From NCBI RefSeq assembly GCF_024347075.1, contig NZ_AP024900.1, positions 1,302,001 through 1,366,000 of the forward strand: DNA of 64,000 nucleotides, given 5' to 3'. Source of the stretch: Vibrio rarus (lineage in GTDB: Bacteria > Pseudomonadota > Gammaproteobacteria > Enterobacterales > Vibrionaceae). Position numbers and translations under genes: made by a program. Of this stretch, positions 1 through 64,000 are shown piece after piece. How positions within the stretch are numbered: the stretch's first letter is position 1; each line of letters begins with the position of its first letter. Below the pieces are notes generated by a model. That model searched no databases and was not told where the DNA came from. It saw nothing but the letters and a program-made list of their open reading frames with translations.

Positions 1-337
1 GGGTAGTCAAAGCCCCCGATTTTCTGAGCATCTTCATCACAGCGGATAGATAATATTCAGTATCGATGTCGTTTCTCCACGCAGTAATCAGCACGTTACT
101 ACTGTTGTTATCGGCAACGACAAAGGTCCCATAGAATCGCTCATCCGTTTCAGGGTGGATTAATACACCGTCATACACTGAACGATCTTCATATCTATGG
201 TCTTGTCTTGCCTGAGATTCTAGTAATAAAGTACATTCCATATCTTCATCAAAGGTAAAGCCAAAACGAAGAGGGAATGAATCTATGTTGCAGTGTTCTT
301 GATGCTTAACTAAAACACTGATTTGAGAGCGTGACAT
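1..337 (-). CDS. Unknown protein, 3' end beyond window
   Basis: An open frame on the minus strand starts with ATG at 337 and runs without a stop for 112 codons to the window edge, so the C-terminus is missing. The protein begins MSRSQISVLVKHQEH and is rich in acidic and polar residues. I see no signal peptide, membrane helix or motif I can name. It is divergent from the 579-2272 operon, with about 240 bp of AT-rich DNA between. The unbroken frame supports a real gene, but I do not recognise the family. Confidence 0.6.
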   Translation of the reverse strand, partial: MSRSQISVLVKHQEHCNIDSFPLRFGFTFDEDMECTLLLESQARQDHRYEDRSVYDGVLIHPETDERFYGTFVVADNNSSNVLITAWRNDIDTEYYLSAVMKMLRKSGALTT

Positions 338-500
338 TTGAAAAACCAACTGAAAAAAACGGACATACAAATTCTATTGATTTCTGAGCTTATGTCTACA
401 CTCCTCATACCGTTTAAATAACAGAATTAATTATTTATTTGTGATAAACATTATTTCGATTTGAACCAATATATTGCTTTATATTCAACTTGAGTTTTTT

Positions 501-513
501 ATAAGCTTATAAA
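501..513. promoter_or_regulatory. Palindromic 13-mer upstream of dual-OB operon
   Basis: ATAAGCTTATAAA, whose first ten bases are a perfect palindrome, lies 66 bp before the start codon at 579. The identical 13-mer recurs at 2467-2479 ahead of the reverse transcriptase gene. The match is seen directly. A role as operator or promoter element shared by the two operons is inference. Confidence 0.4.
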
Positions 514-578
514 CCCCTAGTTATATCCAGTCTAATTCATAATCGTCTCATATTAAGAATGATTGAGAGGTAATAATT

Positions 579-1205
579 ATGAATCACAATATTACATCAC
601 GAACATTAGTTGTTTTAGCTAACTCAGTTAAACATCATCAATGTTGCGTAGCAGGAAAATGTTTAGACACTAAAGAGTGGATACGTCCTGTTGCCAATGC
701 ACACGGTGCAGAGCTTACGCAACAACAGGCAAGCGTAACGAACCCTTATGGTGTTTACCAAGTAAAGCCACTGCAAAAGGTTAAGATGGGTTTTGAGCAA
801 GCTGTGCCTCTCAAAAATCAGCCGGAAAATTATTTGATCAATAATGTACGGTGGACACAACAATATAAAATTTCTCCGGCTGATCTACATCAGTTTTTAG
901 ATACACCTGCTTCTTTATGGGGCGTAGGGGATCGAGTGGACTATCAAGCCATTGTGCGCGGCCAGATAACCATAGGTAACTCTTTACAGTTAATTAAAGT
1001 GGAAGATCTATTGCTATACATTGATGACTATGAAAGGCGCAGAGCATCATTTTCATACAATGGTATTGAATATAATTTGGCAGTAACGGATCCAAGTTTT
1101 AATCGTTACGTCAATGATCAAAGTGACCTCATTGGCATTTTGTGCATTAGCCTTGGTGAAGAGTTTCATGGTAATTGCTACAAACTTGTAGCCGCAATTT
1201 ATTAG
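579..1205 (+). CDS. Dual-OB-domain-like protein
   Basis: A 208-residue soluble protein with no signal peptide. It opens with a strand-rich segment (SRTLVVLANSVKHHQCCVAG) and has EWIRPVAN near residue 35, a pattern I associate with the dual OB-containing domain (DuOB) family. OB folds usually bind nucleic acid or nucleotides; no catalytic residues are evident. The start has a good ribosome site (TGAGAGG). The stop is 9 bp before the next gene, and the third gene overlaps the second by 1 nt, so 579-2272 looks like one operon. The family assignment is moderate and no function is known to me. Confidence 0.6.
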   Translation: MNHNITSRTLVVLANSVKHHQCCVAGKCLDTKEWIRPVANAHGAELTQQQASVTNPYGVYQVKPLQKVKMGFEQAVPLKNQPENYLINNVRWTQQYKISPADLHQFLDTPASLWGVGDRVDYQAIVRGQITIGNSLQLIKVEDLLLYIDDYERRRASFSYNGIEYNLAVTDPSFNRYVNDQSDLIGILCISLGEEFHGNCYKLVAAIY

Positions 1206-1214
1206 GAGATTAGA

Positions 1215-1655
1215 GTGAATATTTATACTATCGGCTTTACTAAAAAAGGGGCAGAGCGCTTTTTTACACTATTGAAGCGAAACGGTGTCAAAACCTTGAT
1301 TGATGTTCGCTTAAACAATGCATCACAACTAGCAGGCTTTGCTAAGAAAAATGACCTTGCCTACTTTTTAAAGGAACTGTGCAATATAGATTATATTCAT
1401 ATGCCTAAACTGTCACCTTCAGAAGAAATCCTTAAAGGTTATAAAGCAAAAACGTTATCTTGGGCAGAATATGAGATAAGATTTAATGCTTTACTACAGC
1501 AAAGAAAAGCGGAAACGTTGCTGAGTGATGATACTCTATCAGACGCTTGTTTTTTGTGCAGTGAACATGAGGCGGATCAGTGTCATCGACGTTTAGTTGC
1601 CGAATACATTGCAAATCACTCCCCGACAGACGTAAAAATTAAGCACCTAAAATAA
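1215..1655 (+). CDS. DUF488 family protein
   Basis: A 146-residue protein starting at GTG behind TAGGAGAT. It shows the DUF488 signature: an N-terminal IYTIGFTKKGAERFF strand-helix, then TLIDVRLNN, and near the C-terminus CFLCSEHEADQCHRRLVAEY with the conserved Cys, Glu, Cys and His-Arg. DUF488 proteins are small cytosolic proteins of uncertain activity, often found near DNA-modification or nucleotide-related genes. It sits between the DuOB and DUF4326 genes, and its stop overlaps the next start in TAATG, which indicates translational coupling. Confidence 0.8.
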   Translation: MNIYTIGFTKKGAERFFTLLKRNGVKTLIDVRLNNASQLAGFAKKNDLAYFLKELCNIDYIHMPKLSPSEEILKGYKAKTLSWAEYEIRFNALLQQRKAETLLSDDTLSDACFLCSEHEADQCHRRLVAEYIANHSPTDVKIKHLK

Positions 1656-2272
1656 TGAATAAGTTACTGGTTTTATACCCGAAAGAATTTAACTGCTTTT
1701 CTAAACTAAAGCGCAAGCTCGATAGAATCATATCTAATATGGATGATGTTGGATTGCTTACTACTCAAGACGGTCATGAACTATTAAGGCGCTACGCTAA
1801 CAGCATCAACGCTACCTTTGAGAACCATAATGCTCCATTAGATACGTTAAATTTTACACATGCTGTTGTTTTTGATGACGGTGAAGCGTTTACGCGAGAA
1901 TTGGAGCAGATCACAGTACAAAGCATACCTATTCGTGTCATTAAAATTGCAGTTACACGAGTGATCAATATAAAGAACGAGATAGATTATGCCGATAAAA
2001 AAAGTACAGCAGATTACGAGTACATTGGTAGAGGCTCCTATTGGGGCAATCCTCACTCCATGTATGAGACGATGGAAGACAGTGATGAAGACCCAAGAGA
2101 AGCTGTCATTAGAATGTACAAATACGACTTTGATTACGATAAATTCTTAAACATCGATAAAACTAGGGTATTTGAATTGGCAGGTAAACGACTCGGTTGT
2201 TTCTGCAAACCACAGTTATGCCATGGTGATGTGCTCGCTGATTATCTCAATCAATGGGATGATGGGAAATAG
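1655..2272 (+). CDS. DUF4326 domain protein, SLOG-like N-terminus
   Basis: A 205-residue protein. Residues about 125-200 match DUF4326: YIGRGSYWGNPH, then a helix, then LAGKRLGCFCKPQLCHGD followed by LADYL, with paired Cys and His that could bind metal. Residues 1-110 have alternating strands and helices ending in THAVVFDDGEAF, resembling the SLOG/YspA Rossmann-like nucleotide-binding fold; that part is inference. It is the last gene of the DuOB-DUF488-DUF4326 operon. The 380-bp space after it separates this operon from the reverse transcriptase operon. Confidence 0.75.
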   Translation: MNKLLVLYPKEFNCFSKLKRKLDRIISNMDDVGLLTTQDGHELLRRYANSINATFENHNAPLDTLNFTHAVVFDDGEAFTRELEQITVQSIPIRVIKIAVTRVINIKNEIDYADKKSTADYEYIGRGSYWGNPHSMYETMEDSDEDPREAVIRMYKYDFDYDKFLNIDKTRVFELAGKRLGCFCKPQLCHGDVLADYLNQWDDGK

Positions 2273-2652
2273 TTACTTTATTCTAACCTAAGTTTTGTGC
2301 AAACAAGGCGAAAACCTTTATTCGCACTTGAACTGGAAAGGTTTAACGTGGCCACAAGTCGTTCATCTGGGCGCTTGATTTTTGTTTCATCTCACTATCG
2401 TTTCTTATCAGTCCCAGAGCGAGTAAAAGCGTTTTTTATCAAATACGTAGAAAGTTTAATTTGTTCATAAGCTTATAAAAGGTACGCGGATGCCCAGTTA
2501 AAGATATTCTATCTATATACCAAATATGAACATATCTATTTGATGGGGTTGTTATCCACAAAGTTGAATAAAGCTTCTAATTGGTAACGAAATTTAAAGA
2601 GTACGATATCCCGCCGTACTGTTTGTGATGATGCGATATTGAAGAATAAGAG
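2273..2652 (+). other. Intergenic region before the RT gene, possible leader RNA
   Basis: No convincing gene in 380 bp. It contains an 8-bp inverted repeat, AAACCTTT (2312-2319) and AAAGGTTT (2337-2344), with a 17-nt loop; the palindromic 13-mer at 2467-2479; and a short inverted repeat AGTAC (2600-2604)/GTACT (2616-2620) just before the RT start. Several defence reverse transcriptases work with a structured RNA encoded beside them, so this space is where one would sit. That is inference; I cannot fold it. Confidence 0.35.
2467..2479. promoter_or_regulatory. Palindromic 13-mer upstream of RT-CARF operon
   Basis: Exact copy of the ATAAGCTTATAAA seen at 501-513, here 173 bp upstream of the RT start codon. 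The two copies suggest co-regulation of the operons. A candidate binder is the winged-helix-like tail of the CARF protein at 4239-5375; that link is inference. Confidence 0.4.
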
Positions 2653-4242
2653 ATGGAAAAGATGTTGAAAGAATTACTGTGCAGTGAAATGAATGTGACT
2701 CGAGCCTTTGATAGTGCAATTAATGAGTGCTTTGGTTCGGGGCATACGTGTTTTCCGGGGGAAATTCGACAGGCAAAAGCCAATAGAAAACAGTTCATTA
2801 AACAGGTTCAAAAACAACTGTCACACCTTGAACAATATCAGCCCCAATATGGCTTTTACTATACGATGCCGAAAACGGACTTAGTGGACAGACAATTGGT
2901 TCACTTGCCACTGCAAGAGTTGGTGATGTTTCATTGCTTCTTGCAAGTGATAGGGGACCGATTGGATAGTCAGTTACAGGAAAATTGTTTTGCCAATCGC
3001 ATTGAACGAGACCTATCATTAAACATATTGGGTGAAGACTTTGCGCAGAAGGCATGGCCTAATTATTGTGCATGGCAACAAGATCAAGGTGAGAAACACT
3101 CTTTGATGATCAAAACGGATCTCTCTAGTTTTTTTGATAATGTCAATATAGATATTCTTATCAATAAGTTAGCTGTAAAGACCAGCACTAGTAAGAGCAG
3201 TCCGTTTTTTGAGTATTTTAGAAAATTGCTGACGAATCCTGCTCACCATTATGCTATTAGCAAACCCCAAGTTAATTCTCTTTACTTTAGGGTTCAGGGC
3301 CTCATCACAGGTCCTAAGTGCATGGGGGTTCTTGCAAATTATTACCTGATGGATATCGATAATTTAATGTCGCAATTCCCAGATGTGGAATATGGTCGTT
3401 ATGTTGATGATATTAAGTTATTTAGTAATGATAAAGCGGCTTTAATCGAGTCTTATAAGCAACTACAAAACTCTTTGTATCAATTGGGTTTGAGTATTAA
3501 CAACTCTAAAACGAAGCTGATTAATAATAATGAAGAAGTGCTTAGTGTACTCAAAGAAGAGTTGATTTCAGTCAATCACTATGGCGCTGAAGAGACTACC
3601 GAAAGAACGATTGCGACTCACACACAAGAAGCAATGGAAATGGATATTGATGAGAGTTTTGAGGATCGTGATAACTCTTATGATCTAGATAATGGCATTA
3701 ATTCAGTTTCTGATGCGAAGAAGTATTGCTTCTATCTTAGCAATCTTGACCTTAAAGAGTGGGACGTGAAACACCTGACCCATTTAGCTCTTATTTTTAA
3801 GTGTTACCCTTCATCACTCAAACACGCATGTTGGCTTATGGTACTAGCTTGGACAAAGGGAACGGGAAAAATTCAAGACATTGCGTTTAAGTTTATATCC
3901 AAGGATTTGTGGTTAGATGATTCGATACATCAATACGGTAAATCGAGAATTTTGCATCATTTAGTTAAAGAGAGACGCAATGGGTTTAGTTATTTGCAAA
4001 GCAATCAAGCTGAGTTAAAAGAAACTAATTTTGTTGATGCATTGGTCGATATTATGGTTTCTCAACGACAAGACATTACACTACTTCGTTGTTACGCTAT
4101 TGAGGCATATAGCCAAATGAAACCAGACGTCAGTCAGCCTGATATTCTCAAAGCATTCCGTACGGAAAATACCCAACTCAATAGTTCAGAGAGTCACGTA
4201 TTAGAACTAGTATTCTCCAATGACGAGGTGTTTGAATTATGA
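2653..4242 (+). CDS. Reverse transcriptase, unassigned defence-type (UG/Abi-like)
   Basis: A 529-residue protein with a reverse transcriptase palm in about residues 85-290. Motif A is MIKTDLSSFFDNV (Asp156), the motif B region is QGLITGPKCMGVLANYYL, motif C is GRYVDDIKLF (Tyr250-Asp253), and motif D is LGLSINNSKTKL. Catalytic aspartates 156, 252 and 253 are present, so polymerase activity is plausible. Residues 300-529 are mostly helical with an acidic stretch (MEMDIDESFEDRD); I see no maturase X, HNH, Cas1 or Cas6 domain and no HEPN motif. That argues against a group II intron or a CRISPR-adaptation RT and fits the UG/Abi type. Its TGA overlaps the CARF start by 4 nt. Confidence 0.85.
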   Translation: MEKMLKELLCSEMNVTRAFDSAINECFGSGHTCFPGEIRQAKANRKQFIKQVQKQLSHLEQYQPQYGFYYTMPKTDLVDRQLVHLPLQELVMFHCFLQVIGDRLDSQLQENCFANRIERDLSLNILGEDFAQKAWPNYCAWQQDQGEKHSLMIKTDLSSFFDNVNIDILINKLAVKTSTSKSSPFFEYFRKLLTNPAHHYAISKPQVNSLYFRVQGLITGPKCMGVLANYYLMDIDNLMSQFPDVEYGRYVDDIKLFSNDKAALIESYKQLQNSLYQLGLSINNSKTKLINNNEEVLSVLKEELISVNHYGAEETTERTIATHTQEAMEMDIDESFEDRDNSYDLDNGINSVSDAKKYCFYLSNLDLKEWDVKHLTHLALIFKCYPSSLKHACWLMVLAWTKGTGKIQDIAFKFISKDLWLDDSIHQYGKSRILHHLVKERRNGFSYLQSNQAELKETNFVDALVDIMVSQRQDITLLRCYAIEAYSQMKPDVSQPDILKAFRTENTQLNSSESHVLELVFSNDEVFEL

Positions 4243-5375
4243 AAAATGTGCTCGTAGCGGTGACAGGCGCTAGCCCCCAAGTGTTGACTGAAACAATTTA
4301 TGCATTGGACCAACAGGGTAAGCCTCTACCAGAAGAAGTGTTTGTCATTACGACGAAAACATCCGAGCAAACCCTAGTGAATGGCTTGTTTAAAGACGGC
4401 TATTGGCAGAAGCTTTTAGATGAATATGAGTTAGGTAATATTTCATTTAGCCAGTCAAATATCTGGTGTATTGCGGATGATAATGGGACGTTGGTTGATG
4501 ATGCTAAGTCGGAAGAAGACCAATCCATTATGGCTAATTACATTACTCGTAAGGTAGCCGAGCTAACGGCCCAAGAAGACATTGCCATTCATGCCTCTAT
4601 TGCTGGTGGGCGTAAAACAATGGCGTTTTATATGGGCTACGCCATGTCTTTATATGGTCGAGAGCAAGACGTATTAAGCCATGTTTTTGTGAATGATGAA
4701 TTTGAATTTGTTAGAGATTTTTTCTTTCCCACAAAAGATGATAATTGGATTTCTGGGAAAAATGGCCAAGGTAAGCTCAATACCAAACTTGCCAACGTTA
4801 CATTGGCTGAAATCCCGTTTGTACGTATGCGCAAACAATTTGAATCCAAATTATTAGAACAAATTGAAGAGCAAACATTCTCAAAAACTGTCGCTATCAT
4901 GAATAATGCAGCAACAGAGAAAGTCGAGGTAAGAGTTAATACTAAGAACCGATCTATTTCAGTATTAGGGATAGACATTAAAGTTTCAGCAAAGTTATTG
5001 GCATTGTACCTGCTGATTTTAAAGCAACCACATCGCACAATAAAAACGGGCTCTAGATTTGTTAAGGAAGTAGACTACAGTAAGCAATATTTACATGAGT
5101 TCTATGCTATGAAGGGTGATGCGCGAGTATATAGCACGTTCGGCCTGGAAGATGTGATTGATTGGCAGCAAGGTAACTTAGGAAACCTGAAAGCGATGCA
5201 AGCAAAATTTGTGCAAGAGGTACTTAGTCAGTTTCATTCAAAGCTTTGCAAGAATTTACCAGCGGAAGCATTGGATAAAATCAAAGTCCATTCAGATGGC
5301 GCTAAAGGTGGGGCTACTTACCATATTGATAGTGCGTTAGATGTCACTGTTGAAGGGGCTCTAAGTATTATCTGA
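4239..5375 (+). CDS. CARF-domain protein, Cas_NE0113 family, wHTH-like C-terminus
   Basis: A 378-residue protein. Residues 1-205 match the CRISPR-associated NE0113 family: KNVLVAVTGASPQVLTETI at the N-terminus, VFVITTKTSEQ, then IAGGRKTMAFYMGYAMSLYG with GGRKT at 123-127, and VLSHVFVNDEFEF. CARF domains bind cyclic oligoadenylates made by type III CRISPR Cas10. Residues about 230-300 (NRSISVLGIDIKVSAKLLA and following) look like a winged helix; no HEPN, PD-ExK or RelE-like nuclease motif is visible. It is coupled to the RT gene by a 4-nt overlap. No cas gene or array is seen nearby, so the ligand source is unknown. The family call is firm; the role is not. Confidence 0.85.
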   Translation: MKNVLVAVTGASPQVLTETIYALDQQGKPLPEEVFVITTKTSEQTLVNGLFKDGYWQKLLDEYELGNISFSQSNIWCIADDNGTLVDDAKSEEDQSIMANYITRKVAELTAQEDIAIHASIAGGRKTMAFYMGYAMSLYGREQDVLSHVFVNDEFEFVRDFFFPTKDDNWISGKNGQGKLNTKLANVTLAEIPFVRMRKQFESKLLEQIEEQTFSKTVAIMNNAATEKVEVRVNTKNRSISVLGIDIKVSAKLLALYLLILKQPHRTIKTGSRFVKEVDYSKQYLHEFYAMKGDARVYSTFGLEDVIDWQQGNLGNLKAMQAKFVQEVLSQFHSKLCKNLPAEALDKIKVHSDGAKGGATYHIDSALDVTVEGALSII

Positions 5376-5729
5376 TACTACTCAACCGCATGTGTAGTAG
5401 CTCAGACTTGGTGTGACAGCTACCTATTTTTGATGGTGTCTGTCAGTTTAAATTTGAGCTAAATTCTTTTCGGCCCGAACCCGTTTCCCGTCAAGTAATG
5501 TTTCAAGTGCTGAGAATGATACCATCGGTAGCAACTTTGTCTTCGATTGCTTTATGTCACATCTTGAGGTTTTCCGAGTCGATTCTTAGCTAAATTGAAC
5601 GAACACCACTACCAGATGCAAACACGCCATTTTACATAATTCATTGCTTATACAAACATTTGCTAATGTAATCTCTTTCATCATAAAGAAAATTTAAGCT
5701 ATTTGCAGTGACAGAAGTCTTCACTGCAG
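5376..5729. other. Intergenic region between CARF and M50 genes
   Basis: No complete gene. On the minus strand a 25-codon open stretch at 5448-5525 ends SALETLLDGKRVRAEKNL plus four codons, which could be the tail of a decayed gene; I cannot name it. No CRISPR-type repeats or tRNA are visible. Convergent genes end on both sides. Confidence 0.4.
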
Positions 5730-6401
5730 CTATCTTCGCGTTATCATAGCTAAACCTGCAATAGGCAGAGCCGCAAGTAGACCAAAACTCATCACAGCCC
5801 CGAGCCATGCTGCCCAATGCATGATGAAGCTCTCAATATGTGTCATATAAAGCACACCTGCTAACATCAAAAAATAGACGAGACACCCAACATAAAGAGA
5901 TCCTTTGAGTGCCCCCTTAATGTCGGTGGAAGAAGGTAACATGTGCAATGTGATACTTGCTAGAGCAAATAAAACCACCAGATCAATGATTGTCGCTTGC
6001 TGAATGAGTGAATAAATTGCAGTGGGGTAATTGATTATTGATTGATGTTGTATGGTGTGAGTCAATTGATTTATAAAGCTTAAATTAGATGATAGAGCTA
6101 GGCATAGGGATCCCAGTATCAAAGGGGCAACAGAAACCAATACATGTCCTACAGCACCAAAAATTGAATTTGGCCTGGTAAATGCCACATAACCCATGGT
6201 TGGGTTAGTTCTAGTTGGCATTTGAAAAAGACGTACCTCAGTAACGTGAAACCCACAGACTTTAGCCATTAAATAGTGGCTCAGTTCGTGAACCGTTACA
6301 CCAATCAATCCTGTACAAAAGATGATAGGCGTTTTTAAGCGACTTGCTTGTATAAGGTAATGGATTAGGTAAATACCTAACGAAGATAGAATAAACGTCA
6401 T
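5730..6401 (-). CDS. M50-like membrane metalloprotease
   Basis: A 223-residue integral membrane protein with about six hydrophobic segments. An HELSH zinc motif (HExxH) lies in the second segment at about residues 38-42 (VTVHELSHYLMA), the arrangement of site-2/M50-type and related membrane peptidases. An NPTMGYVAF segment follows; a clear NxxPxxxxDG third-ligand motif is not evident, so it could be a non-peptidase relative. It stands alone and is convergent with the CARF gene. Substrate unknown. Confidence 0.6.
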   Translation of the reverse strand: MTFILSSLGIYLIHYLIQASRLKTPIIFCTGLIGVTVHELSHYLMAKVCGFHVTEVRLFQMPTRTNPTMGYVAFTRPNSIFGAVGHVLVSVAPLILGSLCLALSSNLSFINQLTHTIQHQSIINYPTAIYSLIQQATIIDLVVLFALASITLHMLPSSTDIKGALKGSLYVGCLVYFLMLAGVLYMTHIESFIMHWAAWLGAVMSFGLLAALPIAGLAMITRR

Positions 6402-6792
6402 TTGGGATCACTAGTGTGCATGTTGTGTGAAACTTTAACACAATGTTCATAATAGGGGGTAGGGTGGGATTATTGCTTTTGTATGGGGTCACCATAACTA
6501 GCGAGCGGTGTGAAATGCTGTAATTCAATACGAAATACTTGAATCACAAATCGATGCACCTCGACATGGCTCAGGGAGTGTCGAGAGTGCGATAAAGATA
6601 CAAGAGTACAGTAAGGCGTGCATAGATGGAGAAATGAAGGCACCTAGATATTATAAGCCATTTCCAATTTGTGCAGACCACAACAGATTCCGTGTAACTG
6701 CAAACACACAGTAAATTCGTTTTCGAATAGAATCATAAAGCGCTTTAGATCTTATCTAATAGCTGCTTGATTGATATCAACAACTACAAATC
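6402..6792. other. Intergenic region upstream of MerR gene
   Basis: About 390 bp with no open frame I trust on either strand. It separates the minus-strand M50-like gene from the MerR operon and must contain the M50 gene's promoter. I see no RNA gene or insertion-sequence remnant in it. Confidence 0.4.
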
Positions 6793-6853
6793 CCACCTTT
6801 ATTTGACAGTCATTGTGTACTTATAATACACTGCAGCTGTCAAATAAAGGTGG
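6793..6853. promoter_or_regulatory. Perfect 17-bp inverted repeat around MerR promoter
   Basis: CCACCTTTATTTGACAG (6793-6809) and CTGTCAAATAAAGGTGG (6837-6853) are exact reverse complements 27 bp apart. A TATAAT hexamer lies between them (6822-6827), and the right arm contains the ribosome-binding site AAAGGTGG of the MerR gene starting at 6858. Half-site centres are 44 bp apart, about four helical turns, which suits a dimeric or tetrameric operator on one DNA face. An alternative is an RNA hairpin hiding the ribosome site if transcription starts upstream of 6793. Confidence 0.6.
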
Positions 6854-6857
6854 CTAT

Positions 6858-7244
6858 ATGAAAGAGTACACGATGCAGCAGTTGTCCGAGTTAACGGATC
6901 TGCCAGTTAGAACCATCAGGTTTTACATACAAAAGGGACTTGTTGATAGGCCTATTGGCGAACGAAAAGGTGCGAAATATAACGAAGACCATGTTGCGCA
7001 GTGTTTAAAAATTAAGAAGTGGACGGCGGCGGGGTTATCCCTTGATAAAGTAGCGCAAGCCCTTGTTGAACCACCATTAGAACTCCCTACACCACCAAAG
7101 AAAACCGGTGATGTATCGATGAAAACATGCATACATCTCGCAGAGGGAGTTGAGTTAATAATCGATTCGGATATCGCACAGTTGTCAGCCAGTGACATTA
7201 GAAGCTTGGCAAATACCATTATCAGTCAGTTGGGAAATAAATAA
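6858..7244 (+). CDS. MerR-family transcriptional regulator
   Basis: I place the start at ATG 6858 behind AAAGGTGG; an in-frame upstream codon at 6813 would lie inside the inverted repeat. The 128-residue product begins MKEYTMQQLSELTDLPVRTI, the MerR helix-turn-helix, then RFYIQKGLV and a second-wing pattern to about residue 70. The C-terminal part is short, without a Cys-rich metal-binding loop, so the effector is unknown. Its stop overlaps the VIT/VWA start in TAATG, so the pair is translationally coupled. The upstream inverted repeat suggests autoregulation. Confidence 0.85.
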   Translation: MKEYTMQQLSELTDLPVRTIRFYIQKGLVDRPIGERKGAKYNEDHVAQCLKIKKWTAAGLSLDKVAQALVEPPLELPTPPKKTGDVSMKTCIHLAEGVELIIDSDIAQLSASDIRSLANTIISQLGNK

Positions 7245-9259
7245 TGAATGTAACGACTTCTTCTCCTTTGCAAGGTGCTTCAATTTTAGTTGATGTCAAT
7301 CTGCCGTGTGCGTCAACGCGTTTAACTCAAACTTTTATTAATGACAGTGATAGTGTCATTGAAGCGGTGTATCAATTTCCTGTTCCTCGTAATGCAGTGC
7401 TTGGTAATGTAAATGTTGTGATTGCAGGTAAAGCATATAAAGGTCAAGTTTTAGCAAAACATAGAGCAGAACAATCCTACGAGCAGGGAGTCTCAGAAGG
7501 CAAGCGCGCCGTGCTTATTTCTGATGTTGGTGATGGTCTTTATGAAGTTAATCTGGGAAATCTTGGTTGTAATGAGAGTGCTGAAATAGAGCTCTACATA
7601 CATCAAATGCTGACTTTTGATAATGCTCAAGCGAAATACTATTTACCTACAGTGATTGCCCCTAAGTACGGCAGTAGCCAGTTAAGCGTTGAACACCAAC
7701 CAAAGAGCAATGCATTGGTTGAGTATGCGTTTACAGGCCAAATTAATATGCCAAGAGGCTCGAAGCTGATTTCAGGCTCTCATAAATTAGATATTCAAAA
7801 TGAAGTTGGATTTTTTTGCGGATTCCTAGATCAAGATATTAGCTTTAGTTTTGATGCCGCTTCAATGACAAGTTCAGCTATTAGTGTCGAGCATGATGGT
7901 GGCTATTCGCTGATGGGCTGTGTTGCAGCTCCGAATGTTTCTGTCGATTCTTCTGCCGAACGCGCCGTTCAGCTATTGGTTGACTGCTCTGGTTCTATGG
8001 GGGGAGTGTCAATGGACCATTTAAAAAATGGTCTTGAAGAAGCTCTCTTAGATATACCTTTAAGTCGTAAACTCAACATTATTAAGTATGGCTCTTGTCA
8101 TGAAAGCTTGTTCAATGAGCCTCGCGAGTTTAACGGAATATTCAAAGAGACTATTGAGCAATGTGTTACAGGGCTACAAGCAAATATGGGGGGTACTGAA
8201 ATCTACAGCGCTTTGGAAACGGCGTTGTCTCAGGTTGCCAAATCTGGAATGCCCTCTGACATAATACTAATAACCGACGGTCAAGTATGGGAACAAGACA
8301 ATAGGCTTGAAAAGCTGTTCGCTCAAGCTCAACAATTAGGTGTACGTATATTTTGTATAGGGGTGGGGTATGCTATCTCTGAGAGTATTTTACAAAAAAT
8401 GTCACAGAGAACCGATGGCACTCTCAGTCTAGTTAATCCTCATGAGAATATGGCGAATGCTATTTGTGATGTAATGGCCAAGTCTCAATTTGGTGGAATG
8501 CAAATAGACGTTAATATAGCCGCCGATCACACCGCTTTTGTCGAACACACGAAGTTTATCTACGGTCGTCAGATGGTGCCATTTTTTGCAAGAAGTTTAT
8601 GTCAACCTTATACGGTCAATGTCAGTATGGGGAATCGAACTGAGCAAATTAAGGTACTTGCTGCTACCGATCCCAGCGTGAAAGCTGTAAAGCAATTGGT
8701 CGCGAACCGCTATATTCAGAATTTAGAAGAATTAGAAGCGACTCAATATGCTGTATTGCAAGGGATAGTAACCCAACATACCAGTTATGTTATGGTAAGC
8801 GCTGAAGTGGTAGAAAATGCAGATGGAATGCCAGAACTGCATCAGGTATCGCAGATGCAAAAAAGAAGCTCGCCAATTAATAATAAAATACAAACATGTG
8901 CCAGTATGTTATATATGAAAGCACAATTGTGTGATGATTTTAGACACCGAGACGTCGAAGTTGACTGTGAAATTTCAATGTCAATGAGCTGTGAGCCCAT
9001 TATCGAATATGATTTTGATTTGAAGGAAATAGAACAATACTTAGACAGAAGACATCCGAATGCGATGCCTGTAAAATCTGTGTTATTGGTGTCGTTCCTA
9101 ACTTCAAAAGGATTTGATGTAGAGGCAGTGCACAGCGATCTAGATGAGGCGCAGTATTGTGCCACATTCTTGCTGGAACTTGCAGACAAGGAAAGCTTTG
9201 TTTTCTCGACAAGGGTACAAGCACTGCTTGAGTCTATAAGGCAATCAGCCGTCGTTTAA
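7244..9259 (+). CDS. VIT- and VWA-domain protein
   Basis: A 671-residue protein. Residues 1-135 form a vault/inter-alpha-trypsin (VIT) domain (QTFINDSDSVIEAVYQFPVP, GKAYKGQVLAKHRAEQSYEQ). A von Willebrand A domain starts near residue 243 with the MIDAS sequence LLVDCSGSMGG (DxSxS) and includes GGTEIYSALE (MIDAS Thr) and IILITDGQVW (MIDAS Asp). A C-terminal region of about 200 residues follows. No signal peptide, sortase signal or membrane helix is visible, so it is probably cytosolic. It is co-expressed with the MerR regulator; the function of such bacterial VIT-VWA proteins is generally unknown. Confidence 0.85.
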   Translation: MNVTTSSPLQGASILVDVNLPCASTRLTQTFINDSDSVIEAVYQFPVPRNAVLGNVNVVIAGKAYKGQVLAKHRAEQSYEQGVSEGKRAVLISDVGDGLYEVNLGNLGCNESAEIELYIHQMLTFDNAQAKYYLPTVIAPKYGSSQLSVEHQPKSNALVEYAFTGQINMPRGSKLISGSHKLDIQNEVGFFCGFLDQDISFSFDAASMTSSAISVEHDGGYSLMGCVAAPNVSVDSSAERAVQLLVDCSGSMGGVSMDHLKNGLEEALLDIPLSRKLNIIKYGSCHESLFNEPREFNGIFKETIEQCVTGLQANMGGTEIYSALETALSQVAKSGMPSDIILITDGQVWEQDNRLEKLFAQAQQLGVRIFCIGVGYAISESILQKMSQRTDGTLSLVNPHENMANAICDVMAKSQFGGMQIDVNIAADHTAFVEHTKFIYGRQMVPFFARSLCQPYTVNVSMGNRTEQIKVLAATDPSVKAVKQLVANRYIQNLEELEATQYAVLQGIVTQHTSYVMVSAEVVENADGMPELHQVSQMQKRSSPINNKIQTCASMLYMKAQLCDDFRHRDVEVDCEISMSMSCEPIIEYDFDLKEIEQYLDRRHPNAMPVKSVLLVSFLTSKGFDVEAVHSDLDEAQYCATFLLELADKESFVFSTRVQALLESIRQSAVV

Positions 9260-9263
9260 GCCA

Positions 9264-9298
9264 AAAAAGTGTCAAGAGCATGGCTCTTGGCACTTTTT
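9264..9298 (+). terminator. Rho-independent terminator after VIT/VWA gene
   Basis: A 16-bp stem with one G-U pair (9264-9279 with 9283-9298) and a 3-nt loop. The right arm ends in CACTTTTT, directly downstream of the VIT/VWA stop codon. Confidence 0.85.
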
Positions 9299-9405
9299 GT
9301 TTGCCAAATTCATTGGGTGTGCAAGGGGATCTTGTAATAGATGATGGTTACAATGGCAAGGAATAACCACGCAGACACTTCCCTGTATTTAGCGGATTTC
9401 TCAAA

Positions 9406-10467
9406 GTGAAAAGTAGACGAGTTATAGCGGTGAGATCGAAAATAGTTAAATGTATTGTTGGTATCATCTTGTGCTTGTTACTACCAGCTTTGATTGGTGC
9501 AGATATGTGGCTTACATTACTCATATCTCTCATCTTGTATTGCATTAAGTTCTGGTTAACGGGGAGAGCACTTACTTTTGTTCGTGCAGGAAGTGTTTAT
9601 TTCGTTTGGGTATTAATGCTGACAGAGTACTCTGCGAAAGCGGAAGAACTTCATTGCCGAGTAGCCGATGTTTTTAATTATTCTCATTTAGAAAAAGAGT
9701 GCAGTAATAAAAAGCCCTATGTCTTAGAGCAAAATAAACCCATTTTCACCTCTCTTGAGCAGTACGCGGTACACACTCTGAACTATTCCATGGCTTTTAT
9801 AGGTTATATTGCCGGATATAAAGAGGTCGCGTTTGAAACCGCGATGCTCAGTTGGCTTTCATCTGATATTGGACCAAAGTCTAGTAATAGACAAAGAGTT
9901 CAACAATGTGATTTGGCTAATGCTCATTATACCCACACGATCAATTCGTTAGGTTCTGCCGATTTCTTTTTAAGTGCATCATATTTACGTAAAGCCATTG
10001 CTAACGTAGATAAAAATTCTAGGGTGGAAATTCAAGGAATTACAGCAAAAGAGGCAAGAGGAGGGGTTAACAATGACGTATATTCCCACTTTCTTAAATA
10101 CAATAATCTGCGAGTTCCGCTAGCACTCTACGTCAATTCCGACACTATGGTGATAGAACGAAAAATCGATGAGACCGATGTTATTTGGCAAGGACCTATT
10201 CTATATCCTTCAAAATCTGCCTTTAAGATACCTTCCCAAGCCTTTGGCCTCTCTCCATTGAGTAAGATTTTTCCTATACCCGAATATATCCCCTTATATG
10301 AAAGTGTCTTTTGCGGTATGCAAATGGACGGCGCAATGACCCCATATATTCAATTGTGGAAGGCTAGCATCAATCCTGCGGATGAACGCCTTTCGCACAA
10401 GGCAGTTGAGGATTCTGAACGTACTTGGTTTTCGAATATAATGCTACTGATACTAAAGTGGGTTTAA
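9406..10467 (+). CDS. Unknown membrane-anchored protein
   Basis: A 353-residue frame starting at GTG 9406 with a weak ribosome site, so the start is uncertain. Residues 12-75 hold two or three hydrophobic segments (IVGIILCLLLPALIGADMWL, LLISLILYC). The rest is hydrophilic, with a few Cys (HCRVADV, EKECSN, VQQCDLA, VFCGMQM) that could form disulfides in the periplasm. I do not recognise the family. It follows the VIT/VWA terminator and precedes an IS3 remnant. Confidence 0.6.
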   Translation: MKSRRVIAVRSKIVKCIVGIILCLLLPALIGADMWLTLLISLILYCIKFWLTGRALTFVRAGSVYFVWVLMLTEYSAKAEELHCRVADVFNYSHLEKECSNKKPYVLEQNKPIFTSLEQYAVHTLNYSMAFIGYIAGYKEVAFETAMLSWLSSDIGPKSSNRQRVQQCDLANAHYTHTINSLGSADFFLSASYLRKAIANVDKNSRVEIQGITAKEARGGVNNDVYSHFLKYNNLRVPLALYVNSDTMVIERKIDETDVIWQGPILYPSKSAFKIPSQAFGLSPLSKIFPIPEYIPLYESVFCGMQMDGAMTPYIQLWKASINPADERLSHKAVEDSERTWFSNIMLLILKWV

Positions 10468-10569
10468 GCTCTGAGAAGTGATAGGAGTAAATTGATCTTT
10501 GTGTAACTAGAGTAAAGTAGCAATGGATAAACAGCAGCGTAAACAAAGTAGAATTGCCTAAAGGACTCT

Positions 10570-10767
10570 ATTCAACCTGGGAACCCACAACAAAATGCGT
10601 ATATCGAAAGATTTAATCGAACCGTAAGGTTTAGCTTGGTGAGTAAGTACCTGTTCGACAGCTTAGAAGAGGTTCAAGATCAAGCAACTCAGTGGCTATG
10701 GTTCTACAATCACCAGCGTCCACATTTAGCTAATGGAGGGTACCCACCACTACAAGTTGCAGCATAG
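10570..10767 (+). pseudogene. IS3-family transposase (orfB) C-terminal remnant
   Basis: Sixty-five codons and a stop encode the end of an IS3-type DDE integrase: IQPGNPQQNAYIERFNRTVR, later QWLWFYNHQRPH and NGGYPPLQVAA. The frame is the classic tail with the catalytic Glu (AYIERFN). Upstream reading frames do not continue the domain and orfA is absent. This is a scar of an insertion later disturbed by the adjacent IS4 element. Confidence 0.85.
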
Positions 10768-10793
10768 ATTCTACGATTGAATGCAATTATTAA

Positions 10794-11792
10794 TGGGAGG
10801 ATTACCTGGTAACGTCAGTTATAGAGCAATTCACTCAGGGTATTGCTCGCTCTCTTCCCCAAAAGCTGAAATGTTTTAAGGATGTGCTACTGCAAGATGG
10901 CAGATCTTTCCGTGTTCATGATGGGGTGGGAGATGTTTTTCCAAGTCGTTTCAAGCGAACTCCGGCCGCTATTGAGTGCCATATGACGATGTCATTATCT
11001 GATTTATCACCAAAAACCATGACAATAACAGCGGACACCGCTTCGGAAAGGGCATATTTACCTAAAGTAGAAACGCTCAATAATAAACTGTTGTTGGCTG
11101 ACGCTGGTTATGTGGACTTCGACTATTTTGATCGGATTCACCAGCATGGTGGCTCTTTCCTTGTTCGTGGGACAAAGTCACTGAACCTAATCATTATAGA
11201 AGCCCGAAATAGTAACGGTCGGCTCCTTCCCAAACTCGTTGGGAAAAAGCTAAAAGAGATCTGTCGTAAAACTAATCGTTCCAGCGCCTTAGACTGAATA
11301 GTACGCAGAGGAAAGCAAGAGTTCCGCATTGTAAGGCGTTGGTTTAAAGAAGAAAAACGCTATTGTATCTGGCTAACGAATTTATCAAGAGAGGCATATA
11401 CAGCCGCTGATATCATGGCAATTTATCGTTGTCGCTGGCAAGTCGAGTTGCTATTTAAAGAGCTGAAATCTGATACAAATTGGCGACGTTTTGCAACGGC
11501 TCAAAAGTGTATTGTCGAAGGGTTGGTATGGGCAAGCCTTCTTGCATTGATACTCAGACGGGGAATAGCCCTTAGAAGTAAGGCTAATATAGCAGTGTAT
11601 AAAGCGGCGAAAAATGTCGACGTATGGCTACTTCCGATCCTGACAGATTATGCACAACAAGCTTCGTCAGAAATAGAAGAACACTTAGAATGGGCGCTTC
11701 GATATATAACGAAGAATGCGACTAAATCTCAGCAGAGAAAGTCTAAGAAAGACAGGACCTTAGATGGAGTTTATGAAAACCTCAATGCTTAA
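10794..11792 (+). pseudogene. IS4-family transposase, truncated and interrupted by a stop
   Basis: One frame reads from about 10794 to 11792, broken only by a TGA at 11295-11297. Before it lie an EQFTQGIARSLPQKLKCFKD segment, LQDGRSFRVHDG (first catalytic Asp region) and LLLADAGYVDFDYF (second Asp); after it lie IYRCRWQVELLFKELKSDT (YREK-type motif with the catalytic Glu) and a basic tail. The N-terminal 80-100 residues of the family are missing. TGA probably arose from TGG. The element should not be active by itself. Confidence 0.85.
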
Positions 11793-12165
11793 GGTCCAGT
11801 CTATGAGTAATTTCTAGTTATAATTATCTATGAAATAGAAGTAGACAAGACTGGTAAATTAACTTTGAGTTAGAGTGATAAACTCGAAGTTAATCTGCCA
11901 AAAATTAGGGAAATAAGTTGCTCTCAAAAAGCGCAGATGCAAGGCATACAGAGTCAAGATGCAAGAGTCATTTGCTAGGTCCATAAGTACTGCTAACGCC
12001 TCACGCTACTTGATGGAGAGGATCGTTATATTAATAAGGTATCCTTTTCTACACAGATGATCTCTATATGATGTGCATTAGTAAACACTTATGTAAGTGT
12101 AGAGTCAAAAATGGAAGGTGACATGCTCTATTTTATATAGTGACATTCACCCCCTTTAATATGTG
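11793..12165. other. Intergenic region downstream of IS4 remnant
   Basis: About 370 AT-rich bp with no gene. It contains a 14-bp inverted repeat with one G-U pair, ATTAACTTTGAGTT (11858-11871) and AACTCGAAGTTAAT (11881-11894), loop 9 nt, without a T-run. This may be a weak terminator or an element end. I looked for an integron attC-type site and did not find one. Confidence 0.35.
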
Positions 12166-13206
12166 TTATTTGATTAGATGGATATAATCAATATTATATT
12201 TTTTTGACCAGTCATCTGAACCTTTTAATTTTATACGATAGTACATATCAAAATCCTCGTTAAAAAAGAAACGCATGGCATCAATTGATGAGTATGGCCC
12301 CCTAGTAACTTTTGGTTGCTCAAGTGTGATATAAAAATCTTGCCCTTTCAGATCACTTGATGGGTACGTTAATTTAAATTTAAAATCTCTTTTTGGAGTG
12401 CGAAGAATAATACTCCCATCAGATTTGAATATTACCTCTCTAAACAAGTTCCCTCTCGTCTTATAAATGATTTTTTTGGGATCAGATAATAAAGTACCTA
12501 CATCAGAAATAGGAGTAGCAAATAAAAGTTTATTATTTGTAATTTTTGAATTTACAGATAACCTATATGAACCTTTATATTCTGGCGATTGATATTTTTT
12601 ATATAAATTAATGTCTAATGAATTTACACGCTTACCTTTTTCTGAAATACAATCAGGAAATTTAGTGTTTATGTTAAAGCCATGCTTTGTTTTGGTTAAA
12701 AAATCAGATAAAGAACTTTGTTCATCTAAGCTGCATTCAATTTTGTCATTTGGTAATTGTATTGATACCATGAACTTATATTCATCAAAATCATCCTTAC
12801 CATAAAAAAAGACGATTTTGTTGTTCTTACTATCGATTGATATATAGCCTCCGGATTCGCCGATCACAATATTTGCTTTTTTATTCTTATTAAAATAATC
12901 CTTTCTTATTGAAACTTCGTTAGTATGGACTAATGAGGAACGCTGGATATTAACCGGTTTATTAACTGTCGGTGTGATTGGATTTTTTTTTATCTGATAC
13001 TTAAAATCAATATCACATTTATCTTTTATTAGACTAAATAGGTTGTTTGTATTGGTATTGTCACCATGAATAAAAGATAAAAAGGAATGCATAGTATCCA
13101 CCATGCAACTAATAGGTGTACCTTTGTTGAAGTTCAATGCATATGGGGCAAGTGCGAGTGAACCCATAAAAAATAAGGCAAATATGAGGATTTTATTCTT
13201 TTTCAT
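12166..13206 (-). CDS. Unknown AT-rich secreted or membrane-anchored protein
   Basis: A 346-residue protein that begins MKKNKILIFALFFMGSLALA, a signal peptide or single anchor, followed by Cys34, Cys69 and a long Lys/Asn/Ser-rich, strand-rich body. Codon use is markedly AT-rich compared with the core genes further right. I do not recognise the family. It is divergent from the ClpP-like gene with a short shared upstream region, so the two may form a cargo pair. Confidence 0.6.
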   Translation of the reverse strand: MKKNKILIFALFFMGSLALAPYALNFNKGTPISCMVDTMHSFLSFIHGDNTNTNNLFSLIKDKCDIDFKYQIKKNPITPTVNKPVNIQRSSLVHTNEVSIRKDYFNKNKKANIVIGESGGYISIDSKNNKIVFFYGKDDFDEYKFMVSIQLPNDKIECSLDEQSSLSDFLTKTKHGFNINTKFPDCISEKGKRVNSLDINLYKKYQSPEYKGSYRLSVNSKITNNKLLFATPISDVGTLLSDPKKIIYKTRGNLFREVIFKSDGSIILRTPKRDFKFKLTYPSSDLKGQDFYITLEQPKVTRGPYSSIDAMRFFFNEDFDMYYRIKLKGSDDWSKKYNIDYIHLIK

Positions 13207-13370
13207 TAATTATCCGAACTGTTGTTTTTATAAATTAACATTAATGGTAACATAGATTGCATGCGTTATTTTTGAAAACTAAGGTTTCGAAAGTGATAAC
13301 GAAAGGCAATCGGCTAGTGAACGTATATGAGATAACATATCCATACAAAATATTTATGGATGAGTCATTA

Positions 13371-13961
13371 ATGAAGATGTTTTTTTTGTTGGCTATTATT
13401 ATCATGTTTAATTCAGGTGATTTATATGCAGCTAACTTATGGTTAGATCATGATGGCGTATATCCAACTATTTTAAGAATTGAAGGTGAAATAGTCCCTA
13501 GTGACTATGTGAGTTTTAAAAAAATCATTAAACAAGAACGGAAAAAAGTATTTCCATTACATGTAATTCAACTGTCTTCTCCTGGTGGAGATTTAGAAAC
13601 GGCCATTAAAATCGCCTCGTATGTGTCAAAGCAATCCCCATTTACAACCATTATTGGTAGTAATGATAAGTGTGTGAGTGCATGTGCTATAATATTTTTT
13701 TCCGCAAAATATCCTATTAGTATTGATAATAATGCTGTCGGACTTCATCAGCCATATAGTGTTGTTAATGGTAAATTAGTCCCTGCAAAAAAAACTTACT
13801 GGTACAAACGTATAATTACAGTATTAACACCTAGTCAAGGTAAGGAAAATGCAAGATCTCTAGCAGATTTAATGTGGTCTATATCACCGGAAAATATTGC
13901 ATGGGTGAACAAAAACGCAGGCAATGGATATTCTATAATGGATAAAAATCGCATATATTGA
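13371..13961 (+). CDS. Secreted ClpP/crotonase-fold serine protease-like protein
   Basis: I choose ATG 13371, behind GGATGAG, because it gives a signal peptide (MKMFFLLAIIIMFNSGDLYA); the frame is open upstream to 13257. The mature part has IQLSSPGGDLETAIKIA (oxyanion-type SPGG) and DKCVSACAIIFFSA, where the Ser of SACA sits where the nucleophile of ClpP/SppA-like folds lies, then NAVGLHQPY, a likely catalytic His region. This pattern matches predicted periplasmic proteins of the ClpP-fold superfamily. Two Cys flank the Ser. Substrate unknown. Confidence 0.7.
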   Translation: MKMFFLLAIIIMFNSGDLYAANLWLDHDGVYPTILRIEGEIVPSDYVSFKKIIKQERKKVFPLHVIQLSSPGGDLETAIKIASYVSKQSPFTTIIGSNDKCVSACAIIFFSAKYPISIDNNAVGLHQPYSVVNGKLVPAKKTYWYKRIITVLTPSQGKENARSLADLMWSISPENIAWVNKNAGNGYSIMDKNRIY

Positions 13962-14043
13962 TTATGAAAACAGTCTAACTAGCTTTTTGCTTGTTTAGGT
14001 ATGCTTTATAGATATGTCATGATCCAGTTTTTTTGGAGACTTA

Positions 14044-14304
14044 CTAAGCCGTTTTTTGTTTTTCTGGCACATCTCTTGGGGCATCGAGTTCAAAGCTACC
14101 TGAAGGATGTTTGATTGTTTTTGATGTTTTACCATTCTTGCGGTTAGGAATGGGATCGTTATCAAGACGCAGATCTAACTCAGCAGTCAGAGCAGCTTCA
14201 GTAAGTTGCTTGATAAGTTGGCCAAGTACACTGTCTTTAGCCGTAAGGCTTTTTCCAGCTTGAAGTGCTTTAAGCGCTTGGTCAAAATCAAATGGTTGGG
14301 TCAT
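14044..14304 (-). pseudogene. IS256-family transposase N-terminal remnant
   Basis: Eighty-six codons encode the start of an IS256-type transposase (LGQLIKQLTEAALTAELDLR, then NRKNGKTSKTIKHPSGSFEL and PRDVPEKQKTA) and then stop; a full transposase is about 400 residues. Upstream, CTGTGTCATTTCCAG (read on the minus strand, around 14330-14347) looks like an IS256 terminal repeat, so the left end is probably intact and the rest deleted. Confidence 0.85.
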
Positions 14305-14522
14305 GTGTCACTCCTGTTTTGGATATTCTACTGGAAATGACACAGAACTTTGAATGCTACCCCCGAAACAATGCTAAGAAAGACAATTTAATAGCATGCA
14401 GTCTGACTAGTTTCTCCATCTTTTGTGAGCTTAATTGTGTCTGATAAGATAACATTTTCGGTTCAACTGGGATTTTTTGTTCGTAGATTCTAGTGATTAA
14501 CTTAAATTTAAATGAGCTTATT

Positions 14523-15745
<1,223 letters not shown>

Positions 15746-15749
<4 letters not shown>

Positions 15750-16075
15750 GTTACTCATCTCTTGCGGTGCATTGTACCAGTCTGTGCTGCGATATCATGC
15801 AGGATGCAAATTTTCCATCACTTACACATGATGAAATTAACCGATTTTATGATGACATCTATGGTTTAGTTCGTGAGAGGACAGGGCTTTGGTCTGACAA
15901 ATATGCTAATGAGCATGAGTTTATCTGCTCTGTAACCCTAGGCATTATCAAGGCCCAGCATATTTGCAAAAACTCAACTGAAGCGAGGGATCCAAGTTGG
16001 TTGCTTGCTGCGATGCAATCCCGAATCCATTCAACGTGTAAGCGTATATCTAAGACGGCTAAACGTTCCACTTAG
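15746..16075 (+). CDS. Unknown small protein coupled to integrase
   Basis: A 109-residue soluble protein, start ATG overlapping the integrase stop (ATGA), with AGGAGAG just upstream. It has three Cys near the N-terminus and a basic C-terminus (RIHSTCKRISKTAKRST). No family recognised. Coupling to an integrase suggests a recombination accessory or directionality role, which is inference only. Confidence 0.55.
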
Positions 16076-16538
16076 TAACTTAGAATTAATTCTGCATAAG
16101 AAACGAATTCAATCAAATTGATCTTCATTTATGGAAGGGCTTTTTTGATTTTTATTCATCAGGACGAATAATCATGCGTCGCTCCAGAGGTGCAAGCTTA
16201 TGAGTCATTTCTGGAAATACAGAGAAAATTTTGACTAGATAAATAGCAACCACTTTCGTGTCCTCCCAGATTAGTGTTGATAATTGTTCAATGAGAATCT
16301 TCGTGACAACGATATTCTAAAACAGAAATACCGAAAAATAACGTTGGTAAAAATCTCTAACTTTGCCACCAAACAAAATTAATTTGGTCACAAAAATGGT
16401 CACACGATGGTCACAACGCTCTTCTTAGCTGTGTTATTGAATTTTCATTATGAATAACTATGAATATTTATGTGTACATTAAAATGAGGGGAGTGAGGGG
16501 GACTCGAAAATATTGTGTGTAATTTTGAGAAGGCTAGA
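16076..16538. other. Intergenic region between integrase module and tRNA genes
   Basis: No gene in about 460 bp. It contains three TGGTCACA repeats (described separately) and a G-rich tract near 16486-16502. An island attachment core would be expected close to the tRNA 3' end at 16581. No second copy of the tRNA end is visible in the window, so the island boundary cannot be closed here. Confidence 0.4.
16385..16415. repeat. Three TGGTCACA direct repeats, possible integrase arm sites
   Basis: TGGTCACA occurs at 16385-16392, 16397-16404 and 16408-16415, with spacings of 12 and 11 bp, about one helical turn each. Phased short repeats between an integrase gene and its tRNA target are typical of arm-type integrase or excisionase sites. 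The repeats are seen directly; the role is inference. Confidence 0.5.
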
Positions 16539-16575
16539 AACAAGAAAACCAAGCTAAATGCTTGGTTTTCTTGTT
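16539..16575 (-). terminator. Terminator of tRNA-Val operon
   Basis: Perfect 16-bp stem, AACAAGAAAACCAAGC (16539-16554) and its complement (16560-16575), with a 5-nt loop, immediately past the 3' end of the distal tRNA gene. The T-rich arm lies on the 3' side in minus-strand transcription. Confidence 0.85.
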
Positions 16576-16580
16576 AAATA

Positions 16581-16657
16581 TGGTGGATCCGGGCGAACTC
16601 GAATCGCCGACCCCCGCCATGTCAAGGCGGTACTCTAACCAACTGAGCTACGGATCC
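16581..16657 (-). tRNA. tRNA-Val(GAC)
   Basis: A 77-nt tRNA on the minus strand including encoded CCA. The 5' end is GGATCCG and the 3' acceptor is CGGATCC followed by ACCA. D-loop AGCTCAGTTGGTTAGAG and T-loop TTCGAGT are present. The anticodon loop TTGACAT gives anticodon GAC (16621-16623), which reads valine codons GUC/GUU. The body closely resembles tRNA-Val(GAC) of E. coli. It is the downstream gene of a tandem pair, and its 3' end faces the integrase stub. Confidence 0.93.
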
Positions 16658-16693
16658 AAATTGTTCAAATTTGCATGTTAATGCAAAAGAGGA

Positions 16694-16770
16694 TGGTGGG
16701 TCCGGGCGAATTCGAATCGCCGACCCCCGCCATGTCAAGGCGATACTCTAACCAACTGAGCTACGGACCC
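16694..16770 (-). tRNA. tRNA-Val(GAC)
   Basis: A 77-nt tRNA on the minus strand with acceptor GGGTCCG/CGGACCC, encoded CCA and anticodon GAC (16734-16736). It differs from its neighbour at a compensated acceptor pair, one base of the anticodon stem region (ATCGCC against ACCGCC) and one T-loop base (TTCGAAT). The two genes are 36 bp apart and share one terminator, so they are probably one transcript processed into two tRNAs. Confidence 0.93.
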
Positions 16771-17100
16771 ATCTTCTTGAACGAGACTGATGTTATCCAT
16801 AAGCGGGCAAGGGTTCAAGTAGAAATCTTAGGTTTGTGAACTGTTTGCCGTTTTTATAATCGAGATGGGTGTTTTTTGATTGTTTTGACAGCAGTTTCAG
16901 GGTTGGTAGGCCAATTATTATAAGGGGAGGTTGAAGTGCACTGAGAAAAAACCTGAGATTGAAGAGGGATAGACGCACTAGGCGCGGATAAGAAAAAAAT
17001 TTGTGCGAGTCTGCCATCATAACTGTGAACTTAAACGATTGAATAGGTTGAATTACTGCGGTTTTTTGCCATTGTTTTTATAGTAAAGAAGCGATGGTCT
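16771..17100. other. Divergent intergenic region, tRNA operon and AraC gene
   Basis: About 330 bp with no gene. It must hold the promoter of the minus-strand tRNA pair and that of the plus-strand AraC gene. I cannot place either confidently; TTGAAC and an ATAACA-like hexamer on the minus strand around 16797-16822 are the best candidates for the tRNA promoter. Confidence 0.4.
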
Positions 17101-18111
17101 GTGTGGACGGGAGGTTGGGTGCAATCTATCGATTTGGTGAAAGTAGAAGATGTGAGGTTTTTTGTTGATTTACTGATGCAGGTGGATAGTGACGCTTACG
17201 CTGTGTTGCGGCAAGCCACTATCCCAAATGATATTCGTGGTGCACAAAGTTATGACTACTTACCGGAAAGTGCCTTAAGAAATGCTCTTGAGGTGTTGGG
17301 TGAACATTATTCCACACCGCAATTGGTGTTGATTTTTTGGCAGAGTATTCGTGACAACTATATGTCTGATTTTACAGCGCAATTGTCGCCATCTATCCCC
17401 GTGTTGGATGCGTGTCATGAGTTAACTCTGTTGGTTAAGCGGGCATCCCTTGGCGCTAAAGTGTATCCCTCTTATATTGCGGGTTCGTGGTGGTTAGTTC
17501 GTGAAAAACAAGGTCAACATGAGCTTTGGTATGAATATGGGGAAATCTTCTCGGTTTTGTTTTTGCTTGAGTTTATTCGTTCAATTACCCATTTAACTTG
17601 GAAGCCCAAGCAAATTTCATTGGTAAGCGCGACAAGTGACGCCTATCAAGGCTTACCGACTATGGATAACATTACCTTTATTACTCAAAGGTCGATGACC
17701 GGAATTAAAATCTGCGATGAGGTTATGCGGCAACAAGTGACCTCTGGCATTGTCAGGGCGTCGAAGGTGACTTTGCCAAAAGCGGTGACGTATGTACAAC
17801 CTACGTTTATCGCAACCTTCAAAATGGCCATCTTTCCATATTTGTCTACGGGTAAGTTGCCCATCACTGTGGCCGCAGAGATCTTAAGAATGAATGTGCG
17901 CACTTTGCAACGGCGTTTAGCGGAACATCAATTGATTTATAAAACGTTAATTGAAGAGATGACATTTGAATTGGTCTTGGCAGCGCTCAAGGAAGAGAGA
18001 TGTTCTGTAACTTGCATAGCGACACGTTTTGGCTATTCTGATGGGGCTCATTTTTCGCGCGCGTTTAAACGTCGTATGGGGATGACTCCTCGTCAATATA
18101 GGTTGAGTTAA
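17101..18111 (+). CDS. AraC-family transcriptional regulator
   Basis: A frame of 336 residues with a C-terminal AraC DNA-binding domain: AEILRMNVRTLQRRLAEHQL (first helix-turn-helix), then CIATRFGYSDGAHFSRAFKR and MGMTPRQYR (second). The N-terminal 200 residues match the Arabinose_bd-type sensor of OruR/OtsR-like regulators. The start is uncertain: GTG 17101 is the longest, and GTG 17119 follows GGGAGG closely. It lies just upstream of a secreted amidohydrolase in the same direction, a plausible target. Confidence 0.85.
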   Translation: MWTGGWVQSIDLVKVEDVRFFVDLLMQVDSDAYAVLRQATIPNDIRGAQSYDYLPESALRNALEVLGEHYSTPQLVLIFWQSIRDNYMSDFTAQLSPSIPVLDACHELTLLVKRASLGAKVYPSYIAGSWWLVREKQGQHELWYEYGEIFSVLFLLEFIRSITHLTWKPKQISLVSATSDAYQGLPTMDNITFITQRSMTGIKICDEVMRQQVTSGIVRASKVTLPKAVTYVQPTFIATFKMAIFPYLSTGKLPITVAAEILRMNVRTLQRRLAEHQLIYKTLIEEMTFELVLAALKEERCSVTCIATRFGYSDGAHFSRAFKRRMGMTPRQYRLS

Positions 18112-18227
18112 CACTATTTAGTATAAAAGGTCTCTTTCTCAATGCGTGTCACCTAATGGCAATTAGTTTTGTGGATTTTCCTTAAGATCACTTCTAAGTT
18201 ATTGAATGTGAACTTCTAAAGGAAACT

Positions 18228-19604
18228 ATGATGAAAAAAACGCTGACACTTTCAACCATCGCCATTTGTTGCTCTTTTGCATTTGCCGCTCATGCACAAA
18301 CCACGATATTTAAGAATGTGGATGTGTTTAACGGCACAGAAGATAAGTTGTATGAAGATCATCATGTGTTGGTTGTGGATAATACAATCGCTCAAATATC
18401 CTCTAGTGAAATTACGGCCAAGGATGCCACCATTATCGATGGGCAAGGGAAAACCCTGATGCCGGGCTTAATTGATGGTCATGCGCACATTATGATCAAC
18501 TACAATTTTAACGATATTGAGTCCAACAAAGATATCACGGACATATCCATTCATGCGGTACAAGTTGTAGAGCGTTATCTTAACGATGGCTTTACGACGG
18601 TGCGTGATATGGGTGGACCTGCATTTGGGCTTACTCGTGAAATCGAAGCGGGCAATGTGGATGGGCCGAGGCTTTATCCCTCTGGTGCGTTTATTTCACA
18701 AACCTCCGGTCATGGTGATTTTCGCGATCGAAATGATGCTGGATTTTCACCGAAAACCGCCGGCGATCTATCAAACTTTGAGCGTATGGGCATTGGTGCC
18801 GTTGCCGATGGAGTGCCAGAAGTTATGACGGCCACTCGCGTTAACCTGCGTAATGGCGCAACCCAAATTAAGATTATGGCCGGTGGCGGAGGTTCGTCAC
18901 GCTTTGATCCTATTGATACCGTCCAATACTCGGTGGAGGAAACCTGCGCTATTGTTGAGGCCGCAAAAGATTGGAACACCTATGTGGCCGCTCATACCTT
19001 TAATGATCGCTCCGTTAACCGTCTATTAGATTGTGGTGTGAAAACCTTTGAGCACGGTTTCTTTATTAATGATGACACCATGAAACGCATCGCAAAAGAA
19101 GGGGGATACGTAGTGCCACAAATGTGGGGATTGTCTCCTGATTTAGCGAAAAACCCATTGATGCCGGCAGAAAAACTGCCCATGGTGGCCAAACTTCAAG
19201 AGCAGTATGGTGATTATGGTCAACGTCTGTTAAAAAATAACGTTAAGGTGGTATTTGCATCAGATTACGTGGGTGCCGATGCCGATGCCGAGCGTGCGAG
19301 ACGTTATGAAATATACTGGCGCACCCAAGCATTTGGCAGCAACTTTGAAGTGCTCAAACAAATGACCTCCACCGCCGGTGAAATGCTGGCGTTGTCTGGG
19401 CCTCGCGGTACAACTCAAGGGAAATTAGGGGTGATAGAAAAAGGGGCGGTGGCTGACATTATTTTAGTAGAAGGCAACCCATTGCAAGATATGTCGGTGA
19501 TTGGTGCAACCCAAAAGTGGTTTGATGCCGACCCAGAATATAAAGAAATAGAGACAATCAAACTCGTAATGAAAGACGGCAAAATTTACCGCAATACATT
19601 GTAG
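18228..19604 (+). CDS. Secreted metal-dependent amidohydrolase
   Basis: A 458-residue protein with a signal peptide (MMKKTLTLSTIAICCSFAFA, cleavage near AHA-QT). The amidohydrolase fold shows GLIDGHAHIM (HxH metal pair), QIKIMAGGGGS (candidate carbamylated Lys), VAAHTFND and FEHGFFI (metal His), and VFASDYVGAD (catalytic Asp). This resembles imidazolonepropionase-like or Xaa-Pro-type dipeptidases of COG1228. The N- and C-terminal strands form the usual composite beta domain. The substrate, perhaps a peptide or lactone, cannot be told. Confidence 0.85.
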   Translation: MMKKTLTLSTIAICCSFAFAAHAQTTIFKNVDVFNGTEDKLYEDHHVLVVDNTIAQISSSEITAKDATIIDGQGKTLMPGLIDGHAHIMINYNFNDIESNKDITDISIHAVQVVERYLNDGFTTVRDMGGPAFGLTREIEAGNVDGPRLYPSGAFISQTSGHGDFRDRNDAGFSPKTAGDLSNFERMGIGAVADGVPEVMTATRVNLRNGATQIKIMAGGGGSSRFDPIDTVQYSVEETCAIVEAAKDWNTYVAAHTFNDRSVNRLLDCGVKTFEHGFFINDDTMKRIAKEGGYVVPQMWGLSPDLAKNPLMPAEKLPMVAKLQEQYGDYGQRLLKNNVKVVFASDYVGADADAERARRYEIYWRTQAFGSNFEVLKQMTSTAGEMLALSGPRGTTQGKLGVIEKGAVADIILVEGNPLQDMSVIGATQKWFDADPEYKEIETIKLVMKDGKIYRNTL

Positions 19605-19678
19605 TTGCCCCTTTGTTGCGCTTGCAAGGGCTGTCGTTTTTCGGCTCAGTAGGCTTGCGTGTTTGATTCGCTTAATTA

Positions 19679-19698
19679 AGGCAGGGGAATCCCTGCCT
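19679..19698 (+). terminator. Hairpin between amidohydrolase and DUF3299 gene
   Basis: AGGCAGGG (19679-19686) and CCCTGCCT (19691-19698) with a 4-nt loop, followed by ATTTCTTT. It lies 75 bp past the amidohydrolase stop and 21 bp before the next start, so it may act as terminator or attenuator. Confidence 0.6.
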
Positions 19699-19719
19699 AT
19701 TTCTTTAAAGAAGGTAAAT

Positions 19720-20394
19720 ATGAAGGTTTTACAACGCATGGTGCTTGGATGCACATTATTATTCGCCATCCCTGTCACCGCTGAAGAGCTTAAACCGACT
19801 TATTGGCAAGATCTTGTACCTCAGTTAACGACGGTTGAAGACCCATTTTCAGCCCTTGATAATAATCAGCTTTATGATTTAGGTACCATTGCGCGTTTTA
19901 GAGACGCTCAAAAAATTAAAGGGTTTACCCCATCCAAGCAATCCATCGCTGAAATTGAGGCTTTGCAAGGGGGGTTAGAGAGGGCGGGGATTGATGTTAC
20001 CGCGCTGTTTTTGCAGCGAGAGTTAATTACCGAGCAACGTCAAAAAATGGCGACGTTGCCGAATCAAAAGATACTCAATAAAACCCATCGTTTAGCCGGG
20101 TTTATCACGCCCATTGAAATGCAAGGCAATAAGGTGACTCAATTCTTCCTTGTGCCTACTGCGGGAGCGTGCATTCATACGCCACCGCCACAACCAAACC
20201 AAATAGTGCTAGTGGATTACCCTCAAGGTATTGAATTGGTAAGTTTACAAACACCCGTTTGGGTAGAAGGCGGCTTGTATAATCAAAATGTGACGGCGGA
20301 TGTCAACTACAGTGATGGTGCAAGCAAGGTGGACGCGGTGTATCAAATGTCAGCAGAAAATGTGGAAAACTATCAAGCGAACTCAATGGAATAA
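19720..20394 (+). CDS. DUF3299 periplasmic protein
   Basis: Start chosen at ATG 19720, behind AAGAAGG, which gives the signal peptide MKVLQRMVLGCTLLFAIPVTA; the frame is open back to 19663. Near residues 145-170 it has the DUF3299 hallmark: FFLVPTAGACIHTPPPQPNQ, preceded by RLAGFITPIE. DUF3299 proteins are exported proteins of unknown function, often near ABC-type lipoprotein or metal transporters, which are absent here. It runs in the same direction as the amidohydrolase. Confidence 0.85.
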   Translation: MKVLQRMVLGCTLLFAIPVTAEELKPTYWQDLVPQLTTVEDPFSALDNNQLYDLGTIARFRDAQKIKGFTPSKQSIAEIEALQGGLERAGIDVTALFLQRELITEQRQKMATLPNQKILNKTHRLAGFITPIEMQGNKVTQFFLVPTAGACIHTPPPQPNQIVLVDYPQGIELVSLQTPVWVEGGLYNQNVTADVNYSDGASKVDAVYQMSAENVENYQANSME

Positions 20395-20925
20395 AGAGAT
20401 AGAGAAAGGGGTTGCTAGTAAAAATAGGCGGATTTTTAGCCTTAGATGTTATTTTATACAGAAAGTGAACACAGTAACAACAAAACCATAAATGGTGGAT
20501 TTTTCTAGGCAAAAAGTCGCTTATTTTTGCAAACTGATTTGGTGTGAAAATAGGTTGCTGAAACTTAGTTTTGGTTATTGAATAGGGCTATTATGGCTCA
20601 TGTACAATGATAAGGTTTTGTCACACTAAAAAAGCGTATTTGACTAAGGTGTGTGGCACAAGACAACAGCGAAGATTTCATTTTGGCCGAAAATTTACCG
20701 CGTAACATCAGCAGTAAGTTCGCCTTTTGCCTTTTTATTTATCGCTTTTACTTGTCAAAACAAAACCGCTACTCACTCTTTATTGGTCCATCTAGGACAG
20801 GTAAGAGTAACGATTCAACAAGTGTGTTAAGTATCGTTCATGAGCTTTATATTTGAACGATTGTAGGACTCTAACTCAACGCTCGAATATTACCAATTAT
20901 TGCATTCAATTTATGAGAGATAGAT
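20395..20925. other. Long intergenic region upstream of ldhA
   Basis: About 530 bp without a gene I trust. A 67-codon frame at 20653-20856 lacks a ribosome site and family match. An 8-bp inverted repeat ATCGTTCA (20833-20840)/TGAACGAT (20854-20861) lies 65 bp before ldhA and may be regulatory. Confidence 0.4.
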
Positions 20926-21915
20926 ATGATAAATATTGCCTTTTTTAGTACCAAGTCATACGACCAGCGCTCTTTTGAGCAAGCAAAAGTAGACAGTGAT
21001 GTTGAGTATCATTTTTATGATTTTTTATTGACTGAACAAACTGCGAAAATGGCAAAAGGTTGTGAAGTGGTATGCGCGTTCGTTAACGATGACTTATCTC
21101 GACCTGTATTAGAGCAATTAGCCCTACGTGGTGTGAAAATGATCGCCATGCGCTGCGCTGGGTTTAATAATGTGGATTTGGATGCAGCCAAAGAGTTGAA
21201 CATTCAAGTAGCCCGCGTTCCAGCGTACTCCCCTGAATCCATTGCCGAACATGCTGTGGGCCTAATGATGACCTTAAACCGTCGTTTTCATAAGGCGTAT
21301 CAGCGCACCAGAGATGCTAACTTCTCATTAGAAGGTTTGGTTGGTTTTAACTTTCATGGACGCACTGCGGGTGTGATTGGTACCGGTAAAATTGGTCTGG
21401 CTACAATTCGTATCCTTAGAGGCTTAGGGATGAATGTACTCTGTTTTGACCCATACCCAAATGACAAAGTTATTGAATTGGGTGGAGAGTACTGCGATCT
21501 GGATACTTTAATTAAGCAATCTGATGTGATCTCTTTGCATTGCCCTATGACCGCTGAAAACTATCATTTATTGGATGCCGACGCGTTTAACAAAATGAAA
21601 GATGGCGTGATGATCATTAACACCAGCCGTGGTGAATTAGTGGACTCTAGCGCGGCCATCGACGCACTAAAACAAGGGCGTATTGGCGCTTTAGGCTTAG
21701 ATGTTTACGAAAGTGAGAAAGAGTTGTTCTTCCATGACAAATCTAATGATGTGATTGTGGATGATGTGTTCCGCCGTCTCTCTTCTTGTCACAACGTGAT
21801 CTTCACTGGGCACCAAGCGTTTCTAACTATCGATGCCCTAGAAAGTATTGCGAAAACAACACTGCAAAACGTGGAAAACTATCAGCAAAACACCGTTGAT
21901 AATAACTTCCTATAA
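20926..21915 (+). CDS. ldhA: D-lactate dehydrogenase (fermentative)
   Basis: A 329-residue D-2-hydroxyacid dehydrogenase, full length for LdhA. It reduces pyruvate to D-lactate with NADH in the cytosol. The NAD-binding motif is GVIGTGKIGLATI. The catalytic Arg lies in INTSRGELVD, the Glu in GLDVYESEKE, and the His in FTGHQAFLT, the ordering typical of LdhA. The start follows GAGAGATAG. It is monocistronic with its own terminator. Confidence 0.93.
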   Translation: MINIAFFSTKSYDQRSFEQAKVDSDVEYHFYDFLLTEQTAKMAKGCEVVCAFVNDDLSRPVLEQLALRGVKMIAMRCAGFNNVDLDAAKELNIQVARVPAYSPESIAEHAVGLMMTLNRRFHKAYQRTRDANFSLEGLVGFNFHGRTAGVIGTGKIGLATIRILRGLGMNVLCFDPYPNDKVIELGGEYCDLDTLIKQSDVISLHCPMTAENYHLLDADAFNKMKDGVMIINTSRGELVDSSAAIDALKQGRIGALGLDVYESEKELFFHDKSNDVIVDDVFRRLSSCHNVIFTGHQAFLTIDALESIAKTTLQNVENYQQNTVDNNFL

Positions 21916-21946
21916 TGCAATCAAATAGGTTATTGACTTAAAGAGC

Positions 21947-21975
21947 GTGTGGTCAGGATGGGGTCTTGACCACAC
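21947..21975. terminator. Terminator between ldhA and HAD phosphatase
   Basis: GTGTGGTCA (21947-21955) and TGACCACAC (21967-21975), followed by TTTTTGC, 32 bp after the ldhA stop. The convergent HAD gene ends at 21982, so it may serve both. Confidence 0.8.
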
Positions 21976-21981
21976 TTTTTG

Positions 21982-22644
21982 CTATTTTTGCAATAATTTA
22001 GCGATCATCTGCGGCGTAATATCGGCCAATGAATGGCACTTCTTATCGGCAATGGCCCACTCATCGCGCAAATAATGCGTGGCCTCAGGCACCACAATAG
22101 CTTTCATGGTGGCAGATTTCGCGGCCAGTAACCCAGGTAATGAATCTTCCACGGCCAAACATTCATTCGGTTTGAGATTTAAGGCTTTCGCCGTATTTAT
22201 ATACACAGCTGGGTGTGGCTTGCCGTAGGGTAACGATTCCGCAGAAAGCACCGCATCAAAGGTATCGGTTAACTCAAGTGCGCTAAGCGCTGCATTAATT
22301 AGCTTCATGGGTGACGATGAGGCCACCGCAAGTTTAATATCTAATTGAGTTAATTGCTCCAGTAAAGGGATTAAACCTGGTAGGGCAGGTTTATGTTCGC
22401 TGACTAATTGGATAACCCGATCACAAATCTCATCCGCTACCTGTTGTTGGCTTACTCCTTGCCAAGGAGACTGCTGATAATACATATCCACAATATTATC
22501 AATTCGAACCCCAGTTGTGGCAATGCAGTCTTCAAGGGTCAGTTGAATGCCGTAGTTGGGGAATATATCCAACTGTGCCTGACGCCAATAGGGTTCTGAG
22601 TCGATCATAAGACCGTCCATATCAAAGATAATTGCTTTTAACAT
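21982..22644 (-). CDS. hxpB: HAD-family sugar phosphatase (HxpB/YniC-like)
   Basis: A 220-residue HAD hydrolase. Motif I is IIFDMDGLMIDSEPYW (nucleophile Asp and acid/base Asp), motif II is AVASSSPMKL, motif III has GKPHP, and motif IV has CLAVEDSLPG. The cap lies between motifs I and II, as in beta-phosphoglucomutase-like enzymes. The sequence and ordering resemble E. coli YniC/HxpB (hexitol and 2-deoxyglucose 6-phosphatase). Cytosolic. The symbol rests on similarity from memory. Confidence 0.8.
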   Translation of the reverse strand: MLKAIIFDMDGLMIDSEPYWRQAQLDIFPNYGIQLTLEDCIATTGVRIDNIVDMYYQQSPWQGVSQQQVADEICDRVIQLVSEHKPALPGLIPLLEQLTQLDIKLAVASSSPMKLINAALSALELTDTFDAVLSAESLPYGKPHPAVYINTAKALNLKPNECLAVEDSLPGLLAAKSATMKAIVVPEATHYLRDEWAIADKKCHSLADITPQMIAKLLQK

Positions 22645-22818
22645 TGTATGTCCTTATAGGCGTAGGAAGTAAGTGTGACAGTGTCACATGAGCACTGGCG
22701 TAAATGAGATTTCATCTATCTTATCGTGCTATCTCGCAAAATGCTTGATGAAAGGGGGCATTTTAGCAAATGGTGACAATAGTGTTGTCCTAAGAGTTTG
22801 TTTCAAAGGGGAGGCACT

Positions 22819-23673
22819 ATGGGGCACAGTAAGGGGTTGTCGATAATGTTACTTGCATGCACGCCGCTAGTCGCGTGTGAAGTACACAGTCAAAGTAAGA
22901 TGCCACACAACTTGATGTTAGCGAATGTCTTTCAAGGGCAACGACTGACCTCGGATCATTGGGTGAGTGAAAAGCTCGATGGTATTCGTGCGGTTTGGAA
23001 TGGTAAGCAGTTAATGACTCGAAATGGCACCGTGATTCATGCTCCTATTGGTTTTACAGAGCAGCTGCCGGACTTTTCAGTAGAAGGAGAATTATGGGTA
23101 GGCCGAGGCCGATATGTGCAGGTGCAACAAACCGTATTGGATCACACGCCCAATGAACGGGCTTGGGCGGATATTCATTATGTTCTATTTTCCCGAATTG
23201 ATACGCTAGGCAGTTATGAGCAAGGTTACCATGCCTTGTTACAATGGAAGGCACAGCAAGGTGAAAATAGCCCACAAGTTACGGTGATTAAGCAAAGGCC
23301 ATTTCAATCTTACAGGCAATTAAATAAAGAATTAAATCAAGTGGTTGCCAGCGGAGGGGAAGGGTTGATGGTACGCCATCGTCACGGAGTGTATATCGAA
23401 GGTCGCAGTGATAATCTATTAAAAATTAAGCCCCATCAAGATGCTGAGGCGCGCGTAGTGGGTTATAAACAGGGAAAAAAACCAGCACAAATAGGCTCGC
23501 TTTGGGTTGAGACTGCGCAGGGAGTGCGTTTTTATATTGGTAGCGGATTAAGTGACCAGCAACGAAAAAATCCACCAGCGATTGGTACTGTCATTACCTA
23601 TCGTTATAATGGGACCACCCACAATGGCGTGCCAAAGTTTGCACGCTTTATGAGAGAGCGTCCCGTGTTTTAA
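22819..23673 (+). CDS. Secreted ATP-dependent DNA ligase
   Basis: Start chosen at ATG 22819 behind AGGGGAGG; the frame is open back to 22798. The 284-residue product begins with a signal sequence (LSIMLLACTPLVACEVHS, with a possible lipobox Cys). The nucleotidyltransferase domain has VSEKLDGIRAVW (motif I, adenylated Lys), VEGELWVGRG (motif III), GEGLMVRH (motif IV) and LLKIKPH (motif V). A C-terminal OB domain follows. This is the short ATP-dependent ligase type found in Vibrio and other proteobacteria and proposed to be periplasmic. Confidence 0.9.
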   Translation: MGHSKGLSIMLLACTPLVACEVHSQSKMPHNLMLANVFQGQRLTSDHWVSEKLDGIRAVWNGKQLMTRNGTVIHAPIGFTEQLPDFSVEGELWVGRGRYVQVQQTVLDHTPNERAWADIHYVLFSRIDTLGSYEQGYHALLQWKAQQGENSPQVTVIKQRPFQSYRQLNKELNQVVASGGEGLMVRHRHGVYIEGRSDNLLKIKPHQDAEARVVGYKQGKKPAQIGSLWVETAQGVRFYIGSGLSDQQRKNPPAIGTVITYRYNGTTHNGVPKFARFMRERPVF

Positions 23674-23688
23674 GCCATTGTCGGGTGA

Positions 23689-25089
23689 TTAACGAGATGC
23701 AAATTCGAGCTGTACGTTTTCTGGTTGGCGATGCATCCATTTTATACGCAGAGCCAACAAGATAGCAGCAGTGGTTAAACCGACGATAAACCCATACCAG
23801 TAACCGTGCGCGCCCATAGGTTCTCCCAACCAATGACTAGAGCCTAAAATATATCCTGTAGGTAAACCAACCACCCAGTAAGAGATAAAAGTGCGGCTAA
23901 AAATGGACTTCATATCTTTATAACCGCGCAAGGCACCGGCGGCGACCACTTGCACGGTATCACTAAATTGATAAATGGCAGCCAGTAGCAATAATTGCAC
24001 TGATATTGTGGTTACGGCGCGATTATCTGTGTACAGATCGGCAATATTTTCTCTAAATAACACCGTGAGGATAGCGGTGATCACAGCCAAAGACAGACCC
24101 AGTATAATGGCAACATGGCTGGCAATACGCGCCCCTTCGGTGTCTTCTTCGCCAAGTTTATGCCCTACACGTATGCTGACTGCTCCGCCAATACTCATAG
24201 GGATCATAAAGACCATGCTTGAAACGTTAATAGCGATTTGATGGGCCGCTACCACAATAGGGCCTAAAGGCGAAACCAGTAGCGCTACCACAGCAAATAA
24301 CGTCACCTCAAAGAAAATCGCTAAGGCCACGGGTAAGCCTAACTTAAACAAACGAAATTGCGCTTTGAGTTTAGGCTTATGCCAAGTGTCAAAAAGGCCA
24401 ATGCTTTTCAGACGTTTTGACGTCATGGTATAGAACAGCAGCATAGCAAACATGATCCAATAGACAATGGTTGTGGCTACACCACAGCCGATCCCACCTA
24501 ATTCCGGAATGCCTAGCTTGCCATACACAAAAATGTAATTGAGAGGGATGTTAATCAACAAACCGGCAAAGCCAATAATCATGGCCGGTTTGGTTAGAGA
24601 CATGCCATCGGTAAAACTGCGTAATGTTTGAAAAAAGAGAAAAGCGGGTACGGCGGGTAACATAGCGTGCATGTAACCTGTGGTAATACGCGCCATCGTG
24701 GCATCTACGTCCATTAGGTGCAAAATGGAACTGGTTTGTAGCAACACTATCGCAATAGGAAAGCCTATCAACACGGCAAGACTTGCCCCTTGCTGGATTT
24801 CGTTGGCAATTTTATGTTGATGACCGCGCCCGTTCAGCTGCGCCACAATTGGGATTAGCGCCATTAAAATGCCAATGCCAAATAAAATCGACGGTAACCA
24901 AATACTTGAAGCAATGGCCACGGCGGCCATATCCGTTGCGCTCACGCCCCCTGCCATAATGGTATCGACTACGCCCATGCCCGTTTGAGCAATAGAGGCA
25001 ATGAGAATGGGAGTGGCAAGTTTAATGAGGTTTTTTGCTTCTTTTTGGTAACGATGCACAGCCAGTTTCCTATGTTGAGAGGGGGGCAT
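23689..25089 (-). CDS. norM: MATE-family Na+-coupled multidrug efflux pump
   Basis: A 466-residue inner-membrane protein with twelve hydrophobic segments. It aligns throughout with V. cholerae NorM: LIKLATPILIASIAQTGMGV, SIWLPSILFGIGILMALIP, RSFTDGMSLTKPAM, GGIGCGVATTIVYWIM and VQVVAAGALRGYKDM. NorM exports fluoroquinolones and cationic dyes in exchange for Na+/H+. It is divergent from ribE with 129 bp between, the same arrangement as in other vibrios as I remember it. Confidence 0.95.
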   Translation of the reverse strand: MPPSQHRKLAVHRYQKEAKNLIKLATPILIASIAQTGMGVVDTIMAGGVSATDMAAVAIASSIWLPSILFGIGILMALIPIVAQLNGRGHQHKIANEIQQGASLAVLIGFPIAIVLLQTSSILHLMDVDATMARITTGYMHAMLPAVPAFLFFQTLRSFTDGMSLTKPAMIIGFAGLLINIPLNYIFVYGKLGIPELGGIGCGVATTIVYWIMFAMLLFYTMTSKRLKSIGLFDTWHKPKLKAQFRLFKLGLPVALAIFFEVTLFAVVALLVSPLGPIVVAAHQIAINVSSMVFMIPMSIGGAVSIRVGHKLGEEDTEGARIASHVAIILGLSLAVITAILTVLFRENIADLYTDNRAVTTISVQLLLLAAIYQFSDTVQVVAAGALRGYKDMKSIFSRTFISYWVVGLPTGYILGSSHWLGEPMGAHGYWYGFIVGLTTAAILLALRIKWMHRQPENVQLEFASR

Positions 25090-25218
25090 AGTAATACCAA
25101 AAGTCTGACTAAGCTATATTTTTCATCGTTATGTTTTGTCTTTATTAACCTGCCAAGAGATGGATTTGCCATGATATACTGAGCGACGTTTTTCACAAAG
25201 TCTGAGAGTGTCTCATTT

Positions 25219-25830
25219 ATGTTTACAGGTATTGTTCAAGGAATGGCTCAAGTGATCTCTATTGAGCAGAAACAAGATTTTCACAGTCATGTGATTGAAT
25301 TGCCCAGTGAATTAAGTCATAACATAACCTTAGGGGCGTCTATTGCCCATAATGGATGCTGCTTGACGGTCACGCAAGTGACCGGGCGCAAAGTGCGTTT
25401 TGATTTAATGAAAGCGACACTCGATTTGACTAACCTCGGTTTACTCCAGTTAGGGGATTGGGTCAATGTAGAAAGAGCCGCTCGATTTGGCGACGAGATA
25501 GGCGGACATAATATGTCTGGGCACATTAGTGGTGTGGTGACGGTTCAGCAAATGATATCGAGTCCCAACAACCAAACCATTTGGTTTGAGTGCTCACCAA
25601 GCAGCATGCGCTATATTTTACCTAAAGGATATATCGGCTTGGATGGCTGTTCGTTAACCATTGCAGAAGTCCAAGAGGATCGCTTCAGCGTGAATTTGAT
25701 CCCGGAAACACTGACTCGCACTTTGTTTGGGCAACGTAAAGTGGGTGATAAAATTAACTTAGAGGTCGACCCGCAAACACAAGCCATTGTTGACACCGTT
25801 GAGCGCGTGTTAGCGGAGAAAAATCGTTAG
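25219..25830 (+). CDS. ribE: Riboflavin synthase, alpha subunit
   Basis: A 203-residue protein starting MFTGIVQGMAQ with the two lumazine-binding repeats: IAHNGCCLTVTQV in the first and IGLDGCSLTIAEV in the second. It disproportionates two 6,7-dimethyl-8-ribityllumazine molecules to riboflavin and the pyrimidine precursor. Full length for the family. No FMN riboswitch is visible in the short upstream region. Its end overlaps the convergent CPXCG gene by 4 nt. Confidence 0.95.
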   Translation: MFTGIVQGMAQVISIEQKQDFHSHVIELPSELSHNITLGASIAHNGCCLTVTQVTGRKVRFDLMKATLDLTNLGLLQLGDWVNVERAARFGDEIGGHNMSGHISGVVTVQQMISSPNNQTIWFECSPSSMRYILPKGYIGLDGCSLTIAEVQEDRFSVNLIPETLTRTLFGQRKVGDKINLEVDPQTQAIVDTVERVLAEKNR

Positions 25831-26030
25831 AAAATTTGCTCATCGTCAGCATCTATTTGCAACTGGACCTTATCTCTGACTTCATCCAATTGCATGTTGA
25901 GATGAATTGAATGGCAACACACGGGACAATCATCATAAAATTCTTGATTGCCCTGTGTCGTATCTAAAGACACTGTAATATGCTGCCCGCAATGGGGACA
26001 GGCTATTTGTCGTTGTGTAAATTCTTTCAT
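25827..26030 (-). CDS. CPXCG-motif cysteine-rich protein
   Basis: A 67-residue protein with IACPHCGQ at residues 10-17 and DDCPVCCHSI near 35, giving a four-Cys zinc-ribbon-like site. This matches the small CPXCG family of Vibrio and relatives. Function unknown. It lies just upstream of the fructosamine-kinase-family gene (26057-26929) in the opposite reading order on the same strand, so it is not obviously its first gene. Confidence 0.85.
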   Translation of the reverse strand: MKEFTQRQIACPHCGQHITVSLDTTQGNQEFYDDCPVCCHSIHLNMQLDEVRDKVQLQIDADDEQIF

Positions 26031-26056
26031 CGTTTACCTCTTATACCGTCTTGCTA

Positions 26057-26929
26057 TTACGCATATTGTTTGAGCAATTGGTCTATTCGCTGTTGTGCGT
26101 CGTTTAAGTAGTGACCACCAAATAGGTTGCAGTGATTGAGGATAGGGTAAAGGTTGTAAATATCTTTACGCTCATCGTAGCCATCTAACAGTGGCTTAAT
26201 GCTGTTATAGCCAAGATAGAATGCGTTAGGAAAGGAGCCAAATAGCTCGGTCATAGCAATATCACACTCTCTGTCCCCCCAGTAACTGGCAGGATCGTAG
26301 CAAATGGGGCCAAAAGGGGATTCTGCGCAGTTGCCGTGCCAAAGGTTACCGTGTAACAGTGCGGGTTTGGGGTGATGGTTGGATAACGCAAACTTTATGG
26401 TAGAGACCACGTCTTGCACATTGGCAAAATCAATGCCTTTCTCTTTGAGTAGTTGTAATTGCCAGCCAATCCTTTGCTCGGCAAAAAATTGGCACCATTT
26501 CTTTTGCCAACGATTCGGCTGCAGTGTTGTACCGAGATAGTTGTCATTGTCGTTGCCGTACTCTTGTTGCTCTTGCCATGAGTGTAAACGGGCGATGTCC
26601 TGACCAAATTGGTAGCTCGCTTCATGATTAGCCAGCGGATGTGTAGGTAAGTAGTTTAAAATTAAAAAAGAGGCATCTTTAGTGGAACCTAAATGCACGA
26701 TTTCTGGGGTGGTAACCGTGTTGGAGCGAGTTAACTGACTTAAACTGTCTACTTCGGCACTAAAATGGTTTAAAAAAGATTTGCTGTTTACTTTAACAAA
26801 GTAACGCTGTTCACCGTCGCTAATCATGTAGCTTTCACTGATGTCACCGCAGGTGATGCGGCTCTTTTCTTCAATTTTAAACTCAAACATTAAAACGTCT
26901 GAGAGTTGTTGTGTAATCGCCTGCCACAT
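26057..26929 (-). CDS. Fructosamine-kinase-family protein (YniA-like), HGN variant
   Basis: A 290-residue protein of the fructosamine/ketosamine-3-kinase family: RYFVKVN (ATP-anchoring Lys), LLHGNLWHGNCA (catalytic loop) and CYDPASYWGDRECDIAM (metal-binding DP segment). In characterised members the loop reads HGDLW, and the Asp is the catalytic base. Here the codon is AAC (Asn), so activity is uncertain, although this may be common among vibrios. Cytosolic; expected to phosphorylate glycated amines for deglycation or to be a related small-molecule kinase. Confidence 0.85.
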   Translation of the reverse strand: MWQAITQQLSDVLMFEFKIEEKSRITCGDISESYMISDGEQRYFVKVNSKSFLNHFSAEVDSLSQLTRSNTVTTPEIVHLGSTKDASFLILNYLPTHPLANHEASYQFGQDIARLHSWQEQQEYGNDNDNYLGTTLQPNRWQKKWCQFFAEQRIGWQLQLLKEKGIDFANVQDVVSTIKFALSNHHPKPALLHGNLWHGNCAESPFGPICYDPASYWGDRECDIAMTELFGSFPNAFYLGYNSIKPLLDGYDERKDIYNLYPILNHCNLFGGHYLNDAQQRIDQLLKQYA

Positions 26930-27071
26930 GCTTAATGCCTCAACCTATACTTATGGGGTAAGTTTAGGCTAAATTTCGTACAATCAAGTTGGAAAAGTGC
27001 AATTATATGCCAAGGATCACCTTGTCTGCTGTCAGCAAACCATCAGAGGGTATTGAGTGATACGCCTTTAG

Positions 27072-27578
27072 TTAGCGCACGCGACGGATTTGCCAGAAAG
27101 CATCGGCCCAGTAGGGGGAGTCGAGCCGTGAAATAATGACTCCGCGGGAGGATGAGGCGTGCATAAAGCTATTGTCTTCAATATAAATACCTACATGTTG
27201 AGTCATGAAACCGGTTTTAAAGAACACCAAATCCCCAAAGCGGCGCTCTTCATAGTCTATTTCTACGCCGCGCTCACTTTGTTGCTCTGTGGTGCGTGGC
27301 AATGAATAGCCAAACAGTTGAGCAAAGGCTATTTGAGTAAAAGCAGAGCAATCCACCCCCCGTTTAGAAGAACCGCCAAATTGATAAGGGGTTTGATGCC
27401 ATATTTCATAAAAGCGAAATAACGCCTGGCTCTCTTGTGCTGAAAACTTATGGTCAATTTGCTGATCAATATGTTGCGTGTTGACCTTAGCTCTTGGGTT
27501 GGTCTCAGGTCCTGATGCACAACCACTGAGCACAATGACAAGGACGATGTTGAGCACTATTGAGTGGGCAAAGGTCAT
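27072..27578 (-). CDS. NlpC/P60 lipoprotein endopeptidase (Spr/NlpC-like)
   Basis: A 168-residue protein with a lipoprotein signal ending in VLSGCAS (lipobox Cys near residue 20) and a C-terminal NlpC/P60 domain. The catalytic Cys is in GVDCSAFTQIAF, with His in TQHVGIYI and a polar third residue around FMHASSS. Such enzymes cleave D-Glu-mDAP bonds in peptidoglycan from the outer-membrane side. Its start overlaps the stop of the sterol-desaturase gene by 1 nt (TAATG), so the two are co-translated. Confidence 0.9.
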   Translation of the reverse strand: MTFAHSIVLNIVLVIVLSGCASGPETNPRAKVNTQHIDQQIDHKFSAQESQALFRFYEIWHQTPYQFGGSSKRGVDCSAFTQIAFAQLFGYSLPRTTEQQSERGVEIDYEERRFGDLVFFKTGFMTQHVGIYIEDNSFMHASSSRGVIISRLDSPYWADAFWQIRRVR

Positions 27579-28363
27579 TATTTATTCCTAAAAGGTTGAG
27601 TGAGCATTTTGTCTAATCTTTGCTCTTGTGGATCACGGAAGCGAGATATGCCGATGTGCATTTTTTGATGGCCCAGTGCCGGTTGGCTGATGTAACTGTT
27701 AAATATGCGATCCCAAATGGATAAGCAGAAACCAAAATTAGAATCCGTTTCACTGCGTTGTGTAGAGTGATGCACGCGGTGCATATCAGGAGTCACCAGC
27801 AGTTTTCTTAAAGGCTTATCGATGTAAGCGGGCAAGTTTATATTACTATGGTTAAACATGGCCGTTGCGTTTAGCAGCACCTCAAAAATAATAACAGCTA
27901 ACGGTGAAATGCCAAGGGCGATCACTAAGGTGATTTTAATCCACATAGATAACCAAATTTCAATGGGATGAAAACGGGCTCCAGAGGTAACATCAAGATC
28001 TTGATCTGCGTGATGGACCTTGTGCAAATGCCACAGTATTGACCATGAATGAAATAGGCGATGCTGCCAATAGATAGCGCAGTCTAAGGCGATAACGGTG
28101 AGCACCAGAGAAACAGGCATAGGCAAACCGAGCCAATAGGTGAGTCCAAACTGATGCTGTTGTACCCATAATGCTGCTTCAATTGCCAACAGTGGCATGG
28201 TGCAATAGAGAACAAGTGCATTGACGCTAGTAAGACCTAAGTTATTTAGCCAACGAAACGCTTTTGGCTGGCTTAAAGGGCGCTGCGGTCGATAATGTTC
28301 AGTAATGGCACAAATGAGCAACACTGAGATAAAGACAGTGAATCTGATGGTGGACGCGTCCAT
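27578..28363 (-). CDS. Sterol desaturase/fatty-acid hydroxylase-family membrane protein
   Basis: Start chosen at ATG 28363, behind TAGAGGAAAA; a longer frame to 28465 would overlap the divergent DTW gene. The 261-residue protein has four hydrophobic segments and the diiron histidine boxes YWQHRLFH, HLHKVHH and a late HRVHHSTQ. It belongs to the fatty-acid hydroxylase superfamily; the substrate is unknown, perhaps a lipid or a hopanoid-like compound. Coupled to the NlpC/P60 lipoprotein gene. Confidence 0.88.
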   Translation of the reverse strand: MDASTIRFTVFISVLLICAITEHYRPQRPLSQPKAFRWLNNLGLTSVNALVLYCTMPLLAIEAALWVQQHQFGLTYWLGLPMPVSLVLTVIALDCAIYWQHRLFHSWSILWHLHKVHHADQDLDVTSGARFHPIEIWLSMWIKITLVIALGISPLAVIIFEVLLNATAMFNHSNINLPAYIDKPLRKLLVTPDMHRVHHSTQRSETDSNFGFCLSIWDRIFNSYISQPALGHQKMHIGISRFRDPQEQRLDKMLTQPFRNK

Positions 28364-28441
28364 GAATATATTTTCCTCTATAGGGTGACAAGGTTGCCCC
28401 CCTTGATTATTCTTAGTCTCTTTTACGCACAAGGGCGAGTA

Positions 28442-29164
28442 ATGCGTGTTCATGCAGTTCATCAATTAGTGGCAAATCGATTACAACAATCCACTAAACC
28501 GTTTAGCGCAAGAGGCTCAAAAGTAGAGCGTTGTTCATATTGCCGTATCGCCAGTAAGTATTGCATTTGTCTTCATCAACCCAAGCCATTCACAGGGTTT
28601 GCCACTTTGTTGATCTATTCAGAAAACGAAGTGCTAAAACCGAGCAACACCGGGCGATTGATTGCCGATGTGTGCGCTGATGTTCACGCTTATCAGTGGA
28701 GTCGCACGGAGCCTGAGGCCAACATGTTGGCGCTATTATCTGACGCTAAGTATCAACCGATCCTGATTTTTCCTGAAAATTACTTGTTTGAGACCAATCA
28801 CCTTTTAGAACGTGATAAGCAGCAGCAAGTGCAAAATAAAATACCACTGTTTATTTTTCTCGACGCCAGTTGGCGCGAAGCGCGTAGGATATACAGAAAA
28901 TCAGAATATTTACACCATTTACCTGTAGTGTCTATCCAACCGAATAAAATATCGGAATATGTGATGCGAAAATCCGATCAAGAACAACATTTGGCGACCT
29001 GTGAAGTGGCGTCATTGGTGTTAGATGAATTTCACCTTAATCAGGCCAGTGAGCAACTCCAATCTTGGTTTGCGGTGTTCAAAGAGAGTTACATGTTGAG
29101 CAAAACCCGAGAAAAACGGGACTTTACTCGACCGGTATTAACGCAATACTTGTCTAATAATTAA
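28442..29164 (+). CDS. tapT: DTW-domain tRNA-uridine aminocarboxypropyltransferase (YfiP/TapT-like)
   Basis: Start chosen at ATG 28442 behind AGGGCGAG; the frame is open back to 28385. The 240-residue protein has an N-terminal zinc-type motif (RCSYCRIASKYCIC), LLIYSENEVLKPSNTGRL, and the DTW-type motif FLDASWREARRI, where the usual T is S. In E. coli the YfiP member makes acp3U at position 47 of tRNA from S-adenosylmethionine. Assigning TapT rather than another DTW paralogue is moderate. Divergent from the hydroxylase gene. Confidence 0.75.
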   Translation: MRVHAVHQLVANRLQQSTKPFSARGSKVERCSYCRIASKYCICLHQPKPFTGFATLLIYSENEVLKPSNTGRLIADVCADVHAYQWSRTEPEANMLALLSDAKYQPILIFPENYLFETNHLLERDKQQQVQNKIPLFIFLDASWREARRIYRKSEYLHHLPVVSIQPNKISEYVMRKSDQEQHLATCEVASLVLDEFHLNQASEQLQSWFAVFKESYMLSKTREKRDFTRPVLTQYLSNN

Positions 29165-29292
29165 AGATAAGCATGTGATTTTGTTCATAGTTTTAATTAA
29201 ATGAATAGTAGAGCACCTGTCTACTGTATAGCTTTACCGTTACAATACGCGACAAAGAACCAATGAAATCAGTTGTATAGGTTGTAGGTGCT

Positions 29293-32200
29293 ATGAGTAA
29301 CGGAAACGATGGTCCTGAGTTAGGGTTACATAATGGCCGCCCAACCATTGCGGTATTAGTGGGCTCGATGGCTTCTCATTATCAAGAAGGTATTATGAGA
29401 GGGGTGGCTTACGTTGCAGAACAAAATAATTGTAACGTAATTGGTTTTTGTGGCGGGGTGATTAATTCTTCTAGTGGAACGGCTTTAGCTCGAGATAAGG
29501 TATTTGATCTTATAGATAAAGATCTTATTTCTGGTGTTATTAGCCCGTTCAGTTCACATATGCGCTTTCTTACCAAGGACCAACGCGGCCAATTTATTGA
29601 GCAGTTTAATTCTGTGCCAGTGGTGAATATAGGCAGTCATATTGACTCTCATACCAATATTACCGCTGATTATGAGACGGGATTTACGCAACTGTTTGAG
29701 CATTTTTATCAAAAACATGGTTATAGAAAAATACTGTTATTAAGAGGGCCTGAGCATCATGCTTCCTCCGAGCAAAGAATGCATATATATAAGAAACTGC
29801 TCGAGAAATATCAGCTACCTTTTGACGAAAAATTAGTTATTTATAGCGATCTAAAAAAGAGTTATGCCAAGAAAGCGATACAAGCGTTTTTCGCAGAGAA
29901 TACACATTCTGTGGATGCCATTATTACCATCAGTGACAACCAAGCCTTTGGTGTTATTGAAGCCTGTCAAGAGGCTGGCATTCGGGTGCCTGAAGATATT
30001 GCAGTGGTGGGTTCTTTGGATACCCTTGAAGGGGCATTTTTACAACCGTCTTTAACCAGTATCCGTGAGCCTTTGTTTGAGTTAGGTCATGCCGCAGCCA
30101 TAGAGTTGTTGGCACAGATCAAAGGTGAAACACCACGCAGCAAAGTTAAGATCCCAACATCGTTAATTGTTAGAGAGTCTTGCGGCTGTCGAATTATTGA
30201 GCAAGATTCAGATGAAAGGTTTCTTAGTCAAAGTTATGAACCCCTGTTTGATGAAATCAAAGCTCATGTGACTAAAACCATTGAACAGCATCGCGGCATC
30301 GTTAATAAAAGCAAAGTGCAAATGGTCATAGAACAATACCAATATGCTCTTGAGCATAATGACTACGCTCAATTGCTTATCATGGTACAGCGGTGTCTAG
30401 AAGATGCACTAGAATCGGAAGAGATTCTTATTTGGTTAGACGTGGTCTCTCAATTTCAAATTAGTGCCTTGCAGTATTTAAATGTCTCTTCACAACCTAA
30501 AAAATTAACTACCTTCATTGCTGAATTGACTCTATTAAAAAATAAAATGGAATTAACAGCGATTAAGTTTCAAGGGTATGAAACTGAATACTATTTGAAC
30601 TACTTTCGTGTCATCGTCAATAACCTGAATGCGTCATTTGATCTCTCTACCATAAAAAAATATGCGGTAGATATTTTAAAACTCTCAGAGCTTTATATTT
30701 CTATTTTTCATGATGTTAATGCAGATAGGCTCACAGCGACAAATATTGTCTCGGTGCGTGATAAAAAATTTACTCCCACCGATAAGCATGCCTTTGTTGC
30801 CAATAAACTGATCCCAAATAATGTCGCGCCTCATCAGCAACGTTATTCATTGATGGTGTTTCCGTTATCGTTTGCTAATAAACCCATCGGCTTTATGGTG
30901 ACCGATTTAAGTAAACGCAAAGGCACAGCATTTGAGAACTTAAGAGCCATTATCAGCTCTGCATTGAAAAACGAAATGTTGATTCAGGACTTAAAAAAGG
31001 CTGAAGAGCGTTTTAGTGATATTGCGCATAGCACCTCTAACTGGTTGTGGGAAACCGATACAGAGCATTGCTTTACCTATAGCTCGAGCTCTTCATCGGA
31101 CATTATTGGTTATGAACCTGATTATTTGTTAGGTAGGCCAATTAATGAGCTGAACATTAACGATGGGGACAGCTATCAAAAAGCGATGCAAAGGCATCAG
31201 GATTTGGTGGATTATGAATGTTGGTTTCAGCATCAAGATGGGCGCATTATGTGTCTGCTGGTGTCGGCAAAACCTATTCGGAAAAACGGCATGTTTAGTG
31301 GTTATCGTGGTGTATTTGAAGATATTACCGAACAGCGATTGCAAGAGGATAAGATAAAGCACCTTGCCTATTCTGATGTATTAACGGGCTTACCTAATCG
31401 CACTTTGTTCCAAGATAAACTGGATGAAGCGATACGCTTTTCCACCCAAGATAACAAAAGTTTTGCCGTGATGTTTATCGACTTAGATCACTTCAAATAC
31501 ATTAATGATTCTATGGGGCATGCGGCCGGCGACCAACTATTAATCAAACTGTCTAAGCGCCTGAAACGTTGTTTACGTGCTCGTGATATTTTGGCTCGGT
31601 TAGGAGGCGATGAATTCGTTATTATCCTTCCCGACATTCACAACGAGCAGGATGTCATTGATGTTACACAACGTATTTTTGATAGCTTAAAAGATGAGTT
31701 TATCATTAATTCTAAGTCTATTTTTGCTACTTTAAGCCTTGGTATTAGCATGTTTCCCATTGATGGTGATAATGCCGAAACCTTGTTGATGCATGGTGAC
31801 AGTGCCATGTATCAAGCTAAGTCACAAGGAAGAAATGGTTACGCTTTTTACAATAAGTTGTTAGAGAAAAAAAATAAATTACGTAATACTCATGAAGTCA
31901 TTTTACGTGAAGCAATTACTACACACAGTTTTATTCTCCATTACCAACCACAAGTATCCGTTGACACAGGAAATATTATTGGCTTTGAAGTCTTGGTGCG
32001 TATTAAAAACGACGAGTTTGGCATTATAGCACCGAATAACTTTATTCCACTGGCTGAAGAGCTAGGGCTTGTCAATCAGATTGATGAGTGGGTGTTTGAA
32101 AATGCGTGTGCTCAGTACCACAGTTGGCAGGAGAAAGGGTTACAAGATGTGCGATTGTCTATCAATTTATCGTCAATGCAATTAAGAAACAAACAAGTTT

Positions 32201-32697
32201 TATCTAAATACATTGAGATAATGGAATCCCATAATATTAATCCTAGTTACATTCAATTTGAAATTACCGAGAATGCACTGATTGAATATGAAGATGTAGC
32301 TTTAGAGATTTTGCAAGGGTTTAAAGAGTATGGGGTTAGCATTGCTCTTGGTGATTTTGGCTCTGGGTATTCGTCTTTGAGCTGTATTAACACATATCCT
32401 ATTGATACGGTAAAAATTGATCGCGCTTTCATTTCCGGTGCTATTAACAACAAAAAGAATCAAGCGATTATTAAGGGCACGAAGATGATTGCTGATCAAC
32501 TTAACTTGAATATTGTTGCTGAAGGTGTGGAAACGCAATCTCAATTTAACACGATCTCTCAATTAGGCTGTCATGAAATTCAAGGGTACTACTTTTATAA
32601 ACCTGTGACTTCACTCGTTGCTATGGAGTTATTAACCCAGCAAAATGCAGACACTCGGTTAATAAGTGTTGCAAATCATGAGTGCGTAGAGGCATAA
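29293..32697 (+). CDS. Sugar-binding-like/PAS/GGDEF/EAL protein, EAL degenerate
   Basis: An 1134-residue protein. Residues 15-300 form a LacI/RbsB-type periplasmic-binding-like domain (PTIAVLVGSMASHYQEGIMR, ending RESCGCRI) but with no signal peptide or HTH, so it is cytosolic. A helical region (300-560), a PAS domain (about 570-690), GGDEF (700-855) and EAL (870-1120) follow. GGDEF is intact (771-775), with the inhibitory RxxD site at 762-765, so it should make c-di-GMP. In the EAL domain the DDFG motif is GDFGSGYSS (Gly1020 for the first Asp), which should weaken or remove phosphodiesterase activity. Single gene. Confidence 0.9.
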   Translation: MSNGNDGPELGLHNGRPTIAVLVGSMASHYQEGIMRGVAYVAEQNNCNVIGFCGGVINSSSGTALARDKVFDLIDKDLISGVISPFSSHMRFLTKDQRGQFIEQFNSVPVVNIGSHIDSHTNITADYETGFTQLFEHFYQKHGYRKILLLRGPEHHASSEQRMHIYKKLLEKYQLPFDEKLVIYSDLKKSYAKKAIQAFFAENTHSVDAIITISDNQAFGVIEACQEAGIRVPEDIAVVGSLDTLEGAFLQPSLTSIREPLFELGHAAAIELLAQIKGETPRSKVKIPTSLIVRESCGCRIIEQDSDERFLSQSYEPLFDEIKAHVTKTIEQHRGIVNKSKVQMVIEQYQYALEHNDYAQLLIMVQRCLEDALESEEILIWLDVVSQFQISALQYLNVSSQPKKLTTFIAELTLLKNKMELTAIKFQGYETEYYLNYFRVIVNNLNASFDLSTIKKYAVDILKLSELYISIFHDVNADRLTATNIVSVRDKKFTPTDKHAFVANKLIPNNVAPHQQRYSLMVFPLSFANKPIGFMVTDLSKRKGTAFENLRAIISSALKNEMLIQDLKKAEERFSDIAHSTSNWLWETDTEHCFTYSSSSSSDIIGYEPDYLLGRPINELNINDGDSYQKAMQRHQDLVDYECWFQHQDGRIMCLLVSAKPIRKNGMFSGYRGVFEDITEQRLQEDKIKHLAYSDVLTGLPNRTLFQDKLDEAIRFSTQDNKSFAVMFIDLDHFKYINDSMGHAAGDQLLIKLSKRLKRCLRARDILARLGGDEFVIILPDIHNEQDVIDVTQRIFDSLKDEFIINSKSIFATLSLGISMFPIDGDNAETLLMHGDSAMYQAKSQGRNGYAFYNKLLEKKNKLRNTHEVILREAITTHSFILHYQPQVSVDTGNIIGFEVLVRIKNDEFGIIAPNNFIPLAEELGLVNQIDEWVFENACAQYHSWQEKGLQDVRLSINLSSMQLRNKQVLSKYIEIMESHNINPSYIQFEITENALIEYEDVALEILQGFKEYGVSIALGDFGSGYSSLSCINTYPIDTVKIDRAFISGAINNKKNQAIIKGTKMIADQLNLNIVAEGVETQSQFNTISQLGCHEIQGYYFYKPVTSLVAMELLTQQNADTRLISVANHECVEA

Positions 32698-32816
32698 AAA
32701 AACGGATAACGTAATATCAAGGGTACAAAAAAATAGCGTCAGTCACTGTAGTAGAGCGTTCGACTGCCATAGTGATTAACGTGGCGGATAGCTCACGATA
32801 AATAAAGTAGTCAACT

Positions 32817-33140
32817 ATGCAAAAAAAGGTGTTCTTGCTGTGCTTATTAAGCCTAATAGGCTGTACACACAATCAATCGAAAACATTGAACGTAAACACT
32901 TCCGCGGTGAATATCTACCCGCAATACATGTCAAATATGCAATTGTGCGATACCTTGTACTTTGCCCGTCCGAGCAATCAGACTTTAGCTGCCATTGGCA
33001 GTGAGTTTAATCGTCGGGGATTATCAAAGTCTTGGTGCTATGAACAAGCCAATGCGTTATATCTTTCTAAATTGGCTAAGTGGGTTGCACAGAATGCATC
33101 AAATAATGAAGAGGTTGCTAGCACACTGCCAGCAATGTGA
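32817..33140 (+). CDS. Small unknown lipoprotein
   Basis: A 107-residue protein with a clear lipoprotein signal (MQKKVFLLCLLSLIGCTHNQ, acylated Cys16). The mature part contains MQLCDTLYFARPSNQTLAAI and GLSKSWCYEQANAL, a two-Cys pattern around a short helical repeat also found in small Vibrio lipoproteins. Function unknown. It stands between the GGDEF/EAL gene and nagK. Confidence 0.75.
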   Translation: MQKKVFLLCLLSLIGCTHNQSKTLNVNTSAVNIYPQYMSNMQLCDTLYFARPSNQTLAAIGSEFNRRGLSKSWCYEQANALYLSKLAKWVAQNASNNEEVASTLPAM

Positions 33141-33270
33141 GCAGAACAAGTAAATGCCGATGGTGCATATGATATTGTATGAAAGTGGTCACGGTATGCG
33201 TGAACTCTATTATTAGATAATATTCAGTTATTCATATTTATTCGCACAAATTGCGCAGGGGAGATGCACA

Positions 33271-34179
33271 ATGTTTTATGGCTTTGATGTCGGTGGTACT
33301 AAGATAGAATTTGCGGCTTTCAATCACAATTTGCAGCGCGTTGCTTCCGAGCGAGTTGCTACCCCCACTCATGATTACGCAAAGCTGGTGGAGACATTGG
33401 CCGGCTTAGTGGACAAATACGATGCGCAGTTTGCAGAGCAAGGCCAAATAGGCTTTGGGTTACCTGGCATGGAAAACGCCACAGATAATACCATTTTAAC
33501 GGTGAATGTTCCTGCAGCTAAGGGCAAACCCTTACGTGCGGATCTGGAAGCTCGTATTGGCCGCAGTGTTAAAATTGAAAACGATGCCAACTGTTTTGCT
33601 CTTTCAGAAGCGTGGGATGACGATCTTAAAGATGAAACATCGGTCATGGGGCTGATTTTAGGCACCGGATTTGGTGGTGGAATCATACATGAAGGCAAGG
33701 TGTTTTCGGGGCGAAATCATGTTGCAGGTGAAGTAGGGCATACGCGTTTACCGATTGATGCTTGGTTTCATTTGGGCGAGAACGCGCCGTTATTAGATTG
33801 CGGCTGTGGCAAAAAAGGCTGTTTGGATAGTTACTTATCCGGTCGTGGATTTGAGCTTATCTATGCCCATTACTTTAATGAAACGAAGAAGGCTCAGGAT
33901 ATCATTGCCGCTTTCTATGAGGGTGAAGAGAAAGCCACCCAACATGTGGAGCGCTTTATGGAGCTACTTGCCATTTGTTTAGCCAATCTTTTCACGGCCT
34001 ACGATCCACATGTAGTGGCGTTGGGCGGAGGCTTATCCAACTTTGCTTTGATTTATGAAGAAATGCCCAAACGTATTCCAAAGTACTTACTGCCCGTTGC
34101 GCAGTGTCCGAAAATCATAAAAGCGAAACACGGTGACTCTGGAGGCGTACGTGGTGCGGCCTTTCTTAATCTCGCTTAA
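33271..34179 (+). CDS. nagK: N-acetylglucosamine kinase (ROK family)
   Basis: A 302-residue ROK kinase. The phosphate-binding motif is [14 protein letters not shown], the catalytic Asp lies in ENDANCFA, the second glycine motif is ILGTGFGGG, and the zinc motif is [10 protein letters not shown] with the preceding His (EVGHTRL). The sequence closely resembles NagK of enterobacteria and vibrios. It phosphorylates GlcNAc recovered from cell-wall or chitin turnover to GlcNAc-6-phosphate in the cytosol. Single gene with its own terminator. Confidence 0.93.
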
Positions 34180-34196
34180 TCCGTTTAATAGGAATC

Positions 34197-34217
34197 AGTG
34201 GCACATGGTGTGCCACT
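34197..34217 (+). terminator. Rho-independent terminator of nagK
   Basis: AGTGGCACA/TGTGCCACT stem with a 3-nt loop, followed by CTTTTTTTATT, 17 bp after the nagK stop. Confidence 0.9.
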
Positions 34218-34357
34218 CTTTTTTTATTAATACCTAACTTTGCAAGTACCATCATTTCACTTCTTGTTTACCTGCGCTCATTATTTCAATCCATCGCCTT
34301 AAATTTATTGAGTTATCTTTCTTGGATTCTTGGTGAAAATTCACAGGAAAATACGCT

Positions 34358-34399
34358 CATTTACTTTATTAACCTTGTTGCATTTAAACAAAGTAAATG
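34358..34399. promoter_or_regulatory. 10-bp inverted repeat upstream of micro-ORF and 34603 gene
   Basis: CATTTACTTT (34358-34367) and AAAGTAAATG (34390-34399) are exact reverse complements with 22 bp between, so half-site centres are 32 bp apart, about three helical turns. It could be an operator or a leader hairpin for the transcript that includes the short frame at 34416 and the gene at 34603. The rest of 34218-34602 holds no other feature I can see. Confidence 0.35.
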
Positions 34400-34415
34400 A
34401 ATAAGGGAGACGAAA

Positions 34416-34454
34416 ATGGTTTTACTTATAAGTGAGTTAATTTTTATTGGCTAA
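34416..34454 (+). CDS. Possible 12-codon micro-ORF or leader peptide
   Basis: ATG 34416 is preceded at good spacing by AGGGAGA and encodes MVLLISELIFIG, a hydrophobic 12-residue peptide ending in TAA. It follows the 10-bp inverted repeat and precedes the gene at 34603 by about 150 bp. It may be a leader peptide, but chance occurrence cannot be excluded. Confidence 0.25.
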   Translation: MVLLISELIFIG

Positions 34455-34602
34455 TTTGTTGGTTTGAGGCGTTTATTTGTGACCTGGATGTAATATTGGG
34501 CTTAATATCGGTAAAAACATACAAATTGTTAGTGTATTTTGCTATAAATCACGCTTCAAATTTTCATGCCTGCTAAGACGCAGTGAACAGGGGAATCATT
34601 AA

Positions 34603-34986
34603 ATGAGACTTGCACATAAACGTAAAGTGCAGATGAAATTGCAAAAGCGTAGCAAAGTAAACGTGAGCAATACTTTATCTAGTCAAGAGTCAACTCAAGC
34701 AAAAGAGACGCAAGTAGTTGCGGCTGCGGCTGTTGAAGTGAAAGTAGAGAAGGCAGCTGAAGCCACAGTTTCAACCGTTGCATTGACACCTAAGCAACAA
34801 CAGGTACTTGATATTGTTTTAGCTAATGTTGAAGGCATTAACTCTAAAAGCATCGGTCTTGCCGCAGGTCAAGATGAATCCAAAGCCGCTTCATGGGCAA
34901 CGGGGGCTCTTAAGAAATTACTTACTGAGTCGCTTGTGCAAAAAGAGCAGCTTTCAGGAAACAAAGTGATCTATAAGCCTGTTTAA
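34603..34986 (+). CDS. Unknown protein, basic N-terminus and winged-helix-like C-terminus
   Basis: A 127-residue protein, start behind CAGGGGAAT. Residues 1-20 are very basic (RLAHKRKVQMKLQKRSK), residues 25-60 are Ala/Val/Glu-rich and probably flexible, and residues 63-127 (LTPKQQQVLDIVLANVEGIN, later ALKKLLTESLVQKEQ) look like a winged helix with a final hairpin. This suggests a nucleic-acid-binding protein. I recognise it only as a type seen in vibrios, not by function. Confidence 0.65.
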   Translation: MRLAHKRKVQMKLQKRSKVNVSNTLSSQESTQAKETQVVAAAAVEVKVEKAAEATVSTVALTPKQQQVLDIVLANVEGINSKSIGLAAGQDESKAASWATGALKKLLTESLVQKEQLSGNKVIYKPV

Positions 34987-35024
34987 TAGGCAGTCATAGC
35001 CTAATTATACGAAGTGCTAAATCA

Positions 35025-35053
35025 AATAATGCCCCGTTCAGCGGGGCATTATT
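35025..35053 (+). terminator. Terminator after the 34603 gene
   Basis: A 12-bp perfect stem, AATAATGCCCCG (35025-35036) with its complement (35042-35053), loop TTCAG. The A/T-rich flanks give a T-run in both directions. Confidence 0.85.
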
Positions 35054-35119
35054 GTTGGTAAAGGATGATAAACTTGCCGCTACTGTTTATTTATACAGTG
35101 GGTCGTGTTTAGGCAATAA

Positions 35120-35141
35120 AAAAGGACCTAAAGGCCCTTTT
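35120..35141 (-). terminator. Terminator of DUF2960 gene
   Basis: On the minus strand AAAAGGGCC pairs with GGTCCTTTT (one G-U pair) around a 4-nt loop, followed by T-rich sequence. It lies 16 bp past the end of the DUF2960 gene. Confidence 0.75.
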
Positions 35142-35156
35142 GCTACGTTTTAGAGA

Positions 35157-35417
35157 CTACTTTTTGCCAATGGGTCTATTTTCTTTGGCTTTTAAAGTGA
35201 TCTTACCAAAACCGAGCTTTTTGAAATAATTATCTCGATAGTCACGAGCGGCTTTAGTGTCCGAAACCGCCTCAATTTGTTGTTCCATTTTCAAAAACTC
35301 TTTAATGTCTAACCCTTCTGCGTCCGCCACTGCTTCATGAATGGTGCGGTATTGCTGATAGGAAAACAGCAGTTCTTTTTGTTCAGTTTTGTATACGTAT
35401 AGTATTGTTCTAGCCAT
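35157..35417 (-). CDS. DUF2960 family protein
   Basis: An 86-residue protein (ARTILYVYKTEQKELLFSYQ, LDIKEFLKMEQQIEAVSDTK, NYFKKLGFGKITL) matching the small Vibrionaceae DUF2960 family. It is cytosolic, basic and of unknown function. It follows the MscS-type gene on the same strand, with 35 bp between. Confidence 0.8.
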   Translation of the reverse strand: MARTILYVYKTEQKELLFSYQQYRTIHEAVADAEGLDIKEFLKMEQQIEAVSDTKAARDYRDNYFKKLGFGKITLKAKENRPIGKK

Positions 35418-35452
35418 TATATTCTCTGTGTGTGTCCTTGCTGTCGCAAGAA

Positions 35453-36337
35453 TTAAATCATTTGTGTATTGACCGCTATGCGTGGTGGTGTGATGCCATT
35501 CTTTTTAAATTCTTTCATCACTCGCAGGGTAATGTCTGTTTCAAACAGTTTCTCATATCCTGTGTCTACAACATAGGCTTTACAGGTTAATTGTATCGCA
35601 AGATAGTTGTCTGTAATGGTTTGTTTTACCAAAACCACCACAGGTTTTGGCAGGTGAATGTAACGGCTAGAAGAGGCCGCTTCTTGAATTAAGTTACGCG
35701 CTAAATCAATGTCTTGATCCATGCCCACAAAGAAGGGGATCACCACTTGCATATCCAGTGCCCCATAGTTGCCACTGACGGTCACCTCATTCAAAAATTT
35801 GTTATTAGGGATAGTAATAATGTCATCGTTTAAGGTGCGCATGCGCACTGAGCGTAAACCGATAGTGATGATATCCCCGTAGTTGCCTTCAAACGTGACG
35901 CGGTCACCAACCTGAAACGGCCGGTCAATCATGACCGTAAGGCCGGCAATAAAGGATGCCGCCAAATCTTTTAATGCGAAACCCACAGATACCGCCAGTG
36001 TACCGCCAATAAGTGCTAGGATATGGTCATTGATACGAAAGCTGATCATAAACACCACAATACCGGAGGTAATGTAGATGAAGAATTGCAAAAAGGATTG
36101 TGCTTTTTGCAGGATCATTCGGTACTGCACAAACTGAGTACTGACGCTGGCTACAATGGAGTCAATAAAGCGCAGCAACAGCCATGTACAGGCGATGATC
36201 AGCAAGGAGAACAGCACGCCCCCCCAGCGAACAAGGCTGGCAAAGTCTTGAATAGCGGCCACATCTGGCACTTCCTCAATAGCAAAAGAGAAACTACTAA
36301 AGCACAGGGTTGAAACAAGTAATAAAATTCTTAGCAT
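35453..36337 (-). CDS. Small-conductance mechanosensitive channel (MscS family)
   Basis: A 294-residue inner-membrane protein with a signal-like first segment, three membrane helices and the MscS core: VGFALKDLAASFIAGLTVMI (pore helix), PFQVGDRVTFEGNYGDIITI and RTLNDDIITIPNNKF (beta domain). It opens under membrane tension to release solutes. Its start lies 1 bp after the stop of the large membrane NTPase-like gene, so the two form an operon and may work together. Confidence 0.9.
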   Translation of the reverse strand: MLRILLLVSTLCFSSFSFAIEEVPDVAAIQDFASLVRWGGVLFSLLIIACTWLLLRFIDSIVASVSTQFVQYRMILQKAQSFLQFFIYITSGIVVFMISFRINDHILALIGGTLAVSVGFALKDLAASFIAGLTVMIDRPFQVGDRVTFEGNYGDIITIGLRSVRMRTLNDDIITIPNNKFLNEVTVSGNYGALDMQVVIPFFVGMDQDIDLARNLIQEAASSSRYIHLPKPVVVLVKQTITDNYLAIQLTCKAYVVDTGYEKLFETDITLRVMKEFKKNGITPPRIAVNTQMI

Positions 36338-36338
36338 A

Positions 36339-38693
36339 TTATTTTACCAGTAGGTGCTGACGGTGAAGTACATTGGTCACGTGTCGATACCAGTGATCAG
36401 AGATTTTTGCTTTATCTTCATTCCAGTCGATGTAACCACGACTTTGGAAGTAGCGCAGGGTGCCCAATACTTCGGCATGGCTGAGTTGGGTACATTCTGA
36501 AAGGGCTTCTTGGCTTGCCACTTCTAATTGCACGATAGAGCGCAGTACGGCTAACATAGGTTTGGGCATTTTCTCTAACTCTTCTGACTCAGGCGCTCTA
36601 AACAGACGCACCACCACACTGTCATCCTCTTTGTTACGACGTAACGACAAGCGGAAGAAACGCAATGCCACCGTTGGATTACCATCAGCATAGTGCCACA
36701 GGATGCGATAGAAACCGTTTTTAGCGCGGTCTTCTTCACTAATGGCGTCGTGATCCCATTGTTTGGGAACCACTAAGCCTTCAAAAGAGACGTGATATTC
36801 AGGGCTTTGGTTAATGCGAGACTCTAACAATTGCGCCACTTGAGATTCGTTCCAGTTTGGTAAAAATGAGACCCAATCAAACAGTAAACGTTCGCCACGA
36901 GCTCTATCTACAAAGCGCCAGCTGGATTTTTCTATGGCCAATACCGCTCGGTGATTCTTTTTAGAGCGGCGCAAAAGGTTGGTGAATTTTAATAGACCAC
37001 TTAACCCGCCGACCATAGGTTTTACTAGGCGCTGTCCGTTATCAAGCGCAATGAGGTAGTTCACATTACTTTTTCTTAGTAAATTGAGGATCTGAATTTC
37101 CCCAGCGTGACGCTCCAAGCCTAACTGCTGGGCAAACTCTTCAATTAACTCAGGGTAACCGGCATAAGGGCAGTTCAAGTAGATAGGCGTGGCATTTTTT
37201 ACTTTAAACAGTAACTGTTTTAAAAAGGTAGTGGTCCCAATACCGCGCTCACCCGATATAACACACACCGCTGGGCTGTTGGTTAAAACGTAGCGTGATA
37301 TCTGCTTAAACTCATTATTGGCATAGTTGATTAAGGTACTATCTTCATGACCTGGCGTGATGTACTTAAAGGCTTGATCCCCTTTGACTCTCACAAAATT
37401 TTGCGACAATAATTCGTTCTCATTTTGTTTTGCCACTTCGATTTTAAATAGATAAGCCAGCCCCTGACTGAAGAAAGTATATTGGGATAATTTATTCACT
37501 ATGATGGACTGAATGGTGGCGGTAATTATCCATACAATGCCTAACACGGTCGCTAAGATATTAAATATAAAGGTGTGTTGGTTTTTCTCAGCCCAAGTTA
37601 CCCACAGTGGTTTGTCTGGGATTGAGGCGATACGACGAAACACCAAAGGACGCCATTTGCGCAATATCTTTAAGGTGATCAACACAAACCAGAAGAACAC
37701 CACACTAGAAATCCAATAATAAATGGTGCCTTTACCCACCATGCGCTGTGAAATTTGTAAGATCACGCCAACAAAAATAAAGCTCCACACATACCAACGA
37801 ATGGTGGATAAACGCAGTGCAATGATCTCTTTGCCCGACGCTCGACTGTTACGATAGGCAAACTCTAAAATAAAGCTAATGGCAATAGAGCCACCGAGAA
37901 TCCACCATGTAAATATTTCCAATACAATAAGTTGGCTAAGACTTGGAATGGAAGAGAGCACTTGCAGTGAGAGCGTTATCGCAATTAAAACGGCTATGGC
38001 TCTATTGGCCCGGCTGATGTACCAAATGAGGCGAATCCATAATGGCGGTCGAGTGTTGCTCTCCAGTTGGGCTTTTTTGAATCCCTCAATAAAGCGTTTG
38101 CTATTGGCTAGCCACCAAGTGAGCGCTAAATAGATAAATAACACCTTACATACTGCCCATATAAGAGGCACGGGGGAAATAAAGATGTCTTTGATTAAGG
38201 ATTTAAAGCTGCGGATCTGTAAGTGAACTAAGAATTCGCCATTGAGGCGGGTAATATACCACTCTTGTTGAAACTGAATCACGCCAGATGGACCAAACCC
38301 TGTCACCAATTCACTGGTAGAACGACTGGCGAGTTTAATGAGATCTTCTTTGCTTTTACCCAAACTTCTCAAGGTTAACCAACTGCGCTCAGCGCTGTTC
38401 CAGTTATCATCACTGCTGTCATGGCGATAACTGTCTATTTCTTTGGCAAACTGATCGGCGTGTTGACGCTGCTCATTGATGACAGCTTGAAGCAGTTGAT
38501 TGACTTTTTCTTTGTCGCTACGATCCATAAATAACGCTTCGGGAAGCGTATTAATCTCGGTAGCGATTTTGATAGCAACCTCGTCTATTTGAGGTTCATC
38601 AGACAGTTTATATTCCCAATTGGCATAGGCGCTGAAAGAAAATAGCGCCAATAGAAGGGGAAGGAAAAAGAGTTTAGCTCTCATGATGCTCAC
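36339..38693 (-). CDS. Large membrane protein with NTPase-like domain, P-loop Lys missing
   Basis: A 784-residue protein. A signal-like N-terminus (FFLPLLLALFSFSAYA) and a periplasmic helical part (to about 160) are followed by six membrane segments (170-415). A cytosolic AAA-like domain has CVISGERGIGTTTFLKQ near residue 480 and the Walker B-like YLIALDNGQRL. The P-loop reads GxxxxGTT, so the usual Lys is Thr and ATP hydrolysis is doubtful. A C-terminal winged-helix-like part (about 700-784, LSHAEVLGTLRYFQSRGYID) ends it. It is co-transcribed with the MscS-type channel. Role unknown; coupling membrane state to a signal is a guess. Confidence 0.75.
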   Translation of the reverse strand: MSIMRAKLFFLPLLLALFSFSAYANWEYKLSDEPQIDEVAIKIATEINTLPEALFMDRSDKEKVNQLLQAVINEQRQHADQFAKEIDSYRHDSSDDNWNSAERSWLTLRSLGKSKEDLIKLASRSTSELVTGFGPSGVIQFQQEWYITRLNGEFLVHLQIRSFKSLIKDIFISPVPLIWAVCKVLFIYLALTWWLANSKRFIEGFKKAQLESNTRPPLWIRLIWYISRANRAIAVLIAITLSLQVLSSIPSLSQLIVLEIFTWWILGGSIAISFILEFAYRNSRASGKEIIALRLSTIRWYVWSFIFVGVILQISQRMVGKGTIYYWISSVVFFWFVLITLKILRKWRPLVFRRIASIPDKPLWVTWAEKNQHTFIFNILATVLGIVWIITATIQSIIVNKLSQYTFFSQGLAYLFKIEVAKQNENELLSQNFVRVKGDQAFKYITPGHEDSTLINYANNEFKQISRYVLTNSPAVCVISGERGIGTTTFLKQLLFKVKNATPIYLNCPYAGYPELIEEFAQQLGLERHAGEIQILNLLRKSNVNYLIALDNGQRLVKPMVGGLSGLLKFTNLLRRSKKNHRAVLAIEKSSWRFVDRARGERLLFDWVSFLPNWNESQVAQLLESRINQSPEYHVSFEGLVVPKQWDHDAISEEDRAKNGFYRILWHYADGNPTVALRFFRLSLRRNKEDDSVVVRLFRAPESEELEKMPKPMLAVLRSIVQLEVASQEALSECTQLSHAEVLGTLRYFQSRGYIDWNEDKAKISDHWYRHVTNVLHRQHLLVK

Positions 38694-38878
38694 TTGTTGG
38701 TTTGATTCCTTGCAAAGTTTAGTGCAGACGCGCCGTTAAACGAAATTTTTTTGATGAAAAACATTGAATTAGATGCAATATATTTAAATTAGAGATGTGA
38801 GCTATATCTCTTTATTTGTCCGGTGTATGGGTGCTAATCTCTATTAACAATTCTTTAGCAATTGCAGTAGGCATCTTG

Positions 38879-39589
38879 ATGACATTTTCATATAACAACA
38901 TAGTCATATTAACAGGCGCGGGTATTTCCGCAGAATCCGGTATCCAAACGTTTCGTGCACAAGATGGTTTGTGGGAAAATCATCGTATTGAAGATGTGGC
39001 CACTCCTGAGGGATTTGCTAAAGATCCTGCCTTAGTACAGACGTTCTACAATCAACGCCGACAAAACCTGCAGTCAGAGTCCATTCGGCCCAATGCCGCG
39101 CATATTGCCTTGGCTCGCTTAGAGGCGGAACTTGCGGGGAGCGTGACGGTAGTGACACAAAACATAGATAATCTGCATGAGCGCGGAGGCAGTCACAATA
39201 TTGTGCACATGCATGGTGAGTTGCTTAAATCGAGATGCAGTGAATCCGGCCAAGTGATTGAACAGTTGACGGACTTACAGGTGGGGGAATTGTGCCATTG
39301 TTGCCAAATGCCACAGCCCTTACGTCCACACATTGTTTGGTTTGGGGAAATGCCACTGCAAATGGATAAAATCTATTCGGCCATTGAACAAGCGGATTTG
39401 TTTATTTCCATAGGCACATCAGGTGTCGTTTATCCCGCAGCAGGCTTTGTGCATGATGCTCGATTGCATGGGGCACATACCATAGAGATTAATTTACAAC
39501 CTAGCGCCGTGCAGAGTGAGTTTGCGGAAAAACGCTATGGACCAGCCAGCATTGAAGTGCCTAAATTGGTCGATGAATTACTGGCTTGA
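38879..39589 (+). CDS. cobB: NAD-dependent protein deacylase (CobB-type sirtuin)
   Basis: Start chosen at ATG 38879; the frame is open back to 38816 but the extra residues look non-native. The 236-residue product has [20 protein letters not shown] (NAD site), [10 protein letters not shown], catalytic HMHGELL, and the zinc Cys pattern RCSES...ELCHCCQ as in E. coli CobB. TFYNQRR carries the Tyr-x-x-Arg pair that marks SIRT5/CobB-type desuccinylases. Removes acetyl and succinyl groups from lysines in the cytosol. Confidence 0.92.
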
Positions 39590-39630
39590 TAGCGATTAAA
39601 GCGTTAAGGGCTACTCTTTAATCTTTTGTA

Positions 39631-40149
39631 TTACTTGGCAATAATTGGATTAAGCCTTGGCTTTTGACCAAATAGCTCTCCATTTCGACCTTTAATTTCT
39701 ACCGCAAACGCTTCTGAGCTGCTATTAACCAAAACATACTGATACTCTAAGTGATCATGTATGTATGACTTAGTTAATGAGTCGAGCTTCAGTTCGCCAT
39801 TAGCAAACAGCGGAAAATCCGTTGTTTTAAGCGATGGGATAACCAGTCTATTAGCAACGTACACACAAAATAGGTCGCCACTTAATCTCCCTGTAGCATG
39901 GCTATGGAGGCGAGTAATGAGACCGTATTTTTTTTTGTGTAGATTTTTCTCTATTTCTCTGCCAGACATACCACAATAAAACAGCTCATCTCCATTCCAT
40001 ATGGCGTAAATGCCAGCGGCGACTTTAGGGATAGTATTATTGGGCCAATCTGAAAATTTATATCTCTCTGAAAATTGCATATTTGATTTAATCTTTAATG
40101 GTTTCATGGGCATTATATGACTAGAGCATCCTTCTGACCTCATAGACAC
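39631..40149 (-). CDS. GIY-YIG nuclease-family protein
   Basis: A frame of 172 residues; ATG 40110 (MPMKPLKIKS) is an alternative start. The GIY-YIG core reads AAGIYAIWNGDELFYCGMSG with GIY at about 46 and YCG in place of YIG, then GLITRLHSHATGRLSGDLF (catalytic Arg and conserved His/Gly) and a Glu/Asn-containing C-terminal part (GQKPRLNPI). Genome-integrity or restriction-like roles are known for the superfamily; this branch is uncharacterised to me. Single gene. Confidence 0.8.
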   Translation of the reverse strand: MSMRSEGCSSHIMPMKPLKIKSNMQFSERYKFSDWPNNTIPKVAAGIYAIWNGDELFYCGMSGREIEKNLHKKKYGLITRLHSHATGRLSGDLFCVYVANRLVIPSLKTTDFPLFANGELKLDSLTKSYIHDHLEYQYVLVNSSSEAFAVEIKGRNGELFGQKPRLNPIIAK

Positions 40150-40242
40150 ACTTATTGTGCATCATAAACACAGTGGATCATAAAGGTTTGGTTCAAAATA
40201 AAGACATATTTTTACTTGGATCTACTGCGCACTTATTAACAA

Positions 40243-41292
40243 CTATTGTTGTATCTCATCGAGGATGCGTTGCTGTTTAAGGCGAGTGGCGGGTGAGTTT
40301 AACTTAAAATGGCCACCAGCAATCACTTCACTGGGTAATCGCTGTAGAAAGGGGCTTTGTGTGCTCTGGCCGACCGTGGAAGGTGTCAGTCCGGTGGTTA
40401 ATGCTAAGCTTGTTTGAATTGGCGCACTGAGTAAGTAATTAATGAGTTGTAATGCCGCTTGCTGAGAATGACTGTGCTGCATGATAGATAAGGCAAACAG
40501 ATCAAGTACTGCGCCTTCCATTGGCCACACTAAAGTGATGTCCGCATTTTCTAAATTTCCCCGATAAACCCTATCATTACTTAAGGTACCGACGACCACT
40601 TGTCCTGATAAAAAGTGCGTTTCCGGTTGTGACTTGGAAAAGAAAGCGACATTGGTCTTTTTATCGAGTAACCACTGCTTTGCTTTCTGCAATTGTTGTG
40701 AGTTGGCATTGTTTACAGGGTAGCCCAGTTCAATTAATGCGATGCTCACCAGAGTTTGAGCATCATCCATAATCAGCAGTTGCCCGGTCCATTGTTCATC
40801 ATGTAGATCAGACCAGTGAGAAAATAAGGATGGGGAGAGCATTTTGGAGTTAGTGGCGATACCTATCCCTTGGATAAGTAAAGGCACTGAGTTGTTGATA
40901 TATGGGCGTAACTCAGCAGTGTCTAGCACAGGGTTAATGCGTTCAATGTTGGGCAATTTGGTCGTGTCTATAGGTTTGAAATGGTCATTTAAGGCTGAGG
41001 TATCCGGGTATTGACTGTAGGGAAGTAACGCTATATCCACATCTTTAGGCTGAGTAAAGCCCTCATTGGTCAGGGCACTCATTGGGTAGGTATGCGTTGT
41101 GACGACAACGCCTGTTTGTTGGGTAAATTGCTGTAACACGGCATCGGAGATCGTATTGCTCGGTAAATAAATACTGAGGTTTTGCACAGGCTTTGTGGCG
41201 CTGGGCACGGGATGTTTTGCTATCACACTTACAGAGCAAAATGTAATGAAGACAATGAAACCGAGCTGCATGAAACTAAAAAATGGGCGCAT
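40243..41292 (-). CDS. PotD-like extracellular solute-binding protein
   Basis: A 349-residue exported protein (signal LGFIVFITFCSVSVIA) with a family-1 solute-binding fold resembling spermidine/putrescine PotD: LSIYLPSNTISDAVLQQFTQ at the start and DVDIALLPYSQYP, VWPMEGAVLDLFALSI later. No permease or ATPase gene is adjacent. In V. cholerae potD-type genes lie close to the ttcA-fnr region, as I recall, so this may be a divergent leftover of that cluster. Ligand unknown. Confidence 0.75.
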   Translation of the reverse strand: MRPFFSFMQLGFIVFITFCSVSVIAKHPVPSATKPVQNLSIYLPSNTISDAVLQQFTQQTGVVVTTHTYPMSALTNEGFTQPKDVDIALLPYSQYPDTSALNDHFKPIDTTKLPNIERINPVLDTAELRPYINNSVPLLIQGIGIATNSKMLSPSLFSHWSDLHDEQWTGQLLIMDDAQTLVSIALIELGYPVNNANSQQLQKAKQWLLDKKTNVAFFSKSQPETHFLSGQVVVGTLSNDRVYRGNLENADITLVWPMEGAVLDLFALSIMQHSHSQQAALQLINYLLSAPIQTSLALTTGLTPSTVGQSTQSPFLQRLPSEVIAGGHFKLNSPATRLKQQRILDEIQQ

Positions 41293-41560
41293 ATTCGTCT
41301 AATGTTAGAGTTATCTAAAATACCGAAGCGTAAAAGTATACCAGAGGTGCAATGGATTGCACTTAAACGCGGCGCTTAAATGAAAAGAGCCAGAAGAGTT
41401 GCTTGAAAATCCAACAAGTTTGCATGTGTAGAGCACAATTTTCAAATGGCTACTCTCTTTAGTGATATTAAGCACTGGGTTTAGACTATGCCAATACGGT
41501 CTTTTGCAGGTATACTTGCGCCAGATCATTTTCTATTAAAGGCAAGGACCTAGAGAATCA

Positions 41561-42412
41561 ATGAGTAACCCGAAAGAGAAAAACTTTAACTTAGGTGGCA
41601 GTATTGAAAAGGCCTTAACTGGTGACTTTGAACTGAAACCTGTCAGTGTCATTCGTGAAGCGTGGCAACTGACTTTACGCCATTTTCTCTCTTTTTCTCC
41701 GGCTGTGATTGTATTAATTGCCATTCAAGTGGTCATTTTTTTGCTAGCGTTAAAATTTCAAGTGGGTGACATCACTTCTATTTTAGCTATGTTCCAACAG
41801 CCAGATAAGTTAGACCCTGCCATTTTCCAGTCGATATTTGTGGCCAATTTTAGCTATGAAGTGGTTGCTGCGCCCATTTATGCTGGTGTGGCGTTGATGG
41901 CAATGTGTCATGCTGCTGGCTTGAACACTCAAACTAATCAAATTACCAAAGGGTTACCTTTTATGGTGCCTATTATTTTGGTGACTATGCTTAATTTGGT
42001 CTCACAAGCGTTTGCGGGGGCGATTTTTCCGCTATTGTCCATTTACTTATCTTTAGCATTCAGTAATGCGCTGTTGCTAGTGTGTGAGAAACGCTTAACC
42101 CCAATCAATGCGCTGTGGACTTCGCTGCGTGCGGTCAACAAACGTCTTTTCTCTATCGCAATAGTGTATCTAGTTACTATGCTGGCCTTTGTGGCAGGAA
42201 TGATGATGTATGGCATTGGCTTGGTGATTGCGGTTCCATTTTTCTTTCATGCTAAAGGGATCATTTATCGCAACATGTTTGGCGTACGCTTGCAGGTGGT
42301 AGGCGGTCCTTCATCCTCTAATGAGGAACCAAGCGGTGATGAGCAAAACCGTGATGACTCCGAGCATCCTCGTCCGCCCACCTCTGGTGGTTCTAACACC
42401 TTTGATGCATAG
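41561..42412 (+). CDS. Unknown inner-membrane protein
   Basis: A 283-residue protein with five or six hydrophobic segments (about residues 47-70, 105-125, 140-165, 165-185, 205-240) and a cytosolic tail of about 45 residues rich in Ser, Asp, Glu and Pro. It matches a hypothetical protein type found in vibrios upstream of DUF2987 and ttcA, with some resemblance to the BPSS1780/YciC-type membrane families. Function unknown. The next gene starts 10 bp after its stop. Confidence 0.75.
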   Translation: MSNPKEKNFNLGGSIEKALTGDFELKPVSVIREAWQLTLRHFLSFSPAVIVLIAIQVVIFLLALKFQVGDITSILAMFQQPDKLDPAIFQSIFVANFSYEVVAAPIYAGVALMAMCHAAGLNTQTNQITKGLPFMVPIILVTMLNLVSQAFAGAIFPLLSIYLSLAFSNALLLVCEKRLTPINALWTSLRAVNKRLFSIAIVYLVTMLAFVAGMMMYGIGLVIAVPFFFHAKGIIYRNMFGVRLQVVGGPSSSNEEPSGDEQNRDDSEHPRPPTSGGSNTFDA

Positions 42413-42422
42413 GATGGCTTAT

Positions 42423-43073
42423 ATGAGACGTGGCATGATGGCTAGCGCATTGTTGCTGATGGGGTTATGTAGCTCTGTTTATGCTCAAGAGTATCGCTTT
42501 ACTTACAGTAAATTGTACCCACCGTTAAAGCACAACTTAGACGCTGAGCATAGTGATGTTAAGGTAGGCTTGTTCTTTACTAATTTTGCCACAAAGCAAC
42601 CTTGTGCTATTGACAAAGCATGGATGGAAAAAGAACAACATTTTGAAAACTTATCCATTAGTGATAACGGTGAAGTGAATATTCCATTAGATAGCAATTT
42701 AAGAAGTGCTAACCCTTTGCTGTATGTTCACACTCAACAAGATGCCCGTTGTGACTATTCATTGGTTGTACTGACGAAAAACCCGTTACAGGGTACTGTA
42801 GATTATGCCGAAATAGAGCAGGTGACTGAGCAAATGACCACTATGTTAGGGCAATTAGGTGGGATGTTTTCCAGTTGGTTTGCCCCTGATGTTATTGGCG
42901 TGACTTTGGAGTTTAAAGGCAATCAAGTTAGCCACATTCCGTTGTCGGATGGACGTTTTATTTCTGTCAATAAGCAAGGTAAAGCGTTGCTCAAGCTATC
43001 TGATTTATCTCAGGGTGTGACCGCGCAATTAGATGTGCCAACACAACGCGTGATGCCTTATATTCAAAAATAA
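42423..43073 (+). CDS. DUF2987 periplasmic protein
   Basis: Start chosen at ATG 42423, behind TAGGATGG, giving a signal peptide (RRGMMASALLLMGLCSSVYA cleaved before QEYRF); the frame is open back to 42321, overlapping the previous gene. The mature protein (FTYSKLYPPLKHNLDAEHSD, QPCAIDKAWMEKE) is the DUF2987 family of Vibrio and relatives, with two Cys (PCAID, ARCDY) that may form a disulfide. It forms an operon with the membrane protein upstream and has its own terminator. Confidence 0.82.
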   Translation: MRRGMMASALLLMGLCSSVYAQEYRFTYSKLYPPLKHNLDAEHSDVKVGLFFTNFATKQPCAIDKAWMEKEQHFENLSISDNGEVNIPLDSNLRSANPLLYVHTQQDARCDYSLVVLTKNPLQGTVDYAEIEQVTEQMTTMLGQLGGMFSSWFAPDVIGVTLEFKGNQVSHIPLSDGRFISVNKQGKALLKLSDLSQGVTAQLDVPTQRVMPYIQK

Positions 43074-43098
43074 AGACAATGCTTGTGATTCACCCCAT

Positions 43099-43128
43099 AG
43101 ACAGAGTTTATACCGCTAAACTCTGTCT
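43099..43128 (+). terminator. Terminator of DUF2987 gene
   Basis: A 12-bp perfect stem, AGACAGAGTTTA (43099-43110) with TAAACTCTGTCT (43117-43128), 6-nt loop, followed by TATTATTTG. Confidence 0.85.
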
Positions 43129-43294
43129 TATTATTTGTTGGTAAACTTATTTATCCCTTCTACATCAAAGCAAAGCTCGTTTAACCGTAAACTTATCATA
43201 CAAATATTTAATCAAACGCAAAAAGCCCGTATAATCCTCGCCCCTAACTGCTAAGTTAAAATTACGTTGTTACGATAAGTACTGTGAGCAAGCA

Positions 43295-44200
43295 ATGAGT
43301 CAAACTGATACAAGAAAAGAGATACTTGAGCTGAATAAGCTTCAAAAACGCCTAAGAAGAAATGTAGGAAATGCCATTATTGATTACAACATGATCGAAG
43401 ACGGTGATGTGGTCATGGCGTGCATCAGTGGCGGCAAAGATTCTTTTGCTATGCTGGATATCCTATTGCAATTACAAAAAGCGGCGCCAATTAAGTTTGA
43501 CGTTGTGGCCGTTAACTTAGATCAAAAACAGCCAGGCTTTCCAGAGCATATATTGCCAGAGTACTTTCAAACATTACAGATACCGTATTATATCGTCGAT
43601 AAAGATACCTATTCGGTTGTAAAAGAAAAAATCCCAGAAGGCAAAACCACTTGCGGTTTGTGTTCACGCTTGCGTCGTGGCACTTTGTATTCTTTTGCTG
43701 AAAAAATTGGTGCCACTAAAATCGCGTTAGGGCATCATATGGACGACATAGTAGAAACCCTGTTCTTAAACATGTTCCATGGCGCACGTTTAAAAGCCAT
43801 GCCACCAAAGTTGCGCTCAGATGATGGACGTAATGTGGTGATCCGACCGCTAACCTATTGCCGTGAAAAAGATCTCATCACTTATGCTGAGCATAAGGAA
43901 TTTCCGATTATTCCGTGCAACTTGTGTGGATCTCAAGAAAAGCTGGAAAGGAAATCCATTAAATCCATGTTGATTGAATGGGATAAAAAGACCCCAGGCC
44001 GAGTTGAGCGTGTGTTTAAATCCATACAAAACGTTAGCCCAAGTCAGCTGGCGGATAAAGAGATATTTGACTTTGTTCACTTACCTTTAGATAGAGAGGG
44101 CGAGAGAGAAGAGTATCAATTTAATGAAGCGACGGTATCTTCAACAAACATTGCAGATAATATTGATGAGTCACTGTTTATCGACGTAACGCACGTTTAA
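43295..44200 (+). CDS. ttcA: tRNA 2-thiocytidine(32) synthetase
   Basis: A 301-residue PP-loop ATPase. [13 protein letters not shown] is the PP-loop, [13 protein letters not shown] holds the paired Cys, and [13 protein letters not shown] the third; these Cys hold the [4Fe-4S] cluster. [18 protein letters not shown] is typical of TtcA. It thiolates cytidine 32 in tRNAs for Arg and Ser in the cytosol, using sulfur from IscS. In other vibrios, as I recall, ttcA is followed directly by uspE and fnr; here ten catabolic genes intervene. Confidence 0.95.
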
Positions 44201-44215
44201 ACAGAGCGATAACTG

Positions 44216-44265
44216 ACCTAGGCACCAATCACATCAATGTGAGTGACCAGAAGTAGTGCCTAGGT
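44216..44265. terminator. Inverted repeat between ttcA and dioxygenase gene
   Basis: ACCTAGGCAC (44216-44225) and GTGCCTAGGT (44256-44265) are exact complements; an inner CACAT/ATGTG hairpin sits in the 30-nt loop. The genes converge here, so this is probably a bidirectional terminator, though it lacks a strong T-run. It also marks the left edge of the catabolic insert. Confidence 0.5.
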
Positions 44266-44272
44266 GATGAAG

Positions 44273-45151
44273 CTAACCTTGATGCTGAGCCATCAAGATA
44301 GGGTCAAATTGTATTTTACTAAATGGTCCATCCACTTTACCGGATAACTCTAACCCTTGTTCAGGAAAGGTTCCGGCCGCTTGTGGTTGATAAGTGGTGA
44401 CCAAATCGTTTCTTACCCCAAATACCGTATCTTGATCTAAGTAAGGATCATCATCAGGGAACACTTCGGTCACTAGAGAGCGAAAACCTTCTGCAGAGAC
44501 AATGTAATGTAAATGAGAAGGTCTCCAAGGGTGGCGTCCTGTGGCATTAAGCAACTTGCCTACTGGGCCATCACTGGGAACGGTATAACAAACCGGTCGT
44601 ACTGTTGTAAATGCATAGCGACCTTGTTGGTCAGTAGTAAATACCCCATGAAAGCTATTAATATCTTGTTGTTCGTCTTGGGATGAATACAAGCCATTGG
44701 GCGCAGTTTGCCAAATGTCGACACTGGCCAATGGGATGGGGTTGCCTGATGTATCACGAACCACACCTTCAACTAACACCACTTCACCGCTGAAGTCGCC
44801 CTTGAAATCAGCGCCAAAAGCTCTAGGTGGTGCGTTGGAAATGTGAAAAGGACCTAGCACACTGGAGCTGGTGGCTTCGGGGGTTGAATGGATCATATCG
44901 ACCAATGAAGAGACACCCAAAACGTCAGAAAGCAGCACAAATTCATTTCTTTCCTCTGTGGTAATATCTCCGGTCCATTGCAACATCTTTAGTGCATATT
45001 GCCATTCATCATGAGTGAGTTTGGTCTCTTTGACAAAACTGTGTAGATGATGAGCAAGGCTGCTCATCAACTGCTTAACACGCGGGTCCGTGTCATCACC
45101 AAAGTAACCGGTGAAGGTCTCAGTAATATTTTCTGCTGTAACATTACGCAT
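44273..45151 (-). CDS. Intradiol ring-cleavage dioxygenase, hydroxyquinol-type
   Basis: A 292-residue protein with the N-terminal helical dimer domain (to about 100) and a C-terminal beta domain. Iron ligands are visible: Tyr in APNGLYSSQ, Tyr in PVCYTVPSDGPVG, and the two His in TGRHPWRPSHLHYIV. The last two segments match hydroxyquinol 1,2-dioxygenases better than catechol enzymes (GPVG instead of GPTQ). It would cleave a hydroxylated catechol to a maleylacetate-like product in the cytosol. Neither maleylacetate reductase nor a monooxygenase is present here. Confidence 0.85.
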   Translation of the reverse strand: MRNVTAENITETFTGYFGDDTDPRVKQLMSSLAHHLHSFVKETKLTHDEWQYALKMLQWTGDITTEERNEFVLLSDVLGVSSLVDMIHSTPEATSSSVLGPFHISNAPPRAFGADFKGDFSGEVVLVEGVVRDTSGNPIPLASVDIWQTAPNGLYSSQDEQQDINSFHGVFTTDQQGRYAFTTVRPVCYTVPSDGPVGKLLNATGRHPWRPSHLHYIVSAEGFRSLVTEVFPDDDPYLDQDTVFGVRNDLVTTYQPQAAGTFPEQGLELSGKVDGPFSKIQFDPILMAQHQG

Positions 45152-45162
45152 ATGACATCCTT

Positions 45163-46470
45163 TTAGTTCAAAATTCCGATGCTAAGAGAGGGATAGCAAA
45201 TCAATAAAATCAGTACCATGAGCATCACGCCAGCAAAGGGCAGTGCGCCCATAAACACGTCTTTAAGTGCGATTCTGTCGTCATCAATACTGGACTTAAT
45301 GACAAAGCAACTGATGCCCAGTGGCGGGGTCAATAAGCCGATTTCCGCACCTACCACAGTAACAATGCCAAACCATACAAGACTCATTCCCATAGGCTCG
45401 ATTAAGGGTAAAAACAACGGCACAACGATAAGAATGATGGATGCGGTGTCTAGTAAGGTACCTAAAAACAGCATTAGGGCGACATAAATCACCATAGTGA
45501 TCACCAGCCCTAATTGGTTTTGTTCGAGTATCTGCGCTAATTCGTTAGGTAAGCCTGCAATTCCCAACATGCGGCTATAAATGGAGGCGGCGGTAATTAA
45601 AAATAAGATTGAAGCGGTGATGTGGCCCGTTTCAATTAACGCTTCCCAGAAAATTTTGAGGGTCATGCGTTTGCGGGCAAAGGCAATGAGCAAACCGCAC
45701 GCGGCACCCGCAGCGCCGGCTTCTACTGGTGTTAACCAACCGCTGTAAATTCCCCCTAGCACAATTAAGATTAAGCCCAGTAAAGGGGCCGTTTTGTCAA
45801 ACACTTGCTTAAATGGCATCCATTCATATTCGTCGGCGGGTCTGCCACCGACATAATCACTGGCAAAGCGTCCCATAAACCAGATAGAACCAATATAGGC
45901 AAAAGTGAGTAAGATCCCCGGGACAACACCGGCTAAAAACATATCACCTACCGATTGCTCGGCAACAAAGGAGTAGATAATTAACATAGCTGACGGAGGG
46001 ATAATCATCCCTAACACGGACGATCCAGCCACTACACCAACAGCAAACCTTGGGTTATAGCCGTACTTTAGCATTTGAGGCACAGAGACTTTAGAAAACA
46101 CCGATGCCGAAGCGATGGAAGAGCCGGTAACAGCAGCAAAGACCCCATTAGCCCCAACGGTGGCCATGCCTATGCCGCCTTTTACGTTTCTAAACCCTGA
46201 GCTCATCACTTGGTAAATGTCGGCGCCCATTCCGGCTTTGGCCACCACCAGTCCCATAAAGGTAAATAGTGGCACAGTGGCAAAGGTGTATTCCATAACA
46301 CTGTCGGAAATGGCCACTTTTAATAGGTTAATGGAGAGCTCGAAGTTATCACGCAGTAACCAAATGGAAATGATGGAGACCATACTTAATGCAACAGGGA
46401 TATAGATACCTATGTAGACACAAACAATAATCGCGACAACAGAGATGGATCCAATTTCTATGGGGCTCAT
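45163..46470 (-). CDS. TRAP transporter large permease (DctM family)
   Basis: A 435-residue inner-membrane protein with about twelve hydrophobic segments typical of DctM: VIPPSAMLIIYSFVAEQS, AGVVPGILL, and GLLTPPLGISCFVIK near the end. It carries out Na+-coupled substrate movement together with the small subunit. Its start overlaps the dctQ-like stop by 4 nt, and the dioxygenase gene follows within 11 bp, so all are one operon. Confidence 0.9.
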   Translation of the reverse strand: MSPIEIGSISVVAIIVCVYIGIYIPVALSMVSIISIWLLRDNFELSINLLKVAISDSVMEYTFATVPLFTFMGLVVAKAGMGADIYQVMSSGFRNVKGGIGMATVGANGVFAAVTGSSIASASVFSKVSVPQMLKYGYNPRFAVGVVAGSSVLGMIIPPSAMLIIYSFVAEQSVGDMFLAGVVPGILLTFAYIGSIWFMGRFASDYVGGRPADEYEWMPFKQVFDKTAPLLGLILIVLGGIYSGWLTPVEAGAAGAACGLLIAFARKRMTLKIFWEALIETGHITASILFLITAASIYSRMLGIAGLPNELAQILEQNQLGLVITMVIYVALMLFLGTLLDTASIILIVVPLFLPLIEPMGMSLVWFGIVTVVGAEIGLLTPPLGISCFVIKSSIDDDRIALKDVFMGALPFAGVMLMVLILLICYPSLSIGILN

Positions 46471-47054
46471 GTTTCCTCACTGGACTTGTTGGTTGATGAG
46501 TGAGGCTTAGAGGACGGCCCCATTTTGTGCGAAAGGTGCCAGTCATGACCTAACACCACTTTAAAAAGCAGTACCGACACACACAAAACCGAGCTGAGTA
46601 AAATGATCAGCTTTATTGGCCACCATGGGGCAGTAAAGACACCAGGAACGCCGAAGTAGTCTTGTGTTTCATGCATTTCAAGAAATTCAGGCCAAATGGC
46701 ATAGGCAATTAAGGCCATTAATATGGCGGAGATAATATCAATGACTTTTCTTAGAGTGACAGCCACTTTAGGGTGGTGTTTGTCTAAATAGAGTAGGAAG
46801 CCATCGGAGCGAGTCAGTCTATTCACTCGCATCACATCCGGCAGTTGCAAAAAGACGATTAACACCATAGAAAATTGCACCACTTCAACCGCCCCCATAA
46901 AGGGGCGATTAAATACCCCTCTTGCAATTACGTCATAATCCACCACAAGCACCAAAGCGAGAACGACTAAGGTCCCTATGCTATTAGCTAAAACGGCAAC
47001 CCAATTAGTGACACAAGCCATGGGTCTGATCAGACGGATAAAAAAGTGAGACAT
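46467..47054 (-). CDS. TRAP transporter small permease (DctQ family)
   Basis: A 195-residue protein with four membrane helices (about 18-40, 55-75, 100-120, 140-160) and a polar C-terminal tail. The pattern DYDVIARGVFNRPFMGAVEV is typical of DctQ subunits. It links the binding protein to the large permease. It overlaps the DctM-type gene by 4 nt; a 200-bp gap separates it from the binding-protein gene upstream, which may allow separate expression levels. Confidence 0.88.
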   Translation of the reverse strand: MSHFFIRLIRPMACVTNWVAVLANSIGTLVVLALVLVVDYDVIARGVFNRPFMGAVEVVQFSMVLIVFLQLPDVMRVNRLTRSDGFLLYLDKHHPKVAVTLRKVIDIISAILMALIAYAIWPEFLEMHETQDYFGVPGVFTAPWWPIKLIILLSSVLCVSVLLFKVVLGHDWHLSHKMGPSSKPHSSTNKSSEET

Positions 47055-47256
47055 TAACTAAGCTCCAAGTAGCGAAGTAGACGGATTGCTTTGGTTGTAC
47101 CAGTCGTACTAAATAACTGTTCATTCTAGCGGGTTAAAATACTCGATAACTGGGTTATCATTTTTGATTGTAGGATAACTACTTATCGAAAAATTTCGCC
47201 TTGTGTTCGAGCATTTTTCCTGCGCTATTTCTAACAGTTACTTAGTGTGATGGGGT

Positions 47257-48333
47257 TTATTTTGTCCAATCTCGTACAGGGGTGGCACCACTGGCCTTGA
47301 GTTTATCAATATAGGCTTGCAGCATTTCACTACCGGGTTCACCTCGGCTATTTAATGTTTTTGCCCATTCTTTAGCTATATTAGGCATGAGTTCTGCCCA
47401 CTCTTTTCGCGCTTCAGGGCTGATAGTTATGATGGTGCCGCCCGCTTCAACAAATTGTTGGCGACTGGCTTCAGCCCGCTGCATAGCAATGGTTGCCACA
47501 TGATCTCTATATTCAATAGCCACGTCACTAAGGGCCGTTTTGACCTCATCGGGTAAGGATTTCCAGTATCTTTGATTTACGGTTACCGTCTTAGTATTCA
47601 CTGCACCAAAGTTTATTTCTGCCATATAGGGAGCCACTTCAACCACTTTGAAAGTACTGGCTGCCTCGGGCCATAACATGGCGTGATCCACTAAACCTGT
47701 ATTGAGCATGTTATAAAAATCCGTTAATCCACCACGCACGCCAGCAGCCCCGTCAATGCCTTCTATGTACCTTAAATTGGTTCCGGCCCCCGCAATTTTA
47801 GTGCCTTGTAAGTCACTGGCTTTGTGTACCGGTTTCTTGCTGTAAAGTTGGTAGGTGTTGAGTACCACTCCTGTGGCTAAATACACTTGCTTCTGTTTAG
47901 CAAACTCCTTTTGCATGCTTGGGTATTCTTTGGCGATTTCGTCTACCGCTTTTGCCACCACACGTGCATCATTGGATATAAAAGGGGTAGCAGCAGATAA
48001 CGATTGACTCGGTAGCTTAGAATTATGAAAAATGGTCGTCACTATACCAATGTCTCCCAAGCCTAACTTAATGCCTTCTAATACGCCTTTGGGTTTAACA
48101 ATGGATCCGCCATAGGATTGTTGCCAATCCATTTTGTAGTTCCCAGTTTTAGCCAGACGTTTATCCACCTCAGGAATAAAAAATTCAGAAAATTCATGTA
48201 CCCACATAGCTTTTGCAGGGTAGCCATCAATCACAACCGCTTTGATGGTTTGTGTGGCAAAGACAGGCATTGATAGCAAGCTAGCTAATGTGAATCCCAC
48301 ACTGTGTTGGACGAATTTTTTAGTCAGTAACAT
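47257..48333 (-). CDS. TRAP transporter substrate-binding protein (DctP family)
   Basis: Start chosen at ATG 48333, behind ATAGGGAT; the longer frame to 48360 overlaps the nitroreductase gene. The 358-residue product has a signal peptide ending near MPVFA-TQ and a DctP fold (IVKPKGVLEGIKLGLGDIGI, LYSKKPVHKASDLQGTKIAG, TVNQRYWKSLP). It belongs to the DctP group used for carboxylates including aromatic and malonate-like acids. A fixed Arg for the carboxylate (likely RGGLTDFYNM or NLRYIE) is expected. The ligand cannot be told from sequence. Confidence 0.88.
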   Translation of the reverse strand: MLLTKKFVQHSVGFTLASLLSMPVFATQTIKAVVIDGYPAKAMWVHEFSEFFIPEVDKRLAKTGNYKMDWQQSYGGSIVKPKGVLEGIKLGLGDIGIVTTIFHNSKLPSQSLSAATPFISNDARVVAKAVDEIAKEYPSMQKEFAKQKQVYLATGVVLNTYQLYSKKPVHKASDLQGTKIAGAGTNLRYIEGIDGAAGVRGGLTDFYNMLNTGLVDHAMLWPEAASTFKVVEVAPYMAEINFGAVNTKTVTVNQRYWKSLPDEVKTALSDVAIEYRDHVATIAMQRAEASRQQFVEAGGTIITISPEARKEWAELMPNIAKEWAKTLNSRGEPGSEMLQAYIDKLKASGATPVRDWTK

Positions 48334-48344
48334 GTCAATGATCC

Positions 48345-48992
48345 CTATAGGTAAGTACATACGTCAGAAAATTCAAATCTAGGTAGCTTTTGAAACAGAG
48401 CACTTTCATCGGCGTAACCTAAATTGCATAAAAAATTAGAGCGTAATGTGGTGCCTGCAAAAAATGTTTGGTCCACGATGTCATTAGAAAAGCCAGACAT
48501 AGGACCCACATCCAAACCGAGTGCTCTCGCCGCGATCATTAAGTACGCCCCTTGCAATGTGCCATTAAGAAAGGCAGTACGTTCTATGTAGGCGGGCTTA
48601 TCTTGAAAAAGGGGACGTCGGTCTTCATGAGGGAACAAAAAAGGCAGTTGTTTCCAAAAATCTAAATCATGAGCAATGATCACAGTGACTGGCGCTGCGA
48701 GCATTTTGTCGATATTTTTTTCTTTTAGGGATAACGCCAGTTGCTGTTTGGCTTGCTCTGAAGTCACAAAATAAAATCGAGCAGGGCAGCAATTCATGCT
48801 GGTGGCACCATTGGCAACAATTTGGTACATCTCTTCTAATAGAGTCGCAGGGACGGCTTTATCCTGCCAAGCATAATGGGAACGAGCATCGTTAAGAATT
48901 AAGTCGATAGAGTCTTTATCGAGGCGGGATTTACGTTGGCGTAGTGCTGTAACCCTTTGCTGCGCATCCAACCTTACCTTGTCTAAGTTCAT
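48345..48992 (-). CDS. RutE/HadB-type nitroreductase-family oxidoreductase
   Basis: A 215-residue FMN-dependent nitroreductase-fold protein. ARSHYAWQDKAVP, GATSMNCCPARFYFV, LFPHEDRRPLF, GTLQGAYLMIAARALGLDVG, PMSGFSNDIVDQTFF and SNFLCNLGY match the malonic-semialdehyde reductase RutE group closely. RutE reduces malonic semialdehyde to 3-hydroxypropionate in the Rut pathway; homologues also act on nitroaromatics. Placed first in the minus-strand operon, beside a malonyl-CoA pathway, it may act on a C3 semialdehyde here. The family call is good; the substrate is inferred. Confidence 0.8.
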   Translation of the reverse strand: MNLDKVRLDAQQRVTALRQRKSRLDKDSIDLILNDARSHYAWQDKAVPATLLEEMYQIVANGATSMNCCPARFYFVTSEQAKQQLALSLKEKNIDKMLAAPVTVIIAHDLDFWKQLPFLFPHEDRRPLFQDKPAYIERTAFLNGTLQGAYLMIAARALGLDVGPMSGFSNDIVDQTFFAGTTLRSNFLCNLGYADESALFQKLPRFEFSDVCTYL

Positions 48993-49089
48993 AGTTATTA
49001 ATCCATGTGATGTTGTGCCGTGAGGTTTATTTGCGTCAATAATTTAACACTTGCATAACTTTTAGCGATGACTTACGGTTATGTCAAAT

Positions 49090-49101
49090 AATATCGATAT
49101 T
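49090..49101. promoter_or_regulatory. Palindrome in divergent catabolic promoter region
   Basis: AATATCGATATT is a perfect 12-bp palindrome midway between the divergent nitroreductase and YCII genes. A related CGATATT followed by an AT-rich imperfect palindrome occurs at 53304-53323, ahead of the FAH-family gene. These may be operators of the GntR/FCD regulator encoded at 52556-53233; that is inference. Confidence 0.35.
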
Positions 49102-49138
49102 TTATTTTAACAATTTATTTACATTGCGAGGGCGGCGA

Positions 49139-49543
49139 ATGATCAAGTGGAATGATTACAAAGCACAGGCAAAGGACAGAGGTTCTCTTGCTATGGAGGT
49201 GTATATGATTGAAAGCACCGTCATTGCCAGTCCCAGTGAAGTGGGACGACATCTGCCAGATCATTTAGCCTATCAAGCCAAGCTTGAACAAGCGGGAATA
49301 TTAATGTTTGCTGGTCCACTGAGTGACGAAACAGGGGAAATGATGACAGGTTCTGGTTTAATTATTTATCGTACACGCAGCCTTGAATCCGCAAAGGCCT
49401 TGGCTGAAGAAGATCCTATGCATAAGAAGGGAGTAAGAGCGTTTCGTATTCGTCGCTGGCTAATTAATGAAGGGAGCCTACAACTCAATGTGAAGTTGTC
49501 CGCACAGCAAGTAGATTTTGACCCGACCAATCAAAGTGATTGA
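49139..49543 (+). CDS. YCII-domain protein
   Basis: Start chosen at ATG 49139; the frame is open back to 49124. The 134-residue protein has a YCII/YciI-type ferredoxin-like fold: MIESTVIASPSEVGRHLPDH (the conserved His), LEQAGILMFAGPLSDETGEM and ESAKALAEEDPMHKKGV (conserved Asp-Pro). Relatives include small isomerases and dehydrochlorinases in aromatic degradation. It is first in the plus-strand arm and lies 8 bp before the malonyl-CoA decarboxylase start. Confidence 0.8.
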   Translation: MIKWNDYKAQAKDRGSLAMEVYMIESTVIASPSEVGRHLPDHLAYQAKLEQAGILMFAGPLSDETGEMMTGSGLIIYRTRSLESAKALAEEDPMHKKGVRAFRIRRWLINEGSLQLNVKLSAQQVDFDPTNQSD

Positions 49544-49551
49544 GGTGCGAA

Positions 49552-50862
49552 ATGGCTAACTGGATGAATGTGATTGAAGATTGGGTGTCTCGGGTGACAG
49601 ATATTGGTGGCACTTTAATTGCACATAACACGCAATTAACCTTAATTGATAAGTGTCACCGCTTATTAGAAAACTCAGGAGAAGCCACCAGTTTGGCTCT
49701 TTCACGAGAAATCCTCCAAGACTTTACACAATTGACAATGGCCGAAAAGAAAGCTTTTTTCGAATCACTGATTGAGGAATTTAGTATTGATCCTGAGGCG
49801 TTGAATGGCGCCATCGCTCACTGGCAATCCGCCCCTTCTATTGAGCAAGGTCGCGCTCTGCACTTTGCTATTGAACCTAAATCTCAAGAATTAATTAGGC
49901 AATTAAACCGTGCTCCAGGTGGAACGGCAGCATTAGTCGCCATGCGTGAAGATCTACTCATACTAAGCCGTGAACATGCTCACTTAAGGTGTTTAGATAA
50001 CGATCTTAAACACTTATTTCACTCTTGGTTTAACCGCGGCTTTCTACGCTTAGAGGTGATTAACTGGTCAACCTCAGCTCGGGTACTGGAAAAAATTATT
50101 GCCTATGAAGCGGTACATGAAATCCAAGGTTGGGATGACTTACGTCGCCGTGTGGCCGAAAAAGATCGCCGTTTATACGCCTTTTTTCACCCCTCATTAC
50201 CCTCAGATCCTTTAATTTTTGTGGAAGTCGCCCTTACCGCAGCTACTCCAGAAACAATTGAGTCTATTTTGCAAGATAATCGTCAGCCACTGGAAGCGAA
50301 CCAGGTGACCACGGCGGTTTTTTATTCTATTTCGAATTGCCAAGCCGGTTTGCGAGGTATCTCTTTTGGCAATTTTTTGATCAAACAAGTGGTGGAGGAA
50401 TTAAGCCGTGAGATGCCGAATTTACGGCGATTTATCACAATGTCTCCCATCCCAGGTATGCGGCGTTGGTTAGAAGCGCAGCGAAATTTAACAGCCGAAC
50501 AACAAAACATAATGCAACAGTCCAGTGTCGATCAGGGCAATTTAACCGAGGCGGTTAAAAAACAAAATAGCCAAGGTTTGTATAGGTTAGCCATCCATTA
50601 TTTATTGGAGGCTAAGGGGAAAGACGGTGGGCCCGTTGATCCCGTATCTCGCTTTCATTTAGGCAATGGTGCCCACCTAGAAAAGGTGCATTTATGGGCA
50701 AATAGCTCAACTCGGGGCGTCAATGACTCTTATGGAGTGATGGTCAACTATGAATACGACTTGCCCTCCATTGAGCGAAATCATGAGGAATTCTTGTCAC
50801 AAGGGACAATTAAAACCTCGTCGTTAATAAAAAAAGTTCATAAAAAAACGCATAGGAAATGA
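49552..50862 (+). CDS. matA: Malonyl-CoA decarboxylase
   Basis: Start chosen at ATG 49552 behind GAGGTGCGAA. The 436-residue protein has the N-terminal helical domain (to about 180) and the acetyltransferase-like catalytic part: FFHPSLPSDPLIFVEVALT, YSISNCQAGLRGISFGNFLI and FHLGNGAHLEKVHLWANSS with the catalytic His. It converts malonyl-CoA to acetyl-CoA and CO2. The next gene, malonyl-CoA synthetase, starts 4 bp later, so together they turn free malonate into acetyl-CoA as in rhizobial matAB. Confidence 0.92.
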   Translation: MANWMNVIEDWVSRVTDIGGTLIAHNTQLTLIDKCHRLLENSGEATSLALSREILQDFTQLTMAEKKAFFESLIEEFSIDPEALNGAIAHWQSAPSIEQGRALHFAIEPKSQELIRQLNRAPGGTAALVAMREDLLILSREHAHLRCLDNDLKHLFHSWFNRGFLRLEVINWSTSARVLEKIIAYEAVHEIQGWDDLRRRVAEKDRRLYAFFHPSLPSDPLIFVEVALTAATPETIESILQDNRQPLEANQVTTAVFYSISNCQAGLRGISFGNFLIKQVVEELSREMPNLRRFITMSPIPGMRRWLEAQRNLTAEQQNIMQQSSVDQGNLTEAVKKQNSQGLYRLAIHYLLEAKGKDGGPVDPVSRFHLGNGAHLEKVHLWANSSTRGVNDSYGVMVNYEYDLPSIERNHEEFLSQGTIKTSSLIKKVHKKTHRK

Positions 50863-50865
50863 CAT

Positions 50866-52404
50866 ATGTACGATGACAATTACTTAGCTAATGTGTTACG
50901 CCAAGGAAGCTATGGCCATGATAGTGATGTTTTTGCTTACCAAGTCGATTCAGGTGTTAACACCAATTATGCACAACTGTTTAACCAAGCTGAACGACTA
51001 GCAGCAGTTTTACAACAGCAAGGGGTGGTTTCAGGGGATAGAGTAGCGGTACAGGTAGCAAAGTCTGTGACCACAGTGCAGCTCTATTTAGCCACCATTT
51101 TAGTTGGAGGTGTGTTTTTGCCCCTTAATACCGATTACACGGCCAATGAGGTGGAATACTTTTTATGCGACGCCACCCCTAAAGTGTTGGTATGCGATCC
51201 TAACTTATTCGATGATTTGACCTCAGTGGCTAACAAGGCGAAGGTGACAGCGGTTCTCACCCTTTCTGAGGATGGAGGCAGTGGCTCGCTGGTGGATTTA
51301 ATGCATACCGTCACAGGCAATTGCGATGTTGTGCCACGACAAGCTTCCGATCTGGCGGCCATTTTATACACATCTGGAACCACAGGACGCTCGAAAGGAG
51401 CCATGCTTTCTCATGGCGCTCTTGCCTCTAATGCCACCACGTTAGCCGATGTTTGGCAATTTTCTAGGCAAGACTGCTTAATTCATGCCTTACCTATTTT
51501 TCATATTCACGGACTGTTTGTGGCCATAAATATCACCCTTTGTGTGGGAGCGAGTCTACAGTTTCTCACTAAGTTTGATCCTGAAAAAGTTGCCACTCTG
51601 ATGCCGAATTCGACGGTACTCATGGGGGTGCCAACATTTTATGTACGTCTATTAAAAACGGACATCTTAAACAAACAGCTCACTAGCAATATGCGCTTAT
51701 TTGTCTCAGGATCTGCACCATTGTTAACGGAGACCCACCATCAATGGCAAGCCGTAACCGGTCATGCCATTTTGGAACGATACGGCATGACAGAAACAAA
51801 CATGAACACATCGAATCCTTATCATGGGGAGAGAAAAGCAGGCACTGTTGGGTTAGCTTTACCTGGAGTGGATGTGAAAATTTGTCACCCGATCAGCGGA
51901 GAAGAGTTGCCTGCGGGGGATATTGGGCAAATTGAAGTTAAAGGGCCTAATGTCTTTAGTGGTTACTGGAATATGCCACAAAAAACCGCAGCAGAGCTTC
52001 GAACAACAGGCTGGTTTTTAACTGGAGATATGGGCGTATGCGATGAGCAGGGGTATATCTCCATTGTAGGCCGTTCTAAAGATTTGATAATTTCGGGAGG
52101 GTACAACGTTTATCCTAAAGAAATAGAAGGGGTTATTGATGATGTGCAGGGCGTGGTAGAAAGCGCAGTGATTGGCGCTCCTCACCCTGATTTTGGTGAA
52201 GCTGTAGTGGCGGTCGTAGTGGCAAGTAAGGGGAGAGAACAACAGCAGTTACAACGAAGTATCCGCGAGAAAATGGGGCTGACATTGGCCAAATTTAAAC
52301 AACCTAAGCAGATGTTTTTTATTGATGAGTTACCACGTAACACAATGGGTAAAGTACAAAAGGCGCAATTAAGAGCGCAATACCAGCAGCTATTTATGAG
52401 TTAG
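50866..52404 (+). CDS. matB: Malonyl-CoA synthetase (acyl-CoA ligase)
   Basis: A 512-residue adenylate-forming enzyme: LAAILYTSGTTGRSKGAMLS (P-loop), HALPIFHIHGLFVA, ERYGMTETNM, GWFLTGDMGVCDEQGYISIV and VQKAQLR preceded by NTMGK with the catalytic Lys. Size, a short N-terminus and pairing with malonyl-CoA decarboxylase indicate MatB, which activates malonate with ATP and CoA. The cluster also has TRAP genes, which resembles the matPQMAB set of Sinorhizobium; that comparison is from memory. Confidence 0.9.
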   Translation: MYDDNYLANVLRQGSYGHDSDVFAYQVDSGVNTNYAQLFNQAERLAAVLQQQGVVSGDRVAVQVAKSVTTVQLYLATILVGGVFLPLNTDYTANEVEYFLCDATPKVLVCDPNLFDDLTSVANKAKVTAVLTLSEDGGSGSLVDLMHTVTGNCDVVPRQASDLAAILYTSGTTGRSKGAMLSHGALASNATTLADVWQFSRQDCLIHALPIFHIHGLFVAINITLCVGASLQFLTKFDPEKVATLMPNSTVLMGVPTFYVRLLKTDILNKQLTSNMRLFVSGSAPLLTETHHQWQAVTGHAILERYGMTETNMNTSNPYHGERKAGTVGLALPGVDVKICHPISGEELPAGDIGQIEVKGPNVFSGYWNMPQKTAAELRTTGWFLTGDMGVCDEQGYISIVGRSKDLIISGGYNVYPKEIEGVIDDVQGVVESAVIGAPHPDFGEAVVAVVVASKGREQQQLQRSIREKMGLTLAKFKQPKQMFFIDELPRNTMGKVQKAQLRAQYQQLFMS

Positions 52405-52555
52405 ATAGTTCATGGGGGCATAGATAAACCCCTTTATTTACAGGTGGTTACATAGATAACAATATTTTTTAGTAACGGCTTGACTGTTAAGTGCGTGACA
52501 AAAAATAGACGACAGTACTCAAATACACATCATAAAATATGCTTAGGGTAAGCCA

Positions 52556-53233
52556 ATGAAGATTGATATAGATGAGAACAGTAGCAAAACGGCGATTAAC
52601 CGAGTCTATCATCAGTTAAGAACGAAAATCCTTAAATGTGAGCTCATACCGGGAGAAAAACTCAAAATAGAATCCTTGAAAACCTTGCTCAATATTGGGG
52701 CTTCACCCATACGTGAAGCATTGAGTTTACTCACCTCAGATGGCTTGGTTGATAGAATGGAGCAACGGGGTTTTAGAGTTTCTTTAATGAGTAAAGATAA
52801 TTTTAATGAAATACTCATGCTTAGGCGTGAATTAGATGTACTTGCCTTACGTAAAAGCATTGAGTTAGGTGATGAAGAGTGGGAAGAACGGTTAGTTATC
52901 CTCCATCATCGACTGTTGCGTGCCGACAGCACCGATTTTCATTCGTGGGAACCACACCATAAAGCTTTTCATATGGCCTTAATTGGCCAGTGCCAATGTC
53001 CTATTTTACTTGGTTACTGTAATCAATTGTATGATCAGAATATACGCTACCGATTCTTAGCGGATAAAGCCATAGGTTACCGCTCTAGAAATGTGTCAGA
53101 CGAGCATACGCAAATTTTCAATGCCACGATAGAGAAAGATGCGCCGCGCGCCACACAATTGTTGGTGCAACACTACACATCCACCGGTGGTTACTTAGCT
53201 GAGTTGTTAGAAAAGAAACACCTACAAAACTGA
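52556..53233 (+). CDS. GntR-family regulator, FCD type
   Basis: A 225-residue protein. An N-terminal winged helix (VYHQLRTKILKCELIPGEKL, IGASPIREALSLLTSDGLVD, RMEQRGFRVSLM) and a C-terminal FCD helical domain with Asp and His that bind metal or carboxylate (HHKAFHMALIGQ and DEHTQIFNATIEKD). Such regulators commonly sense the cluster's substrate or acyl-CoA. Lying between matB and the FAH-family gene, it is the obvious candidate regulator of both arms. Confidence 0.9.
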   Translation: MKIDIDENSSKTAINRVYHQLRTKILKCELIPGEKLKIESLKTLLNIGASPIREALSLLTSDGLVDRMEQRGFRVSLMSKDNFNEILMLRRELDVLALRKSIELGDEEWEERLVILHHRLLRADSTDFHSWEPHHKAFHMALIGQCQCPILLGYCNQLYDQNIRYRFLADKAIGYRSRNVSDEHTQIFNATIEKDAPRATQLLVQHYTSTGGYLAELLEKKHLQN

Positions 53234-53392
53234 GTGAGTCAGCCATTGAGACGGATAATTCTTATTAATAAAGACGATGTGATGGTTCATGTGCAAATAA
53301 AAACGATATTATTAATATAATATGGAAATTATCTATTTTATGACTTAGATTGAGCTTGTAACAAAAAATTAACTTAAAGGCGAAGGGAACTC

Positions 53393-54271
53393 ATGAGAAT
53401 CATTTCATTTGAACATGCAGCACAACAGCGTATTGGGCTTAAGGTGGGCAGCCAAGTCATCGATCTGAGTGTGGCTGATCCAACGTTGCCTCAAGACTTA
53501 GTGTCTTTATTGCAATCAGAACAAGATCTGCAGAGCCGATTGGCCAATATTGTCGATAATGCACCCGAGCAAGCTTATCTGCAACTCAGTGATATTCAAT
53601 TTCGGCCACTAATAACGCGCCCGGGAAAGATCATTTGTATCGGTCGAAATTACGCCGCCCATGCGGTTGAAGGGGGAGCGAAGCCTCCATCATATCCAGA
53701 AATATTTATGCGCGGCGCCGAATCATTAGTGGCACACCAAGCAAATATAATTAGACCTACATGCTCTGATAAACTGGACTACGAGGGGGAAATTGCGGCC
53801 ATAATCGGCAAGAAAGCTCGTCATGTAAAAGCCGAGCAGGGTTTGAATTATATTGCTGGTTACTCTCTATTTAATGATGCAACGGTACGTGATTACCAAA
53901 GAAAGAGCTCGCAATGGACCATAGGTAAAAATTTTGATGATACGGGAGCCTTTGGGCCTGAGTTTGTTTCTGCTGATGAATTGCCTTTAGGCGTTAGCGG
54001 TATTCAATTACAAACCCGATTAAATGGGCAGGTAATGCAAGACGCCAATACCTCCGATTTTATCTTTCCTATGGCAAGCTTAATTGAGATATTAAGTGAA
54101 TGTATGACGCTATTACCCGGTGATGTCATTATCACAGGCACCCCGGCGGGAGTCGGCTATGTAAGAACGCCACCGGTATTTATGAAACCGGGCGATGTCA
54201 TTGAGATTGAAGCGCAGGGGCTAGGTATATTAAGTAATACCGTTGTGGATGAAGATCACCCACTGCAGTAA
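53393..54271 (+). CDS. Fumarylacetoacetate-hydrolase-family enzyme
   Basis: A 292-residue protein with the FAH core: GKIICIGRNYAAHAVEGG, KLDYEGEIAAIIG (metal Glu pair), LFNDATVRDYQR (metal Asp), SQWTIGKNFDDTGAFGPEF and PGDVIITGTPAGVGY. Members hydrolyse C-C bonds of acylpyruvates or oxaloacetate-like compounds, or isomerise ring-cleavage products. Here it probably splits a carbon-chain product from the pathway, releasing a malonate-like or short acid. The substrate is not decidable. It ends the insert. Confidence 0.88.
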   Translation: MRIISFEHAAQQRIGLKVGSQVIDLSVADPTLPQDLVSLLQSEQDLQSRLANIVDNAPEQAYLQLSDIQFRPLITRPGKIICIGRNYAAHAVEGGAKPPSYPEIFMRGAESLVAHQANIIRPTCSDKLDYEGEIAAIIGKKARHVKAEQGLNYIAGYSLFNDATVRDYQRKSSQWTIGKNFDDTGAFGPEFVSADELPLGVSGIQLQTRLNGQVMQDANTSDFIFPMASLIEILSECMTLLPGDVIITGTPAGVGYVRTPPVFMKPGDVIEIEAQGLGILSNTVVDEDHPLQ

Positions 54272-54290
54272 CTCTTATCGTCTCATAAAA

Positions 54291-54315
54291 AAACGGTGTT
54301 CAATGAACACCGTTT
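54291..54315. terminator. Bidirectional terminator between FAH gene and uspE
   Basis: AAACGGTGTT (54291-54300) and AACACCGTTT (54306-54315) with loop CAATG, flanked by an A-run and T-rich sequence. Convergent genes end on both sides. Confidence 0.9.
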
Positions 54316-54340
54316 CTTCTGTAAGTGAGCTCTGCTGGGC

Positions 54341-55291
54341 CTAACTACCCTTAACCGGATCAAGAGGGCTAATATAACCACTAGGTTTAAGGGCAAGGAC
54401 GTCACAGTTAATGTGGTCGATGATATTTTCTGCGGTGTTGCCTAAGAAAACGGCGGATAAACCGGTTCTACCTGATGTGCCAAGGACCACGAGTCCAGCG
54501 CCTAATTGTTTGACGGCCTCTGGAATAACATCTTGCGGTAAACCTTGTTCAACAATAGTGTGTTGTTCATCGATACCATACTCTTGGCGCAAGGCTTTCA
54601 TGGATGTTAAGTGGTGACCACGTACTGAATCGGTATAGATGGTAGGGTCAAACTCAGGCAGTTCCACCGTAATATTAGGTGGCGTTACAGGGTAGGAGTT
54701 AACTAAGTGTAACGTCGCGTCAAGGCGCCCAGCAATATCCATCGCTTGTTCAACCATAATGTGGTTGAGCTCAAGGTGGGCTTCAACTTCAGAGCCTACA
54801 TGCACTGACACCACCACATGCCCATTTTCAGGCCAATCATGACTTTTAACGAGCAGTACAGCACATGGGCATTTGCGCATTAAGTGCCAATCTGTAGGGG
54901 TAAATAACACCGATTCTAATAGATCATGTTGGCGTGTTGTTTTCACAACCAATTCAAAGTCATTGGCAAACACTTCACTAATAATGGCTTCATAGGGGCG
55001 ATTATGCCATACCACTTTAATGGCCAGTTCTATGTTGTCATCGTCACGATAAGGTTTCGCTATTTCATTCATCCACAGCTCTCGCTGATGAATGACTCCG
55101 GCACGCATGGCATCGCGTTCATCAGGGGATAGCATCGAAGTCATTTCATAAGAGAAATCATAGATAGCTAGAAAAAAGGTAATCTTACTCGGGGATTTAC
55201 TTTTTTTTCCAATTTGCATGGCACGAGCCAAAGCAGGTTGTTGCTCTGTATCGATATTGGCAACAACCAAGATGTTGTTGTAAATACTCAT
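54341..55291 (-). CDS. uspE: Universal stress protein E
   Basis: Start chosen at ATG 55291, behind AAAGGATGG; the frame is open back to 55327. The 316-residue protein holds two tandem Usp domains: residues 4-150 (YNNILVVANIDTEQQPALAR, ending MRKCPCAVLLVK) and 160-305 (VVSVHVGSEVEAHLELN, with VVLGTSGRTGLSAVFLGNTA as the ATP-loop pattern). UspE protects against DNA damage and affects motility in E. coli. It lies next to fnr, the conserved gammaproteobacterial order. Confidence 0.93.
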   Translation of the reverse strand: MSIYNNILVVANIDTEQQPALARAMQIGKKSKSPSKITFFLAIYDFSYEMTSMLSPDERDAMRAGVIHQRELWMNEIAKPYRDDDNIELAIKVVWHNRPYEAIISEVFANDFELVVKTTRQHDLLESVLFTPTDWHLMRKCPCAVLLVKSHDWPENGHVVVSVHVGSEVEAHLELNHIMVEQAMDIAGRLDATLHLVNSYPVTPPNITVELPEFDPTIYTDSVRGHHLTSMKALRQEYGIDEQHTIVEQGLPQDVIPEAVKQLGAGLVVLGTSGRTGLSAVFLGNTAENIIDHINCDVLALKPSGYISPLDPVKGS

Positions 55292-55465
55292 AGACCATCC
55301 TTTCACTTTATTAATGATTAAATACAATATAACTGTGTTGTAAGGAAAAGAGTTAGATAGTCATCAAAGATTAGGACAAAAACAGAGGAATTATGAGGGC
55401 GTGAAACGAATAAATAGATAAATATGAAGTGGCTACTGTGCTAACCACTTCATATTTAAAGGGTA

Positions 55466-56218
55466 TTAACTACGACAAGCACCCGCCAGTTTAGCTAAAG
55501 CGTCATGGTCATTAATGGTAATGTATTTTCCTTTTACCGCTAAAATATCCGCTTTTTGGAAGCGACCTAACAAGCGACTGATGGTTTCTACAGTAAGGCC
55601 CAAATAATTACCAATGTCTCCACGGGTCATCGTTAGACGAAATTCACGAGGGCTAAAGCCACGTTGTGAGAAACGCTCGGATAGATTGTATAAAAATGCG
55701 GCTAGGCGTTCTTCGGCGTTTTTCTTAGAAAGGAGTAGGATCATATCCTGATCTCCTTTAATTTCGCTGCTCATTAAACGCATTATTTGTTGACGCAATT
55801 TCGGCATTTTGCCAGACAGGTCATCAAGTATTTCATACGGAATTTCACAGACCATAGAGGTTTCAAGTGCTTGAGCAAAACTCGGGTGGCTTTGAGTATT
55901 AATCGCATCGAAACCAACTAAATCACCGGCTAAGTGGAAGGCAGTGATTTGCTCGTCACCTTGCTCTGTAATGGTGTAACTCTTGATAGTACCTGAACGA
56001 ATTGCATACAAAGACTTCAATTCATCACCGGCTTTAAACAGCTCTTGGTTTTTTTGAATTGGCTTTTTACGCTCGATGATCTGATCAAGCTGATCAAGTT
56101 CTGTATCATTAAGCGTAAACGGTATACACAGTTGTGAGATGCTGCAGTCTTGGCAGTGAATAGCACAACCGCCGGACTGTATACGTTTTGTTGCTGGTTT
56201 TTCAGTATTAATAATCAT
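55466..56218 (-). CDS. fnr: Oxygen-sensing regulator FNR
   Basis: Start chosen at ATG 56218 ([17 protein letters not shown]), giving 250 residues, the family length. The [4Fe-4S] ligands are in [16 protein letters not shown], with the fourth ligand in [11 protein letters not shown] cNMP-type beta barrel, dimer helix and HTH ([20 protein letters not shown], with E-x-x-S-R for TTGAT recognition) follow. When oxygen is low the dimer activates or represses target promoters, including cbb3 oxidase genes in many bacteria. A likely FNR box is in its own promoter. Confidence 0.96.
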
Positions 56219-56237
56219 ACTTTTAACACATATAAAA

Positions 56238-56251
56238 TTGACATACATCAA
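56238..56251 (-). promoter_or_regulatory. FNR box in fnr promoter
   Basis: On the minus strand TTGATGTATGTCAA, one mismatch from the FNR consensus TTGAT-N4-ATCAA, ending 20 bp upstream of the fnr start codon. The E. coli fnr promoter has a similar box used for self-repression. The position close to the start fits repression. Confidence 0.75.
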
Positions 56252-56326
56252 TATATTAGCACTATAGGGCACAAATGGATAGCAGTATAATGACTCGATA
56301 TCTCAACTATTACTCTCATTTTTGAC

Positions 56327-56989
56327 CTAAATAACAAAGCTGAGTAGTGAATAGATAGCGTAAACAATCATTAAGCAGGCAATTGTGCGACGAATGAGTA
56401 ATTGACTTATAAATTTAGAAAACCGGGCTGCGCTGGTTCCGATCAGTAACATTGCAGGTAAGGTACCTAAACCAAAACACCCCATAATAAGCAGTCCATT
56501 CACCGCGCTACCAGACACGGCGGCCCAACTTAGCATGGAGTAGACCATACCGCAGGGAATCCAACCCCATACAACCCCCACAGGATAGGCATACCATACT
56601 GAGCGCAGTGGTAACATGCGCGAGGCGATGGGAGATAATTGTTTCCAGATGCTTTGGCCGAGCTTTTCAATTTTGAGTAAGCCATTCCACCACTGACCTA
56701 AGTAAAGGCCTAAGATAAGGATCATTAAGGCCGCCATCACGCGCAATGCCCCAAGAAAATCGGTGGATTGAAATAGAGTCGCACTATTGGCGACAGTGCC
56801 ACCAATGAGCGCGCCTACCAATAGATAGGAGGAGATGCGCCCTAAGTTGTACAGCAAAGTCACATAAAAAGCGTTGTGCCGACCATTGAGGGCAACAGCG
56901 CTGGCGATACCGCCACACATTCCCATACAGTGCCCAGCCCCTGCAATACCGATTAAAAAAGCCCCAATCCAGTCAATATTTGCCATCAT
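56327..56989 (-). CDS. SafE/TauE-like cytochrome-biogenesis membrane protein
   Basis: A 220-residue inner-membrane protein with six hydrophobic segments. GIAGAGHCMGMCGGIASAV at the start (His and two Cys) and NLGRISSYLLVGALIGG later are marks of the DsbD-like/SafE family that accompanies cco genes in vibrios. It probably handles copper or a thiol for cbb3 assembly. Start 56989 overlaps the ccoS stop (ATGA); the alternative start is 56986. Confidence 0.85.
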   Translation of the reverse strand: MMANIDWIGAFLIGIAGAGHCMGMCGGIASAVALNGRHNAFYVTLLYNLGRISSYLLVGALIGGTVANSATLFQSTDFLGALRVMAALMILILGLYLGQWWNGLLKIEKLGQSIWKQLSPIASRMLPLRSVWYAYPVGVVWGWIPCGMVYSMLSWAAVSGSAVNGLLIMGCFGLGTLPAMLLIGTSAARFSKFISQLLIRRTIACLMIVYAIYSLLSFVI

Positions 56990-57162
56990 GGTTGCTTTTT
57001 ATTGTCGTTCTTGTTGGGCATTTCGTCTTCCTCAAACAAAATATTATGACCTTGCCGATCTAAGTCTTCAAATTGCTCGGTCTTAACTGCCCATAGAAAC
57101 ACGGCCACGGCGATGGCGACCAGTAGGATTGCTATGGGGATCAGAATGTATAGACTTTCCAT
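56986..57162 (-). CDS. ccoS: cbb3 oxidase assembly protein CcoS
   Basis: A 58-residue protein that begins MESLYILIPIAILLVAIAVA, the typical CcoS membrane helix, then FLWAVKTEQFEDLDRQGHNI and an acidic/basic tail. CcoS is needed for correct cofactor loading of cbb3 oxidase. It overlaps the end of ccoI by 80 nt and the following gene by 4 nt, so it is tightly co-translated. The ccoI overlap is unusually long. Confidence 0.92.
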   Translation of the reverse strand: MESLYILIPIAILLVAIAVAVFLWAVKTEQFEDLDRQGHNILFEEDEMPNKNDNKKQP

Positions 57163-59527
57163 TTTTATTTAGTAATCTCAGTGAGTTAGTGACTACGATG
57201 ATAGAGCTGGCAGACATGCCTACTACCGCAATGTAGGGGGCAACGAGTCCGCAGACCGCCAAAGGTAAAATCAACAGGTTATAGCCTAAGGACCAAGCTA
57301 AGTTTTCTCGAATAATTTTTCGGGTTTTAATGGCAAGGGTACGTGCTTCGATTAATTTATCTAATCTATCCCCAAGTAACACCATATCGGCGGAAGATTT
57401 AGCCACATCGGTACCGCCCCCCATAGCCACAGATAAATGTGCCCCGGCAAGTGTTGGTGCATCGTTAATCCCATCGCCGATCATCAAAGTAATGTTAGAT
57501 TGAGGCAGACTGTGTAAATAATTGAGCTTACCTTCTGGAGTCACACCAGAAACCAAGGTGTCTATAGCCAATTGCTGTGCCACTGGCTTAGCATTGATGT
57601 GATTATCACCGGTGAGCAATGTGGTGCTAATGCCCAGTTGCTTGAGGGAGGCGATAAAATCTTGGCTACTATGACGCATGGGATCGCGATAAGTAAAAGC
57701 GGCTGCTAGTGTGCCATCGATAGACAAGTACACGGTATGGGGCTGGGCTAAAACCGTCGAATCACACACAAAGGCATGACTGCCAATCTTACACTGCAAT
57801 CCATTGATAACACCGCTAAGCCCTAAACCAATATGATTTTCAATGGCTTCGGCTGTGGTTGACTCATCTAAATAGGGACGAAAGGCGGCCGCTATCGGGT
57901 GATTTGCATGGGATTCAAGGCGGGCGGCCATGGCTAATACTTGTGGCGTTGTCCATGTTGCAAAAGTATCGGTTTTGGCCAAACAGACTTTGCCTTCCGT
58001 TAACGTCCCCGTTTTATCCACGATCACATGGTTGACTTTACATAAGGTTTCGATGGCGTGCGCTTTACGCAACAAAATCCCCAGTTCGCCCATTCGCGAG
58101 GTAGAGCAGGTGATGGCGGTTGGCGTCGCCAGAGAGAGGGCGCAAGGACAGGTGGCAACCAGTACAGCGAGCATAATCCAAAAAGCATCTTGCGGTTGAT
58201 TTTGTTGCCAGTAAAAGTAGGTACAAGCGGCAATAATGAGAATGACTGCCACAAAATAACGGGCTACAACATCAGCAATTTCAGCAATTTTAGGCTTGGT
58301 GGTTTGCGCTTCATCTTGCAAACGAACAATGTTGGCGATCATGCTCTCTTGTTTGGTACAAGCCACCTGCAAAGTGAAGGTCTGTTCGCCATTGATGGTT
58401 CCTGCATATACGTTATCCCCAGCATTTTTCTTTACATGTAAGGACTCACCGGTGAGCATAGACTCGTCCACATATACCTCTTTGTCTAGGACGGTGCCAT
58501 CGGCAGGGACATGTTCACCGGCTAACACGCGAACGTTATCGCCAATGTTTAGGGTTTTAACCGGAATTTGCTTACCATCTTCTAATGTGGCCATAGCGGG
58601 AACCAATTTAAGTAGGTTAGCACTGGCCGCGGCCGCTTTTCTACGTGCGCGCATTTCTAAAAAACGTCCCAGTAGTAAGAAAAAGGTGAACATAGAAATG
58701 GATTCAAAAAACACCTCACCACTTTGGGTGAAAGTGGCGATTAAGCTGGCTACATAAGCAAAGATAAGGGCGATAGACACGGGGACATCCATACCCAATG
58801 TGCGCGCTTTTAAACTGCGCCATGCATTGGTATAAAAAGGCAAGGCGGAGTAGAGCAATACCGGGGTGGCAAAGATTAAGCTCACCACACGAAAGTAGTG
58901 TTTAAACTCAGGTTCTAAGTGACCGAAAACCTCTAGATATAAAGCCACAGCTAACATCATAACTTGCATAGTGGCAAGGCCTGCAATACCCAGTTTATAT
59001 AGGTATTGTTTCATGGCGCGGTAATAACTTTCTTCTTGTTTATCGGCTTCGAAAGGGGCGGCTTTATAGCCTAACTTATGAATGACATTGAGCAGTTCGC
59101 TGAGTTTAGTTTGAGTGGTATCCCAAGCCAATAAAGCGCGATGAGTGGCGGTATTGACGCGAATTTGCACCACTCCTTGGCGAGCATTCATCTGTTTTTC
59201 GATAAGCCAAGCACAAGCGGCGCAGGATACCCCTTCGAGTGACAGTGTCACCTCGGAGATGTGTTGTTTATTGCGCACAAACTCTGCCTGAACGTGTTCA
59301 TTATCGTAATGTATTAACGATTGCAGTTGTTCAGGAACCAGATCAACCCGTTCGGCTTTTTCTGTTCGGTATTGATAATACGAGCTCAAACCACTGTCAA
59401 CGATGGTTTGCGCGACAGATTCACAGCCAGGACAACACATTGCTCTTGAAGCATCAAGAATAGTGACGCAATAGTTGGTGTTTTCTGGTACATCTTCACC
59501 GCAGTGGTAACACGATTTATCCATCAT
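57083..59527 (-). CDS. ccoI: Copper-exporting P-type ATPase CcoI
   Basis: An 814-residue P1B-type ATPase. An N-terminal metal-binding region has SCYHCGED and MCCPGCESV, followed by an HMA domain (EGVSCAACAWLIEKQ). Eight membrane helices include ATCPCALSLATPTA (CPC copper site). Phosphorylation DKTGT, TGES and GDGINDAPTL are intact. It supplies copper for cbb3 assembly. The C-terminal 25 residues (beginning about SIHSDPHSNPTGRHRRG) are read in the region that encodes ccoS in another frame, an extension beyond the usual TNSLRL end. Confidence 0.95.
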   Translation of the reverse strand: MMDKSCYHCGEDVPENTNYCVTILDASRAMCCPGCESVAQTIVDSGLSSYYQYRTEKAERVDLVPEQLQSLIHYDNEHVQAEFVRNKQHISEVTLSLEGVSCAACAWLIEKQMNARQGVVQIRVNTATHRALLAWDTTQTKLSELLNVIHKLGYKAAPFEADKQEESYYRAMKQYLYKLGIAGLATMQVMMLAVALYLEVFGHLEPEFKHYFRVVSLIFATPVLLYSALPFYTNAWRSLKARTLGMDVPVSIALIFAYVASLIATFTQSGEVFFESISMFTFFLLLGRFLEMRARRKAAAASANLLKLVPAMATLEDGKQIPVKTLNIGDNVRVLAGEHVPADGTVLDKEVYVDESMLTGESLHVKKNAGDNVYAGTINGEQTFTLQVACTKQESMIANIVRLQDEAQTTKPKIAEIADVVARYFVAVILIIAACTYFYWQQNQPQDAFWIMLAVLVATCPCALSLATPTAITCSTSRMGELGILLRKAHAIETLCKVNHVIVDKTGTLTEGKVCLAKTDTFATWTTPQVLAMAARLESHANHPIAAAFRPYLDESTTAEAIENHIGLGLSGVINGLQCKIGSHAFVCDSTVLAQPHTVYLSIDGTLAAAFTYRDPMRHSSQDFIASLKQLGISTTLLTGDNHINAKPVAQQLAIDTLVSGVTPEGKLNYLHSLPQSNITLMIGDGINDAPTLAGAHLSVAMGGGTDVAKSSADMVLLGDRLDKLIEARTLAIKTRKIIRENLAWSLGYNLLILPLAVCGLVAPYIAVVGMSASSIIVVTNSLRLLNKNGKSIHSDPHSNPTGRHRRGRVSMGS

Positions 59528-60009
59528 AATGAGTTCGTCAAAGGGGCTGGGGTGGTGCTAGGGAAAGTCATGCGACCTTGGATCAACCAATGTTTATCAT
59601 GGGGTCTTAGTTCCATAAACCAGGGGCCTTGTAAAGGCGCATCAAGATGCACTTTATAGGTGCCAGATGGGGTGGCAGTGGCCAGGTAATGAAAGTCTCT
59701 ATCTGGTAATGTACGGTGCGAAAACTCGATACCAATTGCAGGGAAAGTGGCTAATTGACCTTTATCAAATTCAATAATAATGTCGTTATTTGCCGAATAC
59801 ACTACCGCTGAAAGATTGAGATCATTGGCGACAGTGACTTTAGATAAGTCGATATTGATCCCTTTTCCTTTTTTATAGTAATCCTCGGAAACTAAAGAAA
59901 CCGTATGTTGTGACAATATGTAGACCCTAAGTAGGGTGCCAAATATGGTCGTTAGGATAATAAGTAAAATAAACCAAGCCCAAAACTGCTTATACCAAGG
60001 CTTTACCAT
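59524..60009 (-). CDS. ccoH: cbb3 oxidase assembly protein CcoH (FixH family)
   Basis: A 161-residue protein with one membrane helix (WFILLIILTTIFGTLLRVYI) and a periplasmic FixH domain (SEDYYKKGKGINIDLSKV and YKVHLDAPLQGPWFMELRP). It is required for cbb3 assembly. Its stop overlaps the ccoI start, and its start lies 75 bp after ccoP, so ccoNOQP and ccoHIS look like one transcription direction. Confidence 0.92.
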   Translation of the reverse strand: MVKPWYKQFWAWFILLIILTTIFGTLLRVYILSQHTVSLVSEDYYKKGKGINIDLSKVTVANDLNLSAVVYSANNDIIIEFDKGQLATFPAIGIEFSHRTLPDRDFHYLATATPSGTYKVHLDAPLQGPWFMELRPHDKHWLIQGRMTFPSTTPAPLTNSL

Positions 60010-60084
60010 AAAAAAGTTCTCTAATTAAATAGGTGAGTATAAAGAAGTGCAGCCCCTATGACAGCAGGGGCTGTGATTAGATTG

Positions 60085-61065
60085 TTACTCTTTGCTAGGG
60101 GCGCTAAGACTCCAAACATAGGCAGAAACCAATTGGACTTTTTCTTCGCCCAAAATATCTTTCCATGCAGGCATGACACCCAAACGACCATTGGCTACGG
60201 TTTCGGTGACAGCGGCGCGGGAGTCACCATACAACCAATTATTGTCGGTGAGATCAGGGGCGCCAAGTGCGGGGTTACCTTTACCATCGGTGCCATGACA
60301 AGCCGCACACACTACGAATCGAGACTTTCCTGCTGCCGCTTCCCGAGCATTCACTTTACGACCCGACAGGGAGAGCGTATAGGTGACGACTTCTTTCACG
60401 CCGTCCTCTCCTAATACGTCTATCCATGGTGGCATCTCGCCGATACGTCCATCCATGACGGTGCTAACAATGGCGTCCGGCTCACCGCCGTATAACCAAG
60501 CGTTATCGGTTAGGTTAGGGAAGCCTAGTTGGCCACGAGCATCCGAGCCGTGGCATTGAGAGCAGTTTTGTAAGAACAAACGTTGTCCCACTTTTACCGC
60601 TTCGTCATTGTTTGCAATGTCAGGAATTGAGCGCAATGCTTGGCCGTCATCGGTTTTAGCCATTTTACTAAATGCCTCACCAAAATGGCTATCGGCATCA
60701 CCGAGCTCCTTCGCGTATTGGTCAAGTTGTTTATTCTGCTGGGCACGAGCAATAGAGGCTTTAGATTCCTCAAGACTGGTGACGGTTTGATCAGAACTTT
60801 GCCAACCCAGCAATCCTTTGTAATTACCAAGCCCTGGGTAAAGGGCAAGGTAGACCACAGAAAAAACGATGGTTGCAATGAATAAGTAGGTCCACCATTT
60901 AGGTAGATCATTGTTATTCTCACGAATACCATCGTATTCATGGCCCATATCTTCACCTGCAGGGACGCCCATGCGGTCTTTCACACACCAGCGAAGAATA
61001 ACGGCAACACCAATCAAGGTTCCGATGGTGATGATGGTTATCCAAAGACTCCAGAATGTACTCAT
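60085..61065 (-). CDS. ccoP: cbb3 oxidase diheme cytochrome subunit CcoP
   Basis: A 326-residue protein with two N-terminal membrane helices (WSLWITIITIGTLIGVAVIL and a second near 55-75) and two periplasmic c-type domains, CSQCHG and CAACHG, each with a late Met ligand (GRIGEMPPW and GRLGVMPAW). It passes electrons to CcoO and CcoN. Its start overlaps the ccoQ stop in TAATG. Confidence 0.96.
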   Translation of the reverse strand: MSTFWSLWITIITIGTLIGVAVILRWCVKDRMGVPAGEDMGHEYDGIRENNNDLPKWWTYLFIATIVFSVVYLALYPGLGNYKGLLGWQSSDQTVTSLEESKASIARAQQNKQLDQYAKELGDADSHFGEAFSKMAKTDDGQALRSIPDIANNDEAVKVGQRLFLQNCSQCHGSDARGQLGFPNLTDNAWLYGGEPDAIVSTVMDGRIGEMPPWIDVLGEDGVKEVVTYTLSLSGRKVNAREAAAGKSRFVVCAACHGTDGKGNPALGAPDLTDNNWLYGDSRAAVTETVANGRLGVMPAWKDILGEEKVQLVSAYVWSLSAPSKE

Positions 61066-61238
61066 TATTTAGTCTCTCCTTGCTGCTCTTTTTTGGGGCT
61101 GCGTTCGTCCGCAAAAATGAGATTTGCGTCTTCTTCAAAGCGTGCTTTACGGCTTTTACCGAAAGCCCACCACACAACACCGGCAAAACAGACAAATAGT
61201 AGAATTGTCCAAATGCTGTGAATCACACTGATATCCAT
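61065..61238 (-). CDS. ccoQ: cbb3 oxidase subunit CcoQ
   Basis: A 57-residue protein, MDISVIHSIWTILLFVCFAG and then a basic-to-acidic tail (FGKSRKARFEED). A single membrane helix and the position between ccoO and ccoP identify CcoQ, which stabilises the complex. It starts 10 bp after the ccoO stop. Confidence 0.92.
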   Translation of the reverse strand: MDISVIHSIWTILLFVCFAGVVWWAFGKSRKARFEEDANLIFADERSPKKEQQGETK

Positions 61239-61247
61239 ATCTGCTCC

Positions 61248-61868
61248 TTACTTCATTGCATGGCCGAGAGACTGAAGATAAGCAATTAGAGCTTCCATTT
61301 CTGTTTTGCCGGCTACATCTTGTTGTGCTGATGCAACTTGCTCGTCAGTGTAGGGAACACCAAATTGATTCTTGAATATCTCAAGTTTCTTTTGGGTTAA
61401 CTTGCCGTCCAGTACATTTTCTTCTAGCCAAGGAAAGCCGGGCATGTTCGACTCAGGAACCAGCTCCCTAGGGTTGATTAAATGAACACGGTGCCACTCA
61501 TCTGAATAACGACCGCCAACACGGGCTAAATCAGGGCCAGTACGTTTAGAACCCCATAAAAATGGGTGCTCCCAGACACTTTCACCGGCAACGGAGTAGT
61601 GGCCATAACGTTCTGTTTCAGAGCGAAAAGGACGGATCATTTGGCTGTGACATACACTACAGCCTTCACGAATGTAAATATCACGTCCTTCCATTTCCAA
61701 GGCCGAGTAAACCCGTAGATTTTTTACCGGCTCTGTAGTTTGTTTTTGGAAAATCAAAGGGGTGATTTCTACCAAGGCCCCTAAGCTGATTGCAAAAACA
61801 ATCAATATAGCCATCAAACCAACGTTTTTCTCAACGAGCTCGTGGCGATTTTTTGAATTGTTAGCCAT
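61248..61868 (-). CDS. ccoO: cbb3 oxidase monoheme cytochrome subunit CcoO
   Basis: A 206-residue protein with an N-terminal anchor helix ([20 protein letters not shown]) and one c-type heme site, [18 protein letters not shown]; the distal Met is in ESNMPGFPW. Length and sequence are typical of CcoO/FixO. It is 11 bp after ccoN. Confidence 0.96.
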
Positions 61869-61879
61869 ATCAAAATCTC

Positions 61880-63316
61880 CTATTGTGCCGGTTGAGGCAC
61901 AGCTTTAAGGCTGTCCTTTGGGGCTTTGATGGTCTTATAGGTGTTGTAGGCCATTAAGAACATTCCTGATAAGAATATGGCGCCGCCAATAAAGCGAACC
62001 GTGTAGTAGGGGTAAGAGGCTTGCACGGACTCAACAAAGCTGTAAGTTAATGTGCCATCAGCGTTCACGCTACGCCACATAAGACCTTGCATTACCCCTG
62101 AGATCCACATTGCGACTATGTACAATACGGTACCCACAGTAGCTAACCAGAAGTGCACGTTAATCAGACCAACAGAGTACATACGCTCTTGTCCAAACAA
62201 CTTCGGCACTAAGTGATAAACAGAACCAATGGAGACCATAGCTACCCAGCCTAATGCGCCTGAGTGTACGTGGCCGATAGTCCAGTCGGTGTAGTGTGAA
62301 AGAGCGTTGACGGTTTTGATTGCCATCATTGGGCCTTCAAAGGTAGACATTCCATAGAAAGACAAGGACACAATCAAGAAGCGTAAAATAGGATCATAAC
62401 GCAGCTTATGCCAAGCACCAGATAGGGTCATAATACCGTTGATCATGCCACCCCATGAAGGAGCAAACAGCACCAAAGACATCACCATACCCAGAGACTG
62501 AGTCCAGTCAGGAAGTGCGGTGTAATGAAGATGGTGGGGGCCTGCCCATATGTACAGTGACACTAGAGCCCAAAAGTGAACAATTGAAAGACGGTATGAA
62601 TAAACGGGGCGTTCAGCTTGTTTAGGGACAAAATAGTACATCATACCGAGGAAGCCTGCGGTAAGAAGGAAACCCACAGCATTATGGCCGTACCACCACT
62701 GCACCATGGCATCCACAGCACCGGAGTACACCGAGTAGGATTTCATGCCAGAGACGGGAATGGCGAGGCTATTGACAATATGCAGTACCGCAACGGTCAA
62801 TATAAAGGCACCAAAGAACCAGTTAGCCACATAAATATGCGATGTTTTCCGCTTGATGAGAGTACCAAAGAAGACGACGGCATACGCCACCCAAACGATA
62901 GTGATTGCGATATCGATTGGCCACTCTAGTTCCGCATACTCTTTACCTGAGGTAAAACCTAAAGGCAATGAAATGGCGGCGGATAAAATGATCGCCTGCC
63001 AACCCCAGAAGGTGAATGCCACTAGTGGGCCACCAAACAGACGAGCTTGACAGGTACGTTGAACCACATAATAAGATGTGGCGAATAGGGCGCTTGTACC
63101 AAACGCAAAAATAACCGCGTTTGTATGAAGCGGTCGTAGACGAGAGTAGGTTAACCACGGCGTATCAAAGTTGAGCTGTGGCCAAACCAACTGAGCGGCA
63201 ATCAAAACACCCACACCCATGCCGACAATACCCCAGAGAATGGTCACTAAGGTAAATTGACGTACAACGGTGTAGTTGTAGTTTTGTTCAAGCTGCTGTT
63301 CTTGGCTCATTTGCAT
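61880..63316 (-). CDS. ccoN: cbb3 oxidase catalytic subunit CcoN
   Basis: A 478-residue heme-copper oxidase subunit I with twelve membrane helices. His ligands lie in [33 protein letters not shown] and [11 protein letters not shown]. It reduces O2 with high affinity and pumps protons. An alternative start is 63310. The operon promoter lies in 63317-63565; I could not place a consensus FNR box there, although fnr is nearby and regulation by FNR is usual for this enzyme. Confidence 0.96.
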
Positions 63317-63565
63317 GCTTCCAATTATTAATAACTACACTTTTCCAACACAACGCCAACAAGTTGACGCAACGACAAATATCACCAAAAACAATAGAAA
63401 ATGAGTTAAAGTGGCTCAAATTCATAAAAACCATTTTAATAGCGATATTAACAGTAAGAATTATACGGATTTAACATTTGAATGACAGAGACTTAACGAA
63501 CTGAATCCATAGAGTTTTACTATTTAATGTAAAAAGTTTGAAGTTTGTTACAAAGGAAGAAATTT

Positions 63566-63934
63566 ATGGCTGCGGAAAAAATCACCAAAGGGCGTTTAAT
63601 TCAGATTGTTGTGACTTTATCGGTGCTTATCGCTGTTTTTAGTTGGCGAACAATTCAACACTCATCGACAAATGCGACTCATTACCAACAATGTTGGACG
63701 CAACAACCGTGTGAGATACGATTAGGTGAGACTCTGTACCGTTTAAGGTTAAGTGAAAGTAACACTGAATTTAGTGTGATAACAGATCAAATAGGAGGAA
63801 ATAAGGCTTTAATCCACTATTATGGTGCAAGCTATCAAATCTCAACACTTATCCCTATAGATAGTGACAAACCTTTACAGTTTACTATGGATAATGAAGA
63901 GAATAGTGTACGTGTGGTTGTTAATAAAAAGTAA
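63566..63934 (+). CDS. Unknown small membrane-anchored protein
   Basis: Start chosen at ATG 63566, behind AAAGGAAGAA; the frame is open back to 63545. The 122-residue product has one membrane helix (LIQIVVTLSVLIAVFSW) and a small exported domain with two Cys (QQCWTQQPCEIRLG) and strand-rich sequence. It is divergent from ccoN. I recall small conserved proteins of this type beside cco operons in vibrios; function unknown. Confidence 0.7.
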   Translation: MAAEKITKGRLIQIVVTLSVLIAVFSWRTIQHSSTNATHYQQCWTQQPCEIRLGETLYRLRLSESNTEFSVITDQIGGNKALIHYYGASYQISTLIPIDSDKPLQFTMDNEENSVRVVVNKK

Positions 63935-63952
63935 ATAAACAGGGCGAGGGCA

Positions 63953-64000
63953 ATGTGTTCATTCCCAGTGTCATCGCCGATGTATTATGAACTTACGCTG
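63953..64000 (+). CDS. Start of an unknown gene, cut by window end
   Basis: ATG 63953 follows GGGCGAGGG at workable spacing and opens a frame (MCSFPVSSPMYYELTL) that stays open for the 16 codons to the window edge. It starts 18 bp after the previous gene and may be co-transcribed with it. Too short to identify. Confidence 0.35.
   Translation, partial: MCSFPVSSPMYYELTL

Follow-up and report, generated by a model that had tools for sequence, protein, structure and literature searches.

The window (the whole stretch of 64,000 nucleotides of Vibrio rarus DNA analysed here) comes from a genome of 3.88 Mb in 3 contigs, whose closest protein relatives are those of Vibrio species. Two groups of genes are considered in this work: a gene for a reverse transcriptase (RT) followed by one for a CARF protein, and, upstream of them, a three-gene DuOB / DUF488 / mSLOG-DUF4326 operon whose first two products are phage-defence candidates in PADLOC. 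Together with two copies of a palindrome, the features are as follows.

498..513, no strand: palindrome TTTATAAGCTTATAAA, second candidate operator, starting 81 bp upstream of the DuOB gene
579..1205, + strand: DuOB-domain protein (PADLOC PDC-M45A), encoded by the gene that opens the adjacent candidate defence operon
1215..1655, + strand: DUF488 protein (PADLOC PDC-M45C)
1655..2272, + strand: mSLOG + DUF4326 protein, matched by no PADLOC model
2464..2479, no strand: palindrome TTCATAAGCTTATAAA, candidate operator, with its middle 182 bp upstream of the RT start
2653..4242, + strand: 529-aa reverse transcriptase matched by the PADLOC profile RT_UG34 (UG/Abi, DRT), its C-terminal region helical
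4239..5375, + strand: CARF protein of the NE0113 / PADLOC CARF5 family, 378 aa (profile match)
Parts of the CARF protein: CARF domain at about residues 1-200, putative winged-helix-like C-terminal region at about 229-378, no recognised effector domain

The reverse transcriptase and its CARF partner

The original prediction described an RT/CARF pair with overlapping genes and intact RT catalytic motifs, and this description is confirmed by the list of open reading frames, in which ORFs 2653-4242 and 4239-5375 share 4 nt, by the Pfam and PADLOC profiles, and by alignment. The two genes would form a two-gene operon with the RT as effector, as part of the overall explanation given below, towards which we lean slightly. 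Such a pair is not found in the available excerpts of the literature on defence-associated reverse transcriptases and CARF proteins.

Among the UG, Abi and DRT classes to which the original prediction had pointed, UG34 is the best match of the RT. The PADLOC profile RT_UG34 covers residues 3-510 of 529 with an E value of 3.4e-167 (runner-up class, E 7e-32) and scores 555 bits, against 65 bits for the sole CRISPR-acquisition RT model among the 25 models listed. The window RT resembles this class in profile, length and catalytic motifs, and the catalytic residues D156, D252 and D253 (YVDD) are invariant across 10 aligned sequences. AbiA and AbiK carry an alpha-helical C-terminal domain; in the predicted structure of the window RT (model pLDDT 76) helices are found from residue 352 to 520, and the alignment with AbiA spans residues 3-511, but with 265 residues aligned. 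The RT tail gave Pfam matches below the cut-off only. The 380-nt gap on the 5' side of the RT gene has no unusual folding (z -0.86) and no Rfam match, and a structured non-coding RNA at this place was dropped as a candidate because neither the folding z-score nor Rfam supported it. The RT may act by blocking phages. The class was reportedly defined in a 2022 paper by Mestre et al., and a literature search for UG34 reverse transcriptases returned unrelated matches only.

The CARF protein matches Pfam PF09623 with 155.1 bits (cut-off 23) and TIGR02584 with 218.1 bits (cut-off 80.65), and has the CARF fold expected of a regulator that joins CARF to a winged helix-turn-helix (wHTH). Beyond this domain, the alignment reveals a region of about 150 residues common to the family, and the order of secondary structure in the tail is compatible with a wHTH, although no Pfam HTH family was matched and the scan of the tail gave only matches below the cut-off. 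Neither the full protein nor its tail matched a HEPN family in Pfam, and no further Pfam domain at cut-off, such as an effector nuclease, was found in the protein; its sole R-x4-6-H stretch, at 141-148, sits within the CARF domain, although family members conserve it. Ring nucleases too have the CARF fold, by fold similarity, and the NCBI family carries the name 'ring nuclease Csm6', while a PDB sequence search with the protein gave no match. NE0113 CARF proteins, which lack C-terminal effector domains, are predicted to be transcription regulators in the excerpt available of Makarova et al. 2014 (PMC4012209).

Regarding CRISPR, the genome holds a type II-B locus 860 kb from the pair, to which its Cas1 belongs, and there is no CRISPR-like array near the pair among the repeats listed. 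Cas10 was not detected in this genome with TIGR02578 (Csm1), TIGR02577 (Cmr2), PF22335 (Cas10 palm) or a Vibrionaceae Cas10 protein as query. TIGR02577 is insensitive here, since it misses even the Cas10 that PF22335 and the protein search detect in genome G042, and for this reason it was replaced by the G042 Cas10 protein as query; PF22335 is unspecific, with matches in E. coli too, and the window genome (G000) is still without any match. The possibility, raised with the original prediction, that a Cas10 or type III locus adjoins the window is therefore not borne out, Cas10 being undetected anywhere in the genome, and the claim that a defence-class RT is tied to a CARF protein without a detected type III CRISPR system gains support. 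Because Cas10 went undetected, a type III cyclic oligoadenylate produced by the cell itself is an unlikely ligand for CARF.

Distribution and neighbours of the two genes

The CARF gene occurs in 41 of 329 Vibrionaceae genomes, as a full-length form (match over the full profile) in 36, as a divergent form in 7, and as both in 2; the 36 include G009, in which the gene is partial, apparently cut by a contig end, and for which no locus was fetched. Cas10 was not found in 34 of the 36 genomes with the full-length form and was found in all 7 with the divergent form, so that the Cas10-bearing genomes among the 41 are exactly these seven. The full-length CARF is therefore mostly not a CRISPR partner. 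The divergent proteins of the five loci examined out of seven (G286 and G070:C84 were left out) are 334-538 aa long, and a relative of this form on an annotated Aeromonas plasmid lies inside a type III-B locus. The CARF gene was found in 10 plasmid records and was not found in the viral contigs or phages searched.

The RT model matches two of the 329 Vibrionaceae genomes, the window genome and G105, a second Vibrio, where the copy is frame-disrupted. Among 394 genomes of the order (the window genome again included) there is one further match, G631, at the place of the Shewanella locus L009. Six RT relatives at E <1e-50 come from named genomes (L009-L014), and RT_UG34 is the best profile in all five that were scanned; unlike the window RT, all six come without a CARF gene in the DNA retrieved for them, which for L011 and L014 consists of short pieces. 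The broken RT of G105 is preceded by PDC-M26A and PDC-M26B, as is the RT in L011 (partners 47% and 38% identical), and the CARF gene lies about 19 kb away. No close UG34 relatives are present in viral contigs, where the best of 66 loci has 24% identity (E 8e-10), and the RT search of plasmids returned two group II intron RTs. Four of 11 RT protein clusters, the window's included, appear to lie on one contig with a CARF of this family, as judged by the equal size of the longest contigs (2846978, 91482, 2482 and 6147 bases) in a comparison with the best 120 of 658 CARF clusters, direct adjacency being shown only in the window; the 2482-base contig is largely taken up by a partial RT of 306 aa and a CARF of 382 aa.

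The neighbours of the CARF gene were surveyed over about 8 kb around it in 35 full-length loci, one per genome and without G009, and in the divergent loci, with families assigned from one member per cluster. No family except CARF itself occurs in more than 9 of the surveyed stretches. The commonest setting consists of ZorA/B/C-like genes and HsdR (strong PADLOC matches for the former, with NCBIfam matches below the cut-offs): a ZorC-family gene is directly upstream of CARF in 7/35 loci, and an HsdR-family gene is next or second downstream in 8/35. Other neighbours are Druantia III DruE, McrBC, dynamin-like GTPases, VWA proteins, an ADP-ribosylglycohydrolase with a phosphoesterase, and an NsnB/AriA-like ATPase. 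For the gene pair containing the ATPase, adjacent to CARF in L214 and L216, an assignment to PARIS was considered and not made, because NsnB scored above AriA and the second gene matched nothing. The DuOB-DUF488-mSLOG cassette of the window is found again in L190 at 74-84% identity.

These distributions leave the dedicated RT-plus-sensor machine of the original prediction unsupported: the CARF gene is present in 41 Vibrionaceae genomes against two for the RT and stands beside many unrelated defence modules, the UG34 RTs of L009-L014 have no CARF in the DNA fetched, and the broken RT of G105 follows other defence candidates at a distance from CARF. The concern that the pair is a rare accident holds for the exact pair, which is rare, but not for the company that CARF keeps with defence genes, which is not random. 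The CARF protein is probably a signal-responsive switch for defence gene clusters in marine relatives of Vibrio, and not a CRISPR part.

The palindrome in CARF loci and in whole genomes

A repeat search of the window returned a 24-mer common to the upstream regions of the DuOB and RT operons, with a palindrome of 16 bp. Its core, ATAAGCTTAT, has 12 sites in the whole genome (3.88 Mb), against 6 for the reversed pattern. Three of the 12 fall within 5.4 kb, with a rough chance estimate of 0.001; two of these lie in the window, and the third precedes the gene L003:17153. Each of these three clustered sites is intergenic and upstream of a + strand gene. Among the matches listed, and in the excerpts available, TAAGCTTA was not found in the literature on the palindrome.

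The consensus TTYATAAGCTTATRAA, derived from the two window sites alone, offers an independent test on the 34 other CARF loci (571,526 bases, 65,013 of them intergenic). At no more than one mismatch it has 13 intergenic sites in 13 of the 34 loci, at no more than two 21 sites in 19 loci, and at no more than three 40 sites in 25 loci. For 400 palindromes with shuffled half-sites, the means at the same three thresholds are 0.04, 0.44 and 4.0 and the maxima 8, 17 and 29, and none of the 400 reached the observed values. A broader consensus, TTYRTAAGCTTAYRAA, gives 27 intergenic sites in 21/35 loci at no more than one mismatch (reversed control, 0), a result that is not independent because the pattern was refined on those loci; the other 14 of the 35 have no intergenic site at this threshold within about 8 kb. 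In 12/35 loci such a site stands no more than 350 bp upstream of CARF itself or of another gene in the predicted CARF operon (reversed control, 0), and in 15 loci at two mismatches (reversed control, 1), and such positions, upstream of what is predicted to be CARF's own operon, fit autoregulation. In L190, a two-mismatch site stands 81 bp before DuOB, the same distance as in the window, and in G105 an exact site stands 92 bp upstream of the first gene in the run containing the RT remnant. Outside this set, a Photobacterium damselae plasmid carries a one-mismatch site 84 bp before the gene preceding CARF and a two-mismatch site 82 bp before another gene upstream of CARF. The five divergent-CARF stretches have one single-mismatch site, inside the CARF gene of L224.

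At the level of whole genomes, sites with one mismatch are in excess where the full-length CARF is present: 3.42 per genome in 36 such genomes, against 1.34 in 35 CARF-less Vibrio and 1.20 in 5 genomes with the divergent form alone, the reversed-pattern control being 1.42, 1.03 and 1.00, respectively. The difference between CARF-bearing and CARF-less genomes has a Mann-Whitney p of 1.7e-7 (2.6e-6 for Vibrio only, 22 vs 35); the comparison is not fully independent, as the broader consensus was partly built from CARF-bearing genomes, and the CARF-less genomes are those reported as non-matching in the profile searches and not a random draw. In 16 of the 36 CARF-bearing genomes, for which all sites were listed, 23 of 49 sites fall within 31 kb of CARF, a span that makes up no more than 1.3% of the sequence; a site this close is present in 13 of the 16. 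Sites also exist without CARF. Four of the 11 CARF-less sites examined are one-mismatch sites either upstream of an sbcD-like gene, named by eye (G115, G116 and G120), or where a C19-family gene begins that is followed by Zorya-like genes (G115), with no CARF in those stretches and none in the genomes at E 1e-60. The motif may therefore belong to a different or additional regulator.

Proposed regulation of defence islands and competing readings

The explanation that we favour, at somewhat better than even chances, is that the CARF protein regulates the transcription of defence islands under the control of a ligand, with the RT-CARF operon among its targets. As a dimer, CARF would recognise the palindrome TTYRTAAGCTTAYRAA in front of its own operon and in front of defence genes nearby, the latter being here the DuOB-DUF488-mSLOG operon and a gene 5 kb left of the RT. 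A nucleotide infection signal held in the CARF pocket would then change target expression, by activation or by repression; other nucleotides than cyclic oligoadenylate, such as CBASS products or RNA ends with a cyclic phosphate, may serve as ligands. The data establish the genes, their domain assignments, the negative outcome of four Cas10 searches, and the recurrence of the palindrome in CARF loci with its excess in CARF-bearing genomes; dimerisation, binding to the palindrome and control of that binding by a ligand are predicted. Against this reading count the CARF-less sites, the 14/35 loci without a site, the lack of an HTH match and the ring-nuclease-type fold and name.

That the two genes are ordinary accessory genes of a type III CRISPR system, namely a Csm6-like protein and a spacer-acquisition RT, is suggested by the family names and is highly improbable: this reading was rejected as the Csm1, palm-domain and Cas10 protein searches found no Cas10 (the fourth model, TIGR02577, being insensitive), no HEPN domain was recognised, the RT scores far higher as UG34 than as a CRISPR-acquisition RT, and Cas1 is part of the type II-B locus. 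A dedicated signalling pair, with CARF in direct contact with the RT or with the RT's product and either gating the RT or being triggered by it, draws on the gene overlap, which no other surveyed CARF gene shows with an upstream ORF of at least 100 aa, and on the apparent sharing of contigs by four of the 11 RT clusters (with the best 120 of 658 CARF clusters). We nevertheless judge it unlikely, for CARF stands without an RT in 34/35 fetched loci within about 8 kb (in G105 the broken RT is 19 kb off), and the UG34 RTs of L009-L014 are without CARF. Moreover, the RT P0006 is 42% identical to the window RT, while the CARF P0014, on a contig of equal size, is 85% identical to the window CARF, and the CARF going with the RT P0004 falls in another sequence group of the alignment; RT and CARF therefore do not seem to track each other. 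As partners seem to be freely exchanged, a regulator is the likelier of the two, though the RT and the sensor may form a machine of their own.

Two further readings separate CARF from the RT altogether. The pair may be chance neighbours, a UG34 RT system and a CARF that act separately and came to lie in one defence island, the palindrome being the site of some other regulator; defence islands do gather unrelated systems, the pair is rare, and one-mismatch sites occur in CARF-less genomes, some upstream of conserved genes. The translational overlap, the apparently repeated RT/CARF pairing and a motif frequency near background in CARF-less genomes overall (1.34 vs 1.03 in the control) speak against it, and we regard this coincidence as improbable. 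About equally improbable is that CARF works alone as a ring nuclease, ending a nucleotide signal, and stands beside the RT only incidentally; the extra region of about 150 residues common to the family argues against it, no Cas10 was found to make cyclic oligoadenylate, and the palindrome would be left unexplained.

The regulator reading has several relatives among described systems, compared here through excerpts of the cited papers. For the NE0113 family itself, direct transcription control was predicted in PMC4012209, where the excerpt holds no operator or regulon for this CARF and the main text has 0 occurrences of 'reverse transcriptase'; the present data fit that prediction and supply a candidate operator and a candidate regulon including the UG34 RT operon. 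Csa3 proteins are CARF-wHTH transcription factors of Sulfolobales CRISPR that recognise cA4 (PMC8699464, PMC8844856); like them, the window CARF has a CARF domain followed by a C-terminal region without a recognised effector domain and a role, predicted here, in transcription regulation, whereas Csa3 is CRISPR-associated and the window family sits in non-CRISPR islands without Cas10, with a wHTH that is only suggested. RtcR-like CARF regulators head superoperons of CoCoNuT, type I restriction-modification (RM) and Druantia, and multi-system control has been proposed for them (PMC11090510); they share with the window CARF family the company of type I RM and Druantia III, but are CARF-ATPase-HTH proteins at the 5' end, while the window family has no ATPase domain and often follows the module. 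The WYL-domain regulators of defence islands (PMC9122601) are likewise of a ligand-binding type and co-localised with diverse defence systems, with a sensor domain that differs from CARF.

Carried further, and more tentatively, the CARF protein may be, outside CRISPR, a nucleotide-responsive master regulator of the multi-system defence islands of Vibrionaceae, with its own 16-bp palindromic operator, one regulon that joins Zorya, type I RM, Druantia, McrBC, DuOB-mSLOG cassettes and the RT, and a messenger that does not come from Cas10, into which the nucleic-acid products of the RT could feed back; we hold this wider picture to be possible though less likely than not. Little is known about how defence islands are switched on. 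A CARF regulator of this kind would suggest CARF signalling without Cas10, which raises the question of the ligand, and, with a predictable operator, it would define a regulon open to direct testing, in which a reverse transcriptase is linked to unrelated antiviral systems.

Defence and neighbouring genes of the source genome

The Vibrio rarus genome that carries the RT-CARF pair holds further loci of note, among them a type II-B CRISPR locus and a second CARF paralogue that lies 3.9 kb to the left of the window, as listed here.

L008:10146-16238 (G000:C1:2168146-2174238), type II-B CRISPR locus with Cas9/Csx12, Cas1, Cas2 and Cas4
L003:14895-16097 (G000:C1:1296895-1298097), second CARF paralogue
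window 6813-9259, MerR-type regulator, then a protein with VIT and VWA domains

The last two genes, within the window, share a 1-nt overlap. The CARF paralogue is a member of the other sequence group, not that of the window CARF, and is followed by a 241-aa and then a 306-aa protein, of families C30 and C19, respectively. Searches of Pfam and PADLOC returned no match for either, and C30, judged by eye, looks like a PD-(D/E)XK nuclease. Both families are found again in CARF loci, several times downstream of a palindrome site.

CARF genes and the palindrome in other genomes

In six loci (L194, L206, L208, L212, L215 and L219) the CARF gene, at about position 8000-9100, has a Zorya-like block on one side and a type I RM operon on the other, in the order ZorC-CARF-HsdR. 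In L191, L194, L206, L207 and L212 the CARF gene contains, within its 3' end, a TAAGCTTA core that precedes the following gene by 126-239 bp. A conserved TTCACAAGCTTATAAA site also occurs directly 5' of an sbcD-like gene in three Vibrio genomes that lack CARF (L229:10001, L231:9001 and L233:9001).

Surroundings of the UG34 RT in relatives

Behind (3' of) the Shewanella UG34 RT there is a gap of ~1.1 kb (L009:11597-12689) with no listed ORF of at least 70 aa, which could possibly house a non-coding RNA. Elsewhere, the UG34 RT is in line with PDC-M26A and PDC-M26B.

L217:7947-14508, a Vibrio
L011:114-6515, a Methyloprofundus

PDC-M26A/PDC-M26B is thus, from these two loci, a second recurrent partner of the UG34 RT class.
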